Program-made: the position numbers and the translations under genes
The notes under the pieces: generated by a model
Database searches by the model: none
Seen by the model: only the letters and a program-made list of their open reading frames with translations
What the model was told of the DNA's origin: nothing
Shown: positions 1 through 64,000 of the stretch, piece after piece
Layout of the letters: each line of letters starts with the position of its first letter
Position numbering within the stretch: the first letter of the stretch is position 1
From: Candidatus Eremiobacterota bacterium
GTDB taxonomy: Bacteria; Vulcanimicrobiota; CADAWZ01; Ess09-12
Assembly: GCA_031082125.1 (NCBI GenBank)
Contig: JAVHLM010000005.1
Location: 186,001-250,000 of the forward strand
Length of the DNA: 64,000 nt
Reading direction: 5' to 3'

Positions 1-5
1 AAGCA

Positions 6-599
6 ATGACAGCGATATCAACTGAAGCAGTAAAGGAATTACGGGAAAAGAGCGGGGCAGGAGTCATGGAGTGCCGCAACGCCCTGGTGAAGGCAGGGGG
101 CGACATGGAAAAGGCCCAGGAGATACTCAGGCAGAAAGGCATTGAGAAGGCTGAGAAGAAGAAGGACAGAGTCACCAAGGAGGGCAAGATCGAAGCCTAT
201 GTCCACATGAACAAGATAGGAGTTTTACTTGAGATAAACTGTGAGACCGATTTCGTGGCACGAAACGAGCTCTTCGGTAACCTGGCCAAGGAGATTGCTC
301 TCCAGATAGCCGCCCAGGGGCCCCAGTACATCTCCCGGGACAGGATCCCTCCGGATGTCATTGAGAAGCAGAAGGAAGTCATCAAGAAAGTGGCTCAGGA
401 CGAAGGCAAGCCCGCAAACATCCTGGAAAGAGTGGTGGAAGGAAAGCTGGAAAAGTTCTTCAGGACTGTATGCCTGCTTGAGCAGGCATATATCCGTGAC
501 GAGGACAGGAAGATATCCGATCTTATCCAGGATGTGATTGCAAAGCTCGGCGAAAACATCTCGGTAAACCGCTTCGTCAGGTATGTTCTTGGAGAGTAG
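6..599 (+). CDS. tsf: Elongation factor Ts (short form)
   Basis: EF-Ts is the guanine nucleotide exchange factor that recycles EF-Tu-GDP during translation. The N-terminal UBA-like helical domain (about residues 1-50) carries the usual [18 protein letters not shown] pattern. The core has TDFVARN at residues 81-87, the family signature whose Asp-Phe wedges into EF-Tu. At 197 aa it is the short form, with one core subdomain, unlike the ~280 aa enterobacterial protein. The ATG is only five bases from the window edge, so its ribosome-binding site is not visible. rpsB is expected just outside. pyrH follows one base after the stop, so the two are surely co-transcribed. Confidence 0.95.
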
Positions 600-600
600 C

Positions 601-1311
601 ATGGAATCTCGTTTTCACACCATACTGTTAAAGCTCAGCGGTGAGGCCTTCTGCGGCACGAAAGGGTTCGGCCTTGACAAGGACACTATCGGGCAGATTG
701 CCAGGGAAGTGCAGGGCGTGGTGGAGCTGGGGGTAAGAATCGCCGTGGTGATAGGCGGGGGAAACTTCTGGCGCGGGAGGGAGGCAGGCGACATGGCCCG
801 CACCACTGCCGATACCATAGGCATGATTGCCACGGTTATCAATGCTCTTGCACTCCAGGAGGCCCTTGAGAAGAACCGGGTCACGACAAGAATCCAGTCA
901 GCCATTGAGATGAAGCAGGTGGCAGAGCCCTTTATCCTGAGGAGGGCACTCAGGCACCTTGAGAAGGGCCGCGTGGTGATATTTGCCGGCGGCACGGGAA
1001 ACCCCTATTTTACCACCGATACTACGGCAGCACTCAGGGCGCTTGAGATCGGTGCGCAGGCCATCCTTAAAGCGACGCTTGTTGACGGGGTCTATGACAA
1101 GGACCCCCATAAATATGATGATGCTGAAAAATTTGAAGAGGTCACCTACCTGGAAGTGCTCCAGAGGGGCCTCAAGGTGATGGATTCGACGGCTGTCTCT
1201 CTCTGCATGGACAACAAGCTTCCCATTTATGTCTTTAACATCAGGGAGTACGGCTCCGTGAAGAGGCTGCTCACAGGTGAAAAGATGGGCACATTGGTGA
1301 AGGAGGGATAA
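601..1311 (+). CDS. pyrH: UMP kinase (uridylate kinase)
   Basis: Phosphorylates UMP to UDP with ATP, the first step from UMP towards UTP/CTP; cytoplasmic, amino-acid-kinase fold. Visible signatures are the LKLSGEAF start motif, the GGGNFWRG phosphate-binding stretch and a [12 protein letters not shown] segment typical of bacterial UMP kinases. From the ATG overlapping the end of the tsf region it is 236 aa, the normal family length. A longer reading from 18 bases upstream would run into tsf, while GGAG sits about six bases before the chosen ATG. It lies between tsf and frr, a very conserved order. Confidence 0.95.
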
Positions 1312-1313
1312 TT

Positions 1314-1874
1314 GTGATAGATCCGGCTCTGTTGAAAACGATGGAAGAAAAAATGCAGAAGTCTATTGAGGTGTTCAAGAAGGACCTTTCAGGCATCAGG
1401 ACGGGAAGGGCCACGCCGGCGCTCCTTGACAGGATCCAGGCCGATGCCTACGGCTCGCCCATGCCGCTCAACCAGCTTGCAAACATTGCAGTGCCCGATG
1501 CAAGGAGCATGGTGATACAGCCATGGGACAAGACTCTCCTTGGTGCCATAGAAAAGGCAATCCTGAAATCCGATATAGGCATTCATCCCGTCAATGACGG
1601 CAATGCCATCCGCCTCGCCATCCCTCCCCTCACCGAAGAGAGGAGGAAAGACCTTGTCAAGGTCGTCAAGAAGAAGTCAGAGGAAGGAAAGGTGTCGCTC
1701 CGCAATATAAGGCGCGAGGTGAACGACGACCTGAAGAAGCTTGAAAAGGCCGGCACCGCCTCTGAGGACGAGGCAAGGAAGACCACGGAAAAAGTGCAGA
1801 AGATCACCGACAAGTACATCAAGGATTTTGATGAGATGGCTTCCCATAAAGAGAGAGAGATAATGGAGATTTGA
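1314..1874 (+). CDS. frr: Ribosome recycling factor
   Basis: Splits post-termination ribosomes together with EF-G. The protein is 186 aa, the normal size, and starts with GTG two bases after the pyrH stop, preceded by AGGAGG. The sequence shows the three-helix-bundle arms, with the conserved GIRTGRATPALLD block near residue 25 and the C-terminal charged helix including RRKDLVKVVKKKSEEGKVS. Its stop overlaps the TTG start of the small gene that follows, which points to translational coupling in the tsf-pyrH-frr operon. Confidence 0.95.
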   Translation: MIDPALLKTMEEKMQKSIEVFKKDLSGIRTGRATPALLDRIQADAYGSPMPLNQLANIAVPDARSMVIQPWDKTLLGAIEKAILKSDIGIHPVNDGNAIRLAIPPLTEERRKDLVKVVKKKSEEGKVSLRNIRREVNDDLKKLEKAGTASEDEARKTTEKVQKITDKYIKDFDEMASHKEREIMEI

Positions 1875-2059
1875 GCGTTATCGGCTTTTCTTATACTGAA
1901 GGCATGAAACTGCTCCGCGAGCGCTCCCTTTACCCCTACAGAATAATCGTGGTAAAGCCCCCCAGGGCAGCATTCGGCAAGGGATGGCTCAGGATAATCG
2001 CAGAGCGCGAAGAAGAAGAGGGGCTCGTGGTGCTTGTCGCCTATGAGGATTACGAATAG
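1871..2059 (+). CDS. Small conserved-looking protein of unknown function
   Basis: A 62-aa frame that fills the gap between frr and uppS exactly: its TTG start overlaps the frr stop and its own stop is directly followed by the uppS ATG. An internal ATG at 1904 would give a 51-aa product starting MKLLRERSLYPYRI. The sequence is basic and beta-like in the middle (YRIIVVKPPRAAFGKGWLRI) and acidic at the end (AEREEEE...YEDYE). I do not recognise the family. The perfect fit between neighbours and the continuous operon support a real gene, but function is unknown. Confidence 0.55.
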   Translation: MSVIGFSYTEGMKLLRERSLYPYRIIVVKPPRAAFGKGWLRIIAEREEEEGLVVLVAYEDYE

Positions 2060-2866
2060 ATGGCAGTGAAAACGCTTCATGGCAGAGAGCTCTCTTTCGA
2101 GGCATTACTGGAAAAGCTTGACAGAACCGCCATGCCCCGCCATATTGCCATCATCATGGATGGCAACCGGCGATGGGCGAAATCCCGCAGCCTCCCCCCC
2201 CTCATGGGCCACCGCGCAGGGGCGAAGGTCTTCAAGACAATCGTGGAAACATTCGTGAAGCTCGGGATCGGCGTGCTCACGGCCTATGCCTTCTCCTGTG
2301 AAAACTGGAAAAGGTCCGAAGACGAGGTAGGGGTCCTTCTCTCCCTTTTTGAATACTACAGCAGGAAAGAAAGGAACCATCTTCAGAAGAACGGAGTAAG
2401 GTTCAGGATAATTGGAAACATTGATGAACTCCCGCCGTCCCTCAGCGACGAGTTCAGCAAGACGGAAGAGCTCACGAGGGGCAACGACAGGCTTGTGCTG
2501 AATCTTGCCGTGAACTACGGCTCCCGCTCAGAGATCATGAAGGCAGCCCTTGCCCTTTCCAGGGACCTCTCCCTTGGGGCCGTAAGGGCTTCCGAAGTCA
2601 CAGAGGAGCTCTTCTCACGGTATCTCCTCACGGCGGGCCTTCCCGATCCAGACCTGCTCATCAGAACGAGCGGCGAGATGCGCGTAAGCAATTTTCTGCT
2701 CTGGCAGATTGCCTATTCTGAGCTCTGGTTCACCTCAAGCTACTGGCCGGAATTCACCCCCCGTGAGCTCCTTACGGCGATACTGGATTACCAGAAACGG
2801 GAGAGGCGGTTCGGCGGTTCGACGGTGCAGGCTCACCCCTGCAAGACTTCTTCATCGAGGCTTTGA
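2060..2866 (+). CDS. uppS: Isoprenyl transferase (undecaprenyl diphosphate synthase)
   Basis: Condenses isopentenyl diphosphate onto farnesyl diphosphate to give the C55 lipid carrier for peptidoglycan; cytosolic face of the membrane. The catalytic motif IIMDGNRRWAK is at residues 31-41 (Asp34 binds Mg2+), followed by GHRAGAK and the TAYAFSCENWKR segment. The C-terminal substrate motif RTSGEMRVSNFLLWQ is present, with slight changes from the usual RTSGE-RLSNFLLWQ. At 268 aa it is a little longer than usual because of an odd Ser/Thr/His-rich tail after RRFGG. It sits directly upstream of cdsA, a common pairing. Confidence 0.93.
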   Translation: MAVKTLHGRELSFEALLEKLDRTAMPRHIAIIMDGNRRWAKSRSLPPLMGHRAGAKVFKTIVETFVKLGIGVLTAYAFSCENWKRSEDEVGVLLSLFEYYSRKERNHLQKNGVRFRIIGNIDELPPSLSDEFSKTEELTRGNDRLVLNLAVNYGSRSEIMKAALALSRDLSLGAVRASEVTEELFSRYLLTAGLPDPDLLIRTSGEMRVSNFLLWQIAYSELWFTSSYWPEFTPRELLTAILDYQKRERRFGGSTVQAHPCKTSSSRL

Positions 2867-2873
2867 ACGGCTG

Positions 2874-3704
2874 ATGTTTTTAAAGAGGATAATCGTAGGC
2901 GCTTTTCTCATAGTGGGCTCTTTTCTGCTGGTGATGATGGGCACCTGGGCAATGGCCCTTGAAGTGCTCATCATCGGGATCCTTGGCCTTAACGAGTTCT
3001 ATAACCTTGCGTACCGCAAGGGGATAAGGCCATCCAAGATTACGGGCCTTCTCTGCGGGATCATCCTCTATTTCACCGCCTTTTTCCTCAACGAGGAAAA
3101 GTCCCTTGTGGTGCTCACTGTGCTGATAATCTATACGCTCTTCATTTTTATCTTCCGCAAGGAATCCCATGTCTCGTCATTTCTCGATGCCGGCGTCACC
3201 CTTCTTGGATATCTTTACATCGGGTGGCTTTTCTCTTTCATCATCCACCTGAGGGGAATGGATGAGCCGGCGATGCTGGGGCCATACCACATAGAGCGCG
3301 GCGCCCTCTACGTGGTATTCCTTGTCTTTGCCACCTCCTTTACCGATATCGGGAGCTTTTTCGTGGGCAAGTTCCTGGGGCGCCACAAGCTCTGCCCCTC
3401 GATAAGCCCCGGCAAGACCATAGAAGGCGCCATAGGAGGCATCATCATTGCCCTTCTTTTCTCGGGCACCTGGGGATTTTTCTCCGGCATACCCCTCTTT
3501 CACTGTATCGTGCTGAGCATTGTGATAAGCATCTTTGCCATGCTCGGCGACCTGTGGGAATCGACGCTCAAGAGGGATGTTTCCGTGAAGGATTCGGGCG
3601 ACATCGTGGCCGGCCACGGGGGGATCCTGGACAGGTTTGACTCCCTTTTCATCACCTCTCCGGTGGCGTACCTCTATTTCAAGTACTTCGTGCATTTCCT
3701 CTGA
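2874..3704 (+). CDS. cdsA: Phosphatidate cytidylyltransferase (CDP-diglyceride synthase)
   Basis: Integral membrane enzyme that makes CDP-diacylglycerol from phosphatidate and CTP, the branch point for phospholipids. The family signature near the C-terminus is complete: S-TLKRDVSVKD-G followed by HGGILDRFDS. Several hydrophobic segments precede it. The ATG at 2874 (MFLKRIIVGAFL) gives 277 aa, the family length. The same frame is open further upstream inside uppS, but that stretch reads as non-homologous sequence, so the later start is preferred. It lies seven bases after uppS. Confidence 0.92.
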   Translation: MFLKRIIVGAFLIVGSFLLVMMGTWAMALEVLIIGILGLNEFYNLAYRKGIRPSKITGLLCGIILYFTAFFLNEEKSLVVLTVLIIYTLFIFIFRKESHVSSFLDAGVTLLGYLYIGWLFSFIIHLRGMDEPAMLGPYHIERGALYVVFLVFATSFTDIGSFFVGKFLGRHKLCPSISPGKTIEGAIGGIIIALLFSGTWGFFSGIPLFHCIVLSIVISIFAMLGDLWESTLKRDVSVKDSGDIVAGHGGILDRFDSLFITSPVAYLYFKYFVHFL

Positions 3705-3747
3705 GAGAGGCTTATCAAAGAGACCTGCGGATAAGAAGCGGGGTTTC

Positions 3748-4905
3748 ATGCAAAAAAAGGTCAGCATCATAGGTTCAACGGGCTCCATTGGCAGGCAGGC
3801 CCTCGAGGTAATCGGTCACTTCAGTGAAAAATTCGCCGTGGCCGGCCTTGCCGCGCAGAAAAGCTGGCAGACCCTCAGGGACCAGCTTGAGCGCTTCCAC
3901 CCTCCCGAGGCAGCCATTGTGGAGAGAGAGGCATGGTCCCGCCTTGTGGCATGCCCGGGGCTTTCGGCGCTAAGGATATCGTCGGGCGACGAGGGAGTGG
4001 CAAGAATAGCGGGCCTCCCTGAAAATGACGTAGTCCTTGTGGCTGCCGTGGGCATCGCGGGGCTCCGACCCACCCTTGCCGCCATAGAGGCAGGTCATAC
4101 CCTTGCCCTTGCCACCAAGGAGGCACTCGTAGCAGCAGGAAGTCTTGTGATGGAAAGGGTCAGGGAAAGAGGAGTGACGCTCATCCCCGTGGACAGCGAG
4201 CATTCTGCCATTTTTCAGTGCCTCCGGGCGCAGGGGCGCGAGGTGGCAAGAATACTGCTTACCTCGTCAGGCGGGCCGTTCAGGGGCTTCACCGCGAGGC
4301 AGCTCAGGAATGTCACAAGGGAAATGGCCCTTGCCCATCCCACATGGATGATGGGGAGCAAGATCACCGTCGATTCCGCGACGCTCATGAACAAGGGCTT
4401 TGAAGTCATTGAGGCCTTTCATCTTTTTTCCGTGCCCATTGAAAAGATTGAGGTGGTGATCCATCCCCAGAGCATCATCCATTCCCTCGTTGAGTTCTGC
4501 GACGGCTCGGTGCTTGCGCAGCTCTCGCCGCCTGATATGAGGCTCCCCATTCAGTATGCCCTGGGCTATCCCGAGGGAATGCCCATGAGGTGGCAGAAGC
4601 TCAACCTTGCCCAGATCGGGAAGCTCACCTTTGAGGAGCCCGACCTGAAGAACTTCAGGTGCCTCTCGCTTGCCTATGACGCTCTCAGGGAGGGGGGCAC
4701 GCTCCCGGTGGCGCTCAACGGGGCAAATGAAGTGGCCGTGGAGCTTTTCCTCAAGGGCCTTATCTCTTTCACCCATATCCCGGTCATTATCGAGCGCACC
4801 ATGGAAAGGCATGCCCCGGTGAGAGAGCCCGGCCTCGAGGATATCATCGAAGCCGACAGGCAGGCCCGGCAGGAGGCCCTCGGCGTGGCCAAAAAACTCC
4901 CTTAG
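3748..4905 (+). CDS. dxr: 1-deoxy-D-xylulose 5-phosphate reductoisomerase
   Basis: Second enzyme of the MEP pathway: converts DXP to MEP with NADPH. It is 385 aa from the ATG, the usual length. The Rossmann motif GSTGSIGRQALEVI begins at about residue 8. The metal/substrate loop SEHSAIFQCL and the TVDSATLMNKGFEVIEA block are both intact. The start is chosen because the upstream part of the frame lies inside cdsA and does not look like DXR. With ispG two genes on, it shows this organism uses the MEP route for its isoprenoids, feeding uppS. Confidence 0.95.
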   Translation: MQKKVSIIGSTGSIGRQALEVIGHFSEKFAVAGLAAQKSWQTLRDQLERFHPPEAAIVEREAWSRLVACPGLSALRISSGDEGVARIAGLPENDVVLVAAVGIAGLRPTLAAIEAGHTLALATKEALVAAGSLVMERVRERGVTLIPVDSEHSAIFQCLRAQGREVARILLTSSGGPFRGFTARQLRNVTREMALAHPTWMMGSKITVDSATLMNKGFEVIEAFHLFSVPIEKIEVVIHPQSIIHSLVEFCDGSVLAQLSPPDMRLPIQYALGYPEGMPMRWQKLNLAQIGKLTFEEPDLKNFRCLSLAYDALREGGTLPVALNGANEVAVELFLKGLISFTHIPVIIERTMERHAPVREPGLEDIIEADRQARQEALGVAKKLP

Positions 4906-4910
4906 GCTAT

Positions 4911-4939
4911 TTGCATAATTTCCGTTTTTCTGTTACAAT
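4911..4939 (+). promoter_or_regulatory. Sigma-70-type promoter before rseP
   Basis: TTGCAT at 4911-4916 and TACAAT at 4934-4939 are separated by exactly 17 bases. The transcription start would be near 4946, about 20 bases upstream of the rseP start. It lies in the only AT-rich gap of this operon, so rseP-ispG may be transcribed both by read-through and from this site. Confidence 0.6.
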
Positions 4940-4968
4940 CGTAGTAATTCCTGAAAGGGGTGTATGAC

Positions 4969-6096
4969 GTGACGATAGTCCACTGGCTTCTTGCAAACTG
5001 GGTCGGCCTCCTTGTGGTGATATTGAGCTTCGGCTTTATCATATTCATTCATGAACTGGGTCACTTCATCATGGCGAAAAGGGTGGGAGTGAAGGTCCAT
5101 GAGTTTGCCCTCGGGTTCGGGCCGTGCCTTTTCTCCAGGAAAAGAGGGGAGACGGAGTATGCCCTCAGGCTTTTCCCCGTGGGAGGCTATGTGAGGATGG
5201 AGGGCGAGGATACGCCCTGCGATAACCCGGAAGACACGGGGAACTTCCAGAACAAGACGGTCTGGGAGCGGGTGAAGATCGTGGCTTCAGGCCCCCTCAT
5301 GAACTATATCACCGCCCTTTTTATTTTCCTGACGGTCGGGCTTGTATACGGCGTGGGAGAGATATACCTGAAACCCAAGGTGGGCAAGATCCTCGAGGGG
5401 TCGCCTGCCCAGAAGATCGGTCTCGAGCCTGGCGACTATATCGTAGCCATCAACGGGCAGAAGGTGAAGGATGCCTACGAGATGATTGACACCATCCACA
5501 AGAACCCGGAAAAGGAGATAAGCATTGAGATTGAGAGGGGCGAGGGGCCTTCGAAAATGACCTTCACCAGGACCGTCACGACGATCCTTATGCCCGGCAC
5601 CAAGGAAAAAATCGGCATCATCGGCTTTTCCCCTGATACGAAGGCGATTGACATGCGTTTTGAGAGGAAGCCCTTCGGCACCGTCATCACCGACAGCGTG
5701 GACCAGATGGCTCGCTTTACCGTGGCCCCTTTCTATGCCTTCTACCTCATCTTCAAGGGCAAGATGAAGGCCAAGGAAGTGACGGAGGGCTCGGCGGGAC
5801 CCGTGGGGATAGGGCAGATGTTCTTCGAGATGTACCGCAAGGGGTTCAGCTTCCTCCTCTATTTTCTCGGCATGATAAATGTCCTCATCGGCTGTTTCAA
5901 CCTCATTCCCTTCCCTGCCCTTGACGGCTCGAGGGTCCTGATCCTCATCATCAGCGGCATCAGGAACAAGCCTTTCAACCAGGAGAAAGAGGGGTACGTT
6001 CACCTCGTGGGCTTTATCATTCTCATCATGGTGGTGCTTTTTTTCACCTACAATGACATAATCAGAATTATCCAGGGCGTGAGTTTCTTTAAGTAA
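4969..6096 (+). CDS. rseP: RseP-type site-2 intramembrane metalloprotease
   Basis: Membrane zinc protease that cuts transmembrane anti-sigma factors or signal peptides. The zinc motif HELGH lies in the first membrane helix (about residues 28-32), and the second active-site motif reads NLIPFPALDG near residue 310. A single PDZ domain (about residues 120-200, GSPAQKIGLEPGDYI) sits in between; E. coli RseP has two. GTG at 4969 is preferred over the GTG at 4960 because the Shine-Dalgarno GAAAGGGG ends at 4960. It sits between dxr and ispG as in clostridia. Confidence 0.9.
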   Translation: MTIVHWLLANWVGLLVVILSFGFIIFIHELGHFIMAKRVGVKVHEFALGFGPCLFSRKRGETEYALRLFPVGGYVRMEGEDTPCDNPEDTGNFQNKTVWERVKIVASGPLMNYITALFIFLTVGLVYGVGEIYLKPKVGKILEGSPAQKIGLEPGDYIVAINGQKVKDAYEMIDTIHKNPEKEISIEIERGEGPSKMTFTRTVTTILMPGTKEKIGIIGFSPDTKAIDMRFERKPFGTVITDSVDQMARFTVAPFYAFYLIFKGKMKAKEVTEGSAGPVGIGQMFFEMYRKGFSFLLYFLGMINVLIGCFNLIPFPALDGSRVLILIISGIRNKPFNQEKEGYVHLVGFIILIMVVLFFTYNDIIRIIQGVSFFK

Positions 6097-6136
6097 CCTC
6101 CAGGCGCCGTGAGAGAGCGAAGGGGGACCTTCCGTC

Positions 6137-7213
6137 ATGGAAAAAAGAAGAGAGAGCCGCACGGTCTATGTGAGGGGCGTACCCATCGGCGGGGGGGCGC
6201 CGGTGCTTGTCCAGTCAATGACCAAGACTCCCACCCACGAAGTGGAGGCTACTCTGGACCAGATCCACAGTCTTGCCGCAGAAGGCTGTGAGCTGGTAAG
6301 GGTGGCAGTGCCGGATATGAAAGCGGCCAGGGCTCTGGGGGAAATCATATCCCGCTCGTCCATCCCTGTGGTGGCCGATATCCATTTTGACTGGCGCCTT
6401 GCCCTTGAGGCTCTCGAGCGGGGAGTCCACAAGCTCCGCCTGAACCCCGGCAATTTCCCCCACAAGGAGCATCTGGCCGGGATAGTGAAGCGGGCCCGTG
6501 AGCGTGGGGTCCCCATAAGGATAGGCGTCAATGAGGGCTCTCTTGAGAAGGCCCTGATAAGGAAGCATGGGGGAATTACGGCAGAAGCCCTTGCCGAAAG
6601 CGCCCTCCTGGAGGTGAAAAGGCTTGAAGCCCTTGACTTCACCGAGATCGTCATCTCGGTGAAGTGTTTTGACATCGCCCTCCTTCTCGAGGTCCATGAA
6701 CTGCTGGCCCAAAGGTCCCCCTATCCCTTTCATATCGGCGTCACTGAAGCCGGGGCCGCCATGGCGGGGTTGGTGAGATCGGCTCTGGGGATAGGGTCAC
6801 TTCTTATGAGGGGTATTGGCGACACGGTAAGGGTCTCCCTTACCTCTACCCCCCTCGACGAGGTGAAGGTGGCCTATGAGATCCTGAAAGCGCTGGGGCT
6901 CAGGAAGCGGGGGGCCACCATTGTCTCGTGCCCAACCTGCGGCAGGACACAGATAGACATTCCCCGCCTTGTGAGGGATCTTGAAGAGCGCCTTCATGCC
7001 ATGGCCCCCATGGAGGTAAAGATAGCAGTGATGGGGTGTGTGGTGAACGGACCCGGCGAAGCCCGACAGGCCGATATAGGGATTGCCGGAGGGAAAGGGG
7101 AAGGAGCCCTCTTTCGTGGAGGAAAAATCGTGCGCAAGGTGAAAGAGAATCATCTCATTGCCGCCCTCATGGAAGAACTGGAAAGTCTTCAGGCGGAAAA
7201 GAACGGGCCATGA
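6137..7213 (+). CDS. ispG: 4-hydroxy-3-methylbut-2-en-1-yl diphosphate synthase
   Basis: Iron-sulfur enzyme of the MEP pathway that reduces MEcPP to HMBPP. At 358 aa it is the standard two-domain bacterial form, without the plant-type insert. The N-terminal TIM barrel begins with the VQSMTKTPTHEVEAT block. The C-terminal 4Fe-4S ligands are Cys265 and Cys268 (SCPTCGRTQ) and Cys301 (MGCVVNGPGEA). It follows rseP by 40 bases with a purine-rich ribosome-binding region and belongs to the same operon as dxr. Confidence 0.95.
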   Translation: MEKRRESRTVYVRGVPIGGGAPVLVQSMTKTPTHEVEATLDQIHSLAAEGCELVRVAVPDMKAARALGEIISRSSIPVVADIHFDWRLALEALERGVHKLRLNPGNFPHKEHLAGIVKRARERGVPIRIGVNEGSLEKALIRKHGGITAEALAESALLEVKRLEALDFTEIVISVKCFDIALLLEVHELLAQRSPYPFHIGVTEAGAAMAGLVRSALGIGSLLMRGIGDTVRVSLTSTPLDEVKVAYEILKALGLRKRGATIVSCPTCGRTQIDIPRLVRDLEERLHAMAPMEVKIAVMGCVVNGPGEARQADIGIAGGKGEGALFRGGKIVRKVKENHLIAALMEELESLQAEKNGP

Positions 7214-7228
7214 GCCTGCGAGGTGCCT

Positions 7229-8248
7229 ATGGATACCAGAATATTTGAGATCCGCAGAGGCCAGAATGACCAGGATCTGGAAGAAGCGGCGGCCATCCTG
7301 AGAGGAGGGGGGCTTGTAGCCTTCCCTACTGAGACAGTCTATGGCCTCGGCGTCAGTGCCGGGAACCTGGAGAGCGTGAAACAGGTATTCCAGGCCAAGG
7401 GGCGGTCATTCTTCAACCCCATGGCCTTTCATCTTCCCGCCTTCGAGATGGTGACTCCTTATGTGAAATCTGTGCCGGAGGAGGCTCAGGCCCTTGCACG
7501 CAAGTTCCTTCCCGGCCCCCTTATGCTCCTTCTTGAAAAGGCCGAAAATGTTCCCGATCTCATCACGGCAGGCTCAAGGAAAGTGGGAGTAAGAGTGCCC
7601 AGGAATTCGCTCGCATCCGCCCTCTTCAGGAAGGCCGAAGTACCGGTGGTGGCCACAAGCGCAAATGTCTCCGGCCGTTTTTCACCGACTACGGTAGCCC
7701 ATGTGATCGATGAGCTCGGGGGGATAATAGATGCCATTGTCACGGGAAGTGATGAGGAGGTTCTGGGCATAGAGTCCACCATCATTGACGTCACCACAAG
7801 CCCTTTCAGGCTGACGCGGAGCGGTTTCATCACCCATGAGCAGATTACCAAAGTTCTGGGGTATGCCCCCATGCTCTCCGATGATGACAGGTTTTCGAAG
7901 GCCGACAAGATATCCAGGGATATGAAAATTATCCTCGTGGAGGGCGAATCGGAAAAAGTGCTGAGGAGAATGAAAACCCTCATCGCCAACCTTCCCCAGG
8001 GAAGCCAGGTGGGGCTCCTTATCACGGAGAACAGCGCCGCCCATATCGGCAATGAGCCCTGCACGAGAGTCATGGGCCCCCGGGGCAACCTGGAAGTTAT
8101 CGCGAAGAATTTTTTCTCATGCCTGCGTTCCTTTGAAAAGGAGAACACCAAGGTGGTCCTCGTTGAGGGCATCTCCCGCGAGGGGATAGGCTGGGCGCTC
8201 ATGGAGCGCCTCGAGAGAATGGCAAGCGAAGTCATCAAGGTTGAGTAG
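7229..8248 (+). CDS. L-threonylcarbamoyladenylate synthase, Sua5 type
   Basis: Makes threonylcarbamoyl-AMP from Thr, bicarbonate and ATP, the first step of tRNA t6A37 modification. The YrdC domain (about residues 15-200) has PTETVYGLG, the KGRSFFNPM substrate loop and the STIIDV strand. The protein continues to 339 aa with a C-terminal Sua5 domain, so it is Sua5-like rather than the short TsaC form. The ATG at 7229 has GAGG five bases upstream; a GTG six bases earlier is possible. Its last 14 bases overlap the convergent birA gene. MtaB, which modifies t6A further, is encoded at the other end of the window. Confidence 0.9.
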   Translation: MDTRIFEIRRGQNDQDLEEAAAILRGGGLVAFPTETVYGLGVSAGNLESVKQVFQAKGRSFFNPMAFHLPAFEMVTPYVKSVPEEAQALARKFLPGPLMLLLEKAENVPDLITAGSRKVGVRVPRNSLASALFRKAEVPVVATSANVSGRFSPTTVAHVIDELGGIIDAIVTGSDEEVLGIESTIIDVTTSPFRLTRSGFITHEQITKVLGYAPMLSDDDRFSKADKISRDMKIILVEGESEKVLRRMKTLIANLPQGSQVGLLITENSAAHIGNEPCTRVMGPRGNLEVIAKNFFSCLRSFEKENTKVVLVEGISREGIGWALMERLERMASEVIKVE

Positions 8249-9023
8249 GCCCTTCAAGGAGTCTCACCCTCTCGCAGGACCAGATCTCCTCCCGCTCTTT
8301 GCTCCGGTTTTCTATCACCAGCTGGCCCTCGTCGCCTATTCCGAGTGCCTTTACCTTCCGTGCCCCCTTTATTTCCTGGATCTCCACCATGTTTTTGAGG
8401 AGGGGGCAGTGATCCTCAATGGCATCACGAAAAGCCGGAAAACCTCTCTTAAGGGCAGTCTCGAAATTCCACTCCAGATGCACCAGGAGGTCTTCAAGGA
8501 AGGGCCTCAGGGGATGGACCGCCCCGGTATGGGAGGAAAGTGACGTGGCGCCGCACTCTGCAGGAATGCCTGCCCCGCTGTTGTTGATGTTTATCCCTAT
8601 TCCTGCAATAATCCACAGGGGAGCCCCGCCGTTGTGAGTGGCCTCAAGCAGGATTCCCCCCATTTTCCGGCCCTCGCAGTATATGTCGTTGGGCCAGTAA
8701 AGGTGGAGTCCCAGAGAAAACTGCGCCTCGAGAAACTCGATTATCCAGAGAGAAAAGAGGAGCGCCAGGCCCTTGGGAGGGCTCTGGGGCCTCAGGATAA
8801 GGGAAAACCAGAGACCACCCGGAGGAGAGTGCCACTTTCTCATTCTCCTCCCTAATCCTTGAGTCTGCGCTTCCGCCTGGATTACGGAGCCGTGGCCTTC
8901 TCCGCGGGAGGCATAATCCTTTGCCAGGAGGTTGGTAGAGGTGACTTCCTTGAAGTAATGGATCCGCTCACCCCAGAACCTCACGGGCCCCGGGCTTATG
9001 GCGCCTGTCCCGTCGCTGGTCAT
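8235..9023 (-). CDS. birA: Biotin--[acetyl-CoA-carboxylase] ligase, monofunctional
   Basis: Activates biotin to biotinyl-AMP and attaches it to a lysine of biotin carboxyl carrier protein. Visible motifs are STNLLAK near the N-terminus, the nucleotide loop GLGRRMRKWHSPPGG, and YWPNDIYCEGRKMGGILLE. At 262 aa it begins directly with the catalytic domain, so the N-terminal DNA-binding HTH of E. coli BirA is missing and it should not act as a repressor. It is the last gene of a minus-strand run with nadC and nadA and ends inside the sua5 gene. Confidence 0.9.
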   Translation of the reverse strand: MTSDGTGAISPGPVRFWGERIHYFKEVTSTNLLAKDYASRGEGHGSVIQAEAQTQGLGRRMRKWHSPPGGLWFSLILRPQSPPKGLALLFSLWIIEFLEAQFSLGLHLYWPNDIYCEGRKMGGILLEATHNGGAPLWIIAGIGININNSGAGIPAECGATSLSSHTGAVHPLRPFLEDLLVHLEWNFETALKRGFPAFRDAIEDHCPLLKNMVEIQEIKGARKVKALGIGDEGQLVIENRSKEREEIWSCERVRLLEGPTQP

Positions 9024-9034
9024 AGCGGTACTCC

Positions 9035-9877
9035 TTAAGGGGTGACTTCCGTGATTCTGAGGGAGATGTCCAGGGCTTTCACTGAATGAGTAAGCCTTCC
9101 CATGGAGATGAAGTCTATGGCAAGCTCTCTCAGCTGCGGGAGCCGCTCCTCGGTGATGTTCCCTGAGATTTCTATCAGAGCCCTTCCCGCGATGAGGGCG
9201 CAGGCTTCCTTCATAAGGGCGGTATCCATGTTGTCAAGCATTATCATCTCGGCCCCGGCCTCAAGAGCTTCTCTCACCTGCTCGAGGGTTTCCACCTCCA
9301 CTTCCACCTTCATAAGGGGCGGTGCTCCTCTCTTTGCCCTGGTCACGGCCCCGGCAAGGGAGGAGAACTTCAAGTGGTTGTTCTTTATCATTATCCCGTC
9401 ATAGAGGCCCATGCGGTGGTTTTTCCCTCCTCCTGCGCGGACGGCGTACTTTTCCAGGCTTCTCATTCCGGGAATGGTCTTCCGCGTATCCAGGATGGAG
9501 AGAGAGGTATTCCCCAGCATATCCGTGATGGTCCTGGTGATGGTGGCAATGCCCGAGAGGTGCTGGAGGAAATTAAGGGATGTTCTCTCGCCGCTCAGGA
9601 TGGCCCGGGCGCTCCCCTCCACTGAAGCGATCAGCTGGCCGGGAGAGAGAAGTGCTCCGTCCTCTTTCTGGGGCAGATAGATGCAGTGCTCATCGAGGAG
9701 CCTGAAGAGCATGCCCGGCAGTTCAACGCCGGCCAGAACCCCCCGCGCCTTGGAATAGATCTCCGCCTTTGCGCGGCTTGAGGCCGGTATCAGGAGTTCG
9801 CAGGTAATGTCTCCGCTCCCGAGATCTTCGTCAAGTGAGTGCTTGAGAAATTTTTTCACCTGGCTGTTCAAGAACAT
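9035..9877 (-). CDS. nadC: Nicotinate-nucleotide pyrophosphorylase (quinolinate phosphoribosyltransferase)
   Basis: Converts quinolinate and PRPP to nicotinate mononucleotide in de novo NAD synthesis. From the ATG (MFLNSQVKKFLK) it is 280 aa, the usual size. It has the DLGSGDIT block near the N-terminus, RTSLNFLQHLSGIAT, the DTRKTIPG(M)R substrate segment, and KNHRMGLYDGIMIKNNH. The upstream in-frame extension of about 56 residues overlaps the end of nadA's ribosome-binding region and is not QPRTase-like. It lies 29 bases downstream of nadA. Confidence 0.94.
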   Translation of the reverse strand: MFLNSQVKKFLKHSLDEDLGSGDITCELLIPASSRAKAEIYSKARGVLAGVELPGMLFRLLDEHCIYLPQKEDGALLSPGQLIASVEGSARAILSGERTSLNFLQHLSGIATITRTITDMLGNTSLSILDTRKTIPGMRSLEKYAVRAGGGKNHRMGLYDGIMIKNNHLKFSSLAGAVTRAKRGAPPLMKVEVEVETLEQVREALEAGAEMIMLDNMDTALMKEACALIAGRALIEISGNITEERLPQLRELAIDFISMGRLTHSVKALDISLRITEVTP

Positions 9878-9906
9878 GGTGAGAGCTCCTTTTTTCAGAG
9901 TGGTCT

Positions 9907-10827
9907 TTATCTTTTTGCATTGAGCATTTTTTTTATCGTGGAAAGGGCTTTTTCCCTCACTTCTTCCCGGACAGTGATCCGGGGCTCCATGGCGCGGAGT
10001 GCCCAGAGGATCTTCTCCAGGGTGATGAGCTTCATGTTGGGACATATCAGTCTGTCACTGAGGAGATGGAACTGCCTGCCGGGGTTGTCTTTCCGGAGGC
10101 GGTGCAGGATGCCGCTTTCGGTTCCCACGAGGAATTCATCATGGGGAGAGGTGGCGGCGTATTTGAGCATCGCCGAGGTGCTCCCCACGAAATCGCAGAG
10201 CCTGAGCACTTCCCCGGTGCACTCCGGGTGGCCCATCACCGCTGCGCGGGGATGGAGCGTTTTCATCTTTTCTATGTCCTCGGGAAAAAGGCGATGGTGG
10301 GTAAGGCAGTACCCCGGGTAGAGATGGATTTTTTTCCTGGTTTTTGAGGCAACCCAGGCGCCCAGTGACTGGTCAGGGATGAAGAGGAGCTCTTCATTCT
10401 CAAGACTCTCCACGATATCGGCGGCGTTTGATGAGGTGCAGCAGATGTCGCTTAAGGCCTTGACCTCGGCAGAGGAGTTGATGTAGCAGACTACAGGGGC
10501 GCCAGGGTGCTCTTCCTTAAATGCCCGCAGCTTTTCTACGGTTATCATGTCGGCCATGGGACAGCCTGCATCAGGATCGGGAAGGAGCACCGCTTTTTTG
10601 GGGTTGAGAAGCGACGCCGTCTCGGCCATGAAATGCACTCCGCAGAATACTATGGTATCCGCCGTGGTGGAGGCTGCTATGCGGGAAAGCCCCAGCGAGT
10701 CCTCCACGTGGTCGGCAATATCCTGAACCTCGGGGCGCTGGTAGAGATGGGCCAGGATAATGGCGTTCCGCTCATGCTTGAGGGCCAGGATATTTTCCTT
10801 GAGCTTTTCGTCTGGTGAATCGTTCAT
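9907..10827 (-). CDS. nadA: Quinolinate synthase A
   Basis: 4Fe-4S enzyme that condenses iminoaspartate with dihydroxyacetone phosphate to quinolinate. At 306 aa it is the compact three-cysteine form. The cluster ligands are Cys89 (DAGCPMADM), Cys203 (GHPECTGEV) and Cys262 (LICPNMK). The ILAHLYQRPEVQDIADH substrate motif is near residue 25. The usual partner L-aspartate oxidase (nadB) is not in the window, so iminoaspartate must come from nadB elsewhere or from an aspartate dehydrogenase. It is co-directional with nadC. Confidence 0.94.
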   Translation of the reverse strand: MNDSPDEKLKENILALKHERNAIILAHLYQRPEVQDIADHVEDSLGLSRIAASTTADTIVFCGVHFMAETASLLNPKKAVLLPDPDAGCPMADMITVEKLRAFKEEHPGAPVVCYINSSAEVKALSDICCTSSNAADIVESLENEELLFIPDQSLGAWVASKTRKKIHLYPGYCLTHHRLFPEDIEKMKTLHPRAAVMGHPECTGEVLRLCDFVGSTSAMLKYAATSPHDEFLVGTESGILHRLRKDNPGRQFHLLSDRLICPNMKLITLEKILWALRAMEPRITVREEVREKALSTIKKMLNAKR

Positions 10828-10864
10828 AGAGATACTATTCTGTCCTTCCGGAGATACTCCCTGT

Positions 10865-12118
10865 TCACCGCCCGCAGACCCTGGGGTCGAAGAACTTGAG
10901 GCTCTCCCTTTTGCTGCGGTCCAGCACCACCATCAGTATGGCGAGGACGAGGTAGGCAATCGAGTAAATATGGCGGATAAAAGGATGGGGGATAAAGAGC
11001 TGCGTCGTGAAGAGCACGAAAAGGATGAGGGCCTCCCAGATGCTGAACCTGAGATTCAGGATTATAGCGATTGCAAAGAGTGACTGCGCGGTCGTAAGGA
11101 GTATCTCCTCGCTCTGCCGGGCATCAAGAGGCATGGCGCCGGGATGGCCTGCGGAAATGGCAAAGACCAGCGGGAGCATCCCCACAAGGAGAGTCCACTG
11201 GTTCACCTTTGAGGATACCAGGCATCCGAAGCCTGCCGTGGGGTGGCCGTTGAAGGCGAAGAGGGCCGCCACGATGAACTCCGGCGACTCGGAAGCGAGG
11301 GGGGCAACCCACTGGACCAGGATGAACTCGTCAATCCCGTAAATCTTGCCCGTGTGGATGAGGCTTTCCGCAAAAGGCGCCGCAGATATGAAGATGGTAA
11401 AGCCCGCATAGAGAAAAAGGGCGGCGAGGGAAAGCTTCCTCGGGGTATCAGCAAGGTCAGCGAGAGCTTCCTGGGGACCGCTTATCTCTGGCTCCACCAC
11501 TTTGCAGCGCGTGGCATGGTAGATATAAAAGCAGAAGAGAAGTATGAAGAAGACGGCATCTATGGGGGACAGGTTGCCTTTCAAGGGGATGATGAGGGCA
11601 TAGAGGGAAGCAATGAGAAGGCAGCTGATTTCAAGGGTGTGCTCCCTGGTGAGCTCGATCTCTTTTTTTCTTGTCTTTAAATAGTATATGAGCATCACAA
11701 AAGCCCACCCTGCACCGATAAGGAGGCGGTTGCTCCCGGTCATGTTGGCGAGGGCATAGGGACAGTAATGGAGATCCTTCCCTGCCATCCATGCAAAATA
11801 CATGTCCACGGCATATTCCGGCAGCACGGCAATGAGGGCCACTGCAGCAATTGCGAGGGCCTGGGGGATATCCTTCTGGGCCACCTCCGCGATCCAGGAG
11901 AGTATGAAAGATGCCGACACAATGGCTGTTCCCGAGAGAATTGCCACCAGGAGGGAGTGCTCGTCGAGTCCCGTCAGTTTCAGATAAATCCAAGGGAAGG
12001 GAAGTGCGATGAAAAAGAGTATCCAGAACCATTTTTTTATCACAGGGCACCTCGTGCTCCAGGCCTGCTCCGCATATTTTCCGCAATGCGACAGCCGCAG
12101 AGGGATAAGATTCGCCAT
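10865..12118 (-). CDS. Sodium/calcium-exchanger-like membrane protein
   Basis: Polytopic membrane protein with about eleven hydrophobic segments. It has two alpha-repeat-like blocks typical of the CaCA superfamily: ALIAVLPEYAVDMYFAW followed by NMTGSNRLL in the first half, and APLASESPEFIVAALFA followed by SSKVNQWTLL in the second. The acidic residues within PEYAVD and SPEFIV correspond to the ion-binding glutamates of NCX proteins. The start is uncertain: ATG at 12118 has AGGA upstream, a GTG at 12043 (MIKKWFW) also has a good GAGG, and the frame is open to 12274. It lies upstream of nadA; no functional link is evident. Ion specificity cannot be told. Confidence 0.75.
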   Translation of the reverse strand: MANLIPLRLSHCGKYAEQAWSTRCPVIKKWFWILFFIALPFPWIYLKLTGLDEHSLLVAILSGTAIVSASFILSWIAEVAQKDIPQALAIAAVALIAVLPEYAVDMYFAWMAGKDLHYCPYALANMTGSNRLLIGAGWAFVMLIYYLKTRKKEIELTREHTLEISCLLIASLYALIIPLKGNLSPIDAVFFILLFCFYIYHATRCKVVEPEISGPQEALADLADTPRKLSLAALFLYAGFTIFISAAPFAESLIHTGKIYGIDEFILVQWVAPLASESPEFIVAALFAFNGHPTAGFGCLVSSKVNQWTLLVGMLPLVFAISAGHPGAMPLDARQSEEILLTTAQSLFAIAIILNLRFSIWEALILFVLFTTQLFIPHPFIRHIYSIAYLVLAILMVVLDRSKRESLKFFDPRVCGR

Positions 12119-12588
12119 CAAGAATCCTGAGCCTTCTTGTGACCCATGGTTTTTTCCATGAACAAAATTATCCTTCTCGAGCATGGCGTGTCCCCCTGTT
12201 CCGGCCATGCCTTCCATGATCTGCAGAACCTTATTAATCCTCATTATAAATGGATTTAAAGCCTTTATTGCCATTAAACAACCAAAAGTTATGATATCAG
12301 TGAGCCATTGAGCAGAAAAACGGCACTAATGGTGGATTTGCTTGTTTATTGAAATAAAATCAAATTATATGGGGCACAGACATACTCCATTTTGCTCCAC
12401 CCGAGCAATATATGGAAATAGTGCAGCCCAATTTATTGAAAATTATTATAGCACCGCATGCAGATTCTGCATGCATGAAATTGCCTTCAGTACAAAATAT
12501 AGAGTCCATCCCGGCATGATTTGTCAAGATATGGTGGTTGACCATCATGAATATCCATGGTGGCGCGGCATTCATGGCGTGAGGGGTA
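12119..12588. other. AT-rich intergenic region upstream of the dcw cluster
   Basis: This divergent gap holds no gene I can support. It is much richer in A/T than its surroundings from about 12280 to 12540. A 92-codon frame on the plus strand (from 12342) has no ribosome-binding site or recognisable product and is left out. The region contains a 19-base perfect palindrome and a second dyad around 12532-12559 (GATAT...ATATC enclosing ATGGT/ACCAT). The promoter of the exchanger-nadA operon must also lie here or within the annotated 5' end. Confidence 0.5.
12456..12474. repeat. 19-base perfect palindrome
   Basis: GCATGCAGA and TCTGCATGC are exact reverse complements around a single central T. 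The dyad lies between the divergent exchanger-nadA operon and mraZ, about 115 bases upstream of the mraZ -35 box. It could be a repressor operator or a hairpin; the sequence alone does not decide. Confidence 0.6.
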
Positions 12589-12618
12589 TTGACAGGGTTG
12601 ACTCCATGGTAGTATCAT
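12589..12618 (+). promoter_or_regulatory. Promoter of the division/cell wall cluster with GTGGAG repeats downstream
   Basis: Consensus TTGACA at 12589-12594 and TATCAT at 12613-12618 have an 18-base spacer; initiation would be near 12625. TGGAG at 12633-12637 and again at 12643-12647 are spaced five bases apart, giving a 10-base period. MraZ proteins are known to repress their own operon through direct TGGG-type repeats with this spacing, so these repeats are candidate MraZ boxes. The second copy also overlaps the ribosome-binding stretch of mraZ. Confidence 0.65.
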
Positions 12619-12661
12619 AGGAGAAGATCAGGTGGAGTAATGTGGAGGGAGGTAGCGCATT

Positions 12662-13111
12662 GTGGGTTTGGCGAAATTCACAGGTGAATTCGAACATACC
12701 CTTGATGATAAAAGCCGCCTCATTATCCCCTCCAAATTTCGGACTTCTCTCGGCGACAAGTTCTATCTGCTCCGGAGTGTCAATGCAGACAGCATCTGGA
12801 TCATGCCCGAGACGGAGTTCAATCAGCTTATCGATGAGGTATCATCGAAAATCTCTCAAACGGATGTTGCGGGCCAGAAGTGGCTGCGGCTCCTCGTCTC
12901 CTCTGCCGTTTCCTGTGTAATGGAGAACCAGGGAAGGGTGCTCATCCCTCAGAAGCTAAAGGAGATAGCTGGCATAAGGGATGCAAAGGTGACACTGATA
13001 GGAGCCATCAACCACATTGAGGTCTGGAGCACCGAGAGATGGAAGGAACAGGAAGAGCAGGAGAATTTCATAGACCAGACCCAAAAGGTCTATGAAAAGT
13101 ATGGACTCTAA
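12662..13111 (+). CDS. mraZ: Transcriptional regulator MraZ
   Basis: DNA-binding regulator that heads the division and cell wall cluster. At 149 aa it has the two SpoVT/AbrB-type half domains expected: GEFEHTLDDKSRLIIPSKFR near residues 8-27 and ENQGRVLIPQKLKE near residues 87-100. The GTG start is preceded by a GGAGGGAGG stretch. It overlaps rsmH by 20 bases. In E. coli MraZ represses the dcw promoter and RsmH counteracts it; the direct repeats just upstream fit autoregulation. Confidence 0.93.
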   Translation: MGLAKFTGEFEHTLDDKSRLIIPSKFRTSLGDKFYLLRSVNADSIWIMPETEFNQLIDEVSSKISQTDVAGQKWLRLLVSSAVSCVMENQGRVLIPQKLKEIAGIRDAKVTLIGAINHIEVWSTERWKEQEEQENFIDQTQKVYEKYGL

Positions 13112-14054
13112 CCCGTTCCATGTCCCGGTGATGCCCGACGAAGTCCTGGCGTACCTCTCTCCCCGACGGGGAGGGATTTATGTAGACTGCACCATAGGAG
13201 GAGGTGGTCATTCACTTAGAATCCTGGAAGTTCTAGGACCAGATGGCATGCTGGTCGGGATTGATCAGGACCCCGAGGCAGTCGAGGAGATAACCGGAAA
13301 ATTCCATGGAATCAGTACCGTGAGAATCGTGCATGCAAACTTTGCACAGCTGGAAGAGATCCTCGAGCGCGAAAGGATAAAGGAGGTGGATGGAGTCCTT
13401 TTTGACCTGGGAGTGTCCTCGCATCAACTGGACAGTATCGCAAGGGGATTCAGTTTCCGAGCAGAGGCGAGACTAGATATGAGAATGAATAGTCAACTGG
13501 GTACCACAGCCTCTGATCTGGTCAACAGGCTCTCGGTAAAAGAGTTGGAGAGGATCTTCTGGGAGTATGGAAATGAACGGTGGGCGCGGAGGATTGCCCG
13601 AAGGATCGAAACGATCCGCAGGCACCAGCCCATACACACGACTCTGGAACTGGCACGTTGTGTCGAAGCGTGCGTCCCTGGGGAGCGGCGAAAAAGAACG
13701 CTGCACCCTGCCACGAAAGTGTTCATGGCCTTAAGGATTGCAGTAAACCGCGAAATGCAGTGCTTACACGAGGGACTCGAAGCAGCAATACGTGTGACAA
13801 GGTCCGGAGGAACGATAGTGGTCATCTCCTATCACTCCCTGGAGGACCGTATGGTGAAGACAAAATTCCGGGAACTCTCAAGAGAGGTATCGGAGCCCTT
13901 CACGGAACACGAGGTGGGTCTTCCAAAGAAGAGACTGTCCATACTGACGAGGAAGCCTCTTGTGCCAAAAGCACAGGAGGTGGCACGGAATCCAAGAGCC
14001 CGTTCGGCGAAATTAAGGGCTGTAAAGGTAGAGATTAAGGAGGTAAATAAGTAA
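13092..14054 (+). CDS. rsmH: 16S rRNA (cytosine1402-N4)-methyltransferase
   Basis: SAM-dependent enzyme that methylates C1402 in the decoding centre of 16S rRNA. At about 320 aa it has HVPVMPDEVL at the start, the SAM loop DCTIGGGGHS, GIDQDPEA, the DGVLFDLGVSSHQLD segment, and ISYHSLEDRMVK near the end. Start choice is open between ATG 13092 and ATG 13101; the second gives MDSNPFHVPV. It overlaps mraZ and is followed immediately by ftsL, the classic order. Confidence 0.94.
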   Translation: MKSMDSNPFHVPVMPDEVLAYLSPRRGGIYVDCTIGGGGHSLRILEVLGPDGMLVGIDQDPEAVEEITGKFHGISTVRIVHANFAQLEEILERERIKEVDGVLFDLGVSSHQLDSIARGFSFRAEARLDMRMNSQLGTTASDLVNRLSVKELERIFWEYGNERWARRIARRIETIRRHQPIHTTLELARCVEACVPGERRKRTLHPATKVFMALRIAVNREMQCLHEGLEAAIRVTRSGGTIVVISYHSLEDRMVKTKFRELSREVSEPFTEHEVGLPKKRLSILTRKPLVPKAQEVARNPRARSAKLRAVKVEIKEVNK

Positions 14055-14471
14055 TTGCTAGCCGTCTCCCGCAAAAACGAACAATTACATAGGGTTAAGA
14101 GAGGGTCATGCCATGGGACAATGGCCGACAGAAACCGTGGTGTCTCAACGCTTACGGTGTCAATGTATGTCGCAGGTCTCGTGGGAGTGGCCGCCATGCT
14201 CATTATGTATCTCTGTCTGTGCGCCCAGATCGTAAGCTGCCAGTACAAAATTTGCCGGCTAAAGGAAACAAAGTCTACTTTAGAACGGTCGCGGTTGTCA
14301 CTGAAGCTTGAAGTCAATAGACTTAATGCTCTGGAGCGTATTGAAGCCATTGCTCGGACCCAATTGGGAATGTCACAACCCCCTGTGAGACTGGTACTCG
14401 ACATGCGTCAGCCAGTGGCCCGGACTTCCTTGGAGGATGTTGTTGCGGTAGAAAAGATTCCGAAAAACTGA
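14055..14471 (+). CDS. ftsL: FtsL-like cell division protein
   Basis: Small bitopic membrane protein of the divisome, expected to form a complex with FtsQ/DivIB and a DivIC-type partner. It shows a cytoplasmic N-terminus, one membrane segment (about residues 35-57, VAGLVGVAAMLIMYLCLC), then a coiled coil (LKETKSTLERSRLSLKLEVNRLNALERIE) ending in IARTQLGM, the usual FtsL end motif. Identification rests on this layout and position between rsmH and ftsI. The TTG start directly after the rsmH stop has AAGGAGG eleven bases upstream; ATG 14121 would give 116 aa but lacks a good site. Confidence 0.75.
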   Translation: MLAVSRKNEQLHRVKRGSCHGTMADRNRGVSTLTVSMYVAGLVGVAAMLIMYLCLCAQIVSCQYKICRLKETKSTLERSRLSLKLEVNRLNALERIEAIARTQLGMSQPPVRLVLDMRQPVARTSLEDVVAVEKIPKN

Positions 14472-14486
14472 TTCCAGGAAGATTCA

Positions 14487-14775
14487 GGATCGAAGAGAGA
14501 AGGTGGCATGGTTAAGCTGGGCCGTTTGACCAAAGACCAGGAAACCCTTCGATCCGGAGAGGGGACTACGAATGGTAATCTTAATCTGGAAAAAAGGTGG
14601 CTGGAAACAATTCTCTGAGGCCACCGTGGACAGCAAGTAAAGGGTAAGACGGGGGATGCGAAGGAGGGTACATCGCTCCCCCGTCTCCCAAAGCACAAAA
14701 CCGTTCAACAGAATAAAAGGCTACCCACGAAGGGGGTGAAGAACTCACCCTCGTTCGTCATTCATGGAGCATGAA
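14487..14775 (+). other. Run of stem-loops between ftsL and ftsI: structured RNA candidate
   Basis: The 399-base gap between ftsL and ftsI holds no supportable gene but five consecutive dyads. These are a 9-bp perfect pair (14487-14495 with 14547-14555), a 6-bp pair (14596-14601 with 14620-14625) and a 10-bp perfect pair continuing as GCGA/TCGC after one bulge (14647-14661 with 14673-14686). A 13-bp arm with one bulge and one G-U follows (14727-14739 with 14745-14758), then TTCATG-GAG-CATGAA (14761-14775). A weaker set follows at 14811-14835. There is no U-run after any of them. It could be an ftsI leader, a riboswitch-like element or an independent RNA; no known family was recognised. Confidence 0.45.
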
Positions 14776-14870
14776 ATTCAGGCCGGCTCTGTACCCAGCA
14801 GCGAGCTTTCGTGAGTCACCGAAGGCTCACCGGTGGGATCAGGGTGTGAAGGCCAAGAGGGAGGTTTTTC

Positions 14871-16613
14871 GTGATAGGATGGAATATCAAGGTAAGAAAG
14901 AGACTGGTACTTCTCTTCTACATGACAGCCCTGCTCTTTGTCTGCCTCGCCTACCGGCTTGTCACCATACAGGCATTCCAGAGCGACCGTTACAAGGCTC
15001 TGGCCGATAACCAGCACATAGGGAAAATTGAGATTCCTGCACTGCGCGGCACAATCCTGGACAGGAAGTTTGAGCCCCTGGCGAACAGCATCTCCCTTCC
15101 CTCCCTTGCCGCCGATCCCTCCAAGATCAAAGATCACAAGAAAGCTGCCCTTCTTATATCAGGCATCCTTGGCTGCGACCGCAAGGAGCTTGAGCTCAGG
15201 CTCTCGATACCTTCCACCTTTGCATGGATAGAGAGGAAGGTAACTGACGATGCGGCACGGAGGGTGATGGCACTGAAGATCGAAGGAATTTTTCTTCTCA
15301 GGGAATCCAACGGGAAAAGATTTTATCCCAAGGGGCATCTCGGCCTCCACATCCTTGGATGCACGGGAATTGACGATCAAGGCCTTGACGGTATTGAAGC
15401 CTCTCTGGATAAATATCTCAAGGGAATACCCGGCATCATGGAGACTGAGATGGACCGCGACGGAAGAGTCATTCCCGGCGGGGTCACCTCGATGGTGCAG
15501 GCTATCCCCGGCTATAATATCGTCCTCACCATCGATGAAAGTATCCAGTATATAGCCGAGAGCATACTTGACAAGGCAGTGAAGGCGCACCGGGCAAAAA
15601 GAGGCTCTGTCGTAGTCATGGATGCAAAGACTGGCGAGATACTCGCCCTTACGACAAAGCCCGATGTGAGGTCCTTCGATCCCAGAAGCAATGATTATAT
15701 GAAGCTCACCAGGAATGCCTGCGTCTGCGATGCCTATGAGCCAGGCTCCACATTCAAGGTGATCCTTGCCGCATCTGCACTGGACAGCGGCAAGGTCAAG
15801 ATGGAGGATCAAATACCCTGCGGCAGTTCCATCGATGTGGGAGGATGGACGCTCCAGAATGCCAATGATGGTTTTGGCGGCGGCGCCACGGAAAACATCA
15901 AGGAGATCATCACCTATTCATTCAATACCGGCTCTGCAGCCATCGGCCTCAAGATTGGCTGCAAGACCTACTTCAACTACCTCAGGAAATTCGGTTTCGG
16001 CTCCCTCACCGGAGTTGAGCTTCCCGGCGAGACCGAGGGACTTCTGCTGCCCCTCAAGGACTGGACCGAGATAAACTGCGCCACCATGGCGTTCGGGCAG
16101 GGGATCGCCATTACCCCCGTGCAGCTTACCTCAGCCGTGCAGGCCATTGCCAACAACGGCGTACAGATGAAGCCCCACATTATAAAGCAGATCATTGACT
16201 CCAAGGGAAACGTGGTGAGGGATTTCAAGCCTGAGGTGAAATCCAGACCCATCAAGCCGGCGACGACCCTCAAGATGAAGGAGATTCTCCAGAATGTCGT
16301 GGAAAAAGGGACGGGAAAGCGGGCAAAGGTGCCAGGGTATCTCTGTGCAGGCAAGACAGGCACTGCCAACGTCGTGGAAAACGGAAACTATGTGTCAGGC
16401 AAATACGTTGCCTCATTTGTGGGCTTTGTTCCCGCCGAGGATCCGAAGATTGTCATTCTCGTCAAGGTGGAGCATCCCTCGGATATTTACTGGGGTGGTG
16501 TCGTAGCGGCCCCGATATTTGCCGATGTGGCCAAAGAGACTCTCTGGCGCCTGGGAGTCCCGCCGAGTTTCCCTCAGGAGATCGGAAAGAATGAGGAAGC
16601 GAAAAAGCAATAG
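14871..16613 (+). CDS. ftsI: Penicillin-binding protein, division transpeptidase (FtsI/PBP2B-like)
   Basis: Septal peptidoglycan DD-transpeptidase, anchored by one N-terminal membrane segment (about residues 10-30). The dimerisation domain has the IPALRGTILDR block. The three active-site motifs of the transpeptidase domain are present: Ser293-TF-Lys296, Ser350-F-Asn352 and Lys495-Thr-Gly. At 580 aa it ends soon after the transpeptidase domain, so there are no PASTA repeats. The GTG start has AGAGGGAGG six bases upstream. It lies between ftsL and murE as usual but is preceded by an unusually long structured gap. Confidence 0.92.
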   Translation: MIGWNIKVRKRLVLLFYMTALLFVCLAYRLVTIQAFQSDRYKALADNQHIGKIEIPALRGTILDRKFEPLANSISLPSLAADPSKIKDHKKAALLISGILGCDRKELELRLSIPSTFAWIERKVTDDAARRVMALKIEGIFLLRESNGKRFYPKGHLGLHILGCTGIDDQGLDGIEASLDKYLKGIPGIMETEMDRDGRVIPGGVTSMVQAIPGYNIVLTIDESIQYIAESILDKAVKAHRAKRGSVVVMDAKTGEILALTTKPDVRSFDPRSNDYMKLTRNACVCDAYEPGSTFKVILAASALDSGKVKMEDQIPCGSSIDVGGWTLQNANDGFGGGATENIKEIITYSFNTGSAAIGLKIGCKTYFNYLRKFGFGSLTGVELPGETEGLLLPLKDWTEINCATMAFGQGIAITPVQLTSAVQAIANNGVQMKPHIIKQIIDSKGNVVRDFKPEVKSRPIKPATTLKMKEILQNVVEKGTGKRAKVPGYLCAGKTGTANVVENGNYVSGKYVASFVGFVPAEDPKIVILVKVEHPSDIYWGGVVAAPIFADVAKETLWRLGVPPSFPQEIGKNEEAKKQ

Positions 16614-16655
16614 GAGCCCCTCGATGGCGGGGAGCGAGTGCATGGAGCATTGCAG

Positions 16656-18158
16656 ATGAAGCTGAAAGAACTGCTGCACTCCATCGCGGATTCACACGTG
16701 GTGGGGTCTCGAGAAATCGATGTGACGGGGATAGCTTATGATTCGCGGCAGGCCTTTCCGGGCTGCCTTTTCTGCTGTATTAAAGGCTTTAAGGCCGATG
16801 GCCACGACTTTATCGCCGATGCCCTTTCAAGAGGAGCAAAGACTGTCTGCCTGGAGAAGCCCATGGAGCTCCCCGATGGGGTGGTGAAAGTCGTCGTGCC
16901 CCATTCCAGGAGGGCTCTTGCCCTCATGAGCGCCGAGTTTTACGGCCATCCTTCAAGGAAGCTCAAGATTATCGGAGTGACGGGCACAAACGGCAAGACC
17001 ACCACCACTTCGCTCATTGAGATGATGCTCACCGCGTGCGGGGTGAAAACGGGCCTTATCGGCACCCTATTCACCAAGATAGGCTCCCTCAAGACCACCT
17101 CTAAAGTGACCACTCCTGAGTCCCTCGATCTCCAGGCAACCCTTGCCTCCATGGTGGACCATGGCTGCGAGTGCGCCGTATTTGAGGTCTCATCCCATGC
17201 CCTTGAGCTCCACCGAGTCGAGGGCTGCGTTTTTGACAGGGCTGTGTTCACGAACCTCACGCAGGATCACCTTGATTTTCACAGGAACCTGGAAGAGTAT
17301 TTCCAGGCCAAGCTCAAGATATTCACCGCCCTCGACGGAAGGGAGAAGGATCAGGCCGCGATCCTCAATGCTGACGATCCTTCCTCGAAACGCATAGCGG
17401 AGCATCTTTCGGTGCCGGCTCTCACCTATGGAGTGCGCGATAAGAAAGCCCTCTACCATGCCCGCGATCCCCAGGTCACTTTTGAAGGGCTCAGCTATCA
17501 GCTTATGGCGCCTGAGGGTATCATTCCCGTCACGATCCCTGTCTCGGGAGGATTCAATGTCTCCAACTCCCTGGCTGCCATTGCGGCAGCCTCATCGCTG
17601 GGCGTGCCCCCCGCGGAGCTCGCTTCGGCGGCAAGGGAGTTTCACGGTGTAAAAGGCCGTTTCGAGCTTATCAGGGCAGGCCAGGAATTCGCCGTCATCG
17701 TTGACTATGCCCACACGCCCGACGGCCTCGAGAACGTGCTCACCACCGCAAGGCAGATCACCTCAGGCTCTCTCATCACTGTCTTCGGATGCGGCGGTGA
17801 CAGGGACAGGACAAAGCGCCCCCTCATGGGAGGCATTGCCGCGACCCTCTCAGACAGGATTATCATCACTTCTGACAACCCGCGCACGGAGGAGCCCGGC
17901 ATGATAATCGCCGATATCGAGGAGGGCGTGAGGCTTGCAGGGAAATCCTACGAGCAGGAAGCTGACAGGAGGAAGGCCATCTTCAAGGCCCTGGGCATGG
18001 CGCGCCGCGGCGACACGGTGGTGATCGCCGGCAAAGGCCATGAAAACTACCAGATTTTCAGGGATCGGACCATCCATTTTGATGACGGCGAAGTGGTCCA
18101 TGAATTCTTCAAAGAACTCGTCTCCCGTGACGAGAAAGGAGAGCAGTGCGCAAAGTGA
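16656..18158 (+). CDS. murE: UDP-MurNAc-tripeptide synthetase (meso-DAP adding)
   Basis: ATP-dependent Mur ligase that adds the third amino acid to UDP-MurNAc-L-Ala-D-Glu. The ATP loop GVTGTNGKTTTTSLIE is near residue 108, with the HSRR and SSHAL motifs downstream. The specificity motif reads DNPRTEEPG; DNPR is the version found in meso-diaminopimelate-adding enzymes, so the peptidoglycan should carry meso-DAP. ATG at 16656 gives 500 aa; a GTG 18 bases earlier is possible. It overlaps murF by 13 bases. Confidence 0.94.
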   Translation: MKLKELLHSIADSHVVGSREIDVTGIAYDSRQAFPGCLFCCIKGFKADGHDFIADALSRGAKTVCLEKPMELPDGVVKVVVPHSRRALALMSAEFYGHPSRKLKIIGVTGTNGKTTTTSLIEMMLTACGVKTGLIGTLFTKIGSLKTTSKVTTPESLDLQATLASMVDHGCECAVFEVSSHALELHRVEGCVFDRAVFTNLTQDHLDFHRNLEEYFQAKLKIFTALDGREKDQAAILNADDPSSKRIAEHLSVPALTYGVRDKKALYHARDPQVTFEGLSYQLMAPEGIIPVTIPVSGGFNVSNSLAAIAAASSLGVPPAELASAAREFHGVKGRFELIRAGQEFAVIVDYAHTPDGLENVLTTARQITSGSLITVFGCGGDRDRTKRPLMGGIAATLSDRIIITSDNPRTEEPGMIIADIEEGVRLAGKSYEQEADRRKAIFKALGMARRGDTVVIAGKGHENYQIFRDRTIHFDDGEVVHEFFKELVSRDEKGEQCAK

Positions 18159-19573
18159 AGCCAATGAGGTTGTACGAACTTCTTGCCATGCTCGGCAATG
18201 ACCATGGGGCCTTCAGTGATGCCGACGTGGTCGGAATCTCGACGGACTCTAGAAGCATAAGGCCTGGCGAGCTTTTCATCCCCATATCGGGAGAGAATTT
18301 CAACGGTCACAGGTTCATCGCGAGCGCCCTCGGGCAGGGTGCCGTGGCGGCTCTCTCATCGGAGCCGGCCGGGGAGGGCAATGGGCAGGGAAAGATAATA
18401 CCGGTGGAAGACACCCTTCTTGCCTATCACCGGATTGCCGCCTGCTACAGGGAAAAATTTCCTGTCCGCGTCGTGGCCGTGACGGGGAGCAACGGAAAGA
18501 CCACCACCAAGGATCTCATCCATGAGGTTCTCTCGAGAAGATACCGCACCCTCAGGACTGAGGCGAACTACAATAACGAGATAGGCGTCCCCCATACCGT
18601 GATGCAGCTTGATGAAAAGAGCGAGATGCTGGTGATAGAGCTTGCAATGAGGGGAAAGGGCCAGATAGCTCAGCTCGCCGGGATTGTGAAGCCCCATGTC
18701 GGCGTCATTACAATTATAGGCGAGGCTCACTATGAGCTCCTCGGGTCCTATGAAGCCATTGCAGACGCGAAGGGGGAGCTTCTTCTTGCCCTTCCCCCCG
18801 ATGGGGCGGCAGTGCTCAACCGTGATGACCGCTGGTATGACCACCTTGCCGGGAAATTCCCTGGAAACAAATACTCCTTTGGCGAGGACCAGAAGGCGTC
18901 GCTGCGCATGCTTGAGTGCAGGCCTCAGAGCTCCGGCGGCTTCAATGTAAAAGTGGCGTCCTTTAGCGGCGGCGAGCTTGAATTCAGCATTCCTTTCCTT
19001 GGCCTCCACAATGTCTATAACACCATGGCGGCCGTGGCCGTCGGCCTTCTTCACCAGGTGCCTCCCGGCCAGATACAGGAGGCTCTCAACAGCTCAAAAA
19101 TCACGGGCAAGAGAATGGAGAAGCTGGTCACCGGCCAGGGCGTCATCGTGATAAATGACACCTACAATGCGAGCCCCCGCTCAATGGAATATGCCATCAG
19201 GACCCTGGCTCTTCTCCCCGGCGTCACGAGGAGGATTGCCGTTCTCGGCGATATGCGCGAGCTTGGCGGGATAGCCGAAGAAGCACACCGTGCCACAGGA
19301 AGGATGGTCAGAGAGGCAGGCATCGACTACCTCGTGACCCTCGGCGACCTGGGGAAGCTCATCCATGAAGAGGCGCTCCGGTCAGGAATGCCTTCGGGGC
19401 GCTGTTTCTGGTATGAGAGCAAGGATGAGGCCGGCGCGATGCTCGCAGGGATTCTGTCACGCGGTGATGCCGTGCTTGTCAAGGCATCCAGGCTCATGAA
19501 GCTTGAAGAGATAGTTGAACATGTCATGAGGCGGGGGGGCCATGAGAAATCCTCCCTGAGCGCCAGTCCTTAA
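18146..19573 (+). CDS. murF: UDP-MurNAc-tripeptide--D-alanyl-D-alanine ligase
   Basis: Adds D-Ala-D-Ala to the UDP-MurNAc tripeptide, completing the cytoplasmic pentapeptide precursor. It has the N-terminal STDSRSIRPGELF domain, the ATP loop VVAVTGSNGKTTTKD near residue 112, EANYNNEIGVP, and the NDTYNASPRSM motif typical of MurF. The GTG start is supported by AAAGGAG just upstream, inside murE; ATG 18164 would shorten the 475-aa product by six residues. Its D-Ala-D-Ala substrate needs a ligase (ddl) not present in this window. Confidence 0.94.
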   Translation: MRKVKPMRLYELLAMLGNDHGAFSDADVVGISTDSRSIRPGELFIPISGENFNGHRFIASALGQGAVAALSSEPAGEGNGQGKIIPVEDTLLAYHRIAACYREKFPVRVVAVTGSNGKTTTKDLIHEVLSRRYRTLRTEANYNNEIGVPHTVMQLDEKSEMLVIELAMRGKGQIAQLAGIVKPHVGVITIIGEAHYELLGSYEAIADAKGELLLALPPDGAAVLNRDDRWYDHLAGKFPGNKYSFGEDQKASLRMLECRPQSSGGFNVKVASFSGGELEFSIPFLGLHNVYNTMAAVAVGLLHQVPPGQIQEALNSSKITGKRMEKLVTGQGVIVINDTYNASPRSMEYAIRTLALLPGVTRRIAVLGDMRELGGIAEEAHRATGRMVREAGIDYLVTLGDLGKLIHEEALRSGMPSGRCFWYESKDEAGAMLAGILSRGDAVLVKASRLMKLEEIVEHVMRRGGHEKSSLSASP

Positions 19574-19589
19574 GAACCGAGGAGTTTCA

Positions 19590-20546
19590 ATGGCAGGAGC
19601 GATAAGCGTCTTTTTCCTGAGCTTCCTCCTCTCGGCGGGCTTGCTGCCCTTTTATATCAGGAAGGTCAAGGAGCTCCAGTGGGGTCAGCAGATTCGGCCG
19701 GAAGGGCCCCAGGATCACGCTTCCAAGAGCGGCACTCCCACCATGGGAGGGCTCGTGGTGCTTCTTGTGGTGATCATGTCACTTCTCTGGGTTCATCCCC
19801 TCACCTGGGAATACGGAATATTTGCAGCCTTCATAGTGATAAACGGCGCCGCCGGATTTTTTGATGATTTCATCAAGATAAAAAAGGGGCGCTCCCTGGG
19901 CCTGAGGGCAAGGGACAAGCTCTTCATCCATATTCTTCTCGGTATTGGTATCGCCTGGCTGATGAGGGAGTATTCCCCTCTTGGCGGAAAGATACTTGTT
20001 CCCTTCGCGGGATGGGTGGATACGGGGTGGTTTATCTATCCTCTCTGCATCGCCGTCATGACGGGGTGTGTCAACGCCGTAAACCTCACCGACGGCCTGG
20101 ACGGCCTCGCAGCGGGGAGCGTCATTGTCACCCTCGCGGGTTACAGCTATTTCTGCTTCGCCATGAAGCGCCTTGATCTTCTTGCCGGCTGCATCACTCT
20201 TGGCGGCGCCCTTCTGGGTTTTCTGGCCTTCAACTGTTTCCCCGCGAGGATATTCATGGGCGATACGGGCTCCCTGGCACTGGGAGGGGCCCTTGCAACG
20301 CTCTCGATTCTCACGGGAACAGAGCTCTTTCTTTTCATCATGGGGGGAGTGTACGTCGTGGAGGCCCTTTCTGTGGTGATACAGGTCACTTATTTCAAGA
20401 TGACCAAGGGGAAGCGGGTCTTCAGGATGAGCCCGATCCACCATCATTTTGCCCTGGGAGGGTGGCACGAGGTGCAGGTGACCACCAGGTTCTGGATAGC
20501 GGGGGCGCTGCTTGCGGCCCTTGGAGTATGGATTTATAGAATGTAA
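19590..20546 (+). CDS. mraY: Phospho-N-acetylmuramoyl-pentapeptide-transferase
   Basis: Polytopic membrane enzyme that transfers phospho-MurNAc-pentapeptide to undecaprenyl phosphate, giving lipid I. At 318 aa it has about ten hydrophobic segments. Signatures visible are KSGTPTMGGL, FFDDFIKIKK (Mg2+-binding Asp pair), NAVNLTDGLDGLAAG, GDTGSLALGG, and the C-terminal SPIHHHFALGGW. Sixteen bases separate it from murF and nine from murD, so this is one transcriptional unit. Confidence 0.96.
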   Translation: MAGAISVFFLSFLLSAGLLPFYIRKVKELQWGQQIRPEGPQDHASKSGTPTMGGLVVLLVVIMSLLWVHPLTWEYGIFAAFIVINGAAGFFDDFIKIKKGRSLGLRARDKLFIHILLGIGIAWLMREYSPLGGKILVPFAGWVDTGWFIYPLCIAVMTGCVNAVNLTDGLDGLAAGSVIVTLAGYSYFCFAMKRLDLLAGCITLGGALLGFLAFNCFPARIFMGDTGSLALGGALATLSILTGTELFLFIMGGVYVVEALSVVIQVTYFKMTKGKRVFRMSPIHHHFALGGWHEVQVTTRFWIAGALLAALGVWIYRM

Positions 20547-20555
20547 AAGGAACGG

Positions 20556-21929
20556 ATGATAATGGATTACGCAGGGAAAAGGGTAAGCATCATGGGCCTT
20601 GGGCGAAGCGGCAGGGCTCTGGCCGAAGTGCTCCTCGGGAGGGGTGCCCTTGTCTTTGTGAGCGATGCAAAGCCCAGGGAAGAGCTTGAGAGATTCCTTG
20701 AGGGCCTCCCGGAAGACCGCATTGTCGCTGAATACGGCGGCAACACCGAAAAAGTCTATGAAGGGAAGGATCTCATCGTCATAAGCCCCGGCGTCTCCAT
20801 CTATCACCCCGTGCTGGAGGCAGCCAGGAAACAAGGCGTGCCCGTCATCGGGGAGATTGAGCTGGCCTGGCAGTTTGCAAAGGCCCCGCTGATCGCCGTG
20901 ACAGGGACCAATGGCAAGTCAACGACAGTGAGCCTCATTCACCGGATTCTCAAGGAGGGGGGCGTCTCCTCTCTTCTTGCGGGGAATATCGGGGTTCCCC
21001 TCTCGGCCGAGGTTGCAGCCCATGACGAGGTGTCCTGGATTGTGGCCGAGGTGAGCAGCTTTCAGCTGGAGACAATAGCACAGTTCCGCCCACGGATAGG
21101 AGTCATCCTGAACATCACCGATGACCACAAGGACAGGCACAGGACCTTCAACGAATACGTAAGGGCGAAGGCGCGGCTTTTTGAAAACCAGGGCCCAGGT
21201 GATTATGCCGTGCTGAATTTCGATGACGCCTCTCTCCGTGACATTGCCCGGGAAGTGAGGGCAGAGCGCTATTTTTTCAGCACCAGCGGCGAGGTGGAGA
21301 GAGGGGCCTTCTGCAGGGACGGCTCCCTCTGGTTCCGCGGCGGCGGGGTCGAAGAGCTGCTGTTCTCCCGCGATGAGGTGCCTCTCAAGGGAGGCCACAA
21401 TCTCTCTAATGTCCTTGCAGTGCTCACGGTGGCAATGATTGCAGGAATAAGCGGCGACAGCGTGCTTTCGTCTTTGAGAGCATTCACGCCGCTCTCTCAT
21501 CGTCTTGAATATACTGCAACCGTAAGGGGGGTGAAATTCTATGATGATTCCAAAGGGACCAATCCCGGGGCCGTCATGGCAGCCCTGGAAAGCTTTACGG
21601 AGCCCATAACCCTCATTGCAGGGGGTAAGGATAAAAGCATGGATTTCAGTGACCTGGGGCGCAGGATAGCCCGGAGGGTCAAAAACCTGGTGGTGATAGG
21701 AGAAAGCGCCGAAAAGATAGCAGAGGCTTCCGCCATGGCGGGGATGAAGAGCATTACCCGCTCAGCCTCGTTCCCGGAAGCGGTAAAGAAAGCTTTCGAA
21801 GCCTCATCACCTGGCGACGTGGTGCTTCTCTCGCCGGCATGCGCGAGCTTTGACATGTTCTCGTCGGCAGAGCACCGGGGGGATTTGTTTCAAGAGCTAG
21901 TCAAGAAAATGGAGGTTGAGTACCCTTGA
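20556..21929 (+). CDS. murD: UDP-N-acetylmuramoylalanine--D-glutamate ligase
   Basis: Mur ligase that adds D-glutamate to UDP-MurNAc-L-Ala. The N-terminal Rossmann part starts MGLGRSGRALAEVLL, the ATP loop is AVTGTNGKSTTVSL near residue 112, EVSSFQLETI and NITDDHKDRH follow, and the third domain has YDDSKGTNPGAV and LIAGGKDKS. At 457 aa it is normal in length. ATG 20556 and ATG 20562 are both possible starts. The stop overlaps the TTG start of ftsW, which implies coupling. Confidence 0.95.
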   Translation: MIMDYAGKRVSIMGLGRSGRALAEVLLGRGALVFVSDAKPREELERFLEGLPEDRIVAEYGGNTEKVYEGKDLIVISPGVSIYHPVLEAARKQGVPVIGEIELAWQFAKAPLIAVTGTNGKSTTVSLIHRILKEGGVSSLLAGNIGVPLSAEVAAHDEVSWIVAEVSSFQLETIAQFRPRIGVILNITDDHKDRHRTFNEYVRAKARLFENQGPGDYAVLNFDDASLRDIAREVRAERYFFSTSGEVERGAFCRDGSLWFRGGGVEELLFSRDEVPLKGGHNLSNVLAVLTVAMIAGISGDSVLSSLRAFTPLSHRLEYTATVRGVKFYDDSKGTNPGAVMAALESFTEPITLIAGGKDKSMDFSDLGRRIARRVKNLVVIGESAEKIAEASAMAGMKSITRSASFPEAVKKAFEASSPGDVVLLSPACASFDMFSSAEHRGDLFQELVKKMEVEYP

Positions 21930-23224
21930 AGAAGAGTCCGGATCTGCTTATCGTCTTTCTCACTTACACCCTGCTCATCCTGGGGGTTATCATTGTCTTC
22001 AGCGCAAGCTCAGTCACCTCTTCGGTGCTTGAAGAGTGCAACAATGATCCCTTTTTCTACCTGAAGCGCCAGATAATATGGGCTCTTCTGGGATCGGCAT
22101 GCTTTTTTGCGGCAGGCAGGGTTGACCTCTTCAAGCTCAGGAGAGCGAGCCTCATAGGGGTCTTTTTCTCAATAATCCTTCTTGTTCTTGTGCTTATCCC
22201 CGGTATCGGCCACGAAACGATGGGAGCGCGGCGGTGGATGGGCTTCGGCTCTTTCACCTTCCAGCCAGCCGAAATAGCGAAAGTTTTCTTTGTGATCTAC
22301 CTTGCCGATTACCTCTCCAGGAGAAATGAGAAAATTACGGAATTTATCAGGCTTCTCCCCGTGATCGGCTTTGCTGGAATCATTATCGTGCTCATTGAGA
22401 AAGAGCCCGACCTGGGCACGAGCCTGGTCATAGGCGCCACGATGATGGGCATGCTCTTCATGGCAGGGGCCCAGTTAAAGCACCTTGTGGCGCTCTCCGT
22501 GTCGGGCGTCATGGTGGTGGGCATAAGGATTCTGGATGAAGGCTACCGGGTCAAGCGCTTTCTCTCCTTCATCAACCCCTGGGCCGACCCCCTCGGGTCT
22601 GGATACCATATCATCCAGTCCCTCATTGCCCTGGGCTCAGGCGGAATCGGGGGGCTGGGCCTCGGGCAGAGCAGGCAGAAATTCTTCTACCTTCCCGAAC
22701 AATACACGGACTTTATCTTTGCAATCATCGGGGAGGAACTGGGACTGCTGGGAACTCTCGCCGTGGTAATCCTTTTCGCGGCCCTTCTTTACCGGGGCTT
22801 CAAGGTCGCCTATGCGGCATCTCATCCCTATCTCAAGCTTCTGGCCGCGGGATGCACTTTTGTCATTGCCCTGCAGGCTTTCATGAACATGGGAGTCGTG
22901 ATAGGAATGCTCCCCTGCACGGGAATCCCTCTGCCCTTCATATCCTTTGGAGGATCATCGCTCCTCACGTGCCTTACCCTTATGGGACTGCTCGTAAACA
23001 TATCGCAATACTGCCCCAGGCGCACGGCCAGAGTCCCCATCTCCGCCAGGGGGGAAACGGAGGCGCTGCCCCGCCATGAGCCGGCAGCTGAGCAGGAAGC
23101 CGGGGCTCATGTGAGCGAAGCCGCTGAGAGAGAGGCATCGGAAGGTGAGATCGCCGAAGAGCTGCCTCCTGTCCCTGAAAGCGCGGTACAGGAGGAGAAG
23201 GAAGTAGTCCAGGCTCCGCAGTAA
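21926..23224 (+). CDS. ftsW: FtsW, SEDS-family lipid II polymerase
   Basis: Membrane glycosyltransferase that polymerises lipid II at the septum with FtsI. It has about ten hydrophobic segments, with SEDS landmarks GARRWMGFGSFTFQPAEIAK, EKEPDLGTS, GLGQSRQKFFYLPEQYTDFIFA, and GIPLPFISFGGSSLL. The TTG start overlapping the murD stop has GGAGG ten bases upstream. Beyond the last membrane segment is a 60-residue cytoplasmic tail rich in Glu, Ala and Pro, longer than usual and probably disordered. Confidence 0.93.
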   Translation: MKKSPDLLIVFLTYTLLILGVIIVFSASSVTSSVLEECNNDPFFYLKRQIIWALLGSACFFAAGRVDLFKLRRASLIGVFFSIILLVLVLIPGIGHETMGARRWMGFGSFTFQPAEIAKVFFVIYLADYLSRRNEKITEFIRLLPVIGFAGIIIVLIEKEPDLGTSLVIGATMMGMLFMAGAQLKHLVALSVSGVMVVGIRILDEGYRVKRFLSFINPWADPLGSGYHIIQSLIALGSGGIGGLGLGQSRQKFFYLPEQYTDFIFAIIGEELGLLGTLAVVILFAALLYRGFKVAYAASHPYLKLLAAGCTFVIALQAFMNMGVVIGMLPCTGIPLPFISFGGSSLLTCLTLMGLLVNISQYCPRRTARVPISARGETEALPRHEPAAEQEAGAHVSEAAEREASEGEIAEELPPVPESAVQEEKEVVQAPQ

Positions 23225-23229
23225 GGAGC

Positions 23230-24345
23230 GTGAATGCCGGAATGAAGGTCATTGTGACAGGGGGAGGGACGGGAGGCCATCTTTTTCCCGCCCTCGCCGT
23301 AGCCAAAGCCCTGAAAAAAAGGCATGAAGGGCTTTCAGTACTTTTCCTGGGCACCCGCCACGGTCTTGAAGCTACCCGCGTTCCCCAGGAAGGACTGCCC
23401 CTGGAATATATTCTTTCAAGGGGCCTCTCGTCGAATCCCTTCAAGGCGGGGGCCGCACTTGCCATAACCTCCCTCGGCTTCCTGCAGTCCATTGAGGTGC
23501 TGCTGCGGGAAAAACCGCGCCTTGTGGTAGGAACGGGGGGATATGTGAGCGCCCCCGTTGTCATGGCCGCTCATATCTGCAGGGTCCCTGCAGTGCTGCT
23601 GGAGCAGAATACCATCCCGGGGAAAACCAACCGCTTCCTCGCCCGTTTTGCCAGGAAAGTCTGCACGAGCTTCCAGGGGACGGAGCGTTATCTTCCTCCA
23701 GGGAAGGCACACCTTACGGGAAATCCTGTCCGTGAGGAGATCCTCGAGGTAAGCAGGGAGGAGGGAAGGCGGCGCCTTGAGATCCCTCCCGGGAGGCCCT
23801 GTATCCTTGTGACAGGAGCAAGCCAGGGGGCAAAGAGCATCAATGAGGGAATTCTAAAAGCCCTGGAGGGCTGGAAAGGCCAGGAATGGAGCATTATCCA
23901 TCTTACCGGTGAGAGAAACTATGAGGAAGTCTCGTCACGGGCCGCCGAGTTGCTCAGGGGTGCAAAACTTTTTTACCGGGCCATGGGATTTCTGGGCGCC
24001 ATCCACGATGCCTATGCGGCCTGTGACCTGGTGGTGTGCCGTGCCGGCGCCACCACCATTGCCGAAGTGACGGCGCGGGGAATTCCTGCACTGATAATCC
24101 CCTACCCTTATGCAGCGGAAGACCACCAGGTAAAGAATGCGCGCTGGCTTGAAGAGCAGGGAGCGGCTTTCATGATTGCCGATGACAAGGTGAAAGAAGA
24201 GCTTTCCCCCCTTCTCGGGAAGCTCATGAGGGATCCTGAGGCATTGCGCTCGATGGCGGAGCGCAGTAAAGCACTGGGAAAACCTGAAGCTTTAGATGAA
24301 ATTTTGAAGGTATTGGATATTTTTCTGTCGAATCAGAAGGCTTAA
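23230..24345 (+). CDS. murG: UDP-GlcNAc:lipid I N-acetylglucosaminyltransferase
   Basis: Peripheral membrane GT-B enzyme converting lipid I to lipid II. The first glycine loop is TGGGTGGHLFPALAVA, the second is VVGTGGYVSAPVV, LEQNTIPGKTNR follows, and the C-terminal domain has GASQGAKSIN and CRAGATTIAEV. At 371 aa the size is normal. A GTG at 23230 and an ATG at 23242 (MKVIVTGGG) are competing starts; the AAGGAG at 23223-23228 is too close to the first and rather far from the second. Confidence 0.95.
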   Translation: MNAGMKVIVTGGGTGGHLFPALAVAKALKKRHEGLSVLFLGTRHGLEATRVPQEGLPLEYILSRGLSSNPFKAGAALAITSLGFLQSIEVLLREKPRLVVGTGGYVSAPVVMAAHICRVPAVLLEQNTIPGKTNRFLARFARKVCTSFQGTERYLPPGKAHLTGNPVREEILEVSREEGRRRLEIPPGRPCILVTGASQGAKSINEGILKALEGWKGQEWSIIHLTGERNYEEVSSRAAELLRGAKLFYRAMGFLGAIHDAYAACDLVVCRAGATTIAEVTARGIPALIIPYPYAAEDHQVKNARWLEEQGAAFMIADDKVKEELSPLLGKLMRDPEALRSMAERSKALGKPEALDEILKVLDIFLSNQKA

Positions 24346-24386
24346 TATTTTCGCTTGGACTCGTGAGCCTTTGAAAGGAGTTTTCC

Positions 24387-25808
24387 ATGAGGCAAGTTCA
24401 CTTTATAGGCATTGGCGGTATCGGGATGAGCGGCATCGCCAGAGTCCTCCTGGAAAAGGGATACAGGGTGACAGGCTCTGATATCAGGCCGTCATCGATG
24501 ATGAGGAAGCTTGAAGATCTCGGTGCATCATGCTTTATAGGCCATTCAGGCCAGAATATAGGAAGCGCTGACGTGGTAGTCGTCTCTTCCGCCATTCCGG
24601 AGAAGAATCCGGAGCTTGTCGAAGCCAGGAGGAGGCAGATTAAAGTGGTGCAGCGCGCCGAGATGCTGGGCTTTCTGATGCAGAGTGTCTACGGAATCGC
24701 CGTTGCGGGAACTCACGGGAAAACCACGACCACTTCGATGATTGCCGCGGTCCTTGAGCAGAACGGGCTTGATCCCACGGTGGTCATCGGCGGAGAGCTG
24801 AATGACATCGGCTCAAACGCGAGGCTTGGCCACGATCCTTATCTTGTGGCCGAAGCCGACGAGAGCGATGCCTCCTTTCTGCACCTCAGCCCAAGGATGG
24901 CGGTCATCACCAGCATAGACTCCGACGTGAACCTCAATGTCATGCCGTACGTGGCCTGTAATTATGACTATGACCTCACGATGAAGAAAATTATAGAGAA
25001 TTTCAAGGCCTTTATCGAAAGGCTCCCCGGGGACGGGAACGTGGTGCTCTGCATCGACAATGAAAACGTGAGAAACCTCTATCCTTCAGTGGGAAGAAGA
25101 AAGATATCATACGGGCTCTCCCCCGATGCCGATATCCGCGCCGAGGAAATCACCCTTGCGGAGTTCTGCTCCACCTCGAAGATAAGCTTCAAGGGGAAGC
25201 TTCTTGGGAATCTGCATCTCAGGGTGCCGGGACGCCACAATGTTCAGAACGCCCTTGCCGCCATAGCTATCGGCCTGGAGCTGGGCTTTTCCTTTGAGGG
25301 AATCCGGAAGGCACTGCACGCCTTTCCCGGGGTGCAGCGCCGTTTCCAGATACTGGGGGAAGCTTCCGGCGTACTTGTCGTCGATGACTATGCCCATAAC
25401 CCCTCAAAGATCAAGGCGGCCCTCCATGCCGCGAGGACGGGGTGGGGAAAGCGTGTCATTGCCGTCTTTCAGCCTCATCGCTATTCTAGAACCCGCTTCC
25501 TTTTTGATGAGTTCTCCGGCGCTTTCAATGACGCCGATGTGCTCATTGTCACCGATATCTATTCTGCCGGTGAGCAGCCTATAGTGGGAATGAGGGGGGA
25601 AACCCTTGCGGAGTATATCGCGCAGAGAGCCCCTCATGTGGAGGTCCTTTCCATACCGAAGAATGATGAGGTGATTGCTTATCTTGCGCAGTTCGCCGCA
25701 CCGGGCGATCTTGTCATCACTCTTGGGGCAGGAGACATATGCCGTGTTGCGGAGAAGCTCTGCGAGAGGCTCAATATGAGGCATATTCAGTATGCTGCCA
25801 CGGGGTAA
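24387..25808 (+). CDS. murC: UDP-N-acetylmuramate--L-alanine ligase
   Basis: First Mur ligase, adding L-Ala to UDP-MurNAc. The N-terminal domain has HFIGIGGIGMSGIAR, the ATP loop is VAGTHGKTTTTSMIA near residue 108, then EADESDASF, the RRFQILGE segment, DDYAHNPSKIKA and FQPHRYSRT. At 473 aa it is a standalone MurC, not fused to Ddl. In many genomes murB follows here; instead a 71-base gap leads straight to ftsQ. Confidence 0.96.
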   Translation: MRQVHFIGIGGIGMSGIARVLLEKGYRVTGSDIRPSSMMRKLEDLGASCFIGHSGQNIGSADVVVVSSAIPEKNPELVEARRRQIKVVQRAEMLGFLMQSVYGIAVAGTHGKTTTTSMIAAVLEQNGLDPTVVIGGELNDIGSNARLGHDPYLVAEADESDASFLHLSPRMAVITSIDSDVNLNVMPYVACNYDYDLTMKKIIENFKAFIERLPGDGNVVLCIDNENVRNLYPSVGRRKISYGLSPDADIRAEEITLAEFCSTSKISFKGKLLGNLHLRVPGRHNVQNALAAIAIGLELGFSFEGIRKALHAFPGVQRRFQILGEASGVLVVDDYAHNPSKIKAALHAARTGWGKRVIAVFQPHRYSRTRFLFDEFSGAFNDADVLIVTDIYSAGEQPIVGMRGETLAEYIAQRAPHVEVLSIPKNDEVIAYLAQFAAPGDLVITLGAGDICRVAEKLCERLNMRHIQYAATG

Positions 25809-25879
25809 GAATCGGCGACATGCCTTGCCTTCGTCCTGTGTTGAAGCCCTATTAAAGTTTACTCTATAAAGAGACGCCC

Positions 25880-26707
25880 ATGGTTGATATAAGAAAAACA
25901 CCTCCCGGCTCCATGAGGGGAGGCCCCCAGGAGAAGCCCAGGAAGCGGGGCAGGACAGGACAGACAGCCCGCAAGGTTTTTCTTGTGCTCATTTTCCTTG
26001 CCGCTCAGCTCCTTTTCCTCTCCTCTGATTTCTTCAAGCTCAAATCCATTGAGGTGGCCGGTATTGAGCGGATATCGGGCGAGGATATCCTGAAGGAGAC
26101 CCAGTTCCCATGGGGCTCGCAGATTCTCATTTTTGATGAGAGGCCCTACCATGACAGGATGGCCAGGATTCTCTGGGTGAAGAGCGTGAAAATAGCCAAG
26201 GTGCTTCCCGGCGGCGTGAAAATTGAAGTGAAGGAGCGCACCCCGGTGGCTGCATCGGCTTTCACCGATGAGCCTGAAAAGTGGTATGCCATTGATGATG
26301 ACGGCGTGGTCCTCTGTGTCCTTGAGGGGGACAGAAAAAAAGACTTTCCCAGGATGCTGATAAACGAGAAACTGGTGGTGGGGGGAAGGATTGACAGCGG
26401 CAAAGTCGATACGATCCTGAAATTCTACACATGGCTTACTCCCGAGATGAACCGGCAGCTTATCGATCTTACCATCGAGGAGAACTCCCAGATATCTTTT
26501 CGCTACCCTCTCGGAAAAGACGTCATAGAGGGGAAGCTGGACACACTCGACAATGTCAAGGATAAGCTGGACCTTTTTTCCAAGATTCTCGCGCAGATGG
26601 AAGGAAAGGCTGAGCAGCTTGAATATATCGACCTCCGTTACAAGGAGCCGGTAGTCAAGCTCAGGCGCCCCGCTTCCCCTCCCGATGAGAAAAAAGAAGG
26701 AGAATAG
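25880..26707 (+). CDS. ftsQ: FtsQ/DivIB cell division protein
   Basis: Bitopic divisome scaffold protein. It has a basic Pro/Arg-rich cytoplasmic tail (residues 1-30), a membrane segment at about 33-49, then a POTRA domain beginning FKLKSIEVAGIERISGEDIL and a beta domain with VKIEVKERTPVA followed by an acidic strand region. It is 275 aa, family-like. Assignment rests on the POTRA start and position between murC and ftsA. Confidence 0.88.
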   Translation: MVDIRKTPPGSMRGGPQEKPRKRGRTGQTARKVFLVLIFLAAQLLFLSSDFFKLKSIEVAGIERISGEDILKETQFPWGSQILIFDERPYHDRMARILWVKSVKIAKVLPGGVKIEVKERTPVAASAFTDEPEKWYAIDDDGVVLCVLEGDRKKDFPRMLINEKLVVGGRIDSGKVDTILKFYTWLTPEMNRQLIDLTIEENSQISFRYPLGKDVIEGKLDTLDNVKDKLDLFSKILAQMEGKAEQLEYIDLRYKEPVVKLRRPASPPDEKKEGE

Positions 26708-26720
26708 GCACAGAGAAAGA

Positions 26721-26758
26721 ACAGTGAGCAACCAATACTGGTATACGGTGCTCACTGT
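26721..26758 (+). repeat. Perfect 10-bp inverted repeat between ftsQ and the DUF881 gene
   Basis: ACAGTGAGCA and TGCTCACTGT pair perfectly around an 18-base loop. No U-run follows, so this is not a standard terminator. It stands 13 bases before the ATG of the next gene and could sequester the start region, act as an RNA processing site, or be an operator. Confidence 0.6.
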
Positions 26759-26771
26759 GGCATAATAACCT

Positions 26772-27539
26772 ATGGAGAAAGAATCTCAGAGCGCGAGAGA
26801 GAAAAAAATACGGTCAAGGGAGCAGTGGGAGATCCCCGTTGCTTTTGCCTGCGTGGTCCTGGGAATCATGATGGCCCTCCTCTTCAGGTTACAGAAAAAG
26901 GAGGGGTTCCCCCTTTACAACCAGAGGACCGATCTCATCAAGATGGTGAATGAGCTTGAACGCCAGCGCAACAAGCTGGAGAGCGATCTCACCGACAAGA
27001 AGAAAAGGCTTGAAGAGTTTGAGTCTGCCGCAGGGAAAGAGGAAGATGTCCTCAAGGCAATGAAGAATCAGCTGGAGACAGCCCGCATGGAAGCAGGTTT
27101 TCTGCCGGTCAAGGGGCCCGGGATAGTGGTGGAGCTCAATGACTCCCCCAAGAGTCCCTCCCCGAAGGATGATCCCTTCTATTTCATCATTCACGATGTG
27201 GATCTTGACACTCTTGTCAATGAGCTGTGGGCCTCGGGTGCCGAGGCCGTCTCGATAAACGATCAAAGGATCGTGACCACGACGGCAATCCGCTGCGTCG
27301 GCCCCACGGTGCTTATCAACTCTGTCCGCATCGCGGCGCCTTACAAGGTGGCTGCCATAGGCCCTTCCAAGGACATGGAGGGGGCGCTGAGGACTCCGGG
27401 AGGCTTTATGGATTATATGGCCCCCGCCATGCAGCATGGGGTCACCCTGAGGATAAACAGGTACGAGACCGTCGATGTGCCGGAGTTCAAGGGGAGCCTT
27501 ATGCTCCGTTATGCAAAAGTAAAGTCAGAGGTGGAATAA
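26772..27539 (+). CDS. DUF881 family membrane-anchored protein (YlxW/YlxX-like)
   Basis: The protein has a basic N-terminus, one membrane segment (about residues 22-42), a coiled coil (NELERQRNKLESDLTDKKKR, continuing to about residue 110), then the DUF881 domain with GPGIVVELNDSP, LVNELWASGAEAVSINDQR and IAAPYKVAAIG. The family sits next to sbp and ftsAZ in many Gram-positive bacteria; its biochemical role is unknown, and a part in septation is inferred from context. Length 255 aa is typical. It is separated from sbp by three bases. Confidence 0.88.
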   Translation: MEKESQSAREKKIRSREQWEIPVAFACVVLGIMMALLFRLQKKEGFPLYNQRTDLIKMVNELERQRNKLESDLTDKKKRLEEFESAAGKEEDVLKAMKNQLETARMEAGFLPVKGPGIVVELNDSPKSPSPKDDPFYFIIHDVDLDTLVNELWASGAEAVSINDQRIVTTTAIRCVGPTVLINSVRIAAPYKVAAIGPSKDMEGALRTPGGFMDYMAPAMQHGVTLRINRYETVDVPEFKGSLMLRYAKVKSEVE

Positions 27540-27542
27540 GCA

Positions 27543-27893
27543 ATGTGGATATTGATGGGCCTTTTTGTGGGCGTAGTGATCGGCACGATTCTGCCTCCCA
27601 ATTTTTCCCCGCCTTATGCTTATTCCAAGTATATCTCCGTCTCTCTCATCGCGGGAATTGACTCTGTGCTGGGCGCCGTGAGGGCGGGCATAGAAGAGAA
27701 GTTCCACCTGAACATCTTTGTGTCGGGATTTCTCACCAATGCCCTTCTGGCCGCTTTTCTCACATGGATCGGCGACCGCGTGGGCATTGATCTCTATCTC
27801 GCCGCCGTGATAACTTTCGGCGTAAGGGTATTCAACAATCTCGGCTATATCCGCAGGGACATACTCGCAGGCGGCAAGAGAGAAACAGCCTAG
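27543..27893 (+). CDS. sbp: Small basic protein, DUF1290 family
   Basis: A 116-aa membrane protein with three hydrophobic segments and the family landmarks MGLFVGVVIGTILP, YISVSLIAGIDSVLGAVRAG, FVSGFLTNALLAAFLTWIGDR and RVFNNLGYIRR. Such proteins lie between the DUF881 genes and ftsA in Firmicutes and Actinobacteria, and the same order is seen here. Function unknown; the context argues for cell division. It is followed by two hairpins before ftsA. Confidence 0.9.
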   Translation: MWILMGLFVGVVIGTILPPNFSPPYAYSKYISVSLIAGIDSVLGAVRAGIEEKFHLNIFVSGFLTNALLAAFLTWIGDRVGIDLYLAAVITFGVRVFNNLGYIRRDILAGGKRETA

Positions 27894-27901
27894 AGCGCCG
27901 C

Positions 27902-27931
27902 CCCGGATGCCGGTAATAACCGGTGCCCGGG
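27902..27931 (+). repeat. Strong imperfect hairpin upstream of ftsA
   Basis: The core CCGGT-AATA-ACCGG is extended on both sides to about twelve pairs, with two G-U pairs and one mismatch, closed by CCCGG/CCGGG. A second, weaker AATTTC/GAAATT pair follows at 27939-27962. There is no U-run. It may separate ftsAZ expression from the upstream cluster by processing or translation control. Confidence 0.45.
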
Positions 27932-27986
27932 AACAGGAAATTTCATGAGCGATGGAGAAATTCTCTAGCTTCAGGAGGAATGGAGA

Positions 27987-29225
27987 GTGGCAAAGCACGA
28001 CATAGTAGTTGGTCTTGATATTGGTACGAGCAATGTCCGCTGCGTGATCGGTGAAGTGGCTCCTGATCAGTCCATTGAAATCCTCGGGAAGGGAGCCTGT
28101 CCCTCGAAGGGACTCAAAAAAGGCGCCGTGGTTGACATAGACGAGGCGGCGAAGTCAATTGAGACGGCGGTCTCAGAGGCCGAGAAGATGGCCGGTTTTC
28201 ACATCAACTGCGTCTATGTCGGGGTCACGGGCGAATACATCTCCTCGATGGGAAGCCACGGCGTGGTCACCATCGGGAGCTCTGACAAGGAGATCAATGA
28301 AGGGGATATCCGCCGTGTCATAGAGGCGGCGAGGCTTGTGGGCGTACCCAATGACAGAGAGATCATCCACGTGATTCCCCGGAGCTTTATGATCGACGGC
28401 ACAGACGGCGTGAAAAACCCCGTGGGAATGTCAGGGATGCGCCTTGAGGTTGATGCCCATATCATCATGGGGATGATGACCTTTCTGGAGAATATCAACA
28501 AGAGCGTTCAGAGAGCAGGGCTTGAGATAGAAGAGAACGGGATCGTTTTGGGGTCGATACCTACGGGCCTCTCGGTGCTCTCCGAGGAAGAAAAAGAACT
28601 GGGCATTGTCCTGGTGGATATCGGAGGGGGCACCACCGATGTGGCGATTTTCAAGCACAACAGCCTGGTGCACACCGCAATCCTTCCCATCGGCGGCTCG
28701 AATATCACCTACGATATCGTGATCGTGCTCAGAATTCCCCAGCAGGAGGCCGAGCGCATCAAGGTGAGCAAGGGATGTGCAAGCATGGAGCTTGTGAAGG
28801 AGGACGAGCAGATCGAGGTAATCTCCCTCAGCTCTGTCGATCCGCCAAGCGTGTCCCGCATGGAGCTCGCCGAAGTCATCGAGGGCCGCCTCATGGATAT
28901 CTTTGAATGGCTCAGGAAGGAAATAAGAAAGGTGACCAAGTCCGGTATCCACCTCGCCGGTGTGACCCTCACGGGAGGATGTGCTGCCATAGAAGGGATT
29001 GCCGGTGTTGCGCAGAACGCGCTCCAGCTTCCCGTGCGCATCGGCAGGCCGATGGCGGTTTCGGCGATGATGCCGGAGGTGATGAAGGACCCTGCCTACG
29101 CAATGGCAATGGGTCTTGTGCTTTACGGCTCCAGGAAGAAGAGCAGGAGCATTGAGCGTGTCTCACAGTCCAAGGTGGGTGACATCTTCCAGAAAGTACT
29201 GCAATGGCTTCATGAAGTGTTTTAA
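27987..29225 (+). CDS. ftsA: Cell division protein FtsA
   Basis: Actin-like ATPase that tethers FtsZ to the membrane. It has the phosphate-1 loop [17 protein letters not shown] at the start, the 1C insertion domain with [14 protein letters not shown], the phosphate-2 loop [15 protein letters not shown] near residue 210, and [11 protein letters not shown] for adenosine binding. The C-terminus ends in a helix with [17 protein letters not shown], the expected amphipathic membrane anchor. The GTG start follows AGGAGGAATGGAGA. At 412 aa it is standard. Confidence 0.95.
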
Positions 29226-29257
29226 AAAATCATAGTGCAACGAGGGGAGGTTCTGTC

Positions 29258-30430
29258 TTGAATGGAGGAAAGGGTCAGGATATGAAAACAGCATCGGCGG
29301 GGCTTGACAAGCTCGCGCAGTCACTAGGGAAAGGAACTACACAGGCAAAGGAGAAAGTGGACAAGAAAACCACTCTTGAACAGTTTGCCGGGATAAAGGT
29401 TGTCGGTGTCGGCGGCGCGGGGTGCAATGCCGTGAACCGCATGATTCAGGTGGGGCTCAAGGGCGTGGAGTTTATTGCAATAAACACCGATGCCCAGGCC
29501 CTTTTTCTCTGCGAGGCCGATCAGCGCATCCACATCGGCAGCAACGTCACCAAAGGACTTGGCGCCGGAGCGAATCCCGAGATCGGGAGAAAGGCCATTG
29601 AAGAGAACCGGAGCGAGGTCCTTGCGAGCCTCGAGGGAGCCGATATGGTCTTTATCACGACGGGCATGGGAGGCGGCACGGGAACGGGCGCCTCACCGGT
29701 GGTGGCAGAGCTCGCCCGTGAGGTGGGCGCACTTTCGGTGGCAGTGGTTACCAAGCCCTTCACTTTCGAAGGCAGGATGCGTATGCAGAGCGCCGAGAGA
29801 GGGATCCAGGAGCTCACCGAGAAAGTGGACACCCTCATCACGATACCCAATGACAGGCTTCTCCACGTGGTGGACAAGAAGACATCGCTGGTGGAAGCTT
29901 TCAGAGTCGCCGATGACGTGCTCCGCCACGGCGTCCAGGGGATTTCGGACATAATCACCATTCCCGGCCTCATCAATGTCGATTTCGCCGACATACAGAG
30001 CATCATGGTGAACTCCGGCTCAGCCCTCATGGGCATCGGAATAGGATCGGGCGACCACAGGGCCCAGGAGGCTGCAAAAGCCGCCATTTCAAGCCCTCTT
30101 CTGGAGACCACGATTGACGGCGCCAAGGGAGTGCTCTTCAATATCACCGGCGGTCCTAATCTTTCACTTGTTGAAGTGAATGAGGCGGCAGAGATCATTG
30201 CCAATGCCGTAGATCCCGAGTCGCGGATCATATTCGGCGCGGTGATTGACGAGAAGTTCCAGGATGAGATCAAGATAACGGTTCTTGCCACAGGCTTCGC
30301 CATGGGCAGGGAAGAAAGAAAGCCCGAAGCAGGCCAGGAGATAAGGGGAGAGCGGGCAGAGTTCAAGCCTCAGATGGGATCTGCTGACGAGCTTGAGATT
30401 CCCGCGATCCTGAGGAGGCGCAGAACATAA
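29258..30430 (+). CDS. ftsZ: Cell division protein FtsZ
   Basis: Tubulin-like GTPase that forms the Z ring. The GTP-binding motif [12 protein letters not shown] is intact, as are [14 protein letters not shown] near the N-terminus, the T7-loop region [11 protein letters not shown] and the core C-terminal strands. The protein ends in [13 protein letters not shown], the conserved peptide that binds FtsA and other partners, after a short linker. TTG at 29258 (with GAGGGGAGG upstream) gives 390 aa; ATG 29282 gives 382. The N-terminal ~40 residues before the core are longer than usual. Confidence 0.96.
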
Positions 30431-30554
30431 AGGCCAGTGACCCGGTGAATTGGATTTCTCTAGATGTGTACTGGCGCACCTTATAAACTATCCAAGGTGA
30501 TAAGGATGCCGTCGGAAATGCTCATGAGTATAAGAGCTCTAGTGGAGGATAAAG

Positions 30555-31055
30555 ATGAAATGTCCTTATTGTGCCTTCCTCGAGAGCAAGGTCCTGGATT
30601 CCAGAGTCACTGACGACAATACGACGGTAAGAAGGCGGAGGCAGTGTCTCTCATGCAGTTCAAGGTTTACCACCTATGAACGCATTGAGGACCCCGCCTT
30701 TTTTGTCATCAAGAAGGATGAGCGCAGGGAGCGCTTTGACCGGTCCAAGATATTCAACGGCATCCTGAAAGCCTGTGAGAAGCGTCCCATAGGCATGGAG
30801 GAGATAGAGAGGATTGTATCGCAGATAGAGAGGGAGATAAAGAACTCCCAGGAGAGGGAGGTCTCGACGGAAGTCATAGGTCACCAGATCATGGAGTATC
30901 TGAAGGATTTCGATCACGTGGCTTACGTGAGGTTCGCGTCAGTCTACAAGGAATTTGATGATATCACGGGGTTCCTGGAACTTGTGGGGACCCTGACTGC
31001 CAAGAAGGCTCCCGAGAGCCCGAGAGAGAGCGAACAGGCGGCTACCCGGTCCTGA
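30555..31055 (+). CDS. nrdR: Transcriptional repressor NrdR
   Basis: ATP/dATP-sensing repressor of ribonucleotide reductase genes. The zinc ribbon uses Cys3, Cys6, Cys31 and Cys34 (MKCPYC...CLSC), followed by RFTTYERIE and an ATP-cone domain from about residue 49 to 139. A 25-residue tail extends beyond the usual ~150 aa. The ATG has GGAGGATAAAG upstream. Its stop overlaps the ATG of the EndoQ-like gene by one base, so the two are translated together. Confidence 0.95.
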   Translation: MKCPYCAFLESKVLDSRVTDDNTTVRRRRQCLSCSSRFTTYERIEDPAFFVIKKDERRERFDRSKIFNGILKACEKRPIGMEEIERIVSQIEREIKNSQEREVSTEVIGHQIMEYLKDFDHVAYVRFASVYKEFDDITGFLELVGTLTAKKAPESPRESEQAATRS

Positions 31056-32290
31056 TGCCGATGAAACACTATTTCGCAGACTTTCATGTCCACATAGGGA
31101 GCACCTCGGAAGGCAGGCCCGTCAAGGTGACGGCCTCCCGGAAGCTCACCTTTTCCGCTCTCATTGAGGAGTGTTACCGCCGCAAGGGCATCGACATGGT
31201 GGGAGTGGTTGACTGCGCCTCGCCGGGCGTGCTCTCCGACATCGATGGCCTCATAGGAAAGGGAGTCGTCTGCGAGCTCCCTGAAGGCGGCCTTATTCAC
31301 CGAGATCGGGTGACGGTCATCCTGGGGGCGGAAGTGGAGTGTGTTGAGGATGGCGGCGGCGTCTCCCATCATATCGCCTATTTCCCTTACCTGCGGCAGA
31401 TGAAGGAATTCAGCGCTCTGATGAGGCGCCATATCAAAAACATTGAGCTCTCCTCCCAGAGCTGCGGTATTCCTGCACGGGAGCTCAATGCAGTGATAAA
31501 AGCCACGGGAGGTATCCACGTGCCGGCCCATGCCTTTACTCCTCATAAGAGCGTCTATGGCAGGGCATGCCGCAGGCTCTCAGAGCTCTTCCCTGAGGAA
31601 GGTCATGAGAGCGTGGCTGCCATCGAGCTTGGCCTCTCTGCCGACTCCAGTATCGCAGACATGCTTGAAGAGCTTGCTGAGGTATGCTTTCTCTCCAACT
31701 CTGATGCTCATTCGGCGGGCAGAATAGGGAGAGAATACAACATTCTGGCCATTGAGGCGCCTACCTTCCAGGAAATGGTGCTTGCCTTCCGCCGCGTCCA
31801 GGGGAGGTCCCTTGTGGCAAATTTTGGCCTGGATCCCCGCCTGGGGAGATACCACCGCAGCTACTGCACCTCATGCCGGCAGGTGGCCACCGGTCCTCCT
31901 CCTATACTCTCCTGCCCCCTCTGCGGCGCCAGGGGTGGCTCCTTCGCGAAAGGGGTGCTTGACAGGGCCCGGGAGATCGGCGATTTCCAGGAACCACGCC
32001 ATCCAGACCATCGCCCCCCCTATCACCACCAGATCCCCCTGGAGCTTGTCCCCGGCCTTAAAAGCGCTCTGATGGCCCGGCTCATAGAGCATTTCGGGAG
32101 CGAGATGGCGGTGCTCCATACGGCGGAGAAGCGCGAACTCGTGAGGGTGGTGGGGCTCTCCCTTGCAGCCGATATAGTGAGAGCCCGCGAAGGCTCTCAA
32201 GAGCTTGTCTCCGGAGGCGGAGGCCACTATGGAAAAGTAAGGGGGGCAAAGAGCCATTCCCTGCAGCTCACTTTTTCATTTGATACCTGA
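31055..32290 (+). CDS. Endonuclease Q-like PHP-domain protein
   Basis: A PHP-type metal-dependent phosphoesterase domain starts with ADFHVHIG and includes SNSDAHSAGRIGREYN, both metal-binding motifs. It is followed by a zinc finger (Cys271, Cys274, Cys287, Cys290) and a C-terminal helix-hairpin-like region (IPLELVPGLKSALMARLIEHFG...). This order matches the EndoQ/YqxK family, whose members cut DNA 5' to deaminated bases such as uracil and hypoxanthine. It is coupled to nrdR and precedes a nucleoside salvage operon, so the whole stretch concerns deoxynucleotides and DNA upkeep. Substrate range is inferred. Confidence 0.82.
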   Translation: MPMKHYFADFHVHIGSTSEGRPVKVTASRKLTFSALIEECYRRKGIDMVGVVDCASPGVLSDIDGLIGKGVVCELPEGGLIHRDRVTVILGAEVECVEDGGGVSHHIAYFPYLRQMKEFSALMRRHIKNIELSSQSCGIPARELNAVIKATGGIHVPAHAFTPHKSVYGRACRRLSELFPEEGHESVAAIELGLSADSSIADMLEELAEVCFLSNSDAHSAGRIGREYNILAIEAPTFQEMVLAFRRVQGRSLVANFGLDPRLGRYHRSYCTSCRQVATGPPPILSCPLCGARGGSFAKGVLDRAREIGDFQEPRHPDHRPPYHHQIPLELVPGLKSALMARLIEHFGSEMAVLHTAEKRELVRVVGLSLAADIVRAREGSQELVSGGGGHYGKVRGAKSHSLQLTFSFDT

Positions 32291-32306
32291 GGCTTGAAGG
32301 AAAAAA

Positions 32307-32341
32307 CCTCTCACGGGTGGCTGAAGAGCCGTGGTGAGGGG
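32307..32341 (+). repeat. Stem-loop between the EndoQ-like gene and deoB
   Basis: CCTCTCAC at 32307-32314 pairs with GTGAGGGG at 32334-32341 (one G-U). Inside it, GGCT/AGCC closes a GAAG tetraloop across a small internal loop. No U-run follows. It may be a processing or attenuation element for the deoB-punA-pdp genes. Confidence 0.4.
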
Positions 32342-32369
32342 GGAGCGAGAAGACACAAAGGAGGACGCC

Positions 32370-33548
32370 TTGAAACTGAGAAGAGCCGTAATCGTTGTTG
32401 CCGACAGCATGGGATGCGGTGCCATGCCGGATGCCGACCGCTATGGCGATGAAGGGTGCGACACCCTCGGGAACCTGGCCCGCGCCGTGGGGGGTCTCAC
32501 GGTGCCGAATCTTCAGAGGATGGGGCTGGGAAATATCCACCCGATTGAGGGAATTCCCCCTTCTGATGCCCCCGAGGCATTTTACGCCGAGCTCCCTATG
32601 CTTTCCAACGGCAAGGATACCACGACGGGGCACTGGGAGATCTGCGGCATCATCACGGAAAAAGCCTTTCCCACTTACCCCGACGGATTCCCGCCCGAGA
32701 TCGTCAAGGCTTTTGAAAAGGGAACGGGCCGGGGGACCCTGGGAAATTACGCTGCTTCGGGAACGGAGATAATCGCCTCCCTGGGAGAGGAGCATATGAA
32801 AACAGGGAAGCTCATTATTTATACTTCTGCCGACAGCGTGTTCCAGGTGGCCGCCCACGAGGAAGTGGTCCCTCCCGATGAGCTATACCGCTACTGTGAA
32901 ATCGCCCGGCGGATCCTCACGGGCGACCACCCTGTGAGCCGCGTGATAGCCCGTCCCTTCATGGGATCACCGGGGGCCTTTAAAAGGACCGAAAGAAGGA
33001 AGGATTTTGCGCTGAAGCCCCCAGGGCAGACCCTGCTTGACCTGCTGAAGGACCAGTCAATGCAGGTATTCGGCGTGGGAAAGATTGAGGATATTTTCTC
33101 TCACCAGGGCCTTACCGATTCGCTTCATACCGGCAACAATCACGACGGCCTTGTCACCGTCGAGAAGATCCTCAGGGAGAGGCCTGGACAGGGCATCATA
33201 TTTGCAAACCTGGTGGACTTTGACATGCTTTACGGCCACAGGAGGAATGCGCTGGGATATGCCCAGGCCATCAGGGATATGGATGCCTTTCTTCCCAGGA
33301 TCGTTGAGGCGATGGACGATGATGACGCCCTCATAATCACTGCCGATCACGGCTGTGATCCCACCTTTAAGGGATCCGATCACACGAGGGAGCATGTGCC
33401 CCTTCTCTGGTATTCAAAGAAGCTCTCGCCCGGAAAGCACCTGGGCACCAGGAATTCTTTTGCCGATATCTCCGCCACCATTCTGGAGCTTTTCGGGATT
33501 CCGTCGGATCTTGCGGGAGTGAGCTTTGCCAGTCTCCTGGGCCGATAA
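32370..33548 (+). CDS. deoB: Phosphopentomutase
   Basis: Interconverts (deoxy)ribose 1-phosphate and 5-phosphate in nucleoside catabolism. It is an alkaline-phosphatase-fold enzyme: ADSMGCGAMPDA at the start, NGKDTTTGHWE around the phosphorylated Thr, and C-terminal metal ligands in ITADHGCDPTFKGSDHTREHVP. The TTG start gives 392 aa, the family length, and has AAAGGAGG four to five bases upstream. The frame is open 39 bases further, but without a ribosome-binding site. It is the first gene of deoB-punA-pdp. Confidence 0.94.
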   Translation: MKLRRAVIVVADSMGCGAMPDADRYGDEGCDTLGNLARAVGGLTVPNLQRMGLGNIHPIEGIPPSDAPEAFYAELPMLSNGKDTTTGHWEICGIITEKAFPTYPDGFPPEIVKAFEKGTGRGTLGNYAASGTEIIASLGEEHMKTGKLIIYTSADSVFQVAAHEEVVPPDELYRYCEIARRILTGDHPVSRVIARPFMGSPGAFKRTERRKDFALKPPGQTLLDLLKDQSMQVFGVGKIEDIFSHQGLTDSLHTGNNHDGLVTVEKILRERPGQGIIFANLVDFDMLYGHRRNALGYAQAIRDMDAFLPRIVEAMDDDDALIITADHGCDPTFKGSDHTREHVPLLWYSKKLSPGKHLGTRNSFADISATILELFGIPSDLAGVSFASLLGR

Positions 33549-33597
33549 GGAATTTCCCGGGGCCCTATTTTCGAGATTGACAGAAAGGAACAGAATT

Positions 33598-34440
33598 ATG
33601 GAGAACCTTAGGAAGAGAGTGAATGAAAGCCTTGCATTTATCAAGTCCCGGACCGGGTTTTCCCCTCAATTCGGCATGATTCTCGGCTCGGGGCTTGGCG
33701 AGCTGGCCGATGAAGTGGAGGCCGTGGCCAAGATTCCCTACGCGGAGATCCCCCACTTCCCCGTCTCAACGGTGGCTGGCCATGAAGGGATCCTGATCCT
33801 TGGCACGCTTGAGGGAAGGCCTGTAGTGGTCCAAAAGGGGAGAACCCACTTCTACGAGGGGTACCCCATGGAAAAGGTGACCTTTTCAGTACGTCTCATG
33901 AAGGCCCTCGGCGTCCATACCCTTGTGGTCACCAATGCCGCGGGGGGGATAAACCCTCAGTTCCGCGCCGGGGAGCTCATGCTCATTGCCGATCATATCA
34001 ATCTCACCGGCACTAGCCCCCTTGTGGGACCAAACGATCCGGAGCTCGGGCCCCGGTTTCCCGATCTCTCGCGCGCCTATACGCCTGAGCTGAGGGAGCT
34101 GGCGAAAGAGGTGGCATCCAAAATAGGGATCCAGCTCCGTGAAGGAATCTTTGTGGGCCTTCACGGGCCCAATTACGAGACTCCTGCCGAGCTTCGGTTC
34201 ATGCGTCAGATAGGGGGAGATGCCGTGGGAATGTCCACTGTGCCCGAGGTGATAGTGGCGGCCCATTCCTCCCTCAACGTGCTTGGCATCTCCTGCATCA
34301 CCAATGTGTTTATCCCCGGCAAGGGAGCCGATCATGAAGAGGTGCTCCAGGCCGCCGAGATGGTGAAGCCTGTTTTCAAGAGCCTCATCAGGTCAGTCCT
34401 CAAGGAAATCAAGGAGGTTGCCCGCAATGAAGCCTTATGA
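33598..34440 (+). CDS. punA: Purine-nucleoside phosphorylase, trimeric class
   Basis: Cleaves purine nucleosides with phosphate to the base and (deoxy)ribose 1-phosphate. MILGSGLGELAD near residue 25, GHEGILILGTLEGRPVVVQKGRTHFYEGYP, TNAAGGINP and GPNYETPAELRFMRQIGGDAVGMSTVPEVI are the phosphate- and base-binding elements of the ~280 aa trimeric class. The ATG at 33598 gives 280 aa. It overlaps pdp by 14 bases, so expression of the pair is coupled. Confidence 0.94.
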   Translation: MENLRKRVNESLAFIKSRTGFSPQFGMILGSGLGELADEVEAVAKIPYAEIPHFPVSTVAGHEGILILGTLEGRPVVVQKGRTHFYEGYPMEKVTFSVRLMKALGVHTLVVTNAAGGINPQFRAGELMLIADHINLTGTSPLVGPNDPELGPRFPDLSRAYTPELRELAKEVASKIGIQLREGIFVGLHGPNYETPAELRFMRQIGGDAVGMSTVPEVIVAAHSSLNVLGISCITNVFIPGKGADHEEVLQAAEMVKPVFKSLIRSVLKEIKEVARNEAL

Positions 34441-35737
34441 CATAATCAAGAAAAAAAAGGAAGGCGGCTGCCTTTCCTGCAGCGAGATAGAGTCCATGAT
34501 CCAGGGGTTCTCAAAGGGCGACATTCCTGATTACCTGATGAGCGCCTTTCTCATGGCAGTGTGTCTCAAGGGCATGGATGATGCCGAGACCAAGGATCTT
34601 ACCCAGGCAATGACCGATTCGGGCCACAAGGTCAATCTCGCCTCGATCCCCGGGAGGAAGGTGGACAAGCACAGCACGGGCGGCGTGGGCGACACGACGA
34701 CCCTCCTGATAGGCCCCATAATTTCGGCGGCAGGCATCCCCTTTGCGAAGATGTCGGGGCGGGGCCTGGCCCATACGGGCGGCACTCTTGACAAGCTGGA
34801 ATCCATACCGGGCTTTCGAACGGGCCTCACCGAGGAGGAGTTTATCAGTCAGGTCAAGGAGATTGGCATAGCCCTCATAAGCCCCACGGGGGATCTCGCT
34901 CCTGCCGACAAGAAAATGTATGCCCTCCGCGATGTGACTGCCACCGTGGACAGCATCCCCCTTATCGCCGGGAGCATCATGAGCAAGAAGCTTGCCGCCG
35001 GCGCCGACGTCATCCTTCTGGATGTGAAGGTGGGAAGCGGCGCCTTTATGACGACCCTTGACGATGCCAGGGCCCTTGCGCGGGCTCTGGTGAACATTGG
35101 GACGCTCGCGGGAAAGCATACCAGGGCCGTCATTACCGACATGAACCAGCCGCTTAACTCCCATATCGGCAATGCCCTTGAGGTAAAGGAAGTCATAGAG
35201 ATCCTGAAGGGGGGGCGCAGGGATTCGCCCCTCCGCGAGGTGGCCCTTGAGCTTTCTGCCCACCTGCTCCAGATGGCAGGCGTGGACAGCACTCTTGAAG
35301 AAGCGAGGAGCCACGCGGCCGATCTGCTGCAACGGGGTGCCGCCCTGGAAAAAATGAGACAGGTGATAAAAGCCCAGGGAGGAAAGGATGCCGTACTTGA
35401 CGATACATCTCTGCTTCCCCGGGCCAGGGTGATACGTGATATCCCTGCTCAGAAGGAAGGTTACCTGGGTGCCATTGAGGTGATGAAAATGGGGATCATT
35501 GCCCGCGATCTCGGTGCGGGAAGGGTCAGGAAAGAGGATTCAATCGATCCCTCCGTGGGGCTTGTCATCCACAGGCGCATTGGCGACAAAATTACCAGCG
35601 GTGAAAGTATCGTGACAGTCCACGGAGCCTCGGAGAAGAGCATAGAGGAGGTGAGGGAATCCCTTCTGGAATGCTTTATCGTTCTAGATCAGCCAGTGGA
35701 GGCGCCGCCCCTTATTCTTGCTACCATTGGGTCATAG
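34427..35737 (+). CDS. pdp: Pyrimidine-nucleoside (or thymidine) phosphorylase
   Basis: Phosphorolyses uridine and thymidine type nucleosides. The family signature KMSGRGLAHTGGTLDKLESIPGF is complete, with DKHSTGGVGDTTTLL upstream and VDSIPLIAGSIMSKKLAAG downstream. The ATG has AAGGAGG nine bases upstream, inside punA, and gives 436 aa. Whether it prefers thymidine alone (deoA) or both pyrimidines cannot be told by eye. With deoB and punA it forms a complete route from nucleosides to pentose 5-phosphate. Confidence 0.92.
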   Translation: MKPYDIIKKKKEGGCLSCSEIESMIQGFSKGDIPDYLMSAFLMAVCLKGMDDAETKDLTQAMTDSGHKVNLASIPGRKVDKHSTGGVGDTTTLLIGPIISAAGIPFAKMSGRGLAHTGGTLDKLESIPGFRTGLTEEEFISQVKEIGIALISPTGDLAPADKKMYALRDVTATVDSIPLIAGSIMSKKLAAGADVILLDVKVGSGAFMTTLDDARALARALVNIGTLAGKHTRAVITDMNQPLNSHIGNALEVKEVIEILKGGRRDSPLREVALELSAHLLQMAGVDSTLEEARSHAADLLQRGAALEKMRQVIKAQGGKDAVLDDTSLLPRARVIRDIPAQKEGYLGAIEVMKMGIIARDLGAGRVRKEDSIDPSVGLVIHRRIGDKITSGESIVTVHGASEKSIEEVRESLLECFIVLDQPVEAPPLILATIGS

Positions 35738-35743
35738 GCTTCC

Positions 35744-35773
35744 TTGTAAGTGAAGGTTTTTTTCTGCTATAAT
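35744..35773 (+). promoter_or_regulatory. Extended -10 promoter of the pilin-like genes
   Basis: TTGTAA at 35744-35749 and a perfect TATAAT at 35768-35773 are 18 bases apart, and TGC precedes the -10 (TGnTATAAT extended form). Initiation near 35780 leaves about 18 bases to the GTG of the first pilin-like gene, with a GGGGGG-rich ribosome-binding site. It isolates the pilin group from the nucleoside operon. Confidence 0.7.
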
Positions 35774-35797
35774 TAAGGGAAAGGGGGGGCTTAAGGC

Positions 35798-36217
35798 GTG
35801 GCGGCGAAAAGGGGCTTCAGCATCATTGAGCTTATGGTGGCAGTCTTTATTCTCTCCACGTGCCTTCTCCTGATCATCGGCATATTCACCTTCCTCTTTA
35901 ACTCGGTCCAGAAGGGCGTTGACCTCACGACAGGCATGGCTATCGGCGAGATGGCCCTCAACAAGTATTTATGGAATAACTATGGGAATGTCTCATCGGC
36001 TGGAGAGGTGAACCAGACAGAAACAATAAACAAGATGCCGTTCTACTACAATATCCGTTCCGAGCCCGTAGATGCCGACAGCAGGCTGCTCCGCGTTTCA
36101 TGCAGGATATACTGGTGGGAGAAGGGAGCGCGGAGCAACACCGGTGCAGGCGAATTTTACGCACAGGGCTATGGTATGTTTGCCGCTGATATCGTGCGGT
36201 ACGTTTATGAGGACTAG
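35798..36217 (+). CDS. Type IV pilin-like (minor pilin) protein
   Basis: A 139-aa protein with a six-residue leader MAAKRG and the prepilin motif G/FSIIELMVAVF, with Glu at mature position 5, then a hydrophobic helix (to about residue 35). Prepilin peptidase should cut after Gly6. The globular part is short, with two cysteine positions not obviously paired. It resembles PilV/GspI-type minor pilins in position and size, but I cannot assign the exact type. It starts with GTG and is followed by two further pilus-type genes. Confidence 0.78.
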   Translation: MAAKRGFSIIELMVAVFILSTCLLLIIGIFTFLFNSVQKGVDLTTGMAIGEMALNKYLWNNYGNVSSAGEVNQTETINKMPFYYNIRSEPVDADSRLLRVSCRIYWWEKGARSNTGAGEFYAQGYGMFAADIVRYVYED

Positions 36218-36244
36218 AAGAGTCGTTGAAAAAGGACAGGCGGC

Positions 36245-37138
36245 GTGTGCACTAGGCCATCAGAGAGAACAAAAAGGATCCAGGCAGCAAGGATTGAGGC
36301 AGGGACGACGCTATTGGAGCTCGTAATAGCGACAGCCATCTTCGGCTTTCTCACCCTGATCCTGCTGTCTATCATCAACTTCGGCACCAGGAGCTGGAGA
36401 AACGTGGAGTCGCGGTATGCCGTGGAGACCGAGATAAGAAGGGCTGTCTTTGATATGAACAGGGAGATGAGAGCAACCAATATCAGCACGGCCACGGCCG
36501 GCACTTCCGACATCGGCGGGGGAGCCTATGTGCCGTGGATCTGCTTCGCCTCGGCAGCCAAAAACTCCGATGAGACAGCTGACATTGATGTGGATACTAC
36601 CGCGGTCAGCCCACTATATTTCCGCTGGATACTCTACTATTGCCTTCGCTCGGGCGACCATACGGGAAGCGGCACCTGCAGCCCTGATGTGCCGTCATCA
36701 TCGCAGTATTTCTGTCCTCATAAGCTCCTTATCAAGAAAGAGCTTTACTGGGAGGAAGACCTCCCCGATCACAAGGGCTATGAGCTCTCTTTTCTTACCT
36801 CGACAATCGTGAAGAATCATCTGACGCCCACCGACAGCCTCGCATCGGTCTCCACCCTCGAGGGGGCCTATGCCTCCTATGTGAAATCCAGTTATATCCT
36901 TGCAAGAAATGTGCTTGTATTCGCCACGAACTACTGTGATCCCTCAACAGCCAGGGGTGATTTGAGCCTTGGCGCCCCGGAGCTTCAGTTCACCCTCCGG
37001 TGCTTCAAGGTGCTTGAGTCAGGAATCTCTGTCAAGGACAATGCCCAGGATCTTTACGGGTTTCCTCCCACCTTGTCAGTCCAGATAAATTCCAAGGTCG
37101 TTCCCTATATCAACGAGAGCTCTGCGGGAAGCAACTAG
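36245..37138 (+). CDS. PilW/GspJ-like prepilin protein
   Basis: The N-terminus has a 20-residue leader ending in Gly, followed by TTLLELVIATAIFGFLTLIL: prepilin cleavage site, Glu at mature position 5 and the hydrophobic stalk helix. The long leader and ~275-residue mature body, with seven cysteines beyond the helix, fit a PilW/GspJ-type minor pilin better than a major pilin. GTG start 27 bases after the first pilin gene. Cargo or tip role in a pilus or type II-like system is inferred. Confidence 0.72.
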   Translation: MCTRPSERTKRIQAARIEAGTTLLELVIATAIFGFLTLILLSIINFGTRSWRNVESRYAVETEIRRAVFDMNREMRATNISTATAGTSDIGGGAYVPWICFASAAKNSDETADIDVDTTAVSPLYFRWILYYCLRSGDHTGSGTCSPDVPSSSQYFCPHKLLIKKELYWEEDLPDHKGYELSFLTSTIVKNHLTPTDSLASVSTLEGAYASYVKSSYILARNVLVFATNYCDPSTARGDLSLGAPELQFTLRCFKVLESGISVKDNAQDLYGFPPTLSVQINSKVVPYINESSAGSN

Positions 37139-37167
37139 CGCGCCCGCATGGCAAGGAGGCGGTTCGG

Positions 37168-39519
37168 ATGAAGAAGAAATGGCAGGGAGTGGTGCTCATC
37201 ACCACGATGCTCCTTCTCTCCTTTATCATCATGATCGCCACGCTTCTTGTGGTGACGGGGAGAAATTCCATGAAGCTCGGTGCCAGCTACCGCGACAGGG
37301 AAAATGCCTTCTTTGCGGCCGAGAGCGGCATCGCCTACGCGCAGAGGATGCTCCGGACCAACAAGAACTGGACCACCCAGGAAGTCTATGTCAATGATGC
37401 GGCAACCTATCCCTATGCTGACGGCGACAGCACCGGGAAGCTCGTGGTGACAAAAATCAGCACGGGCAGCTTCGCGGGGATCAAGGGGGTCATAGACGGG
37501 GGCAGCGAGTTCTATATCGCCTTCGGCCCCGGTAGCTCTGCTCCCTCGTCGCCTGTCCCCTATGATGCCTCCCAGGTGAGCGGCCCCTTTATCAGGTATT
37601 ATTCCACCAACCATTTCACCACAGGCCTCACGTCATCACACTATTCCTATGCCTATACGGGGGGGACATGGAGGCCGTTCCGGGAGGTCCCTGCCGGCTA
37701 TACCCATGTGATAGTCGAGGGGCGGTGCGGCAGCGTGGCCCGCTACGTGGAGGTTTTCCTGCAGAAGGATTTCAGCTCCGTCATTGACAGCGCCTTTATC
37801 GTGGGGCAGGACCTGGATGTGGACCTCCAGGGAAGCCAGTACAAGTTCTGGGTCAATGACAAGTACGGCCAGGGTGTCAACGTGAGGAGCATGAACACCG
37901 TGAACGTCCATATCGGGAACAGCGCCGTCTCCGGCGGCAATTACATCTACCGCGTGGACGGCGGCTCCTCCATCACCTGCAACAACACCTACGTGAACAA
38001 GGGCCAGGTGACCGCCGGCCTCAACTATTACAACAGCGCCTTTTGGAATTACGGGGTGAAGGCGCAGAGCGTGAACAGCACCACGCAGGCCGAGCGGATG
38101 AACTCCATCAGGAGCGACATCAACTGGGACAAGTTTTCCAATTCCTACCTGAGCGGCAATTCCTGGAAATCCTCGGTGAACGATTTCCTCCTCGCCGGCT
38201 CCTACATGTATCTTGAGAGCAAGACCACGCCGGGCACCTATAATCTCGCCTATGTCCCCTACCAGCCCCCGGTGAACGCCACGACCAACGAACTGGAATA
38301 TTCCCAGCTCTTTGAAAAGCTCAACAACAACTCTCTCACGCCTGTTTATTATGACAGCGCGAACTGGCAGTATAACGGGGTGAATATCTATAACGGTGAT
38401 TCCAAGCACCTTATTGTTTACAACGACAGCAAGGGAGGAGAGTATGAGTCCTCCAAGATGAGCAAGATAGATTACCTGGTCAAGATCAACGACGCCCCTG
38501 TAGGAGTAGCTTCTACGCAGATCGACGGTGCCGACGCCTATGGATTTTATACCCTGGCGGCGAATTACTCGTCAGCGGCCGGCGGCTACACCTTTTCAGA
38601 CACCACTCGCCCCAAGGTGGGCCTTGTTGATGATACCAAAACCGAGGATGTTTCGCCCAGCCTCATCACCATCGGAGACAGCTCCGTGAAGGGGAGCATC
38701 GTGGTGGAGGGGGAGATTTCAGGGTCGGGGAGCATTCTCTCGAGCGGGAACCTCGTGTTCCAGGGAGAGAGCCAGCTTCAGCCCGGATCGGCGAGCGGCC
38801 TTGCCATGTACAGCAAGTCCGACATCCGCATCAAGGAGATATCGGGCGGCGACGTGGAAGCCGATGCCATCAACAGTGCCATCAAGACCTCATGGGCGGC
38901 CTATTCGAAATACTGCAACCAGCAGTATAACATAGGCATCGGGAATACCAAGGACACGCTGGCCACCATCACCAAGTGGCTCTCTGACACCAAGATGAAC
39001 TCCGATCCCAACTTCTTCACTTCCGGCGGCAATTACAGCTTTACGCTGCCGAGCGGCAATTCTTATAACTGTAACGGCAAATCGGTCATTGACTACCTCA
39101 AGGCCTGTGAGTTCAGCGATACCGAGGCCAAGGAGCTCGTCAAGAGCTTCCTGCAGAAAAATTACTCTGATGCCTATACGGAGTCCACCTGGGGACTGTC
39201 AACACACTATTACAGGCTCACGCAGAGCGGCTTCCGCGACCTGAGCTTTTCTGACTGCGTCATCAAGGGGGTCATCGTGAGCGAGAGGGACCTCCGCGTC
39301 ACTTCCGGCGGCGGCGCTCTTAAAGTGCAGGGCTTCCTGGTGACGTACGGGACCGATCCCATGTCCTCGAATCCACCGGGCTCCCAGGGGGGAAACCTCA
39401 CGATTGCCGATTCCAAGGATGTCTCTTTCACCTATGACCCTGATTATCTGCAGACCCTTTTCCAGGGCCTCTCGGGGATAAACACCAAGAGGGCCTTCTG
39501 GAGCACGTGGACGCAGTAG
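37168..39519 (+). CDS. Large PilX-like pilus-associated protein
   Basis: The N-terminus is PilX-like: a short basic leader, a membrane segment (about residues 8-30) and the block GASYRDRENAFFAAESGIAYAQRML typical of PilX N-termini, without the usual prepilin cleavage site. The remaining ~700 residues are rich in Ser, Asn, Tyr and Gly and look like a long beta-rich exported body (residues ~480-550 read as repeated short strands such as SVKGSIVVEGEISGSGSILSS). PilX proteins are normally ~150-250 aa, so the size is unusual. It is the third gene of the pilin cluster; a pilus-tip adhesin is one possibility. Confidence 0.7.
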   Translation: MKKKWQGVVLITTMLLLSFIIMIATLLVVTGRNSMKLGASYRDRENAFFAAESGIAYAQRMLRTNKNWTTQEVYVNDAATYPYADGDSTGKLVVTKISTGSFAGIKGVIDGGSEFYIAFGPGSSAPSSPVPYDASQVSGPFIRYYSTNHFTTGLTSSHYSYAYTGGTWRPFREVPAGYTHVIVEGRCGSVARYVEVFLQKDFSSVIDSAFIVGQDLDVDLQGSQYKFWVNDKYGQGVNVRSMNTVNVHIGNSAVSGGNYIYRVDGGSSITCNNTYVNKGQVTAGLNYYNSAFWNYGVKAQSVNSTTQAERMNSIRSDINWDKFSNSYLSGNSWKSSVNDFLLAGSYMYLESKTTPGTYNLAYVPYQPPVNATTNELEYSQLFEKLNNNSLTPVYYDSANWQYNGVNIYNGDSKHLIVYNDSKGGEYESSKMSKIDYLVKINDAPVGVASTQIDGADAYGFYTLAANYSSAAGGYTFSDTTRPKVGLVDDTKTEDVSPSLITIGDSSVKGSIVVEGEISGSGSILSSGNLVFQGESQLQPGSASGLAMYSKSDIRIKEISGGDVEADAINSAIKTSWAAYSKYCNQQYNIGIGNTKDTLATITKWLSDTKMNSDPNFFTSGGNYSFTLPSGNSYNCNGKSVIDYLKACEFSDTEAKELVKSFLQKNYSDAYTESTWGLSTHYYRLTQSGFRDLSFSDCVIKGVIVSERDLRVTSGGGALKVQGFLVTYGTDPMSSNPPGSQGGNLTIADSKDVSFTYDPDYLQTLFQGLSGINTKRAFWSTWTQ

Positions 39520-39524
39520 GGAGC

Positions 39525-42332
39525 TCAGCGGTGGCATGAGATCGAGTGCAAAAGCACCTCGAGAGCTTCCGGGGCGCTGCCGGGGGCCCTTATCTCGGCA
39601 AGAAAGTAGAGACGGGCAGCGGGGCAGCGCCAGGTGAGGCTGAGCACCGGCTCTCCGGAAGAGTCCTCCAGCCGCCACGAGGCCTTGTGGCCTCCCATGG
39701 ATATGGTGCCTTCTTTTTTGGTTTTTTTTCCCTTTTCCGGGAATGGTCCCGGGCCTGCAAAAACTTCAATGGTCTTTCCCTCTTTTTTCATCACCAGGAC
39801 AGGCCTCAGCGTGGTGAGCTCAAAAAGGGGCTTTTCCTCTCTGCGGAACCTCTCGAGGGCGACAGACTGAAGGTATCCCTCGCGCTCAACGGTGATGCCG
39901 CTCTCCTTTTTTGCCGCGAGGGGCACTTCCTCCCAGGGCCCGCCCGTCACGATCATCGGGATAAAAAGCGGTTCCTTCCTCCCGGCAAGGAGCCCTGCCT
40001 GTATGGCTTTCTGAAAGCTCACATAGAGGGTGCGGGGCGCAAAAAATTCCACCTGGGGCCTGTCATCGGTATTGAGGGCCGTGCCCTCGCGGTAGCGTTT
40101 CATGGACTCCCCGTCAAGAATATAGGGAAAAAACAGGTCGCGGGGGCTTTTTATGCCGATCCTTGCAAGGTCTTCTGAAATCTCCCTGCTGTGGAGGCAC
40201 TCTTTCATGCGGCAGTAATCAAAAGGCACCTCCTCATTGGATCCTATAAGGATGGTATCCCCTCCGAGATCCCAGAGGGACGACGAGGGAAAGACCGTGC
40301 TGAAAGTTGCCACGAGCATCCTGAAGAGCCGGGGCTCCATGTGATAGCCCTGGACCCACTGGCATGCTATTCCTCCCGGAGAGAGGCGTGAGCGCATCAG
40401 CTCGTAGCTCTCCCTGGTGAAGAGCGATGATGCCCCGGAAACCCAGGGATTCGAAGGCTCTGAAATGATGACGTCATAGTGTTCGTCTGTGGAAAGAAGG
40501 TGGTTTCTGCCGTCATTTACCACTATCCTGAGGCGCCTGTCATCAAGGGCGTGATGATGGAAGTCGGAGAAGCACCGGGCAGCCTCCACCACCTCTGAGG
40601 AGATCTCAAGGCAGTCGAGACGCTCCAGGGGATGGGTCAGGGCCGAGCCAAGGGTAATGCCGCTTCCCATGCCTATCAGGAGGGCCTTCCGGGGCTGGCG
40701 GTGAAGGAGGAGGGGCAGGTGCCCTATTGTAATCTGTGTTTTCAGGTCCGCTTCGAAGGTGGAGGCGTCAACCTTGCCGTTCACCTTCAGCACGAGGTCT
40801 TTTCCTTCTCTTATCACTGCCACGGTGGCGTCCCGTCCCTCACGGAAATAGGCGAACTTCAGTCCCGCCGCATACTGGCTGAGGGTGATCCTTCTCTCTC
40901 TCAGTTGAGCGGAAATCCGGTAAGGGGCATAATACACTCCCGTGGTGAACACTGCCCTGTCGATGCCGGAAAGAAAAAGCGTCCCCAGCGCCGCCGCAAG
41001 GGTGAGGGTGCCGATGAGGATCGCCTTCTGTTTTTCCCGGGTGTCAGGGCTTATGGCGATGAGGGCAAGCCCTGTGAGTATGTTGAGAGACAAGGTGAGT
41101 ATGAGGGCGTTTTGAATGCCCCACAAAGGTATCATAAGAAAGCCTCCTGCAAAAGCTCCCGCGATTGCGCCCGCCGTGTTCACCGCGTACACCGTGCCGA
41201 TTGAAGTGCCGAGTCTCTTCGGTTCCCTCCCATGAATGACTGCCGCGAGGGGAAAGGCGGCACCGGCGCAGAGCGTGGGAGGAAGCATCAAGAGGAGCGC
41301 TCCCAGAAATTTCAACGCCATATGGAGAGCCCATGCCGAGGGAGTGTGGTGATAGAGGGAGAGAAAAAAGGAGGGGAGGCTGTTGATAAGGGGAAAGCCC
41401 CCGAGGACCGCAAAGCCCACCGCCACTTCTAGAACGGCGAAGGCAAGAAAGGGTCTTCTCAGCCTTTTAATGCAGCGCGCCATGAGGGCGCTTCCCAGGG
41501 CAATGCCTGCAAGAAATGCGGTGAGCATGGTGCTCATGCCGTAGACAGTGTTCCCGAAAATCATTCCCAGAAGCCTGGTCCAGATATTCTCATAAATGAG
41601 GGAAGTAAAGCCTGCGATGGCAAACCCCGCCATGAAGGCGCCATGGGCAGGCCATGGCAGTTCATGGCGCTCCTCATCTCCCGGACAGTGCTCTTCCTGA
41701 TGTTCTCCTGCCTCTTGTGCCGGGAATCTGAGGATGATGACTCCCAGAAATATGAGGAGGTTTGCCAGGGCGGCTGCGGTGAGCGTCATCTGGACGCCTC
41801 CGTACGGGATGGCGATAAAGCCTGCTGCAAAAGCTCCTGCCACGGCTCCCGCCGTATTGAGGGCGTAGAGGGTTCCCCCGGTGAAGCCGATATTTTCTCT
41901 CTTCTCAGTGAAAAAGCGGGTCACAAGAGGCAGGGTGGCCCCCATAAGCGATGAGGGGACAAGGAGCACCATAAAGCAGACAAGGATCCTCAGGGGAAGG
42001 AAACCATCTTGTGCCAGCGGAGGCAGGGCATGGAGGTAGAGGTTCTCGGCAGCCCCGAGGATTGCCGGCAGCAGGAGCATATAGATGCCCAGAATCCCCT
42101 CGATGCAGCCGTAGATGAAAAGAGGCCTGGAGCTTCTGTCGGCCGCCTTCCCCGCAAAGAAGCTCCCCAGGGCAAGGCCTGTCATAAAGACAGTGAGGAC
42201 GGTGCTGACGGCATATACGGTGCTCCCTATAATGAGAAGAAGGAGGCGTGTCCAGACCACCTCGTACACGAGGCCCAGGGCTCCCGACAGGAAGAAGAAG
42301 AGCACGATGCCACGGCCGGCTCTCAGGCTCAT
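39525..42332 (-). CDS. Fused membrane transporter-like / spermidine synthase-like protein
   Basis: A 935-aa protein. The first ~480 residues are two six-helix halves that are internal repeats of each other: VYEVVWTRLLLLIIGSTVYAVS in the first half matches IYENIWTRLLGMIFGNTVYGMS in the second. Then comes a spermidine-synthase-like Rossmann domain with ALLIGMGSGITLGSAL, DCLEIS and YDVIISEPSNPWVSG. True aminopropyltransferases have Asp where this one has Glu in the last motif, so polyamine synthesis is doubtful. About 180 further residues form a soluble tail. It ends five bases from the convergent pilX-like gene. Substrate unknown. Confidence 0.8.
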   Translation of the reverse strand: MSLRAGRGIVLFFFLSGALGLVYEVVWTRLLLLIIGSTVYAVSTVLTVFMTGLALGSFFAGKAADRSSRPLFIYGCIEGILGIYMLLLPAILGAAENLYLHALPPLAQDGFLPLRILVCFMVLLVPSSLMGATLPLVTRFFTEKRENIGFTGGTLYALNTAGAVAGAFAAGFIAIPYGGVQMTLTAAALANLLIFLGVIILRFPAQEAGEHQEEHCPGDEERHELPWPAHGAFMAGFAIAGFTSLIYENIWTRLLGMIFGNTVYGMSTMLTAFLAGIALGSALMARCIKRLRRPFLAFAVLEVAVGFAVLGGFPLINSLPSFFLSLYHHTPSAWALHMALKFLGALLLMLPPTLCAGAAFPLAAVIHGREPKRLGTSIGTVYAVNTAGAIAGAFAGGFLMIPLWGIQNALILTLSLNILTGLALIAISPDTREKQKAILIGTLTLAAALGTLFLSGIDRAVFTTGVYYAPYRISAQLRERRITLSQYAAGLKFAYFREGRDATVAVIREGKDLVLKVNGKVDASTFEADLKTQITIGHLPLLLHRQPRKALLIGMGSGITLGSALTHPLERLDCLEISSEVVEAARCFSDFHHHALDDRRLRIVVNDGRNHLLSTDEHYDVIISEPSNPWVSGASSLFTRESYELMRSRLSPGGIACQWVQGYHMEPRLFRMLVATFSTVFPSSSLWDLGGDTILIGSNEEVPFDYCRMKECLHSREISEDLARIGIKSPRDLFFPYILDGESMKRYREGTALNTDDRPQVEFFAPRTLYVSFQKAIQAGLLAGRKEPLFIPMIVTGGPWEEVPLAAKKESGITVEREGYLQSVALERFRREEKPLFELTTLRPVLVMKKEGKTIEVFAGPGPFPEKGKKTKKEGTISMGGHKASWRLEDSSGEPVLSLTWRCPAARLYFLAEIRAPGSAPEALEVLLHSISCHR

Positions 42333-42432
42333 TGGGGCGTCACCTCATTTATCCACTATAGCCTTTTTATGACGCTCCGTCAATGACCGGCCCCGAGGAG
42401 GGATTTTTGCCGCGGGGGGGTAACTTCTCTCT

Positions 42433-42681
42433 ATGCGTACTGTCCATATCTTCAGAGATGAAGCCCCTGGCGATTCGGTATGGATCGTGAGGCTTCTTGT
42501 CGCCGCCGGAATGGCGGACAGCAAGAGAGAGGCCCGCCAGCTCATCTCCAGGGGCATGGTCAAAGTGGACGGGCAGAAGGTCACTTCCTCCTCTCTCGAG
42601 GTGGAGATTGGGAAGGGAGTCGTGGTGGAAAGGTATCCCGATGAAGGAGTCCTGATGCTTTTCGAGGAGGGTGTGCCATGA
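42433..42681 (+). CDS. Stand-alone S4 RNA-binding domain protein
   Basis: At 82 aa it is little more than an S4 domain: WIVRLLVAAGMADSKREARQLISRGMVKVDGQKVT resembles the C-terminal S4 domain of tyrosyl-tRNA synthetases. S4 domains bind structured RNA, so a role in translation or ribosome quality control is possible; which RNA is unknown. Its stop overlaps the start of the next membrane protein gene (ATGA), an odd coupling of an RNA-binding protein to a membrane protein. Confidence 0.78.
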   Translation: MRTVHIFRDEAPGDSVWIVRLLVAAGMADSKREARQLISRGMVKVDGQKVTSSSLEVEIGKGVVVERYPDEGVLMLFEEGVP

Positions 42682-45026
42682 AACGCCTCCTTTACGGGGG
42701 AGTGCTTTTTCTTTTTGTGCTTTTTGCAGGGGCGAAGAAGATCCTGGACTATGATATCTTCGGCCATATCGCCGCCGGGAAGGCTCTCACGGAGTTCGGC
42801 TTCATGGACAGGGACATTTTCACCTTCACCTTCCAGGGGAAGCCCTGGGCCAATATTTACTGGCTTTTCCAGATCGCGGCGTACCATGTGCACTCGCTGG
42901 CCGGCTTCACCGGTATCGTCATCGCCAAGATTCTTGGCGCCGGTCTTCTGATGCTCTTTCTCTACCTCGCCTGCAAAAACAGGGTCGGCGGCAGGGACAG
43001 GGAGCTCTGGCCCGTGTTTCTCCCTCTTCTTCTGCTGGGATTCCTTGTCGTGTCGCTCCGCGTGGTGGAAAGGCCTCACCTGGTCGGCCTGGTCCTTGTG
43101 GCTTTTTATCTTTATGTGCTTGGCCTCCCTCCGGGAAGGCTCTTTCGCAGGGCTCTTCTTTGTATCCCCTTTCTCCAGGTGCTCTGGGTGAACATGCATG
43201 GATCCTTTATTGAAGGGCCCTTGCTCGTGGCGGTTTTTCTCATCGAGGAATACGGGGGAGAGGCGCGCAATGCCCTGGGAAGCGGCACTCCCTTAAGGGA
43301 GGCCCTTGTGAGCCCTCTCAGGAGGGGAACGAGGGCTTTCAGCCTTCTCATACTTTTCATAGTGGTGGCTCTGGTGAACTTCATCTCCCCCCTGTGGCAG
43401 TGGACCTATGGGATAATCGGCCTTTTCCGCGCCGAGGAGGTGATTTCCCTGGGCAGGATTGCCGAGTGGATTCCTTATACCCTGAGCATTGATGCCTCCG
43501 ACATGGGCCTCTCGTTTTTCAGGCGAAGGGAGAACCTTGTGCTTTTATTCACGCTCCTCTGGGTCATCGGCGCCTCCGCCCGCCCCGGGAGGCTGAGGCT
43601 TTCCGACATGCTTCTTTTCATTGCCGGCTTTTCCGCTTTCATCATGCACAGCCGCTTCGTCAGTGATTTTGCCCTCTTTCTCACGCCTTCCCTTGTGGTG
43701 TGCTGGTGCTCCTGTTATGAAGGCCACACGAGGGCGGCAAGGACGCTGCTGGCGGCCTTTCTTATTGCAGGTACCTTCCTTTTCTCTTTCTTCTGGGCGC
43801 GAAGCGCCATTGCCAGCAGGGATCTCGGCTTCACCGTAAAGAAATCACGCTTCTCTTACGGTGCAGTGCAATTCATGGAGGCGCACCGCCTCGGGGGGAA
43901 TATATTCAACCTTTACAGCCAGGGCTATTTTCTTGAATATGCCCTTTATCCCCGGGTGAAGGTTTTCATCGACGGGAGGCCGGTCATACTTTTCAACCCC
44001 GCCTTCTTCTTCATCTACGGCATGGCCGTGGCCGGCGAGAAATTTTCCCTGATAGAAAAGAGCTATCCCTTTGATATGGTCCTCATCGACAGGGATTCCC
44101 CTCTCTTTCGGAAGCTCATCGCGGGGAGCGACTGGAAGCTTGTTTATGTGGAGTCAGCGGGAGGCCTTTTCATCAAGAGTTCTTCTCCCCTCAGGGATGT
44201 GAGGAATTACCGGATCAACTGGATAAGCGGCGAGGTGCTCAATATGGCGCCCCGGGACCGGAGCGAGCAGATAAGGCTCATTGAGGAGCTCCTTGCCTGT
44301 TATCAGGAAAACGGCCACCTGCTTTACATGCTTTCCCAGCTCTATTGGCAGCAAAAGGACACGGGGAAAGCCCTTGCCCTCCTGGACAGGATGCGGGAGG
44401 CCGATCCCGATGATGTAAGGGGGTACATAAGAAAGGCTGATTATCTCATGGCTCTCGGGAGAAACAATGAGGCATCAAAGCTTCTTGCGGCTGCCCTGTG
44501 GATTTTCCCCGATCATCCGTTGCTTCTCCTCAGGCAGAGCGCATGCTATGCCCGGGAGGAGCGTTATGGGGCAGCGTACAGGCTCATGGCCACCTACATG
44601 AGCCTGTACCGTGACGTGCCCAGTGTCGAAGCCTATACTTCCATGGGGATGCTCTCCATCAGGGCCCGCCATGACGGGAAGAAAGCCATTGAATATTTTA
44701 CCATTGCCCTTTACCATGCGGGGAGCCCCGACGAAGAAGTGCAGGCTCTCTTCAACCTTGCATCGGCCTACGATTACTGCGCTCTCTACAATGATGAGAT
44801 AAAGATCTATGCAGAGATCCTTACGACGCGCCCCCGCAATGCCGAGGCCATGATGAGGCTCGGCGACGCCCTTGTGGCAAAGGGCGAGAGGGAAAAAGGG
44901 ATTGAGACCTATATGGCGGTTTGCAGGAGCGCCGACGCAAAGTGGGCGCCGCGGGCGGAAGAGGCTTTAAGGCGGATGGGGATTTCGGTCGAGAGGGAAA
45001 AGCGCGGCGGGGGAAGCCCGCCATAA
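42678..45026 (+). CDS. Polytopic membrane protein with C-terminal TPR domain
   Basis: The first ~390 residues hold about ten hydrophobic segments; a glycosyltransferase GT-C-like fold is suggested by an early DYDIFGHIAAGK loop and the periplasmic segment with FIDGRPV. The last ~240 residues are tetratricopeptide repeats, for example GHLLYMLSQLYWQQKDTGKA, followed by similar helical pairs. Such architecture occurs in membrane proteins that modify or assemble surface glycans or glycoproteins; this is inference. A Rho-independent terminator follows within 20 bases. Confidence 0.65.
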   Translation: MKRLLYGGVLFLFVLFAGAKKILDYDIFGHIAAGKALTEFGFMDRDIFTFTFQGKPWANIYWLFQIAAYHVHSLAGFTGIVIAKILGAGLLMLFLYLACKNRVGGRDRELWPVFLPLLLLGFLVVSLRVVERPHLVGLVLVAFYLYVLGLPPGRLFRRALLCIPFLQVLWVNMHGSFIEGPLLVAVFLIEEYGGEARNALGSGTPLREALVSPLRRGTRAFSLLILFIVVALVNFISPLWQWTYGIIGLFRAEEVISLGRIAEWIPYTLSIDASDMGLSFFRRRENLVLLFTLLWVIGASARPGRLRLSDMLLFIAGFSAFIMHSRFVSDFALFLTPSLVVCWCSCYEGHTRAARTLLAAFLIAGTFLFSFFWARSAIASRDLGFTVKKSRFSYGAVQFMEAHRLGGNIFNLYSQGYFLEYALYPRVKVFIDGRPVILFNPAFFFIYGMAVAGEKFSLIEKSYPFDMVLIDRDSPLFRKLIAGSDWKLVYVESAGGLFIKSSSPLRDVRNYRINWISGEVLNMAPRDRSEQIRLIEELLACYQENGHLLYMLSQLYWQQKDTGKALALLDRMREADPDDVRGYIRKADYLMALGRNNEASKLLAAALWIFPDHPLLLLRQSACYAREERYGAAYRLMATYMSLYRDVPSVEAYTSMGMLSIRARHDGKKAIEYFTIALYHAGSPDEEVQALFNLASAYDYCALYNDEIKIYAEILTTRPRNAEAMMRLGDALVAKGEREKGIETYMAVCRSADAKWAPRAEEALRRMGISVEREKRGGGSPP

Positions 45027-45040
45027 GGGGCCTGTGGAGA

Positions 45041-45077
45041 AAACAAAAAAGGAATGGGAGCCATTCCTTTTTTGTTT
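45041..45077. terminator. Bidirectional Rho-independent terminator
   Basis: A perfect 17-bp inverted repeat (AAACAAAAAAGGAATGG and its complement) encloses the loop GAG. The A-run on one side and the T-run on the other make it work in both directions. It ends the membrane protein gene on the plus strand and rpmB on the minus strand. Confidence 0.9.
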
Positions 45078-45094
45078 CAGGGTCCGGTCCGGTG

Positions 45095-45295
45095 CTACGA
45101 GGGAAGGTTTGTCTCCTTGAGGCGCGATGTCCTCAGGCACCGTGTGCATATTCTGATGGTCCGCTTTGAGCCCTTGTGATAAGCTGTTATTTTTTGAAGG
45201 TTCGGGAGCCACCTGCGGCGGGTTCTTCTGTTGGAATGGCTCACCTTGTTGCCGCTTATCGGGCCTTTCCCGCATACTTGACATAACGCTGCCAT
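45095..45295 (-). CDS. rpmB: 50S ribosomal protein L28
   Basis: Small basic ribosomal protein of the large subunit. The 66-aa sequence starts [20 protein letters not shown] and contains [15 protein letters not shown], both L28 hallmarks. Two Cys pairs (CQVC near the start, CTRC near the end) are those of the zinc-binding form. The ATG has GGAGGAGG upstream and its own promoter; the shared terminator lies 18 bases after the stop. Confidence 0.95.
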
Positions 45296-45352
45296 AGCGA
45301 TTCCTCCTCCGGTGAATGGATGGTTTCCTTTCTTTCAATGGAAAGCTTAGAT

Positions 45353-45381
45353 ATTTTAGCATAAAACGGCAAAGTGTGCAA
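45353..45381 (-). promoter_or_regulatory. rpmB promoter
   Basis: On the minus strand TTGCAC (45381 to 45376) and TAAAAT (45358 to 45353) are 17 bases apart, and TGC precedes the -10 (extended form). Initiation near 45346 gives a leader of about 50 bases to the rpmB ATG. Confidence 0.65.
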
Positions 45382-45486
45382 GTCCTTCGGAAAAATTTGC
45401 CGCCGCCTCCAGGAGGGCAAGAGGATAAGCGGCAATCCGCGGTGAAAAGCCATGAACACATACCGTACCGGTAAAGCAGGCGGCAG

Positions 45487-46827
45487 TTGGACAGAAAAAA
45501 GCGTGTTGTTCTCGTGTTTTTTTTGCTGGTGGATCTACTGTTTCTTGTGTACTGCCTGAATTTCAGGGTCAATGAGACCTATGACTCAATCCCCGCGAAG
45601 TATGTCGCCCTCTCCCTCCTCCGTGAGGGAAATCCTGACCTTGACGAGTATGCCCCCTTTCTCAGAACGACATACCTTTCCGACCCCCATGAAAGCTCTT
45701 TCGGGGTGCTCCCCTATTACCTTGTCGAGGGCACGGGCCCCGCAGGGCGCCATGTGCTCTCCAATTCAGGGGTGGGCGTGGCGCTCCTCCTCGTGCCGGC
45801 ATTCTACTCTATGGACAGGATCAAACCCCTGGATGCCAGAGACATCTTTCTTCTCGCCGCCGCGGGAAGGGTCGTCATGTCCTTTTTCTCGGCCCTTGCG
45901 GCAGGCTTTCTCTATCTTATCCTTGTCAGGGTCCCCCTCAGCGAGGGAACCCGTATCGTGCTTCCCTGCGCCTTTGCTCTGGGAACGGCGATGTGGACCA
46001 CCGCCAGCGAGGGGACGTGGCAGCATGGCCCCGCGGTGTTCCTGGTGGTGCTTATGCTTTACTTCCTTGTGCTGAGCGGGGGAAAAAGCCGTCATTTCAG
46101 CTATTCCGCCATCCCGGCGTCGCTTGCCCTCTGCCTGCGCCCTGCCCTCCTGCCCCTTGTGCTCTGCCTGTTCCTCTACGGCGCTCTCTACAGGAGAAAA
46201 GAACTGCCCCTTTTTGTGCTCCTCGCCATGCCTGCCTTGGCTCTTAACGGCCTTTACCATTATTACTATTTCGGATCGCCTTTCATCGTCTCAGCACAGA
46301 AATCGTGGGCTTCCGTCGCCCTTATCAAGACCGGTTCGCCCCTGATATGGCAGACCGGTTATTTTACGGGGCTCTGGGGCAACCTGTTCTCCCCCTCGAG
46401 AGGTCTCTTTGTTTATTCACCCTTTCTTCTTTTCGCGCTTTACAGCCTTTTCCACCGGGGCGGCGCCTTCGAAAGGCCTCTTGTGTTTTTCTTCGCCGCG
46501 GGCTCTCTCTCGCTGACGTTCATGCCTTCCATGTATTTTGACTGGTGGGGCGGCGTCTGCTACGGAAACCGCTACCTTCTCGAGGGAGTGCCGCTTCTTG
46601 TGCTCCTCATCGCGCACCAGTCGCGAAGGATTATGGCATCCCCTTTTCTTGTGGCGCTCTTTATGGTGTTCCTGGTGTTTTCCATTGTGGTGCAGTATGC
46701 CGGGAGCGCTCTCTATGACGGCCTGTGGGACATAATGAACCATGTGGACAGAGACCACGGCAAGCTCTGGGACTGGCATGATTCACAGCTTCGCTTTTAC
46801 CTGGGACGCCTTTTCAGGGGCCTCTGA
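45487..46827 (+). CDS. GT-C-like polytopic membrane protein
   Basis: A 446-aa protein with about eleven hydrophobic segments, starting with a signal-anchor (residues 6-24) and a large first loop (residues ~28-85, NETYDSIPAKYVALSLLREG with scattered Asp/Glu). This resembles lipid-linked-sugar glycosyltransferases of the GT-C fold, where catalytic acidic residues lie in the first loop. I found no decisive motif. TTG is the only start upstream of the first segment and has a weak ribosome-binding site. It stands alone between rpmB and the tRNA genes. Confidence 0.62.
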   Translation: MDRKKRVVLVFFLLVDLLFLVYCLNFRVNETYDSIPAKYVALSLLREGNPDLDEYAPFLRTTYLSDPHESSFGVLPYYLVEGTGPAGRHVLSNSGVGVALLLVPAFYSMDRIKPLDARDIFLLAAAGRVVMSFFSALAAGFLYLILVRVPLSEGTRIVLPCAFALGTAMWTTASEGTWQHGPAVFLVVLMLYFLVLSGGKSRHFSYSAIPASLALCLRPALLPLVLCLFLYGALYRRKELPLFVLLAMPALALNGLYHYYYFGSPFIVSAQKSWASVALIKTGSPLIWQTGYFTGLWGNLFSPSRGLFVYSPFLLFALYSLFHRGGAFERPLVFFFAAGSLSLTFMPSMYFDWWGGVCYGNRYLLEGVPLLVLLIAHQSRRIMASPFLVALFMVFLVFSIVVQYAGSALYDGLWDIMNHVDRDHGKLWDWHDSQLRFYLGRLFRGL

Positions 46828-46857
46828 ATTTTTAGAGAGGTGAGGGGGGAAAATATC

Positions 46858-46886
46858 TTGACACCACTCCATTGGTATGGTAAACT
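46858..46886 (+). promoter_or_regulatory. tRNA-Ile/tRNA-Ala promoter
   Basis: Consensus TTGACA at 46858-46863 and TAAACT at 46881-46886 with a 17-base spacer place initiation near 46893, only about seven bases before the first tRNA, as expected for a tRNA operon. Confidence 0.7.
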
Positions 46887-46899
46887 TGTTTTCACAGAT

Positions 46900-46973
<74 letters not shown>

Positions 46974-46988
46974 CTTGCCATAGTAAAA

Positions 46989-47061
46989 GGGGCTGTAGCT
47001 CAGCTGGGAGAGCGCCTCCCTTGCACGGAGGAAGTCAGGAGTTCGAGTCTCCTCAGCTCCA
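46989..47061 (+). tRNA. tRNA-Ala (anticodon TGC)
   Basis: Acceptor GGGGCTG pairs with CAGCTCC (one G-U). The anticodon arm CCTCC-CTTGCAC-GGAGG gives anticodon TGC, and the T loop is TTCGAGT. No CCA is encoded. The Ile-Ala pair is the one usually found in the 16S-23S spacer, but no rRNA sequence lies within the window. Confidence 0.96.
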
Positions 47062-47072
47062 CTCAAGAAACG

Positions 47073-47106
47073 CCGTGGTGATAACGAAAGCCGCGGTTTT
47101 TTATTT
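47073..47106 (+). terminator. tRNA operon terminator
   Basis: CCGTGG at 47073-47078 pairs with CCGCGG at 47091-47096 (one G-U), followed directly by a run of six T and ATTT. It lies 12 bases after tRNA-Ala. Confidence 0.75.
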
Positions 47107-47334
47107 GGCACAAGGAAGGATAATTTGGGACAAAAAAGGGCTGTTTTGGGAAAGTTTTGGCGCAAATATGGCACACATTCTTAGAGGCAAAACCTATACT
47201 TCAAGCCATTCTGGAAAGTGCCCTGTCCCAAAGGTGGACCAGCCCCCCATTGACTAGACTTTTTCTCGTATGAATCGGGACAAGCAAGAGGTATAATGAG
47301 AGTAGAAGATATGATAAGGAATGGTGGGATTTTT

Positions 47335-47688
47335 GTGAAAAAGGTTATTTTATGCTCAGTTCTATTGCTTATTTGTGCTTCCATTGCAATGGCAAAGCTG
47401 GAAACCGTTATCTCCGAAAAATTTTTCATAAATTTTGAATTGAAACCCTATGCGAATCAAGCCATGTATACGATTGAAGGTAATCTAACGAACAGAACGA
47501 AAACCGCTTTTTCTTCCGTTACTATTGCTTGGACTCTCTACAACAAAGACGGTGCTCAGCTTAAGAGTCATAATGCCTGCATAAAAAATTTAGAGCCAAA
47601 TGGGACCGCATTATTTAAAGAGACAGTCGTTGTTGATGCTAATTCAGAAGCAACTAGTATAAAACTCATTAAACTAGAGACAAATTAG
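47335..47688 (+). CDS. Exported FxLYD-domain-like protein of unknown function
   Basis: From the GTG start the protein is 117 aa, with a clean signal peptide (MKKVILCSVLLLICASIAMA). An earlier ATG at 47296 would place 13 polar residues before it. The mature part has GNLTNRTKTAFSSVTIAWTLYNKDG and LEPNGTALFKETV, the pattern of FxLYD domains: small beta-sandwich modules in exported proteins. Function unknown. Base use is clearly more A/T-rich than the neighbours, and it lies in an otherwise gene-poor patch behind tRNA genes, so recent acquisition is possible. Confidence 0.7.
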   Translation: MKKVILCSVLLLICASIAMAKLETVISEKFFINFELKPYANQAMYTIEGNLTNRTKTAFSSVTIAWTLYNKDGAQLKSHNACIKNLEPNGTALFKETVVVDANSEATSIKLIKLETN

Positions 47689-47946
47689 GATAATTGAATT
47701 AGATAAAGCTATAGGAATGCGCATTATAAATTGCAGTATCGTAGTTTCCAGAGTTAAGTATCCATGCTCATTTGGCAATTTAGAATGCTGCAATTACTTA
47801 TGCTCTGGAGTATAACGAGGAATTTCCAGGCTAAACTCATTGTTCCATTTTCTCCTACTGCGTTTCCCTTGACAGGGGAACCTCGGGTGTCGTCGTTGAG
47901 TTTGTGCTCCAGCTCTGCATTTTTGCTTATCAGACCACTGACATGA
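47689..47946. other. Gene-poor AT-rich stretch downstream of the FxLYD gene
   Basis: No supportable gene is seen in this part. On the minus strand the stretch 47946 to 47830 can be read as SKNAELEHKLNDDTRGSP and onwards, which vaguely recalls the N-terminus of IS66-type transposases, but the frame carries no further recognisable sequence and the similarity is too weak to call. Confidence 0.4.
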
Positions 47947-48127
47947 TGTAATCCCTATTTCATCTCAAAGGGCGCCAATTTCGATGCAAGGAATATCGCC
48001 GGTGTTACACCTCTCCAGTGGAGGGTTTCTTGAAAAGGGCTCACAAGTTAATGAAAAAGAGTATTTTGGCGGCGAATCTCTTCTCCATAAAGCTGCCTGT
48101 GAAGGTCAAATAGAAGTTACAGCCTAG
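47947..48127 (+). pseudogene. Decayed ankyrin-repeat gene fragment
   Basis: Two ankyrin-like repeats are readable in different frames. Frame one, from 47947 to a stop at 48031, contains ISKGANFDARNIAGVTPLQW. Frame two, from about 48026 to a stop at 48125, reads FLEKGSQVNEKEYFGGESLL then HKAACEGQIEV. Both fit the ankyrin pattern (G-A-x-V-N-x, G-x-T-P-L-H, A-A-x-x-G-x-x-E-V). The frameshift, missing residues between them, and lack of a start and ribosome-binding site mark it as a remnant. Confidence 0.65.
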
Positions 48128-48278
48128 CCGCTCAAGCTGCCATGAGGAGGTGGTGGTTTTATTTATAAATACAGGGGTTTTTATTTTCCCCTCCCCATGG
48201 AGGTCCCTCCTCTCCAGCGCGAGGAGTTTTCCGCTGCGGTACAGAACCTCTATACCATCATTATCGAAGGGGGAGGCC

Positions 48279-49304
48279 ATGAAGGACTATTACAGGATAC
48301 TGGGCCTGGACCCGCTGGCGGAGCCGGAGGTCGTCGCTGCCGCGTACAAGGCGCTCCTGGGGAAGTATCAGGATTCCCGTGAAGCCGGCACCGAGGGCAG
48401 ATTGAACGATATCATCGAGGCTTACGGGGTGCTGGGCGACAGCGTGAAGCGGGCCGGCTATGACAGGGAGTGCCAGAGCGCCCTTGAAGCCCTCTCCTCT
48501 CCCGGCGGCGGAAGGCCTTCGGGGTATCCCCGGAAAAACACCTTCGGCTATGACGAGCATGAGAATTCCCTTGACAATGCCGTGATGATTCTCATACCCC
48601 CGGGGGAGTTTCTGATGGGGTCACCCGTAGGTGAAGGCTATGGCGAGGAGCATCCCCAGCGCAATATATACCTTGATCCCTTTTATATTTATAAATACGA
48701 GGTGACCAACGGGCAGTTCGCCCGCTTTGTCAATGAAACAGGGTATAAGGCCAAGGGTGACTGGGAAAAGTATGCCGTCCAGGGCAGGGAGAGCCATCCT
48801 GTCATCAATGTCACCTGGACTGATGCCCAGGCTTACTGTCAGTGGGCAGGCGGAGACCTCCCGACAGAAGCGCAGTGGGAGAAGGCGGCCCGGGGCATTG
48901 ACGGCAGAAGGTTCCCCTGGGGCGATCACTGGGACAGGAACAAGTGCAACAATGTTGACACTGACAGCAGTGAATACAGGGCTCTCCGCGCCCATCTCTA
49001 CCTGAGAAGAGGCACGACGCCCGTGGGGGCCTTTTCTGAAGGCGCGAGCCCTTATGGCTGCATGGACATGGCCGGGAACGTGTGGGAATGGTGCGGGGAC
49101 TGGTATGACCAGCAATACTATCAGAAAAGCCCTGTGAGGAATCCTCCGGGGCCCCTCCAGGGAGATGCCCGGGTCTACCGCGGCGGCGCATGGAATAATG
49201 ATGCAACGACGGGCTTCCGCTGCGCCTACCGCACCGGGAGTCCCCCGGGCGAGACGAACTTCCTTTTCGGCTTCCGCCCGATGCTTCTCCTCAGCGGCGA
49301 ATGA
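48279..49304 (+). CDS. J-like domain fused to an FGE/SUMF1-type domain
   Basis: A 341-aa cytoplasmic-looking protein. Residues 1-65 follow a DnaJ J-domain (DYYRILGL, AAAYKALLGKY, IIEAYGVLGDSVKRAGYD), but the HPD tripeptide needed to stimulate Hsp70 is replaced by QDS (residues 31-33). Residues ~98-341 are a formylglycine-generating-enzyme-type domain: LIPPGEFLMGSP, KYEVTNGQFARFV, LPTEAQWEKAARG, GNVWEWCGDWYD, RGGAWNN and GFRCAYRTG. The C-x4-C copper pair of true sulfatase activators is not seen. ATG has GGGGGAGG four bases upstream; the frame is open earlier but reads as noise. Role unknown. Confidence 0.82.
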   Translation: MKDYYRILGLDPLAEPEVVAAAYKALLGKYQDSREAGTEGRLNDIIEAYGVLGDSVKRAGYDRECQSALEALSSPGGGRPSGYPRKNTFGYDEHENSLDNAVMILIPPGEFLMGSPVGEGYGEEHPQRNIYLDPFYIYKYEVTNGQFARFVNETGYKAKGDWEKYAVQGRESHPVINVTWTDAQAYCQWAGGDLPTEAQWEKAARGIDGRRFPWGDHWDRNKCNNVDTDSSEYRALRAHLYLRRGTTPVGAFSEGASPYGCMDMAGNVWEWCGDWYDQQYYQKSPVRNPPGPLQGDARVYRGGAWNNDATTGFRCAYRTGSPPGETNFLFGFRPMLLLSGE

Positions 49305-49379
49305 TGAGGTCGGAAGTGTTATGTGATTGCCAGGTGGTCAGCATCTGAATAGTAATAATCAACTGAAAGGGTGGGTATC

Positions 49380-50231
49380 ATGAAGTTCTTCGCGGTGTTT
49401 CTTGCAGGTTTTCTTCTCCTGGCTTTCCCCGTGGAGGCTGAGACAATGCTTCCTCCTGAGGGAGCTCTTATCGTGGGGCCGAGCCCCGTCGTCACCTTCC
49501 AGTGGGACTATCACGGGAGTATGCACTATCTTGAGGTCTACTCGGGATCGGCGACGGTGTTCTCAAAACCGGTGGGAAGCGGTTCCTGTTCCCTGACGCT
49601 CAAGCCTGATCTTGAGTACCGGTGGAAGCTCCGGGAATATGTCAATGGTGGTTACCAGTCCCCGGCTGATTTTCGCAAATTCACCACCTCATCCCGCACG
49701 GAGTTTTCCCATAACGGCGCTGCCGGCGCCACGGGAGCCCAGGGAGGCACCGGTGCTGAGGTGAAAGTGATGCTCCAGGAGCAGGGAGGCTTTATCGAGG
49801 TCACCATTGAGCCTGCTCTAGGCCCGAAGGAAGCTTTTCTCATCCAGAAGAGTCCCGTGAGCCCCGTCACCATCTCTTCCGAGGGCGGTCCCGGGGGCAC
49901 AGGTGCTGCCGGTGCGGAAGGCATGTATGTCTCGTCGGTCTCGGGAAGCAGCGGTGGCCCCGGTGGCAAGGGTGGCCCCGGCGGCGACGGTGGAAAAGTC
50001 ACGGTGCTCTCCAAAGGGACAGATCTCAGCAAGTATGTGAAAGTCTCAGTGAAAGGCGGCCCCGGCGGCAGTGGCGGCGCCGGAGGGAGCGGCGGCAGCG
50101 CGGGCTATTATGAGACCGCTTCTGACGGCACCCAGGTATGGCGTCCCGGCACCAAGGGCGCCGATGGGCCCCGCGGAGCAGAGGGTGAGGCGGGAAAAGA
50201 GGGCAAGGTGGTTTACGAGGTAGCCAAGTAA
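49380..50231 (+). CDS. Secreted glycine-triplet (collagen-like) protein
   Basis: A 283-aa protein with a signal peptide (MKFFAVFLAGFLLLAFPVEA), a fibronectin-like stretch (residues ~25-105), and then glycine-rich tracts at about 112-127, 169-181, 192-205, 226-242 and 257-275. The last reads as six Gly-X-Y collagen triplets (GTKGADGPRGAEGEAGKEG); the others are looser GGPGG types. The tracts are separated by short beta-like, charged segments. An export and cell-surface or matrix role is likely; function unknown. ATG with AAAGGGTGGG upstream is preferred over GTG 49371. Confidence 0.75.
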   Translation: MKFFAVFLAGFLLLAFPVEAETMLPPEGALIVGPSPVVTFQWDYHGSMHYLEVYSGSATVFSKPVGSGSCSLTLKPDLEYRWKLREYVNGGYQSPADFRKFTTSSRTEFSHNGAAGATGAQGGTGAEVKVMLQEQGGFIEVTIEPALGPKEAFLIQKSPVSPVTISSEGGPGGTGAAGAEGMYVSSVSGSSGGPGGKGGPGGDGGKVTVLSKGTDLSKYVKVSVKGGPGGSGGAGGSGGSAGYYETASDGTQVWRPGTKGADGPRGAEGEAGKEGKVVYEVAK

Positions 50232-50297
50232 AGCGCACTGCGAGACCAGCCAGGCAGCTCAAAGTATCGCCTTTCTTATGGAAAAGGAGTTTTTGAT

Positions 50298-50346
50298 AAA
50301 GACCCGGCTTCTTCTGATTTCCAGAGAGAAGCCCAGGGTCTTTTTT
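50298..50346 (+). terminator. Rho-independent terminator after the glycine-rich gene
   Basis: AAAGACCC-GGCTTC (50298-50311) pairs with GAAGCC-CA-GGGTC (50328-50340) with a two-base bulge, and a run of six T follows. It lies 66 bases after the stop and directly before the next promoter. Confidence 0.85.
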
Positions 50347-50354
50347 GTGGCACC

Positions 50355-50383
50355 TTGACATTTGATAACAAATGATATATAAT
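50355..50383 (+). promoter_or_regulatory. Perfect consensus sigma-70 promoter
   Basis: TTGACA at 50355-50360 and TATAAT at 50378-50383 with exactly 17 bases between match the consensus at all twelve positions. The surrounding AT-rich tract repeats the word GATA/GATAT (50364, 50374, 50384, 50395), a plausible binding array for the HTH protein encoded just downstream. Such a perfect promoter normally needs a repressor to hold it down. Confidence 0.8.
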
Positions 50384-50416
50384 GATATTAAAAGATAGTA
50401 AATGAGGTAAATTATT

Positions 50417-51940
50417 ATGGAAAAAGACATTCTGGATGCCGAGGAAGCCCGGGAGTTCTTGAAGACCTCGAAGCCCACATTTTACCGCTGGCTCAAAGCG
50501 GGAAAAATTCAGGGCTTCAAGGCGGGAAAGCAATGGCGCTTCTACAGGAGCGACCTCGTGGCGTTCCTGGAGACCACGGGAACGGAGCTGCTGCAGCAGA
50601 GGGGAGAGATAAGGGAAGCCCTGGATTTTTTTGCCACGCGGGTCACCGAAAAGCGCCTGGGAAAAAAAGCAGTGGCGGAGAGAGTTCAGGTGACGAGCTC
50701 GCTTGAAAAGCAGGATCTTCTGAGAAGGCTTGTATTCATGCTTTTTCTTGATGCTTTTCAGGAGAAGGCCAGCGATATTCACCTTGAACCCCGCAGCGGC
50801 GGCGCCCTGACGGTAAAATACCGGACAGGCGGGGCTCTGAAAGCCCTTATGGATCTTGCCCCTGATGTGGCAGCTGATATGGCGGTTCAGCTGAGAGAGA
50901 TGGCGGGGCTTTCCCCTCTGTCAACAGGAGCAGCAGAAAGAGGAAAGTTCAGTTTTGATGCAGGAGAATTCGTTGAAGGCTCTCCGATTTCGCTGAAACT
51001 CAGCACGCTCCCCACTCTGGACGGAGAGAGGATCACTGTCTCCCTGGACCCCTTCTCCAGCGTGGAAGCAGCGATGAAACAGGGATTTGGATCTCTGGGA
51101 TTCAGGGGCGCCGATATCACCACCGTGAGCGAGATATTTGACAAGAAATCGGGAGTCGTCGTCGTGACGGGCCCCGCCGGGAGCGGGAGAACAACGGCCT
51201 GCCACAGCGCCTTGAACCATATCCAGAGAAAGGCTGCGGGAAGCGCCAATATTATCGCCCTCGAGGATGAGATAGCCTACCGCTCCGAAAGCATCACCCA
51301 GGTAAAGCTCGAAGGAGCCGACAGCAGGGGCATGGTGGAGACCCTCCAGGCGGTGATGTGGCAGGATCCCGACGTGGTGTTCCTGAGCACCCTCCCGGAC
51401 AGGGAGGCCGCCCGCCTTGCCTGCGAGATTGCCCTCACGGGGCACCTGGTCATTCTCCAGGCAGAGAGCCCCGATATCATGCACGCCCTGGTGAAGCTCC
51501 GGGCCCTCGGCATCGATATCTCCACCCTCTCGACGCTGCTGGAGGGAGTTCTTGCCCTCAGGCTCGTTAGGACCCTCTGTGAAGAGTGCCGGGAAGAATA
51601 TGTCCCCTCCAGGGAAATATCTGACCGTTACTTTCTTCCTCTTTACGGGCGCTGGTTCAATGAGGGGGGAAGCCCTTCCCGGGGAGGCCCCGTGAAGCTT
51701 TTCCGGGGAAAGGGCTGCAGCAGCTGCCGCATGACAGGCTTCAGCGGCAGAACGCTCCTCTATGAGCTGCTCAACCCGGACAGGGAGATAAAGGAAATAC
51801 TCTCCCAGGGTCTTGAGCCCGACAAGCTCATGGAAGCATTGCTGGAAAAAGGCTTCCTCACGCTCAGGGAAAGAGCTTTCTCCTATGCCCTCGCGGGGGT
51901 GACCACCATTGAGGAGGCTCTGAGGGTGAGCCATATTTAA
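50417..51940 (+). CDS. Excisionase-type HTH fused to a degenerate GspE/PilB ATPase
   Basis: Residues 1-53 form an excisionase/MerR-like helix-turn-helix (DAEEAREFLKTSKPTFYRWL, then GKQWRFYRSDLVAFLE). From about residue 85 it follows the type II/IV secretion ATPase fold (ASDIHLEPRSGG, GHLVILQ, and two CxxC pairs CEEC and CSSC near 390-435). Key residues are altered: the Walker A loop is GPAGSGRTT with Arg258 replacing the catalytic Lys, and the Walker B region reads QDPDVVFLSTLPD without the Glu of GEIRD. ATP hydrolysis is therefore doubtful. It is followed 34 bases on by an intact PilB, its likely parent. A DNA-binding regulator of pilus assembly is one hypothesis. Confidence 0.85.
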   Translation: MEKDILDAEEAREFLKTSKPTFYRWLKAGKIQGFKAGKQWRFYRSDLVAFLETTGTELLQQRGEIREALDFFATRVTEKRLGKKAVAERVQVTSSLEKQDLLRRLVFMLFLDAFQEKASDIHLEPRSGGALTVKYRTGGALKALMDLAPDVAADMAVQLREMAGLSPLSTGAAERGKFSFDAGEFVEGSPISLKLSTLPTLDGERITVSLDPFSSVEAAMKQGFGSLGFRGADITTVSEIFDKKSGVVVVTGPAGSGRTTACHSALNHIQRKAAGSANIIALEDEIAYRSESITQVKLEGADSRGMVETLQAVMWQDPDVVFLSTLPDREAARLACEIALTGHLVILQAESPDIMHALVKLRALGIDISTLSTLLEGVLALRLVRTLCEECREEYVPSREISDRYFLPLYGRWFNEGGSPSRGGPVKLFRGKGCSSCRMTGFSGRTLLYELLNPDREIKEILSQGLEPDKLMEALLEKGFLTLRERAFSYALAGVTTIEEALRVSHI

Positions 51941-51974
51941 CCTGTGATCGACGATCAGAAAAAGGAGGAAGCCA

Positions 51975-53708
51975 ATGGCAAGGTCAAGAGAGAGCGACAT
52001 GGGTTCACTGCTTGCAGAATACGGCATGGTGACGGAAAGGCAGCTTGAAAAGGCGCGGGATCAGGCGGAAAAGTTCCATGAGCCCCTGGAAAAGGTAGTG
52101 GCGAGGATGGGCTTTGCCACGGAGAAAGAGATCACCGAGGTCATGGGAAGAAAAATGGGTGTGGATTTCGTGGACCTGGAGGAAAGGGAATATGACGGCG
52201 AGCTCGTCCATGCAGTCCCGGAGCGCTTTACCCATCAATACAAGGTCTTTCCCGTGGAGCTGAGGGAGAACAGGCTCACCCTTGCCATGGTGGACCCCTT
52301 TGATGTCATTGCCATCGATGACATCAGGCTTGTCACCGGTTATGACATCGAGCCGGTCATTGCCACCGAGGGCGCCATCATGGACGCCATCAACAGGCAC
52401 TATTCCACCACCGCCATGGTTGAGGCCAATGATGTGCTCAAGGGCCTCAGCGCAGCCGACGTGGAAGCCTTCGAAGCGGACAATGCCGATGAAGAGGAAT
52501 TCTCTCCGGAGCAGATCAAGGAGCTTGTCAATGAGGCGCCTATTGTCCGCGTGGTGAATCTCATCATCTCTCAGGCCATCAGTGACAAAGCCTCTGATAT
52601 TCATATAGAACCCGAGACAAAGCTGGTAAGGGTCCGCTACAGGGTGGACGGCGTGCTCCATGACGTCATGGAGCCTCCACGCCATATTCACGCTCCCATG
52701 GTCTCGAGGCTCAAGATCATGTCCTCGATGGATATTGCCGAGCGCCGCGTGCCCCAGGACGGGAAGATTCACATGCGCCACGACCACCGGGAGTTTGACC
52801 TCCGCGTCTCCACAATACCCACGGTCCACGGCGAGAAGGTGGTCATGAGAATCCTGGATAAGGGCTCGGTGACCCTCGGTCTCAATAACCTTGGCTTCTA
52901 CCCCGACGTGCAGAGCCGCCTGGAGCAGATCGTGGAGAAGCCCTACGGAATGTTGCTGGTCACGGGCCCCACGGGCTCGGGGAAATCAACGTCCCTTTAT
53001 TCCATTCTCAACAGGCTCAACAAGGGAGAGGTGAATATCGTCACCGTTGAAGATCCCGTGGAGTACCAGATCCAGGGCATCAGCCAGGTGCAGCAGAATG
53101 AAAAAGCGGGCCTCACTTTTGCGACGGCCCTGAGGGCATTTCTCCGCCAGGACCCCGATATCATCATGGTGGGCGAGATCCGTGACCAGGAGACAGCAAA
53201 GACCGCCGTGGAGGCAGCACTCACGGGGCACCTTGTGCTCTCCACCCTCCATACCAATGATGCGGCAGGGGCTGTCACAAGGCTCACCGAAATGGGCGTC
53301 GAGCCCTTTCTCTGCGCTTCTTCGCTTATAGGCGTTCTTGCCCAGCGCCTGGCGCGGTGCATCTGCCCCAACTGCCGGGAGTCCTACACTCCCCCCGTGG
53401 AGTCGGTGAGAAGATTCGGCCTCTCCGCCTATACCGATTCGGAGATCGTTTTTTACCGGGGAAGGGGATGCGATCACTGCAAGATGACAGGCTACAGGGG
53501 GAGAACAGGGATCCATGAGCTGCTCACCATGTCGGACAGGATAAGAGGTCTGATTCTTCAGCGCGCTTCAACGGCAGAGCTCAGGCAGTGCGCCATAGAG
53601 GAGGGCATGAAGACCATGCCTGACGACGGCCTCAGAAAAGTGCTTGACGGCGTCACCACCATAGAAGAGTGCCTCAGGGTGGTCTATATCGAAGGACAGG
53701 AGCTCTGA
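51975..53708 (+). CDS. pilB: Type IV pilus assembly ATPase PilB
   Basis: Hexameric ATPase that powers pilus extension. The N-terminal MshEN/GspE-N domain covers about residues 8-150. The catalytic core has ASDIHIEPE, the Walker A loop GPTGSGKST starting at residue 331 (Lys337), the Asp box TVEDPVEY, Walker B RQDPDIIMVGEIRD, and the His box LTGHLVLSTLHTND. The CPNC and CDHC pairs form the zinc site. At 577 aa it is complete. Its platform protein pilC is encoded 6.4 kb away on the other strand; no pilT, pilM-Q or prepilin peptidase is in the window. Confidence 0.95.
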   Translation: MARSRESDMGSLLAEYGMVTERQLEKARDQAEKFHEPLEKVVARMGFATEKEITEVMGRKMGVDFVDLEEREYDGELVHAVPERFTHQYKVFPVELRENRLTLAMVDPFDVIAIDDIRLVTGYDIEPVIATEGAIMDAINRHYSTTAMVEANDVLKGLSAADVEAFEADNADEEEFSPEQIKELVNEAPIVRVVNLIISQAISDKASDIHIEPETKLVRVRYRVDGVLHDVMEPPRHIHAPMVSRLKIMSSMDIAERRVPQDGKIHMRHDHREFDLRVSTIPTVHGEKVVMRILDKGSVTLGLNNLGFYPDVQSRLEQIVEKPYGMLLVTGPTGSGKSTSLYSILNRLNKGEVNIVTVEDPVEYQIQGISQVQQNEKAGLTFATALRAFLRQDPDIIMVGEIRDQETAKTAVEAALTGHLVLSTLHTNDAAGAVTRLTEMGVEPFLCASSLIGVLAQRLARCICPNCRESYTPPVESVRRFGLSAYTDSEIVFYRGRGCDHCKMTGYRGRTGIHELLTMSDRIRGLILQRASTAELRQCAIEEGMKTMPDDGLRKVLDGVTTIEECLRVVYIEGQEL

Positions 53709-53792
53709 CAAGGCACGGGCCTCTCAGAAAGGAATCAAATCGGCTCCCATTGAAGTCTCCAGGGTCCGAAATTTCATTAAAGGAGAATCTCA

Positions 53793-54542
53793 ATGAAGCT
53801 TTTAGTGGTGAATGGGAGCCCCCGCGGGGCCCATGGAAACACCGAGCTGCTCGTGCAGAGGTTTATCGAGGGTGCGAAGGCTGCCGGGGCTGAGCTCATG
53901 GCCCCCATCTACCTGAAGGATAAGAATATCAGGCACTGCATAGGGTGCTTCACCTGCTGGACGCGCACTCCGGGGGTCTGTGTCCACAAGGACGACATGC
54001 AGGAGCTTCTGCTGAAGCTCCGTGAGGCAGAGGGAGTGGTCCTTGCCACGCCCCTCTATTATTTCAATATCACGGGGCTCATGAAGGATTTCATGGACAG
54101 GACCCTCCCGCTCTGCCAGCCCTTCTTTGAGGTGCATGGCGACAGGTGCATGCACCCCCTGCGCTATTCAAACGGCCTTGAGCGCCTGGTGGTCATCTCC
54201 AACTGCGGCTTTCCCGAGCAGGCCCACTTCTCAGGCCTCAAGGAGGTGTTCCGTACCCTGGTGAGGAGCGATCAGATTCAGTTGAACGGGATGATATGCT
54301 GCGCAGGGGGGGAGAAGCTGCAATCCAAGGATGACGACGACAGCATCGCGTGGTATCTTGACGCGGTGAAGAAGGCCGGCACCGAGGTGGTGAAGGAAGG
54401 AAAAATCTCCGAAGAAACCTCGGCCCTCCTTGAGCGCCCTCTCTTCGAGGATTCCAAGGCTTATGCCCTCCAGACCAACGAGTTCTGGCGCTCCCTGGGC
54501 CTTGAGCCCTGCAAGAAAGATGCGAAGCCCACCCCGGCCTGA
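53793..54542 (+). CDS. Flavodoxin-family NAD(P)H:FMN oxidoreductase-like protein (copy 1)
   Basis: An FMN-binding fold: VVNGSPRGAHGNTELL at residues 5-20 is the phosphate loop. The cysteines Cys49, Cys52, Cys55 and Cys63 (HCIGCFTCW...GVC) follow the C-x2-C-x2-C-x7-C pattern of iron-sulfur flavoprotein relatives; many relatives with similar cysteines have no cluster, so this is open. LATPLYYFNITGLMKDFMDR is the flavin-stacking region. At 249 aa it has a C-terminal helical tail. It is a tandem paralogue of the next gene; electron partner unknown. Confidence 0.85.
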   Translation: MKLLVVNGSPRGAHGNTELLVQRFIEGAKAAGAELMAPIYLKDKNIRHCIGCFTCWTRTPGVCVHKDDMQELLLKLREAEGVVLATPLYYFNITGLMKDFMDRTLPLCQPFFEVHGDRCMHPLRYSNGLERLVVISNCGFPEQAHFSGLKEVFRTLVRSDQIQLNGMICCAGGEKLQSKDDDDSIAWYLDAVKKAGTEVVKEGKISEETSALLERPLFEDSKAYALQTNEFWRSLGLEPCKKDAKPTPA

Positions 54543-54578
54543 GAGGGGCCCACTCCCACCTGTGAAAGGAGAATTGTC

Positions 54579-55700
54579 ATGAAGCTGCTTGTGATACAGG
54601 GGAGCCCCCGCGGGGCCCATGGAAACACCGAGGTCCTCGTGCAGGCTTTTATCCAGGGCGCAAGGGAAGCCGGCGCCGACATCATGGAACCCGTTTATTT
54701 AAAGGAGAAGGACATAAAGCACTGTATCGGGTGCTTCTCCTGCTGGACGCGCACGCCGGGAGTCTGCGTCCACCACGACGACATGCCCGGGCTTCTCTTG
54801 AAGGTCAGGGAGGCCGATATGCTCGTCCTCGCCACGCCTCTCTATTATTATACGGTCTCGGGATTCATGAAGGATTTCCTGGACCGGACCCTTCCCCTGT
54901 CGCAGCCTTTCCTCGAGGTGGAAGGCGACTGCTGCGGCCACCCTCCCCGTTATACCAGCGGTCTCTGGAACCTTGTGGTAATCTCCAACTGCGGCTTTCC
55001 CGAGCAGGCTCATTTTTCAGGATTGAAAGAGACATTCCGCGTAATGCTCCACGGAGACAAAAGCGAGCTCAAAGGCATGATATGCTGCGCCGGAGGGGAG
55101 CTGCTGAAGGTGAAGGAGCTCAGGGACGGCCTTGCATGGTATCTTGACGCAGTGAAGAAGGCAGGCGCCGAGGTGGTGAAGGAAGGGAAAGTCTCCGAGG
55201 GCACTTCGGCCGTTCTTGACCGCCCCCTCATGGAGGATCACAACCTCTATGCGAGCCTTGCCAATGAGCACTGGCGCTCCCTGGGGGTAAAGCTCCAGGA
55301 GGTGGACGCGCAGGGGGCGCCCGATGAACAGGGAGCACCGGAAGGAAAGCCTCTGCCTCCCCCCGGGAAAGTGGAGACGATGGGAGATCTCGTGGCCGCC
55401 ATGGCGGCAGCCTTCAACCCGAAGGCCGCGGGCTCTTTGAAGGCGGCGGTGCAGTTCGTGGTCACCGACGAGAAACCGGGGGAATATTATCTAGTCATCG
55501 AGAGCGGCCGCTGCAGCGCCTGGCAGGGAAAGCACCAGAAGCCCAGTGCCACGGTGACGACACCGGCACCGGTATGGCTGGGTATCTACCGGGGGGAAAC
55601 CAACGGGGCCACGGCCTTCCTTTCGGGCAAGTACAAAGTGGCCGGCGATGTGGGCCTTCTGATGAAGTTCAACGCCCTTTTTCCCCACGCTCCTCGCTGA
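54579..55700 (+). CDS. Flavodoxin-family oxidoreductase with C-terminal SCP2-like domain (copy 2)
   Basis: Residues 1-250 repeat the previous gene closely: QGSPRGAHGNTEVLV, the cysteines HCIGCFSCW...GVC and the flavin region ATPLYYYTVSGFMKDFLDR. After a Pro/Gly-rich linker (about 245-265) comes an extra ~110-residue SCP2 sterol-carrier-like domain (MGDLVAAMAAAFNPKAAGSL, ... KYKVAGDVGLLMKF). SCP2 domains bind hydrophobic ligands, so the fusion may hold a lipophilic substrate such as a quinone near the flavin; this is inference. The leader AGGAGAATTGTC repeats that of copy 1, as expected after duplication. Confidence 0.85.
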   Translation: MKLLVIQGSPRGAHGNTEVLVQAFIQGAREAGADIMEPVYLKEKDIKHCIGCFSCWTRTPGVCVHHDDMPGLLLKVREADMLVLATPLYYYTVSGFMKDFLDRTLPLSQPFLEVEGDCCGHPPRYTSGLWNLVVISNCGFPEQAHFSGLKETFRVMLHGDKSELKGMICCAGGELLKVKELRDGLAWYLDAVKKAGAEVVKEGKVSEGTSAVLDRPLMEDHNLYASLANEHWRSLGVKLQEVDAQGAPDEQGAPEGKPLPPPGKVETMGDLVAAMAAAFNPKAAGSLKAAVQFVVTDEKPGEYYLVIESGRCSAWQGKHQKPSATVTTPAPVWLGIYRGETNGATAFLSGKYKVAGDVGLLMKFNALFPHAPR

Positions 55701-55745
55701 GAGGCCCGATAAGAGCACTGTCGCCTGCGAAGGGGGGACTTTTCC

Positions 55746-56675
55746 ATGAAACTGGCTGTTTTATCAGCAGCGATCCTGACAATGCTGGTCTTCACTCCTG
55801 CCTTTGCGCAGGAAAGGCATAAGCTCTGGGACGCTTATGCAGATGCTTTCAAAGGCTGCAAGTATGTCGATCTCACCCACCCTTTTAATCCTTCGATACC
55901 GGTATGGCCCGGCTTCGGCAAAGCCATCTTCTCTCCCTGCAGGGCAGGGGCCGACATACCCGGATACATCAAGAAGGGTGATGAGTTCACCTATAAGGAT
56001 CAGGGCTTTATCTCGACGGCCTACCAGATTCCCACGGACCAGTATGGCACCCACCTCGATCCCCCCGCCCACTGGGATGAATACGGCGCCACCGTAAGCG
56101 ATATCCCCCCCACTTTCTCCGTACGCCCTCTCGTGGTCGTGGACATCCACGAAAAAGTGGCAAAGAATGAAGGTTACCACTGCACCACTGAGGACGTGAA
56201 GGCATGGGAGAAGAAGCATGGCCCCGTCCCCGCAGGCTCGGTCGTGATGATCCGGTCAGACTGGCACAAGAAGTGGTCACAGCCGGAGCGCTTCTGTGAA
56301 AAGCCTTTTCCCGGCATCACCCTTGATGCCCTCAAGTACCTCCACCTGGACAGGAAAATTCTCTTTCACGGCCATGAGCCCCCCGATACGGATATGACTC
56401 CGAACCTTGAAGGCGAGTACTGGCTGATGCATCATCATTTCTGTCAGGCGGAGAATGTAGCCAGCCTTGACCAGGTTCCCGAGGCCGGGGCTCTCATTCT
56501 CATAGGTTTTGCCAAGGCCCAGGGAGGAACGGGAGGGATAGCCCGCTATATCGCCGTGTGCCCCCCCGAATGGCCTCATGGCGTGACAGTCATTGAGGCG
56601 CCCGGCGCCCCGCTTCCCCGGCAGCCCGCTCCCCTGAGGCGGGGAGATGACGGCGTGCTGAGGCCCGGGAAATGA
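55746..56675 (+). CDS. Exported cyclase-family metal-dependent hydrolase
   Basis: A signal peptide (residues 1-21, ending AFA) is followed by the cyclase/kynurenine formamidase-like fold: CKYVDLTHPFNPSIPVWPG and the metal motif DQYGTHLDPPAHWDEYG. The usual first His of H-x-G-T-H-x-D-x-P-x-H is Gln here, a variant seen in part of the family. Later motifs include VVMIRSDWHKKW and GHEPPDTDMT. The substrate cannot be read off; an amide or lactone is likely. ATG with AAGGGGGACTTTTCC upstream; 309 aa. Confidence 0.8.
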   Translation: MKLAVLSAAILTMLVFTPAFAQERHKLWDAYADAFKGCKYVDLTHPFNPSIPVWPGFGKAIFSPCRAGADIPGYIKKGDEFTYKDQGFISTAYQIPTDQYGTHLDPPAHWDEYGATVSDIPPTFSVRPLVVVDIHEKVAKNEGYHCTTEDVKAWEKKHGPVPAGSVVMIRSDWHKKWSQPERFCEKPFPGITLDALKYLHLDRKILFHGHEPPDTDMTPNLEGEYWLMHHHFCQAENVASLDQVPEAGALILIGFAKAQGGTGGIARYIAVCPPEWPHGVTVIEAPGAPLPRQPAPLRRGDDGVLRPGK

Positions 56676-56682
56676 TCACCCT

Positions 56683-57627
56683 ATGAGAATTGTCACTTTC
56701 ACTCCCAACCCCGCTCTTGACTGGTTTCTCTCAGTCCCTGCCTTAAAGGATGATACCTTGGTGAGGGCACACAGCGAGACGGTCCACCCCGGCGGCAAGG
56801 GAATCAATGTAGCCCGCCTTCTCAGGCTCCAGGGCATCCCTGTGCTTGCCCTTTTCACTGCGGGAGGCTTTGCAGGAAAAGAGCTCTCGGCCCTCCTGAG
56901 AGCCTGCGATGTTCCCTTCAGCTGCTGGCAGATTGACGGCCCGACGCGCCGGACAGTGACCATTGAGGATGAGCATGGCTCAAGAATCAAGGTGAATCCT
57001 CCCGGGCCAGAGCTGCCCGGGGAGAAGGAAGAAGCGCTGGGCGAATGGGTGGCCCTGCACTGCCGCCGGGGGGACTGGCTTGTCCTCTGCGGCTCGCTCC
57101 TTCCCGGCATGGGCGGGAAGTTTTACCGGACACTCTCGGAAAGAGTCTCTTCCCGGGGCGTCAGGACAGTCATTGACACCTCCGGCGCAGCTCTCAGGGA
57201 GGGCGTGGAGGGGCCTTTGTCTCTGCTCAAGGTAAACCTGCTGGAACTCTCCCATCTTACGGGAAAGCTCCACGGGAGCATTGAGGACGCTTTTTCCGAT
57301 GACGTGGTGGCGGGGCTCTCGAAGAAAATGACGCTGCTTGTGTCAGGGGGAGCACAAGGCGCGGTGGTCTCGGAAAAGGAAACAAGATGGAAAGCCTTCT
57401 CGGTGAAAACCAGGAAAGGGCTTGCCGTGGGAGCCGGTGATTCCCTTCTTGCGGGGTATCTTGCCACACGGGTCCAGGGAAGATCGCCTCAGGAGGCTCT
57501 CATAAACGGCGTAGCAATGGCGACAGCCACGGTGTTCTCGCCGGTCCACGCCCTGGCTTCTCCCCCGGAAGGGGGGAAATACCTTGCTTATATCAAGTCA
57601 TTCCCTCTTGAGAGTGAAGGCTCCTGA
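56683..57627 (+). CDS. PfkB-family sugar (phosphate) kinase, 1-phosphofructokinase-like
   Basis: The ribokinase fold starts FTPNPALDWFLSVP with VHPGGKGINVARLL at residues 36-49, both typical of the 1-phosphofructokinase/tagatose-6-phosphate kinase branch. The catalytic motif GAGDSLLAGYLA near residue 250 carries the base Asp. CGSLLPGMG and KVNLLELSHLTG agree. At 314 aa it is complete. It starts seven bases after the cyclase gene. No PTS genes are nearby, so the natural substrate is uncertain. Confidence 0.85.
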   Translation: MRIVTFTPNPALDWFLSVPALKDDTLVRAHSETVHPGGKGINVARLLRLQGIPVLALFTAGGFAGKELSALLRACDVPFSCWQIDGPTRRTVTIEDEHGSRIKVNPPGPELPGEKEEALGEWVALHCRRGDWLVLCGSLLPGMGGKFYRTLSERVSSRGVRTVIDTSGAALREGVEGPLSLLKVNLLELSHLTGKLHGSIEDAFSDDVVAGLSKKMTLLVSGGAQGAVVSEKETRWKAFSVKTRKGLAVGAGDSLLAGYLATRVQGRSPQEALINGVAMATATVFSPVHALASPPEGGKYLAYIKSFPLESEGS

Positions 57628-57637
57628 GGCCCCAAGG

Positions 57638-57751
57638 TTAATCCCAGAGTGCTCCTATGGCAGCAAGATCGGCTTCGGAATAGTCATCAGCCGTTGAAAG
57701 AAAGTGGTCATGGACTTCATTCAGATCAGTACGATCAAATTCCACCAGCAT
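57638..57751 (-). CDS. Possible 37-aa acidic small protein
   Basis: The frame MLVEFDRTDLNEVHDHFLST, ending IGALWD, is strongly acidic and starts with ATG behind AAAGGAG at ideal spacing. The frame is open further upstream (to 57910), but that part crosses a terminator hairpin and has no ribosome-binding site. No family recognised. It lies tail to tail with the pfkB-like gene. The ribosome-binding site is the main reason to believe it. Confidence 0.4.
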   Translation of the reverse strand: MLVEFDRTDLNEVHDHFLSTADDYSEADLAAIGALWD

Positions 57752-57820
57752 GGTGCTCCTTTCTTGGCGGTTTATGGTGCCGCCGGGAAACGTGCTCAGG
57801 CAGCGCCTGGCATCAAGGAA

Positions 57821-57858
57821 GCAAAAAGGAACCGGACTAGATTGCTCTAGCCGGTTCC
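57821..57858 (-). terminator. Hairpin with U-run on the minus strand, upstream of the small ORF
   Basis: GGAACCGG-A-CTAGA (57828-57841) pairs with its near complement ending at 57858, and on the minus strand the stem is followed by TTTTTGC. No gene lies upstream on that strand within reach, so it would end a short transcript or act as an attenuator about 70 bases before the 37-codon frame. The rest of this gap (57859-57951) shows no gene. Confidence 0.55.
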
Positions 57859-57951
57859 CGCATAAGAGTACTTCACCGGAAGAGGGAAAAGTCCTTCTTT
57901 CGGGAGCCACCAGAGGGGCAGGGGAAGGAATTATCTTCCGGCCCGATAAAT

Positions 57952-58830
57952 ATGATCGTGATGAGAGTCATAGTGCTGTTTCTCGCGCTGCTTCTTCTTC
58001 TCATGCTCTTCTGGCAGGGGACCCCGGTTGGCGCTGCCAAGGAGAAAATGCCATCGCGGACCGTCGGGATTCCCCTGTCCCCCCCTGTTGAGCTTGATTA
58101 TCTCACCAGAAATGAGATCTTTTCGCTGAGGCGTGCCGCTATGAAAAAGCATCCTTCTTTTATCCCCGCCTCCTATGAGCCTTCCGAAGGCGTATTTGGA
58201 GGAATCGTTGACAGGAAGCCATGGTGGGGGATGCTGGGAGTCTACTATTACAGCTTCGGCGAGAAGTGCACCGAGGGCCCTTCAGAGGAGTCCCGGTTCA
58301 TTGTCAATCCCTATCTCCTTGTGGGAGTGAGGGAGTCCTGCTCCTATGACCTTGCAAAGTTCGGGAGGAAGAGCCTGAAGCCTGAGGATTTCTCCCCCCG
58401 CGCCCTTGCCCTTGAGTGGAGCAGTGACGGCACCGAAGGCAAGGTCACCTATGACGTGAGCCGGTTCTGGAAAAAATTTGACGATCTTCTGAAAAAAGAG
58501 CATATAAGGTTCCAGAACGAGGACATCAAGGAGCTTTACCTCATTGCCTATAACGCGAGGGACCTCGGGTTCCCTTTCCTTTATGTCGATGCCTCTCGGT
58601 GCCGCAATGTGATCATTCCCGACAACAGGCTTGTGGGCATACCCCAGTATATTCATCTTGCTTATAATTGCGGCAATCCTGAGGGAGTCAACAACATGAG
58701 CCCTTATTGCAGCCAGCTCATAGTGAGGCTCAAGGATCTCCCCGCGTATGTCGAGACCAGGCTCTGGCGCAGTGCGCCGCGGCAGGTCAATGAAAAGGCC
58801 GATGTCACTTTCGGTATCATGATGAAGTGA
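57952..58830 (+). CDS. Exported protein of unknown function
   Basis: A 292-aa protein with a signal peptide or single anchor (residues 4-26, VIVLFLALLLLLMLFWQG). The mature part is unfamiliar: basic near the start, with PWWGMLGVYYYSFGEKCTEGPSEESR and a later region rich in Tyr, Asn and Arg (YNARDLGFPFLYVDASRC). Three to five scattered cysteines would allow disulfides outside the membrane. I do not recognise a family. ATG 57952 and ATG 57961 are both plausible starts. It stands alone between the pfkB-like gene and the convergent nuclease gene. Confidence 0.65.
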   Translation: MIVMRVIVLFLALLLLLMLFWQGTPVGAAKEKMPSRTVGIPLSPPVELDYLTRNEIFSLRRAAMKKHPSFIPASYEPSEGVFGGIVDRKPWWGMLGVYYYSFGEKCTEGPSEESRFIVNPYLLVGVRESCSYDLAKFGRKSLKPEDFSPRALALEWSSDGTEGKVTYDVSRFWKKFDDLLKKEHIRFQNEDIKELYLIAYNARDLGFPFLYVDASRCRNVIIPDNRLVGIPQYIHLAYNCGNPEGVNNMSPYCSQLIVRLKDLPAYVETRLWRSAPRQVNEKADVTFGIMMK

Positions 58831-58857
58831 TTTCATCGCCCCTTTCCCGGAGGTGCC

Positions 58858-59400
58858 TTACTTCCCCTGGATTATGGTGGAGGGCGAAGTCTGGTGAAGG
58901 TATTCCTTGTCCCCGGCAGTGGCAAAGGCGGCGTTGCTCCAGAGCCCCAGGCGGCGGGTCTTGGCAAAATTCTCCGCTTTTTGGAAAACTTCCATATAGC
59001 AGTTCTGGAAGGGGAACTTCAGGTAGGCACGGGCATAGCCCTCGCCTATCATCTGTTCATTTATCATGACGGAGCCCTTCCAGAGGAAGGCCAGGGTTCT
59101 TCCGTACATATCACTCTTGGTTTCATCGTAGGCGAGCTCAACCTGGGCATTCAGGGCAAGCTCAGAGAGGTGCTTCTTTGATGCCTGGGCAAGGACCCTG
59201 GCGTTTTTTTCAGGTTCAAAAAGCTCAGGGGCATTGATGCCTATGAGGCGTACCTTCTTCACGGCGCCGTCGGCAAAGGTGACCTCGACAGTGTCGCCGT
59301 CAATGATGGAGGTGACAGTGGCTTTGTCGTCGCTCCACGAAGGGGCGACAAGCACCGTGATGAAGAATAAAGCTGCAAGCAGGCATGCGATACTTTTCAT
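58858..59400 (-). CDS. Exported thermonuclease (SNase-like)
   Basis: A 180-aa protein with a signal peptide (MKSIACLLAALFFITVLVAP) and one SNase domain. Active-site elements are visible: SIIDGDTVEV (Asp), VRLIGINAPEL (Arg and Glu) and SDMYGRTLAFLW (second Arg), then GEGYARAYL. It cuts DNA or RNA outside the cytoplasm, probably with Ca2+ as in the staphylococcal enzyme. The start is placed at the signal peptide; 39 upstream codons are open but unlike protein. A tandem repeat precedes it in the divergent promoter region. Confidence 0.88.
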   Translation of the reverse strand: MKSIACLLAALFFITVLVAPSWSDDKATVTSIIDGDTVEVTFADGAVKKVRLIGINAPELFEPEKNARVLAQASKKHLSELALNAQVELAYDETKSDMYGRTLAFLWKGSVMINEQMIGEGYARAYLKFPFQNCYMEVFQKAENFAKTRRLGLWSNAAFATAGDKEYLHQTSPSTIIQGK

Positions 59401-59417
59401 GATGCACCGGTCCTTTC

Positions 59418-59439
59418 CTTGTGGGAATCTTGTGGGAAT
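59418..59439. repeat. Tandem 11-base direct repeat in a divergent promoter region
   Basis: CTTGTGGGAAT is repeated twice back to back, in phase with one DNA helical turn. It lies between the divergent nuclease and YkgJ-type genes and may be a binding site for a regulator; alternatively it is a replication slip. Confidence 0.5.
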
Positions 59440-59487
59440 GGCATCTGAACTGTGCAATGGCGAGCCCTTATTAGAAATTCGTCTCCA

Positions 59488-60207
59488 ATGAGCCTCTTTC
59501 CTCTCCTGCTGCCCCACTCCCCTCAGGATCTGAAAATCTGTGCAGGGGCCGAAGCGGCAGTGGAGAAGTTTCTGGAGGAGAAGATTCCCCAGGGAGCTGC
59601 CATGCTTGCAGATTTTTATAATCGCACCTGCGAGGTCTTCCGCGAGGTTGAAAGCTTCCTCCCCTCCACAGGGGGGAATGTATGCCTTGCCTGCAATATC
59701 TGCTGCAGCAGCGTTGCCTCACTCGGCGTCACTGAGCTTGAGTTTGACTATATTCATGAGTTCCTCGAAAGATCCGGCAGGGACGTGGAAGGGGCAGCCC
59801 TTTTCAGGGACTATATCTTTACCGTGAGGAAGCCTCCCGATGTGAGGCCTCAAAAGCTCATATGCCCCTTTTATGACCGGAAAGCTGAGGGATGCGCCAT
59901 TTACGAGGTCAGGCCCCTCTCCTGCAGGACTTACGGCCATTTCATCAGGGAGGACCTTCTCGGGCTTATTCCGGAGCGCTGCGTGCTGAAAAAAAATGTG
60001 GTGATTTATAAAGAGGAGACTTTTTTCAGGTATCTTCCCTTTACCATCCCCTTTTTCACCCTGGCCTTCGCCTACGATGACCATTTGCTTTCCTCAGCCG
60101 AGCTTCTGCAGCAGCGCATAAAGGGGCAGGAACACGGCAATGATGATAAAGCCGATGATGACCCCCGTGAAAAGGATGAGGAAGGGCTCAATGAGCACCG
60201 AGAGTGA
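59488..60207 (+). CDS. YkgJ-family cysteine-cluster protein
   Basis: The metal-binding cysteines lie in VCLACNICCSS (about residue 69) and further on in CPFYDRKAEGCAIYEVRPLSCR, the CxxCxxCC...C...RPLSCR pattern of the YkgJ family, which probably holds zinc or an iron-sulfur cluster. Function unknown. From ATG 59488 it is 239 aa. The last ~38 residues (from about KGQEHGNDDKADDD) are charged, overlap the end of pilC on the other strand, and are probably not conserved; the real protein may be shorter functionally. Confidence 0.75.
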   Translation: MSLFPLLLPHSPQDLKICAGAEAAVEKFLEEKIPQGAAMLADFYNRTCEVFREVESFLPSTGGNVCLACNICCSSVASLGVTELEFDYIHEFLERSGRDVEGAALFRDYIFTVRKPPDVRPQKLICPFYDRKAEGCAIYEVRPLSCRTYGHFIREDLLGLIPERCVLKKNVVIYKEETFFRYLPFTIPFFTLAFAYDDHLLSSAELLQQRIKGQEHGNDDKADDDPREKDEEGLNEHRE

Positions 60208-61233
60208 CCCCAGGGAGCTCTCCACGTCCTGCTCATAGAGATGGCTGAGCTTTCTCAGCACCACAGGGAGCTCGCCTGATTCTTCGCCTACTCTTATCAT
60301 GCTCGGGAACATCCCCCCGAAGAGGTTCCTGTGGGTTCCAAAACCTGTGGCCAGATCCATTCCTTCCTTGATAGAAGAGGTAATAGACGCCACGGACTGT
60401 TCATAAACGCTGTTGCCCGAAGCCTTTCCTGCAAGCTCAAGGGCTTTCCTGAGCTCCACCCCTCCCTCCAGGAGGGTGCAGAGGCTGTTGGTGAAGCGCA
60501 CAATGCAGATTTTTTTTGCAAGCTCCCCGAAATAAGGAAAAGAGAGTGACGCCTGGTCAATGACGTATTTCCCGCGGGCACTGAGGGAGAAGCGCTTGAG
60601 GGCAAACATGAGGAATCCGCCAAGGACAAGGCCGGCAACGACGAAGAAAGGATTATCCACGATCTCGGTGAGGAAGATCATGATCCTGGTAGGAAGGGGA
60701 AGGCTCACCTGCATGTTCTGAAAGAATTTTACAAAATTGGGCAGGATGTACTTGAAGGTGAAAAGGGCGAAGAGAAGGCATACTGCCAGGGCGAAAAGGG
60801 GGTATACCGAGGCATTGGCGATTCTCTTTTTTATATTTACCTCGCGCTCCAGGAACTGCTCAAGGTTCTCAAGCACCAGGGGGAGATCGCCATGGGCTTC
60901 CCCTGTGCGGATAATCCCCACATATATCTGGTTGAAGACCTCGGGGTATTCGTTAAGGGCTTTCGAGAGGGTAAATCCTGTCTTTATGCGCGTGTTGATG
61001 CGAAAGAGCATGCGGTGCATGGCTTCCTTGTCTATCTGCCCCGCGAGGGTATCAAAGGCCTTCACCATGTGGACCCCGGCGTTGAGCAGCGTGTGAAGCT
61101 GCCTCGTGAAAACGAGAAGATCCTCCTGGGTGATCCTCTCGAAAGGATTCCAGGGGGGCTTCTTGAGAGGCTCCACGGTCTTCGTGGGCTTCTCAAGCAT
61201 CTTGGTGCTGTAAGCCGGTTTTTTCTTTTCCAT
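60094..61233 (-). CDS. pilC: Type IV pilus platform protein PilC
   Basis: Inner-membrane platform protein (GspF family) that works with PilB. Two F domains are seen, each with three membrane helices: FTRQLHTLLNAGVHMVKAF in the first and FTNSLCTLLEGGVELRKAL in the second. The GEESGELPVVLRKLSHLYE segment and the C-terminal IEPFLILFTGVIIGFIIIAV helix complete the family pattern. At 379 aa it is typical. It lies nine bases after the DUF72 gene on the same strand. Together with PilB and the pilin genes it shows a working pilus or related system. Confidence 0.93.
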   Translation of the reverse strand: MEKKKPAYSTKMLEKPTKTVEPLKKPPWNPFERITQEDLLVFTRQLHTLLNAGVHMVKAFDTLAGQIDKEAMHRMLFRINTRIKTGFTLSKALNEYPEVFNQIYVGIIRTGEAHGDLPLVLENLEQFLEREVNIKKRIANASVYPLFALAVCLLFALFTFKYILPNFVKFFQNMQVSLPLPTRIMIFLTEIVDNPFFVVAGLVLGGFLMFALKRFSLSARGKYVIDQASLSFPYFGELAKKICIVRFTNSLCTLLEGGVELRKALELAGKASGNSVYEQSVASITSSIKEGMDLATGFGTHRNLFGGMFPSMIRVGEESGELPVVLRKLSHLYEQDVESSLGSLSVLIEPFLILFTGVIIGFIIIAVFLPLYALLQKLG

Positions 61234-61242
61234 GGATTTTTC

Positions 61243-62115
61243 TTAATTGCCCAGGGGAAGCTCTCCCTGGATATACATCGGCTGTGCCGGCAAAGGGCTC
61301 TCAAGTCCCATAAGATCTTTTAATTTCAGCGCGTTCCGAAGTGCCGCTCCAGCATGGCAGTTGTTAAAAAACACCATCGTGTGCTTTACCGTTCCTGCAA
61401 GGCATGTAATCGCAGGGATGAACTCTTTCAGCTCTTCATCGGTGTAGAGGTAATCATAGCGCTCTTCCCTCGTGGCCCTGAACCAGTTCCTGTTCCTGCC
61501 ATGAAGGCGCATATAGGCGATTTCCCCGGTGGCAGCGGGTACAAAGGGAGGAAGGGACCGCAGGTGCGGCAAATCCACCATGGCATAAAGGAGGCTATAA
61601 TCCCTCAGGAGCCTCAAAGTATGGTCCTTTTCTTCAGGGGAAAGCCAGGACGAGTGGCGGAACTCCGCCACCAGCGGAAAGGATCCCAGGGCTTCCCTGA
61701 ATGCCGCGAGGAAATCGCAGGTCTTTGCCGATTTTCTGAAAAGAGGTCCGAACTGTGCAAGAAAGCAGAGAAGCTTTCCTGATGAGATGAGCCCGTCAAA
61801 GGAGCCGAGAAATTTTCTGAAGAGCTCCAGGTCAGGGAATTTCAGGGAGTCCAGATCTTTTTCCTCGTTCTGCGTCATCTCCCTGTGGCATTTTACGGCG
61901 AAAAGGAAGCCCGGCGGGGTTTTTCTGTCCCATCCCGCCACGGTGGTTCTCGAAAGAAATGAATAATAGCTTGAGTCTATCTCTACCGTGTCAAAACCAA
62001 GAGACCTGCTGTAGTAAGAGAGAATATCCGCGTCCTTGAGGGTCTGGGGATAGACCGTTCCCTTCCAGTCCTTGAAACTGAATCCGCATGTGCCCATTCG
62101 TATCATCACCTTCAT
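61243..62115 (-). CDS. DUF72 family protein
   Basis: The sequence starts MGTCGFSFKDWKGTVYP after a short leader, with EIDSSYYSFLSRTTVAGWDRKTPPGFLFAVKCHREMT and the YMRLHGRN segment; all are hallmarks of DUF72 (TIM-barrel-like, function unknown; YecE-type). It is 290 aa, normal for the family. It precedes pilC by nine bases and shares its transcript, without a known functional tie. Start could be the third Met (MGTCG). Confidence 0.88.
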   Translation of the reverse strand: MKVMIRMGTCGFSFKDWKGTVYPQTLKDADILSYYSRSLGFDTVEIDSSYYSFLSRTTVAGWDRKTPPGFLFAVKCHREMTQNEEKDLDSLKFPDLELFRKFLGSFDGLISSGKLLCFLAQFGPLFRKSAKTCDFLAAFREALGSFPLVAEFRHSSWLSPEEKDHTLRLLRDYSLLYAMVDLPHLRSLPPFVPAATGEIAYMRLHGRNRNWFRATREERYDYLYTDEELKEFIPAITCLAGTVKHTMVFFNNCHAGAALRNALKLKDLMGLESPLPAQPMYIQGELPLGN

Positions 62116-62158
62116 CTTCGTGAAAAAGCGATAAACTCCTATGTGAAGTCCTGCGGCA

Positions 62159-62195
62159 CCTCCACTTGTGGAGGGAGGAATTCTTGGAGTATAAT
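62159..62195 (+). promoter_or_regulatory. Promoter with a palindrome over the -35 box
   Basis: TTGTGG at 62166-62171 and TATAAT at 62190-62195 have an 18-base spacer. A dyad, CCTCCAC-TT-GTGGAGG (62159-62174), covers the -35 box exactly and looks like a repressor operator. The same gap must also hold the minus-strand promoter of the DUF72-pilC pair. Confidence 0.5.
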
Positions 62196-62238
62196 GGTAT
62201 TATAAGGATGCCGGCAGTCTTGCAAATGGAGGTGCGGC

Positions 62239-63057
62239 GTGGAAGAGCACAGGGAAAGTAAAATTGAGATAAGCACGAAGCTTCTGGTTCTCGGGGTGAT
62301 TATGTTTGTGGCAGCTATCATGGCGATTGCCTTTCTGCTGGGCAGGGAGTCGGGCCGCTCGGCAGCACAATCCCGGGTGACGCCGGGTGGAGGGACCGCT
62401 CCCGCCACCCCTGTGGCAGCCCAGTTCATAACCCCTGTGCCTGCAGAGCAGAATACTGATCCCAATGTCCCGCCGCAGAATTACCAGCCGCCGCAGAACT
62501 ACCAGCCTCCTGCACAGGTGCCGCCGGAATATTCCGTCCAGGGCTCAGGCACCCAGCAGGCGTTCCAGCCTCCTGCCACCCAGCCCCCGGTGCTTCACCG
62601 CTTTACCCAGCCGGCCCGGAACCCTGAGGCTCCCCAGAGGACCGCTGAAGTCTCCCCTGAAGCGAGGGCCCAGGTGGTGAACTATTTCAACCAGCTCGAT
62701 GCGATAAGCTCAGCAGCGAAGACCTGGGACGACCCCGAGGCCTTTGCCCAGGAGTGTGTAAAGGCTACTCTGGGCGGTGACATGTCCGGGATGGACAAGC
62801 TTTTGTCCGCGTACTCCACGGTCCGTGATCAGATCGCCAATGTGAACGCCCCTCCGGCTTGCCAGGAACACAAGCAGAAGACCCTGGAGGTCCTGAATAC
62901 CAGCGTGCAGCTCCTCTCCACCATGAAAAGGGCTATTTCGTCAGGTGATGTCTCGGGGCTTACCACTCTTTCTGCCGATGCGCAAGCCATAAAATCACGA
63001 AGTGAGGCAGTGGATCGCATTGCCCTGAAGATTAAAGCAAGTTATGGCATCAAGTGA
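62239..63057 (+). CDS. Membrane-anchored protein with Pro/Gln-rich linker
   Basis: A 272-aa protein of the single-anchor type: cytoplasmic N-terminus, membrane segment (about residues 14-34), a long Pro/Gln-rich linker (residues ~45-135) with QNYQPP repeats, and a C-terminal helical domain (about 140-272, with ARAQVVNYFNQLDAISSAAK and VRDQIANVNAPPACQEHKQK). The linker could span the cell wall. No family recognised. It starts with GTG at the end of a ~20-base leader; its stop overlaps mtaB on the other strand by eight bases. Confidence 0.65.
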   Translation: MEEHRESKIEISTKLLVLGVIMFVAAIMAIAFLLGRESGRSAAQSRVTPGGGTAPATPVAAQFITPVPAEQNTDPNVPPQNYQPPQNYQPPAQVPPEYSVQGSGTQQAFQPPATQPPVLHRFTQPARNPEAPQRTAEVSPEARAQVVNYFNQLDAISSAAKTWDDPEAFAQECVKATLGGDMSGMDKLLSAYSTVRDQIANVNAPPACQEHKQKTLEVLNTSVQLLSTMKRAISSGDVSGLTTLSADAQAIKSRSEAVDRIALKIKASYGIK

Positions 63058-64000
63058 CCGAGCCTGAGAGCTCGCTGCCCAGGGCATTGCTGATCCGCAC
63101 AGGTATGATGCGGCCCAGATCCCTCTTTTTTCCCCTGAAGCGGACTTTGATATAATTGCCCGCCAAGCCATGGAGCATGCCCCCCGATGAGCCCTCGGCG
63201 AGGACCTCGAGGGTCTCTCCGATGAAGCGCCGGCAGAAGCGCTCCCCGTGCTCCACGCCTTTCTTTATAAGAAGAGCGCTCCGCTCCTGTTTCACGTCCT
63301 CTCTTACCTTGCCGGGGAAATGGGCTGCAGGCGTCCCCGGGCGGGGAGAGAACTTGAAGACGTGAATCCTGAAAAAACAGGCCTTATCGATGAAATTGAA
63401 CAATGCCGTAAAATCAGCTTCAGTCTCGCCGGGAAATCCCACAATGATGTCGGAGGTGAGGGCCACGTCGGGGATCCTTGCCGTAATGCGCTCAAGAATG
63501 CGCTGGTACTCCTCGATGGTATAGCCTCTTCCCATCCGCTCAAGGACAGAGGGGCTCGCGTGCTGGAGAGGAAGGTGGATGTGCCTGCAGAGCGCCTTGT
63601 GGCGCTCCATCACCTCGAGGAGGTCCTCTGAAAAGTCCTGGGGCTCGATTGAGCTGAGACGTATTCTCAATGAGGGGAAGCGGCGGGCAAGCCGATCTAT
63701 GAGGCCGGGCAGGCTTTCCCCCCCGGGGAGATCACGACCATAGGCTCCCAGGTGGATGGCTGTCAGCACAATCTCACGGAATCCCCTGCCTGCAAGCTTT
63801 TCAGCCTCCTCTTCCACCTCGTCGGGAAGGCGGCTTCTTATCCTTCCCCGCACGTGGGGGACTATGCAGTATGAGCAGAAATGATCACAGCCATCGCCTA
63901 TCTTGAGCATTGCCCTTGTTCTCGGGGAATGATGCACCTCGGGGGAAGTAATGGCCGGAGGGGTGAGGGTGAAAGCGATTTTCTCCTTGTCTTTCTGCGG
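63050..64000 (-). CDS. mtaB: tRNA threonylcarbamoyladenosine methylthiotransferase MtaB (5' end missing)
   Basis: Radical-SAM enzyme that turns t6A37 into ms2t6A in tRNA. The radical-SAM cluster motif GDGCDHFCSYCIVPHVRGRIRSR is present, followed by EIVLTAIHLGAYG, a signature of the MtaB branch rather than MiaB or RimO, and a C-terminal TRAM domain. The frame stays open to the window edge (the earlier GTG at 63937 is not the real start), so the N-terminal methylthiotransferase domain with its own Fe-S cysteines lies outside. It complements the Sua5-type enzyme at 7.2 kb, which makes the t6A substrate. Confidence 0.9.
   Translation of the reverse strand, partial: PQKDKEKIAFTLTPPAITSPEVHHSPRTRAMLKIGDGCDHFCSYCIVPHVRGRIRSRLPDEVEEEAEKLAGRGFREIVLTAIHLGAYGRDLPGGESLPGLIDRLARRFPSLRIRLSSIEPQDFSEDLLEVMERHKALCRHIHLPLQHASPSVLERMGRGYTIEEYQRILERITARIPDVALTSDIIVGFPGETEADFTALFNFIDKACFFRIHVFKFSPRPGTPAAHFPGKVREDVKQERSALLIKKGVEHGERFCRRFIGETLEVLAEGSSGGMLHGLAGNYIKVRFRGKKRDLGRIIPVRISNALGSELSGSVT

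Follow-up and report, generated by a model that had tools for sequence, protein, structure and literature searches.

The mraW RNA motif of Rfam is located upstream of mraW in Actinobacteria. Inside the dcw cluster, predicted terminators with U-tracts are placed at mur/fts boundaries in Bacillus mycoides (PMC3762067), and no terminator was found within the cluster in Burkholderia cenocepacia and Escherichia coli (PMC7761207). No report of riboswitches or attenuators in the dcw cluster was found in the literature. In E. coli, stabilised operon segments can carry a hairpin lacking a U-run at their 3′ end, as documented at the intercistronic sites malE-malF and papB-papA; together with puf, these provide the precedent for hairpins without a U-tract that block exonucleases or keep a processed 5′ end stable (PMC5927463).

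The locus described here is the spacer between ftsL and ftsI in the dcw cluster of a 7.4 Mb genome, for which four other genomes of the same order (G001 to G004), all of another family, are available for comparison. The spacer is long, untranslated and highly structured, and every one of the order's five genomes has a structured spacer at this position.

Gene context and sequence searches

The window (the whole 64,000-nt stretch of DNA analysed) contains dcw genes in the order mraZ, rsmH, ftsL, ftsI, murE, murF, mraY, murD, ftsW, murG, murC, ftsQ, DUF881, DUF1290, ftsA, ftsZ. Names for murE to murC, ftsA and ftsZ derive from gene order and homology to relatives, and those of the remaining dcw genes from Pfam. 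The distance of 399 nt between the ftsL stop (14471) and the ftsI GTG given in the earlier note is exact, and the GTG start is considered sound since FtsI of the relatives aligns from residue 1. Pfam scores for ftsL fall just under the curated cut-offs (DivIC, E 4e-6; FtsL, E 1e-3), and its true start may be the ATG at 14121 instead of the TTG at 14055. Under a codon model trained on the long genes of the window, ftsL scores −0.10 per codon versus 0.20 for ftsI, a poor score that may cause automatic gene callers to overlook it. Further downstream, the genes for DUF881 and DUF1290 (small basic protein) lie between ftsQ and ftsA (window 26772-27893); the pair is kept in G001 to G003, and is also found between ftsQ and ftsA in Firmicutes.

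Table 1. Features of the region from rsmH to ftsI, in window positions; z denotes folding energy relative to dinucleotide shuffles
Feature	Position	Strand	Evidence
rsmH (mraW), upstream dcw gene	13092..14054	+	Pfam Methyltransf_5, E 5e-103
ftsL, ORF from TTG	14055..14471	+	40-55% identity to ORF at same place in G001-G004
ftsL-ftsI spacer, untranslated, structured, 399 nt	14472..14870	+	z −4.6; no coding signal in tested frames; single copy
5′ domain, TTCCAG/CTGGAA closing helix round 9-bp stem 14487-14495/14547-14555	14472..14591	+	z −2.6, moderate support
6-bp stem, alone no better than chance	14596..14625	+	z −1.3
Strong hairpin (3 + 10 + 4 bp) without U-run, strongest element	14642..14689	+	z −5.3 for 14636-14700
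Strong 13-bp hairpin, one bulge, without uninterrupted U-run	14727..14758	+	z −3.2 for 14715-14765
Small 6-bp stem-loop, TTCATG/CATGAA	14761..14775	+	stem present in the sequence
Additional 9-bp stem, weak	14803..14828	+	z −1.7 for 14766-14870
Shine-Dalgarno GGGAGG of ftsI	14859..14864	+	sequence; pairing not exceptional
ftsI (PBP transpeptidase), GTG start	14871..16613	+	Pfam Transpeptidase, E 4e-77

The spacer had been described as holding no supportable coding frame, and this agrees with both codon scores and Pfam. All frames tested on the two strands score neutral or negative, with exception of a minus-strand frame that runs into ftsI and has a marginal score of 0.03, and candidate ORFs have no Pfam match. 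A small gene in the spacer is nevertheless conceivable in the form of, for example, the 36-codon ORF at 14508-14618, which has an ATG with a weak Shine-Dalgarno sequence and against which the codon model is no bar, since ftsL itself scores poorly. Given the neutral or negative scores of nearly all frames tested, the missing Pfam match and the lack of similarity to the gaps of relatives, we regard such a gene as very improbable.

The Rfam covariance-model search suggested previously finds no family for the spacer at gathering or permissive thresholds, consistent with the earlier failure to match it to a known RNA. Homologous DNA was found neither elsewhere in the source genome nor in 37 other genomes of the phylum, plasmids, phages and IMG/VR. 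A repeat or mobile element (REP, MITE) was considered and rejected, since neither the genome nor mobile-element collections contain another copy.

Folding of the spacer

Folding of the entire spacer yields −151.6 kcal/mol, compared with a mean of −126.5 kcal/mol for its shuffles, none of 100 of which folds as well; on the minus strand z is −3.8. Flanking coding segments give z values of 0.1, −2.8, 0.0 and 0.7. The 64 kb were scanned in 639 segments of 150 nt, among which those at 14701 and 14601 rank 4th and 11th in structure. The same genome was sampled over 447 kb, and of 89 co-directional spacers between 60 and 450 nt long the ftsL-ftsI one is the 3rd most structured. By both rankings it is a genuine outlier, but not the sole one. 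All five stem-loops listed in the earlier note were located; the 9-bp stem at 14803-14828 is not in that list. Only the hairpins at 14642-14689 and 14727-14758 are strong individually, the remaining stems being weak or close to what chance would give.

A neutral origin has to be weighed against these figures. The spacer could have expanded without consequence in a large genome, its hairpins being by-products with no selected role: 8.5% of the sampled co-directional spacers are at least as long, other spacers are equally structured, and no sequence is conserved. Such folding is, however, absent from coding controls in the genome sample, and the recurrence of structure in the order, set out below, also argues against a neutral spacer, which we consider rather unlikely.

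No spacer stem is followed by a U-run, as had been noted, and no terminator-like site is present in 13900-15100 (1.3 in shuffles). The promoter scan identifies no sigma-70-like promoter in the spacer. Elsewhere in the same genome, U-tract terminators, hairpins with A/T tracts, are located at several gene ends.

The functions proposed earlier, an independent small RNA or a leader of the riboswitch or thermometer type that would control translation of ftsI, fit the multi-domain predicted fold, in one state of which the ftsI Shine-Dalgarno is paired with upstream bases. However, the ribosome-binding region of ftsI is not unusually sequestered: ranked by accessibility among 52 starts, the whole region is 7th and the Shine-Dalgarno alone 18th. 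A separate RNA would be expected neither from the promoter nor from the terminator scan, which find no recognisable signal of either kind. Covariance models built from the single sequence, one for 14640-14760 and one for 14472-14590, return self-matches only across the seven genomes searched. Since no homologous sequence or structure was identified in the source genome, the four same-order genomes or the other collections, a conserved riboswitch-like class is unsupported, and a leader or small RNA of this type appears improbable. The description of the spacer as an undescribed structured RNA is supported in that the stretch is structured and non-coding, but has no support, with the genomes compared, in the sense of a conserved RNA.

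Several other spacers of the window contain hairpins. The ftsQ-DUF881 spacer (26708-26771) has GTGAGCAACC...GTGCTCAC (z −3.1) and the DUF1290-ftsA spacer (27894-27986) has CCCGGATGCCGGTAATAACCGGTGCCCGGG, both without a U-run. Strongly structured spacers are also located at 57628-57951 (z −6.1, hairpin GGAACCGG.../CCGGTTCC) and at 45027-45486, the latter starting with a canonical A/U-tract terminator. At 50355-50383, a sigma-70 promoter that matches the consensus perfectly (TTGACA-17-TATAAT) directly follows a U-tract terminator-like hairpin.

The ftsL-ftsI spacer in related genomes

The earlier statement that ftsL and ftsI usually abut is confirmed by 69 loci from many, mostly other, phyla, where the two genes lie a median of −4 nt and at most 216 nt apart. 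In the source phylum gaps of 60-270 nt are common, and the five genomes of the order have gaps of 399, 272, 116, 88 and about 127 nt. These spacers are untranslated in five of five genomes and structured in all five (z −4.1, −5.9, −3.4, −3.0 and −3.5), compared with three of the 28 remaining dcw spacers in the order that reach 30 nt, namely G001 rsmH-ftsL, G002 ftsI-murE and the ftsQ-DUF881 spacer of the window. The enrichment at ftsL-ftsI (hypergeometric 2e-4; rank test, p 0.002) is from tests that take related genomes as independent and have more power for longer spacers. This positional recurrence, which rests on five genomes, is the more interesting part of the finding.

The stems themselves are not shared. 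Examination of the same gap in relatives, proposed as a check on a conserved RNA, reveals different hairpins in the four same-order genomes, and hairpins of different genera are unrelated in sequence. G002 and G003, both of genus g3, share a conserved outer stem, and their inner stem pairs anew with an indel; the changes are too few to test for covariation. The G002 hairpin is single-copy in the order and common only to G003. Further afield, gaps of roughly 60-130 nt in families f11, f12, f13 and f15 are without structure, an alignment of four f13 spacers yields no structural signal, and ftsL and ftsI nearly abut in several f9 genomes.

Some of the relatives' hairpins raise the prospect that transcription is attenuated or partially terminated between ftsL and ftsI and that the genes downstream are expressed by read-through. 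The hairpin of the G004 spacer is followed by TTTTTATTTTTTT, is flagged by the terminator scan and looks like a canonical intrinsic terminator. A hairpin of more than 20 bp ending in TTTTTT lies beside ftsI in L007 (family f7), hairpins with T-runs are present in L022 and L023 (f8), and the gene-boundary terminators predicted in the B. mycoides dcw cluster (PMC3762067) offer a precedent. The scan, however, flags L007 on the opposite strand only and L022 and L023 not at all, and every hairpin in the window spacer lacks a U-tract although the genome uses U-tract terminators elsewhere. Attenuation is for this locus an unlikely explanation.

Elsewhere in the order, the 264-nt ftsI-murE spacer of G002 (17343-17606 of joined L158, G002:C14; region 15343-17606) is MITE-like, with terminal inverted repeats that are long and near-perfect (AACTTTTGTACGGTACAA...TTGTACCGTACAAAAGTT); the corresponding spacer of G003, of the same genus, is only 14 nt. 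The rsmH-ftsL spacer of L157 (G001:C29) forms a perfect 25-bp hairpin, ATCGACTCATCTTCAAGCTTCGAAT... (z −6.6).

Proposed role and comparison with known systems

The reading we favour, tentatively, is that the spacer is a lineage-specific punctuation region of the dcw operon, its U-less hairpins acting as decay barriers or processing sites. As the relatives bear different hairpins at the same place, an ordinary hairpin element tuning expression within the operon is most likely, and not a new riboswitch; as the hairpins of the source genome are U-less, an mRNA processing or decay barrier is probable. Transcription probably runs through the spacer, with the hairpins acting on the message, since the U-tract present at other gene ends is missing and there is no sigma-70-like promoter.

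On this model, the 399 nt would be an untranslated intercistronic part of a polycistronic dcw mRNA, in which the two strong hairpins would punctuate mraZ-rsmH-ftsL versus ftsI-murE and downstream. By serving as exonuclease barriers, processing sites or both, they could cause the upstream and downstream halves of this mRNA to accumulate unequally, setting the level of rsmH-ftsL mRNA against that of ftsI and downstream. Translational coupling of ftsL and ftsI would be removed by an untranslated gap of this length, and ftsI would be translated from its own ribosome-binding site. In relatives, other hairpins at the same position, at least one of them terminator-like, may serve the same end, possibly via partial termination.

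A further speculation makes the ftsL-ftsI spacer a hot spot, in this order, for RNA elements that control the division transpeptidase in cis. Its 399-nt form would then be a previously undescribed multi-domain regulatory leader that adjusts ftsI and downstream genes, with fast-evolving attenuator-like functional analogues in other families; we think this improbable. Should the positional recurrence prove real, an RNA element would be giving different expression levels to ftsL and ftsI, two genes whose products cooperate at the septum. This would be a small addition to dcw regulation in a little-studied phylum, in contrast to B. cenocepacia and E. coli (PMC7761207).

Most likely, the spacer hairpins are a new case of an already known kind rather than a new RNA class. 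Like the mraW RNA motif, the spacer is a structured RNA tied to the dcw operon; unlike it, the spacer does not sit before mraW, and it matches no Rfam family. As in B. mycoides (PMC3762067), hairpins occupy dcw spacers, and G004 has one with a U-tract, but the hairpins of the window have none and lie between two fts genes. The closest resemblance in arrangement is to the decay-barrier hairpins of malE-malF, puf and papB-papA (Dar and Sorek, PMC5927463), which are likewise stable, U-less and placed between two co-directional genes. For hairpins of that kind unequal mRNA levels are expected. In contrast to malE-malF, puf and papB-papA, the present spacer combines several hairpins in a 399-nt gap, and does so within the dcw cluster of an uncultured phylum.

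Follow-up and report, generated by a model that had tools for sequence, protein, structure and literature searches.

A recurrent module of an HTH domain and a pilus/secretion-type ATPase core with a putative phased-repeat operator in Candidatus Eremiobacterota

Is what a pilus motor is doing ever passed on to transcription in bacteria without an intermediate pathway? The known links from the pilus motor to transcription use separate pathways, among them cAMP-Vfr, PilSR and Dif. A gene in a 64,000-nt stretch of contig JAVHLM010000005.1 from a Candidatus Eremiobacterota bacterium (hereafter, the window) touches on this question, for its product joins a DNA-binding domain to an ATPase core of the motor family, and relatives carry the same two parts either as one protein or in one operon. 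At issue is whether this protein is part of a motor, a gene regulator made from a motor part, or a relic.

An open-reading-frame check retrieved the gene on the forward strand at 50417–51940, as in the initial annotation, with an ATG start and 507 encoded amino acids. Pfam assigned residues 6–53 to HTH_17 (PF12728; 52 bits, cut-off 27) and residues 97–503 to T2SSE (PF00437; 194 bits, cut-off 24.9), both over the curated cut-offs, and thereby bore out the annotated union of an HTH and a GspE/PilB core in a single protein; the HTH additionally scored 39.9 bits with TIGR01764 (cut-off 28.8). No MshEN/N1 match was found in the protein by Pfam, HTH_17 standing in the N1 position. The linker between the two domains (residues 57–97) aligns with the C-terminal helix of stand-alone HTH proteins from split modules (see below).

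Several catalytic positions of the core are altered. Walker A reads GPAGSGRTT, with Arg258 at the Lys position, and the GEIRD stretch has become STLPD (G324S, E325T, R327P), which places Thr325 where the Walker B Glu belongs. Both losses had been recognized at the outset, as had the intact PilB gene 34 bases downstream (51975–53708, MshEN plus T2SSE); further changes had been missed, namely P285E and E287A in the Asp box, Glu in place of the His-box His (H350E) and the replacement of most conserved arginines (K134, G171, K194, S209). In total, 32 of 83 positions near-invariant in PilB/GspE are altered. Retained, on the other side, are the P-loop glycines, T260, E283 and the zinc C4 motif (C388, C391, C434, C437), and the GC3 of the 507-codon ORF, 0.68, is coding-like and close to that of neighboring genes. 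Loss of the P-loop Lys makes even the nucleotide binding proposed at the outset uncertain, and R258 may abolish it altogether.

The protein thus shares with PilB/GspE ATPases (PF00437; TIGR02538, TIGR02533) the core fold, the P-loop glycines and the C4 zinc motif, at about 30% identity, but differs in having an N-terminal HTH instead of N1/MshEN, in its missing Walker A Lys, Walker B Glu and His-box His, and in scoring far under the equivalog cut-offs (243 vs. 630 bits and 207 vs. 676 bits). The modeled core matched the PilF/PilB/GspE structures 5oiu, 5tsh and 1p9w with a TM to target of about 0.8; since the shallow input alignment contained PilB-type proteins, the main lesson of this match is that the fold is not forbidden. 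A single-sequence model of the HTH was poor (pLDDT 57; order H-H-E-E-H), and its Foldseek neighbors—TubR (E 0.25), Xis and BldC—are hints from a low-confidence model. Searching PDB sequences with the HTH profile gave no relevant match.

Table 1. Coordinates of predicted features at the HTH–ATPase locus (window positions).
Feature	Position	Strand	Details
Sigma70-type promoter	50355–50383	+	TTGACA (50355–50360), 17 nt, TATAAT (50378–50383); 12/12 consensus bases
Putative operator	50360–50409	+	Five 10-bp direct repeats: ATTTGATAAC, AAATGATATA, TAATGATATT, AAAAGATAGT, AAATGAGGTA; exact 10-bp period
HTH_17, excisionase/BldC-like winged HTH (residues 1–56)	50417–50584	+	Pfam, TIGR01764; low-confidence model H-H-E-E-H
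Helical linker (residues 57–97)	50585–50707	+	Alignment; modeled helices 65–81 and 62–78
N1-less T2SSE/PilB-type core	50708–51940	+	R258/T325/E350/A287 at catalytic positions, zinc C4 kept; Pfam, residue table, modeled fold
Second pilB (pilB2), MshEN and intact T2SSE	51975–53708	+	Pfam; 34 nt 3′ of the window ORF

A profile search of 149 genomes of the host phylum, with the HTH plus its helix as query, revealed eight copies of an HTH paired with a T2SSE core; they come from five genomes (the host genome being G000), which belong to five families. With seven further copies in the phylum, the combination of HTH_17 and T2SSE recurs and the architecture seen in the window is more than chance. Four copies are fused, i.e. 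the window copy, G007:C4 (44% identical to the window protein), G007:C246 (30%) and G012:C13 (29%). In the remaining four, HTH and ATPase are encoded separately, with the N1-less ATPase gene directly behind the HTH gene: the two are 44 nt apart in the second copy of the host genome (at C2) and 228 nt apart in G012:C27, are separated by stop codons in G006 and overlap by 4 nt in G143. That these gaps differ among independent assemblies argues against sequencing errors as the cause of the splits, and the existence of the same pair in both fused and split form suggests that the two parts work together. All eight ATPases are without an N1/MshEN domain, and conservation between copies amounts to 40–56% in the HTH and 26–43% in the ATPase part. 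In a tree of 61 rows, a branch with SH-aLRT 79 separated the eight module ATPases from all other rows, with the five closest grouped at 83 and the window protein paired with G007:C4 at 99; the window protein sits on a long branch, and for G007:C246, G143 and G012:C13 the deeper position is unsure because of long branches. Weaker HTH matches in G000:C48, G005 and G028 had no T2SSE core in the surrounding DNA examined.

Catalytic erosion within the family is graded, from the apparently intact G012:C13 and G143 to degraded copies, the window copy being among the most degraded. The Walker A Lys is present in all seven other copies and the Walker B Glu in six (it is missing only in the window copy and G007:C246), the His-box His is missing in four of the eight, and the zinc motif is found in every copy. 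Relatives hence do not share the altered residues, and loss of catalysis appears as a trait of the window copy and not of the system; the Walker A K-to-R exchange is ruled out as a clade hallmark. Two outcomes had initially been named as speaking against the proposal: an intact Walker A Lys in the same clade, which is what all seven other copies display, and loss of the HTH in all relatives, which did not occur, as the HTH persists. Some of the copies with all catalytic motifs (G012:C13, G143) may still be motors. G012:C13 (L057:5262–6851), whose HTH is joined to a GspE-type ATPase that is intact throughout, lies close to a gene for a large sensor kinase and offers a catalytically intact comparison. 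The host genome (7.43 Mb, 97.6% complete) has an unusually large set of T2SSE/PilT-family matches, 38 in number.

A peptide-seeded scan of 84,980 species, which reaches close relatives only, found no HTH fusion. Plasmid records likewise contained none, their matches starting at residue 24 or later and the annotated ones being ordinary GspE/PulE genes, and viral contigs gave generic HTH matches only and no fusion. In line with the initial statement that no system of this architecture had been described, we found no description joining HTH_17 and T2SSE in the open-access literature.

Side-by-side reading of the module upstream regions first brought repeated TGATA words to view. With TRAT as their core, direct repeats of a 10-bp period lie over the promoter in seven of the eight module copies (lag-10 periodicity, P < 0.002 to 0.026 vs. 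dinucleotide shuffles); no lag-10 array was found upstream of G007:C246. The window array is the most regular of all, with a lag-10 identity of 29/40 (shuffle mean 15.4, maximum 23 in 500), compared to scores of 25 for the split G000 copy, G012:C27 and G007:C4, 23 for G143, 22 for G012:C13 and 20 for G006. It spans the promoter spacer, the –10 element and the leader as far as the ribosome-binding site. Region 50355–50410, singled out early on as a place for DNA binding, thus holds a sigma70-type promoter that matches the consensus perfectly, and lying over it are five repeats whose like recur at related modules. Of the seven array-bearing promoters, six contain TTGACA-N17-TATAAT with matches at 11–12 of 12 positions; copies vary in the phase of their repeats relative to the –10 element, which indicates that the repeats are not a mere by-product of the promoter.

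The scan pattern (TRATW N5)×4 was partly derived from the promoters on which it was then tested, except for G143 and the shuffle tests. At one mismatch or fewer, this four-repeat pattern occurred in the 7.4-Mb host genome only upstream of its two modules and in G006 only at the module promoter, each time in gene orientation. In G143, whose promoter was unused in choosing the pattern, it occurred at up to two mismatches only upstream of the module, again in gene orientation. Background matches turned up in G007 and G012, both AT-rich, and there the pattern is not specific. Similarly, lag-10 scores of at least 25 were reached by 15 of 8,826 host-genome segments, all from the two module promoters. 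The top score in sampled host DNA outside the module promoters (22/40) belongs to a GC-rich segment at 7521–7700. A version of the pattern with a 9-bp period matched neither module array. The natural reading is that selection has kept the array layout, since unselected intergenic DNA would lose it at the protein divergence seen between families. Scans with four and three repeats for a wider regulon yielded no convincing additional site, the candidates being plain promoters, coding DNA or near control frequency; the module's own promoter was the only target found.

Only the window copy, among the eight, has a pilB behind it. The 34-base gap contains an AGGAGG ribosome-binding site, and no terminator-like site was found on the forward strand between the two genes, from which pilB2 is probably co-transcribed with the window ORF and under the same control.

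How, then, is the module to be read? From sequence and genome context, we give a probability of about one half to a DNA-binding module that controls its own expression and has a pilus/secretion-motor ATPase as its base; the window protein is most likely no motor but a gene regulator made from a motor part. Of interest is less a dead ATPase of a single genome than the recurrent, probably autoregulated pair of HTH and T2SSE with its phased putative operator, of which the window would hold a catalytically dead form placed before pilB2. TRAT words at 10-bp steps, in gene orientation and across the –10 element, fit self-repression and binding of the type described for BldC, a small MerR-like wHTH whose multimers line up head to tail on AT-rich direct repeats (PMC5859096). 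With BldC the module shares a small wHTH, an AT-rich direct-repeat array (a putative site here) and a weak similarity between modeled and known structure; BldC differs, however, in being a free 68-aa protein with the repeat AATTnnnnC, whereas the HTH of the module comes with an ATPase and its repeats have TRAT as their core. The BldC profile NF033787 had no match to the window protein up to E 0.01 and reached only 20 bits in one relative, at a cut-off of 77.

By analogy, there is a strong case that HTH domains would sit next to one another on the repeats, all on the same DNA face, and would thereby cover the –10 element and repress their own gene, together with pilB2 in the window. Less firmly, the ATPase part may no longer drive a pilus and may form a complete or partial ring. 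The hold of the HTHs on the array could then change with the assembly of this ring, with its nucleotide state, or when it touches PilB subunits or the platform protein. A hexameric core would offer up to six HTHs, near the number of repeats, and where the P-loop survives, nucleotide state could change how they are presented. For the catalysis-dead window copy, the input would be subunit contact (e.g. with free PilB) in place of ATP turnover, and the outcome a feedback between the level or state of PilB and the transcription of pilB2. There is precedent for a PilB-type ATPase with regulatory output independent of hydrolysis: a Walker A mutant of Myxococcus xanthus PilB is an active signal and signals without hydrolysis (PMC5544727), although that protein is the motor itself, acts via Dif proteins and has no DNA-binding domain. 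Only tentatively do we extend this to an undescribed class of regulators, in which DNA-binding domains borne by a motor-type ring engage phased repeats and transcription directly reflects how the ring is assembled or what its nucleotide state is; the pseudo-ATPase described here would read the state of PilB. The T2SSE fold seems to have been recruited away from filament assembly; the putative operator is precise enough for tests in E. coli and provides a clean set of phased repeats for studying serial binding by HTH_17 domains.

Rather less probable is an autoregulated accessory subunit of a motor, in which the HTH would set only the dose. The ATPase part would act at the pilus machine, where it could slow or boost PilB rings by stacking onto them or joining in them, much as PilU relies on PilT. 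Paralogue coupling of this kind is documented, PilU depending on PilT and PilB, PilT and PilU interacting in two-hybrid tests (PMC6762196). Such a subunit would also suit the split copies, where HTH and ATPase are separate proteins, the retention of the Lys, the GE pair and the His in several copies, and the position of the window copy 34 nt before pilB2. Yet a pilus gene adjoins this one copy alone, no module ATPase has the N1/MshEN domain, the HTH occupies the N1 place in the fused forms, and several copies have eroded catalytic motifs.

An autoregulatory module also accounts for the locus better than decay, in which the ATPase of the window copy would already be dead and its ORF would survive by chance. 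The long branch and the 32 altered positions of 83 are what a relic would look like, but 507 codons remain open with a GC3 near that of the neighbors, and the losses are non-random: they strike catalytic residues but spare the four zinc cysteines, the P-loop glycines and E283. That this copy has the most regular array of all, and a perfect promoter, further makes a relic unlikely.

A DNA-tethering or partition-like cassette, composed of an HTH adaptor, an NTPase and a direct-repeat site in its own promoter that the ring would clamp, move or position, seems more doubtful still. TubRZC and ParMRC of plasmids combine a DNA-binding adaptor/repressor, an NTPase and a direct-repeat site in the shared promoter (PMC5016525), a layout that the module matches—as layout only—with its small wHTH adaptor/repressor, adjacent NTPase and upstream array. 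Confinement of the site to the cassette in three genomes would agree with this, as would TubR among the weak Foldseek neighbors of the low-confidence HTH model. On the other hand, the module NTPase is of another family and occurs in fused forms; the contigs that carry the two host copies are long (287 and 369 kb), and ordinary chromosomal genes surround both; the fusion is absent from plasmid records; the arrays are short, with about five repeats; and the window copy has lost NTPase residues.

Adjacency is all that speaks for the initial proposal that the protein arose by duplication of the neighboring pilB and capture of an HTH, and this origin is ruled out, as the HTH protein groups with the module ATPases and a tree constrained to unite it with the neighboring PilB is worse by 75 log units (AU p = 0.0002). 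Given this rejection and the 76% identity of the window PilB to the canonical PilB of the genome over its whole length (tree path 0.15), we take the neighbor to be a second PilB and not the parent of the window protein. The canonical pilB-pilT-pilC operon is located on another contig, C3 (L199), and pilT and pilC are absent beside pilB2.

Other genes nearby, named from sequence reading, include one for a PilC/GspF-like platform protein (60094–61233, reverse strand) and, just past the window end and 3–5 kb beyond the platform gene, one for a GspE-type ATPase (L198:1308–2894), placing the window near a second pilus/secretion cluster. Behind this cluster come cyclic-nucleotide-binding HD-GYP, adenylate-cyclase-like and FecR-like genes, likewise read from sequence. 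Directly upstream of the HTH–ATPase gene, 49371–50231 encodes a putatively exported protein that is rich in GPGG/GGxG repeats and has no Pfam match, preceded by a gene whose product combines a DnaJ domain with a formylglycine-generating-enzyme (FGE-sulfatase) domain in one fusion (48150–49304). Beyond pilB2 lie two tandem NADPH-dependent FMN reductase-like genes (53793–55700), the second with an SCP2 sterol-transfer domain.
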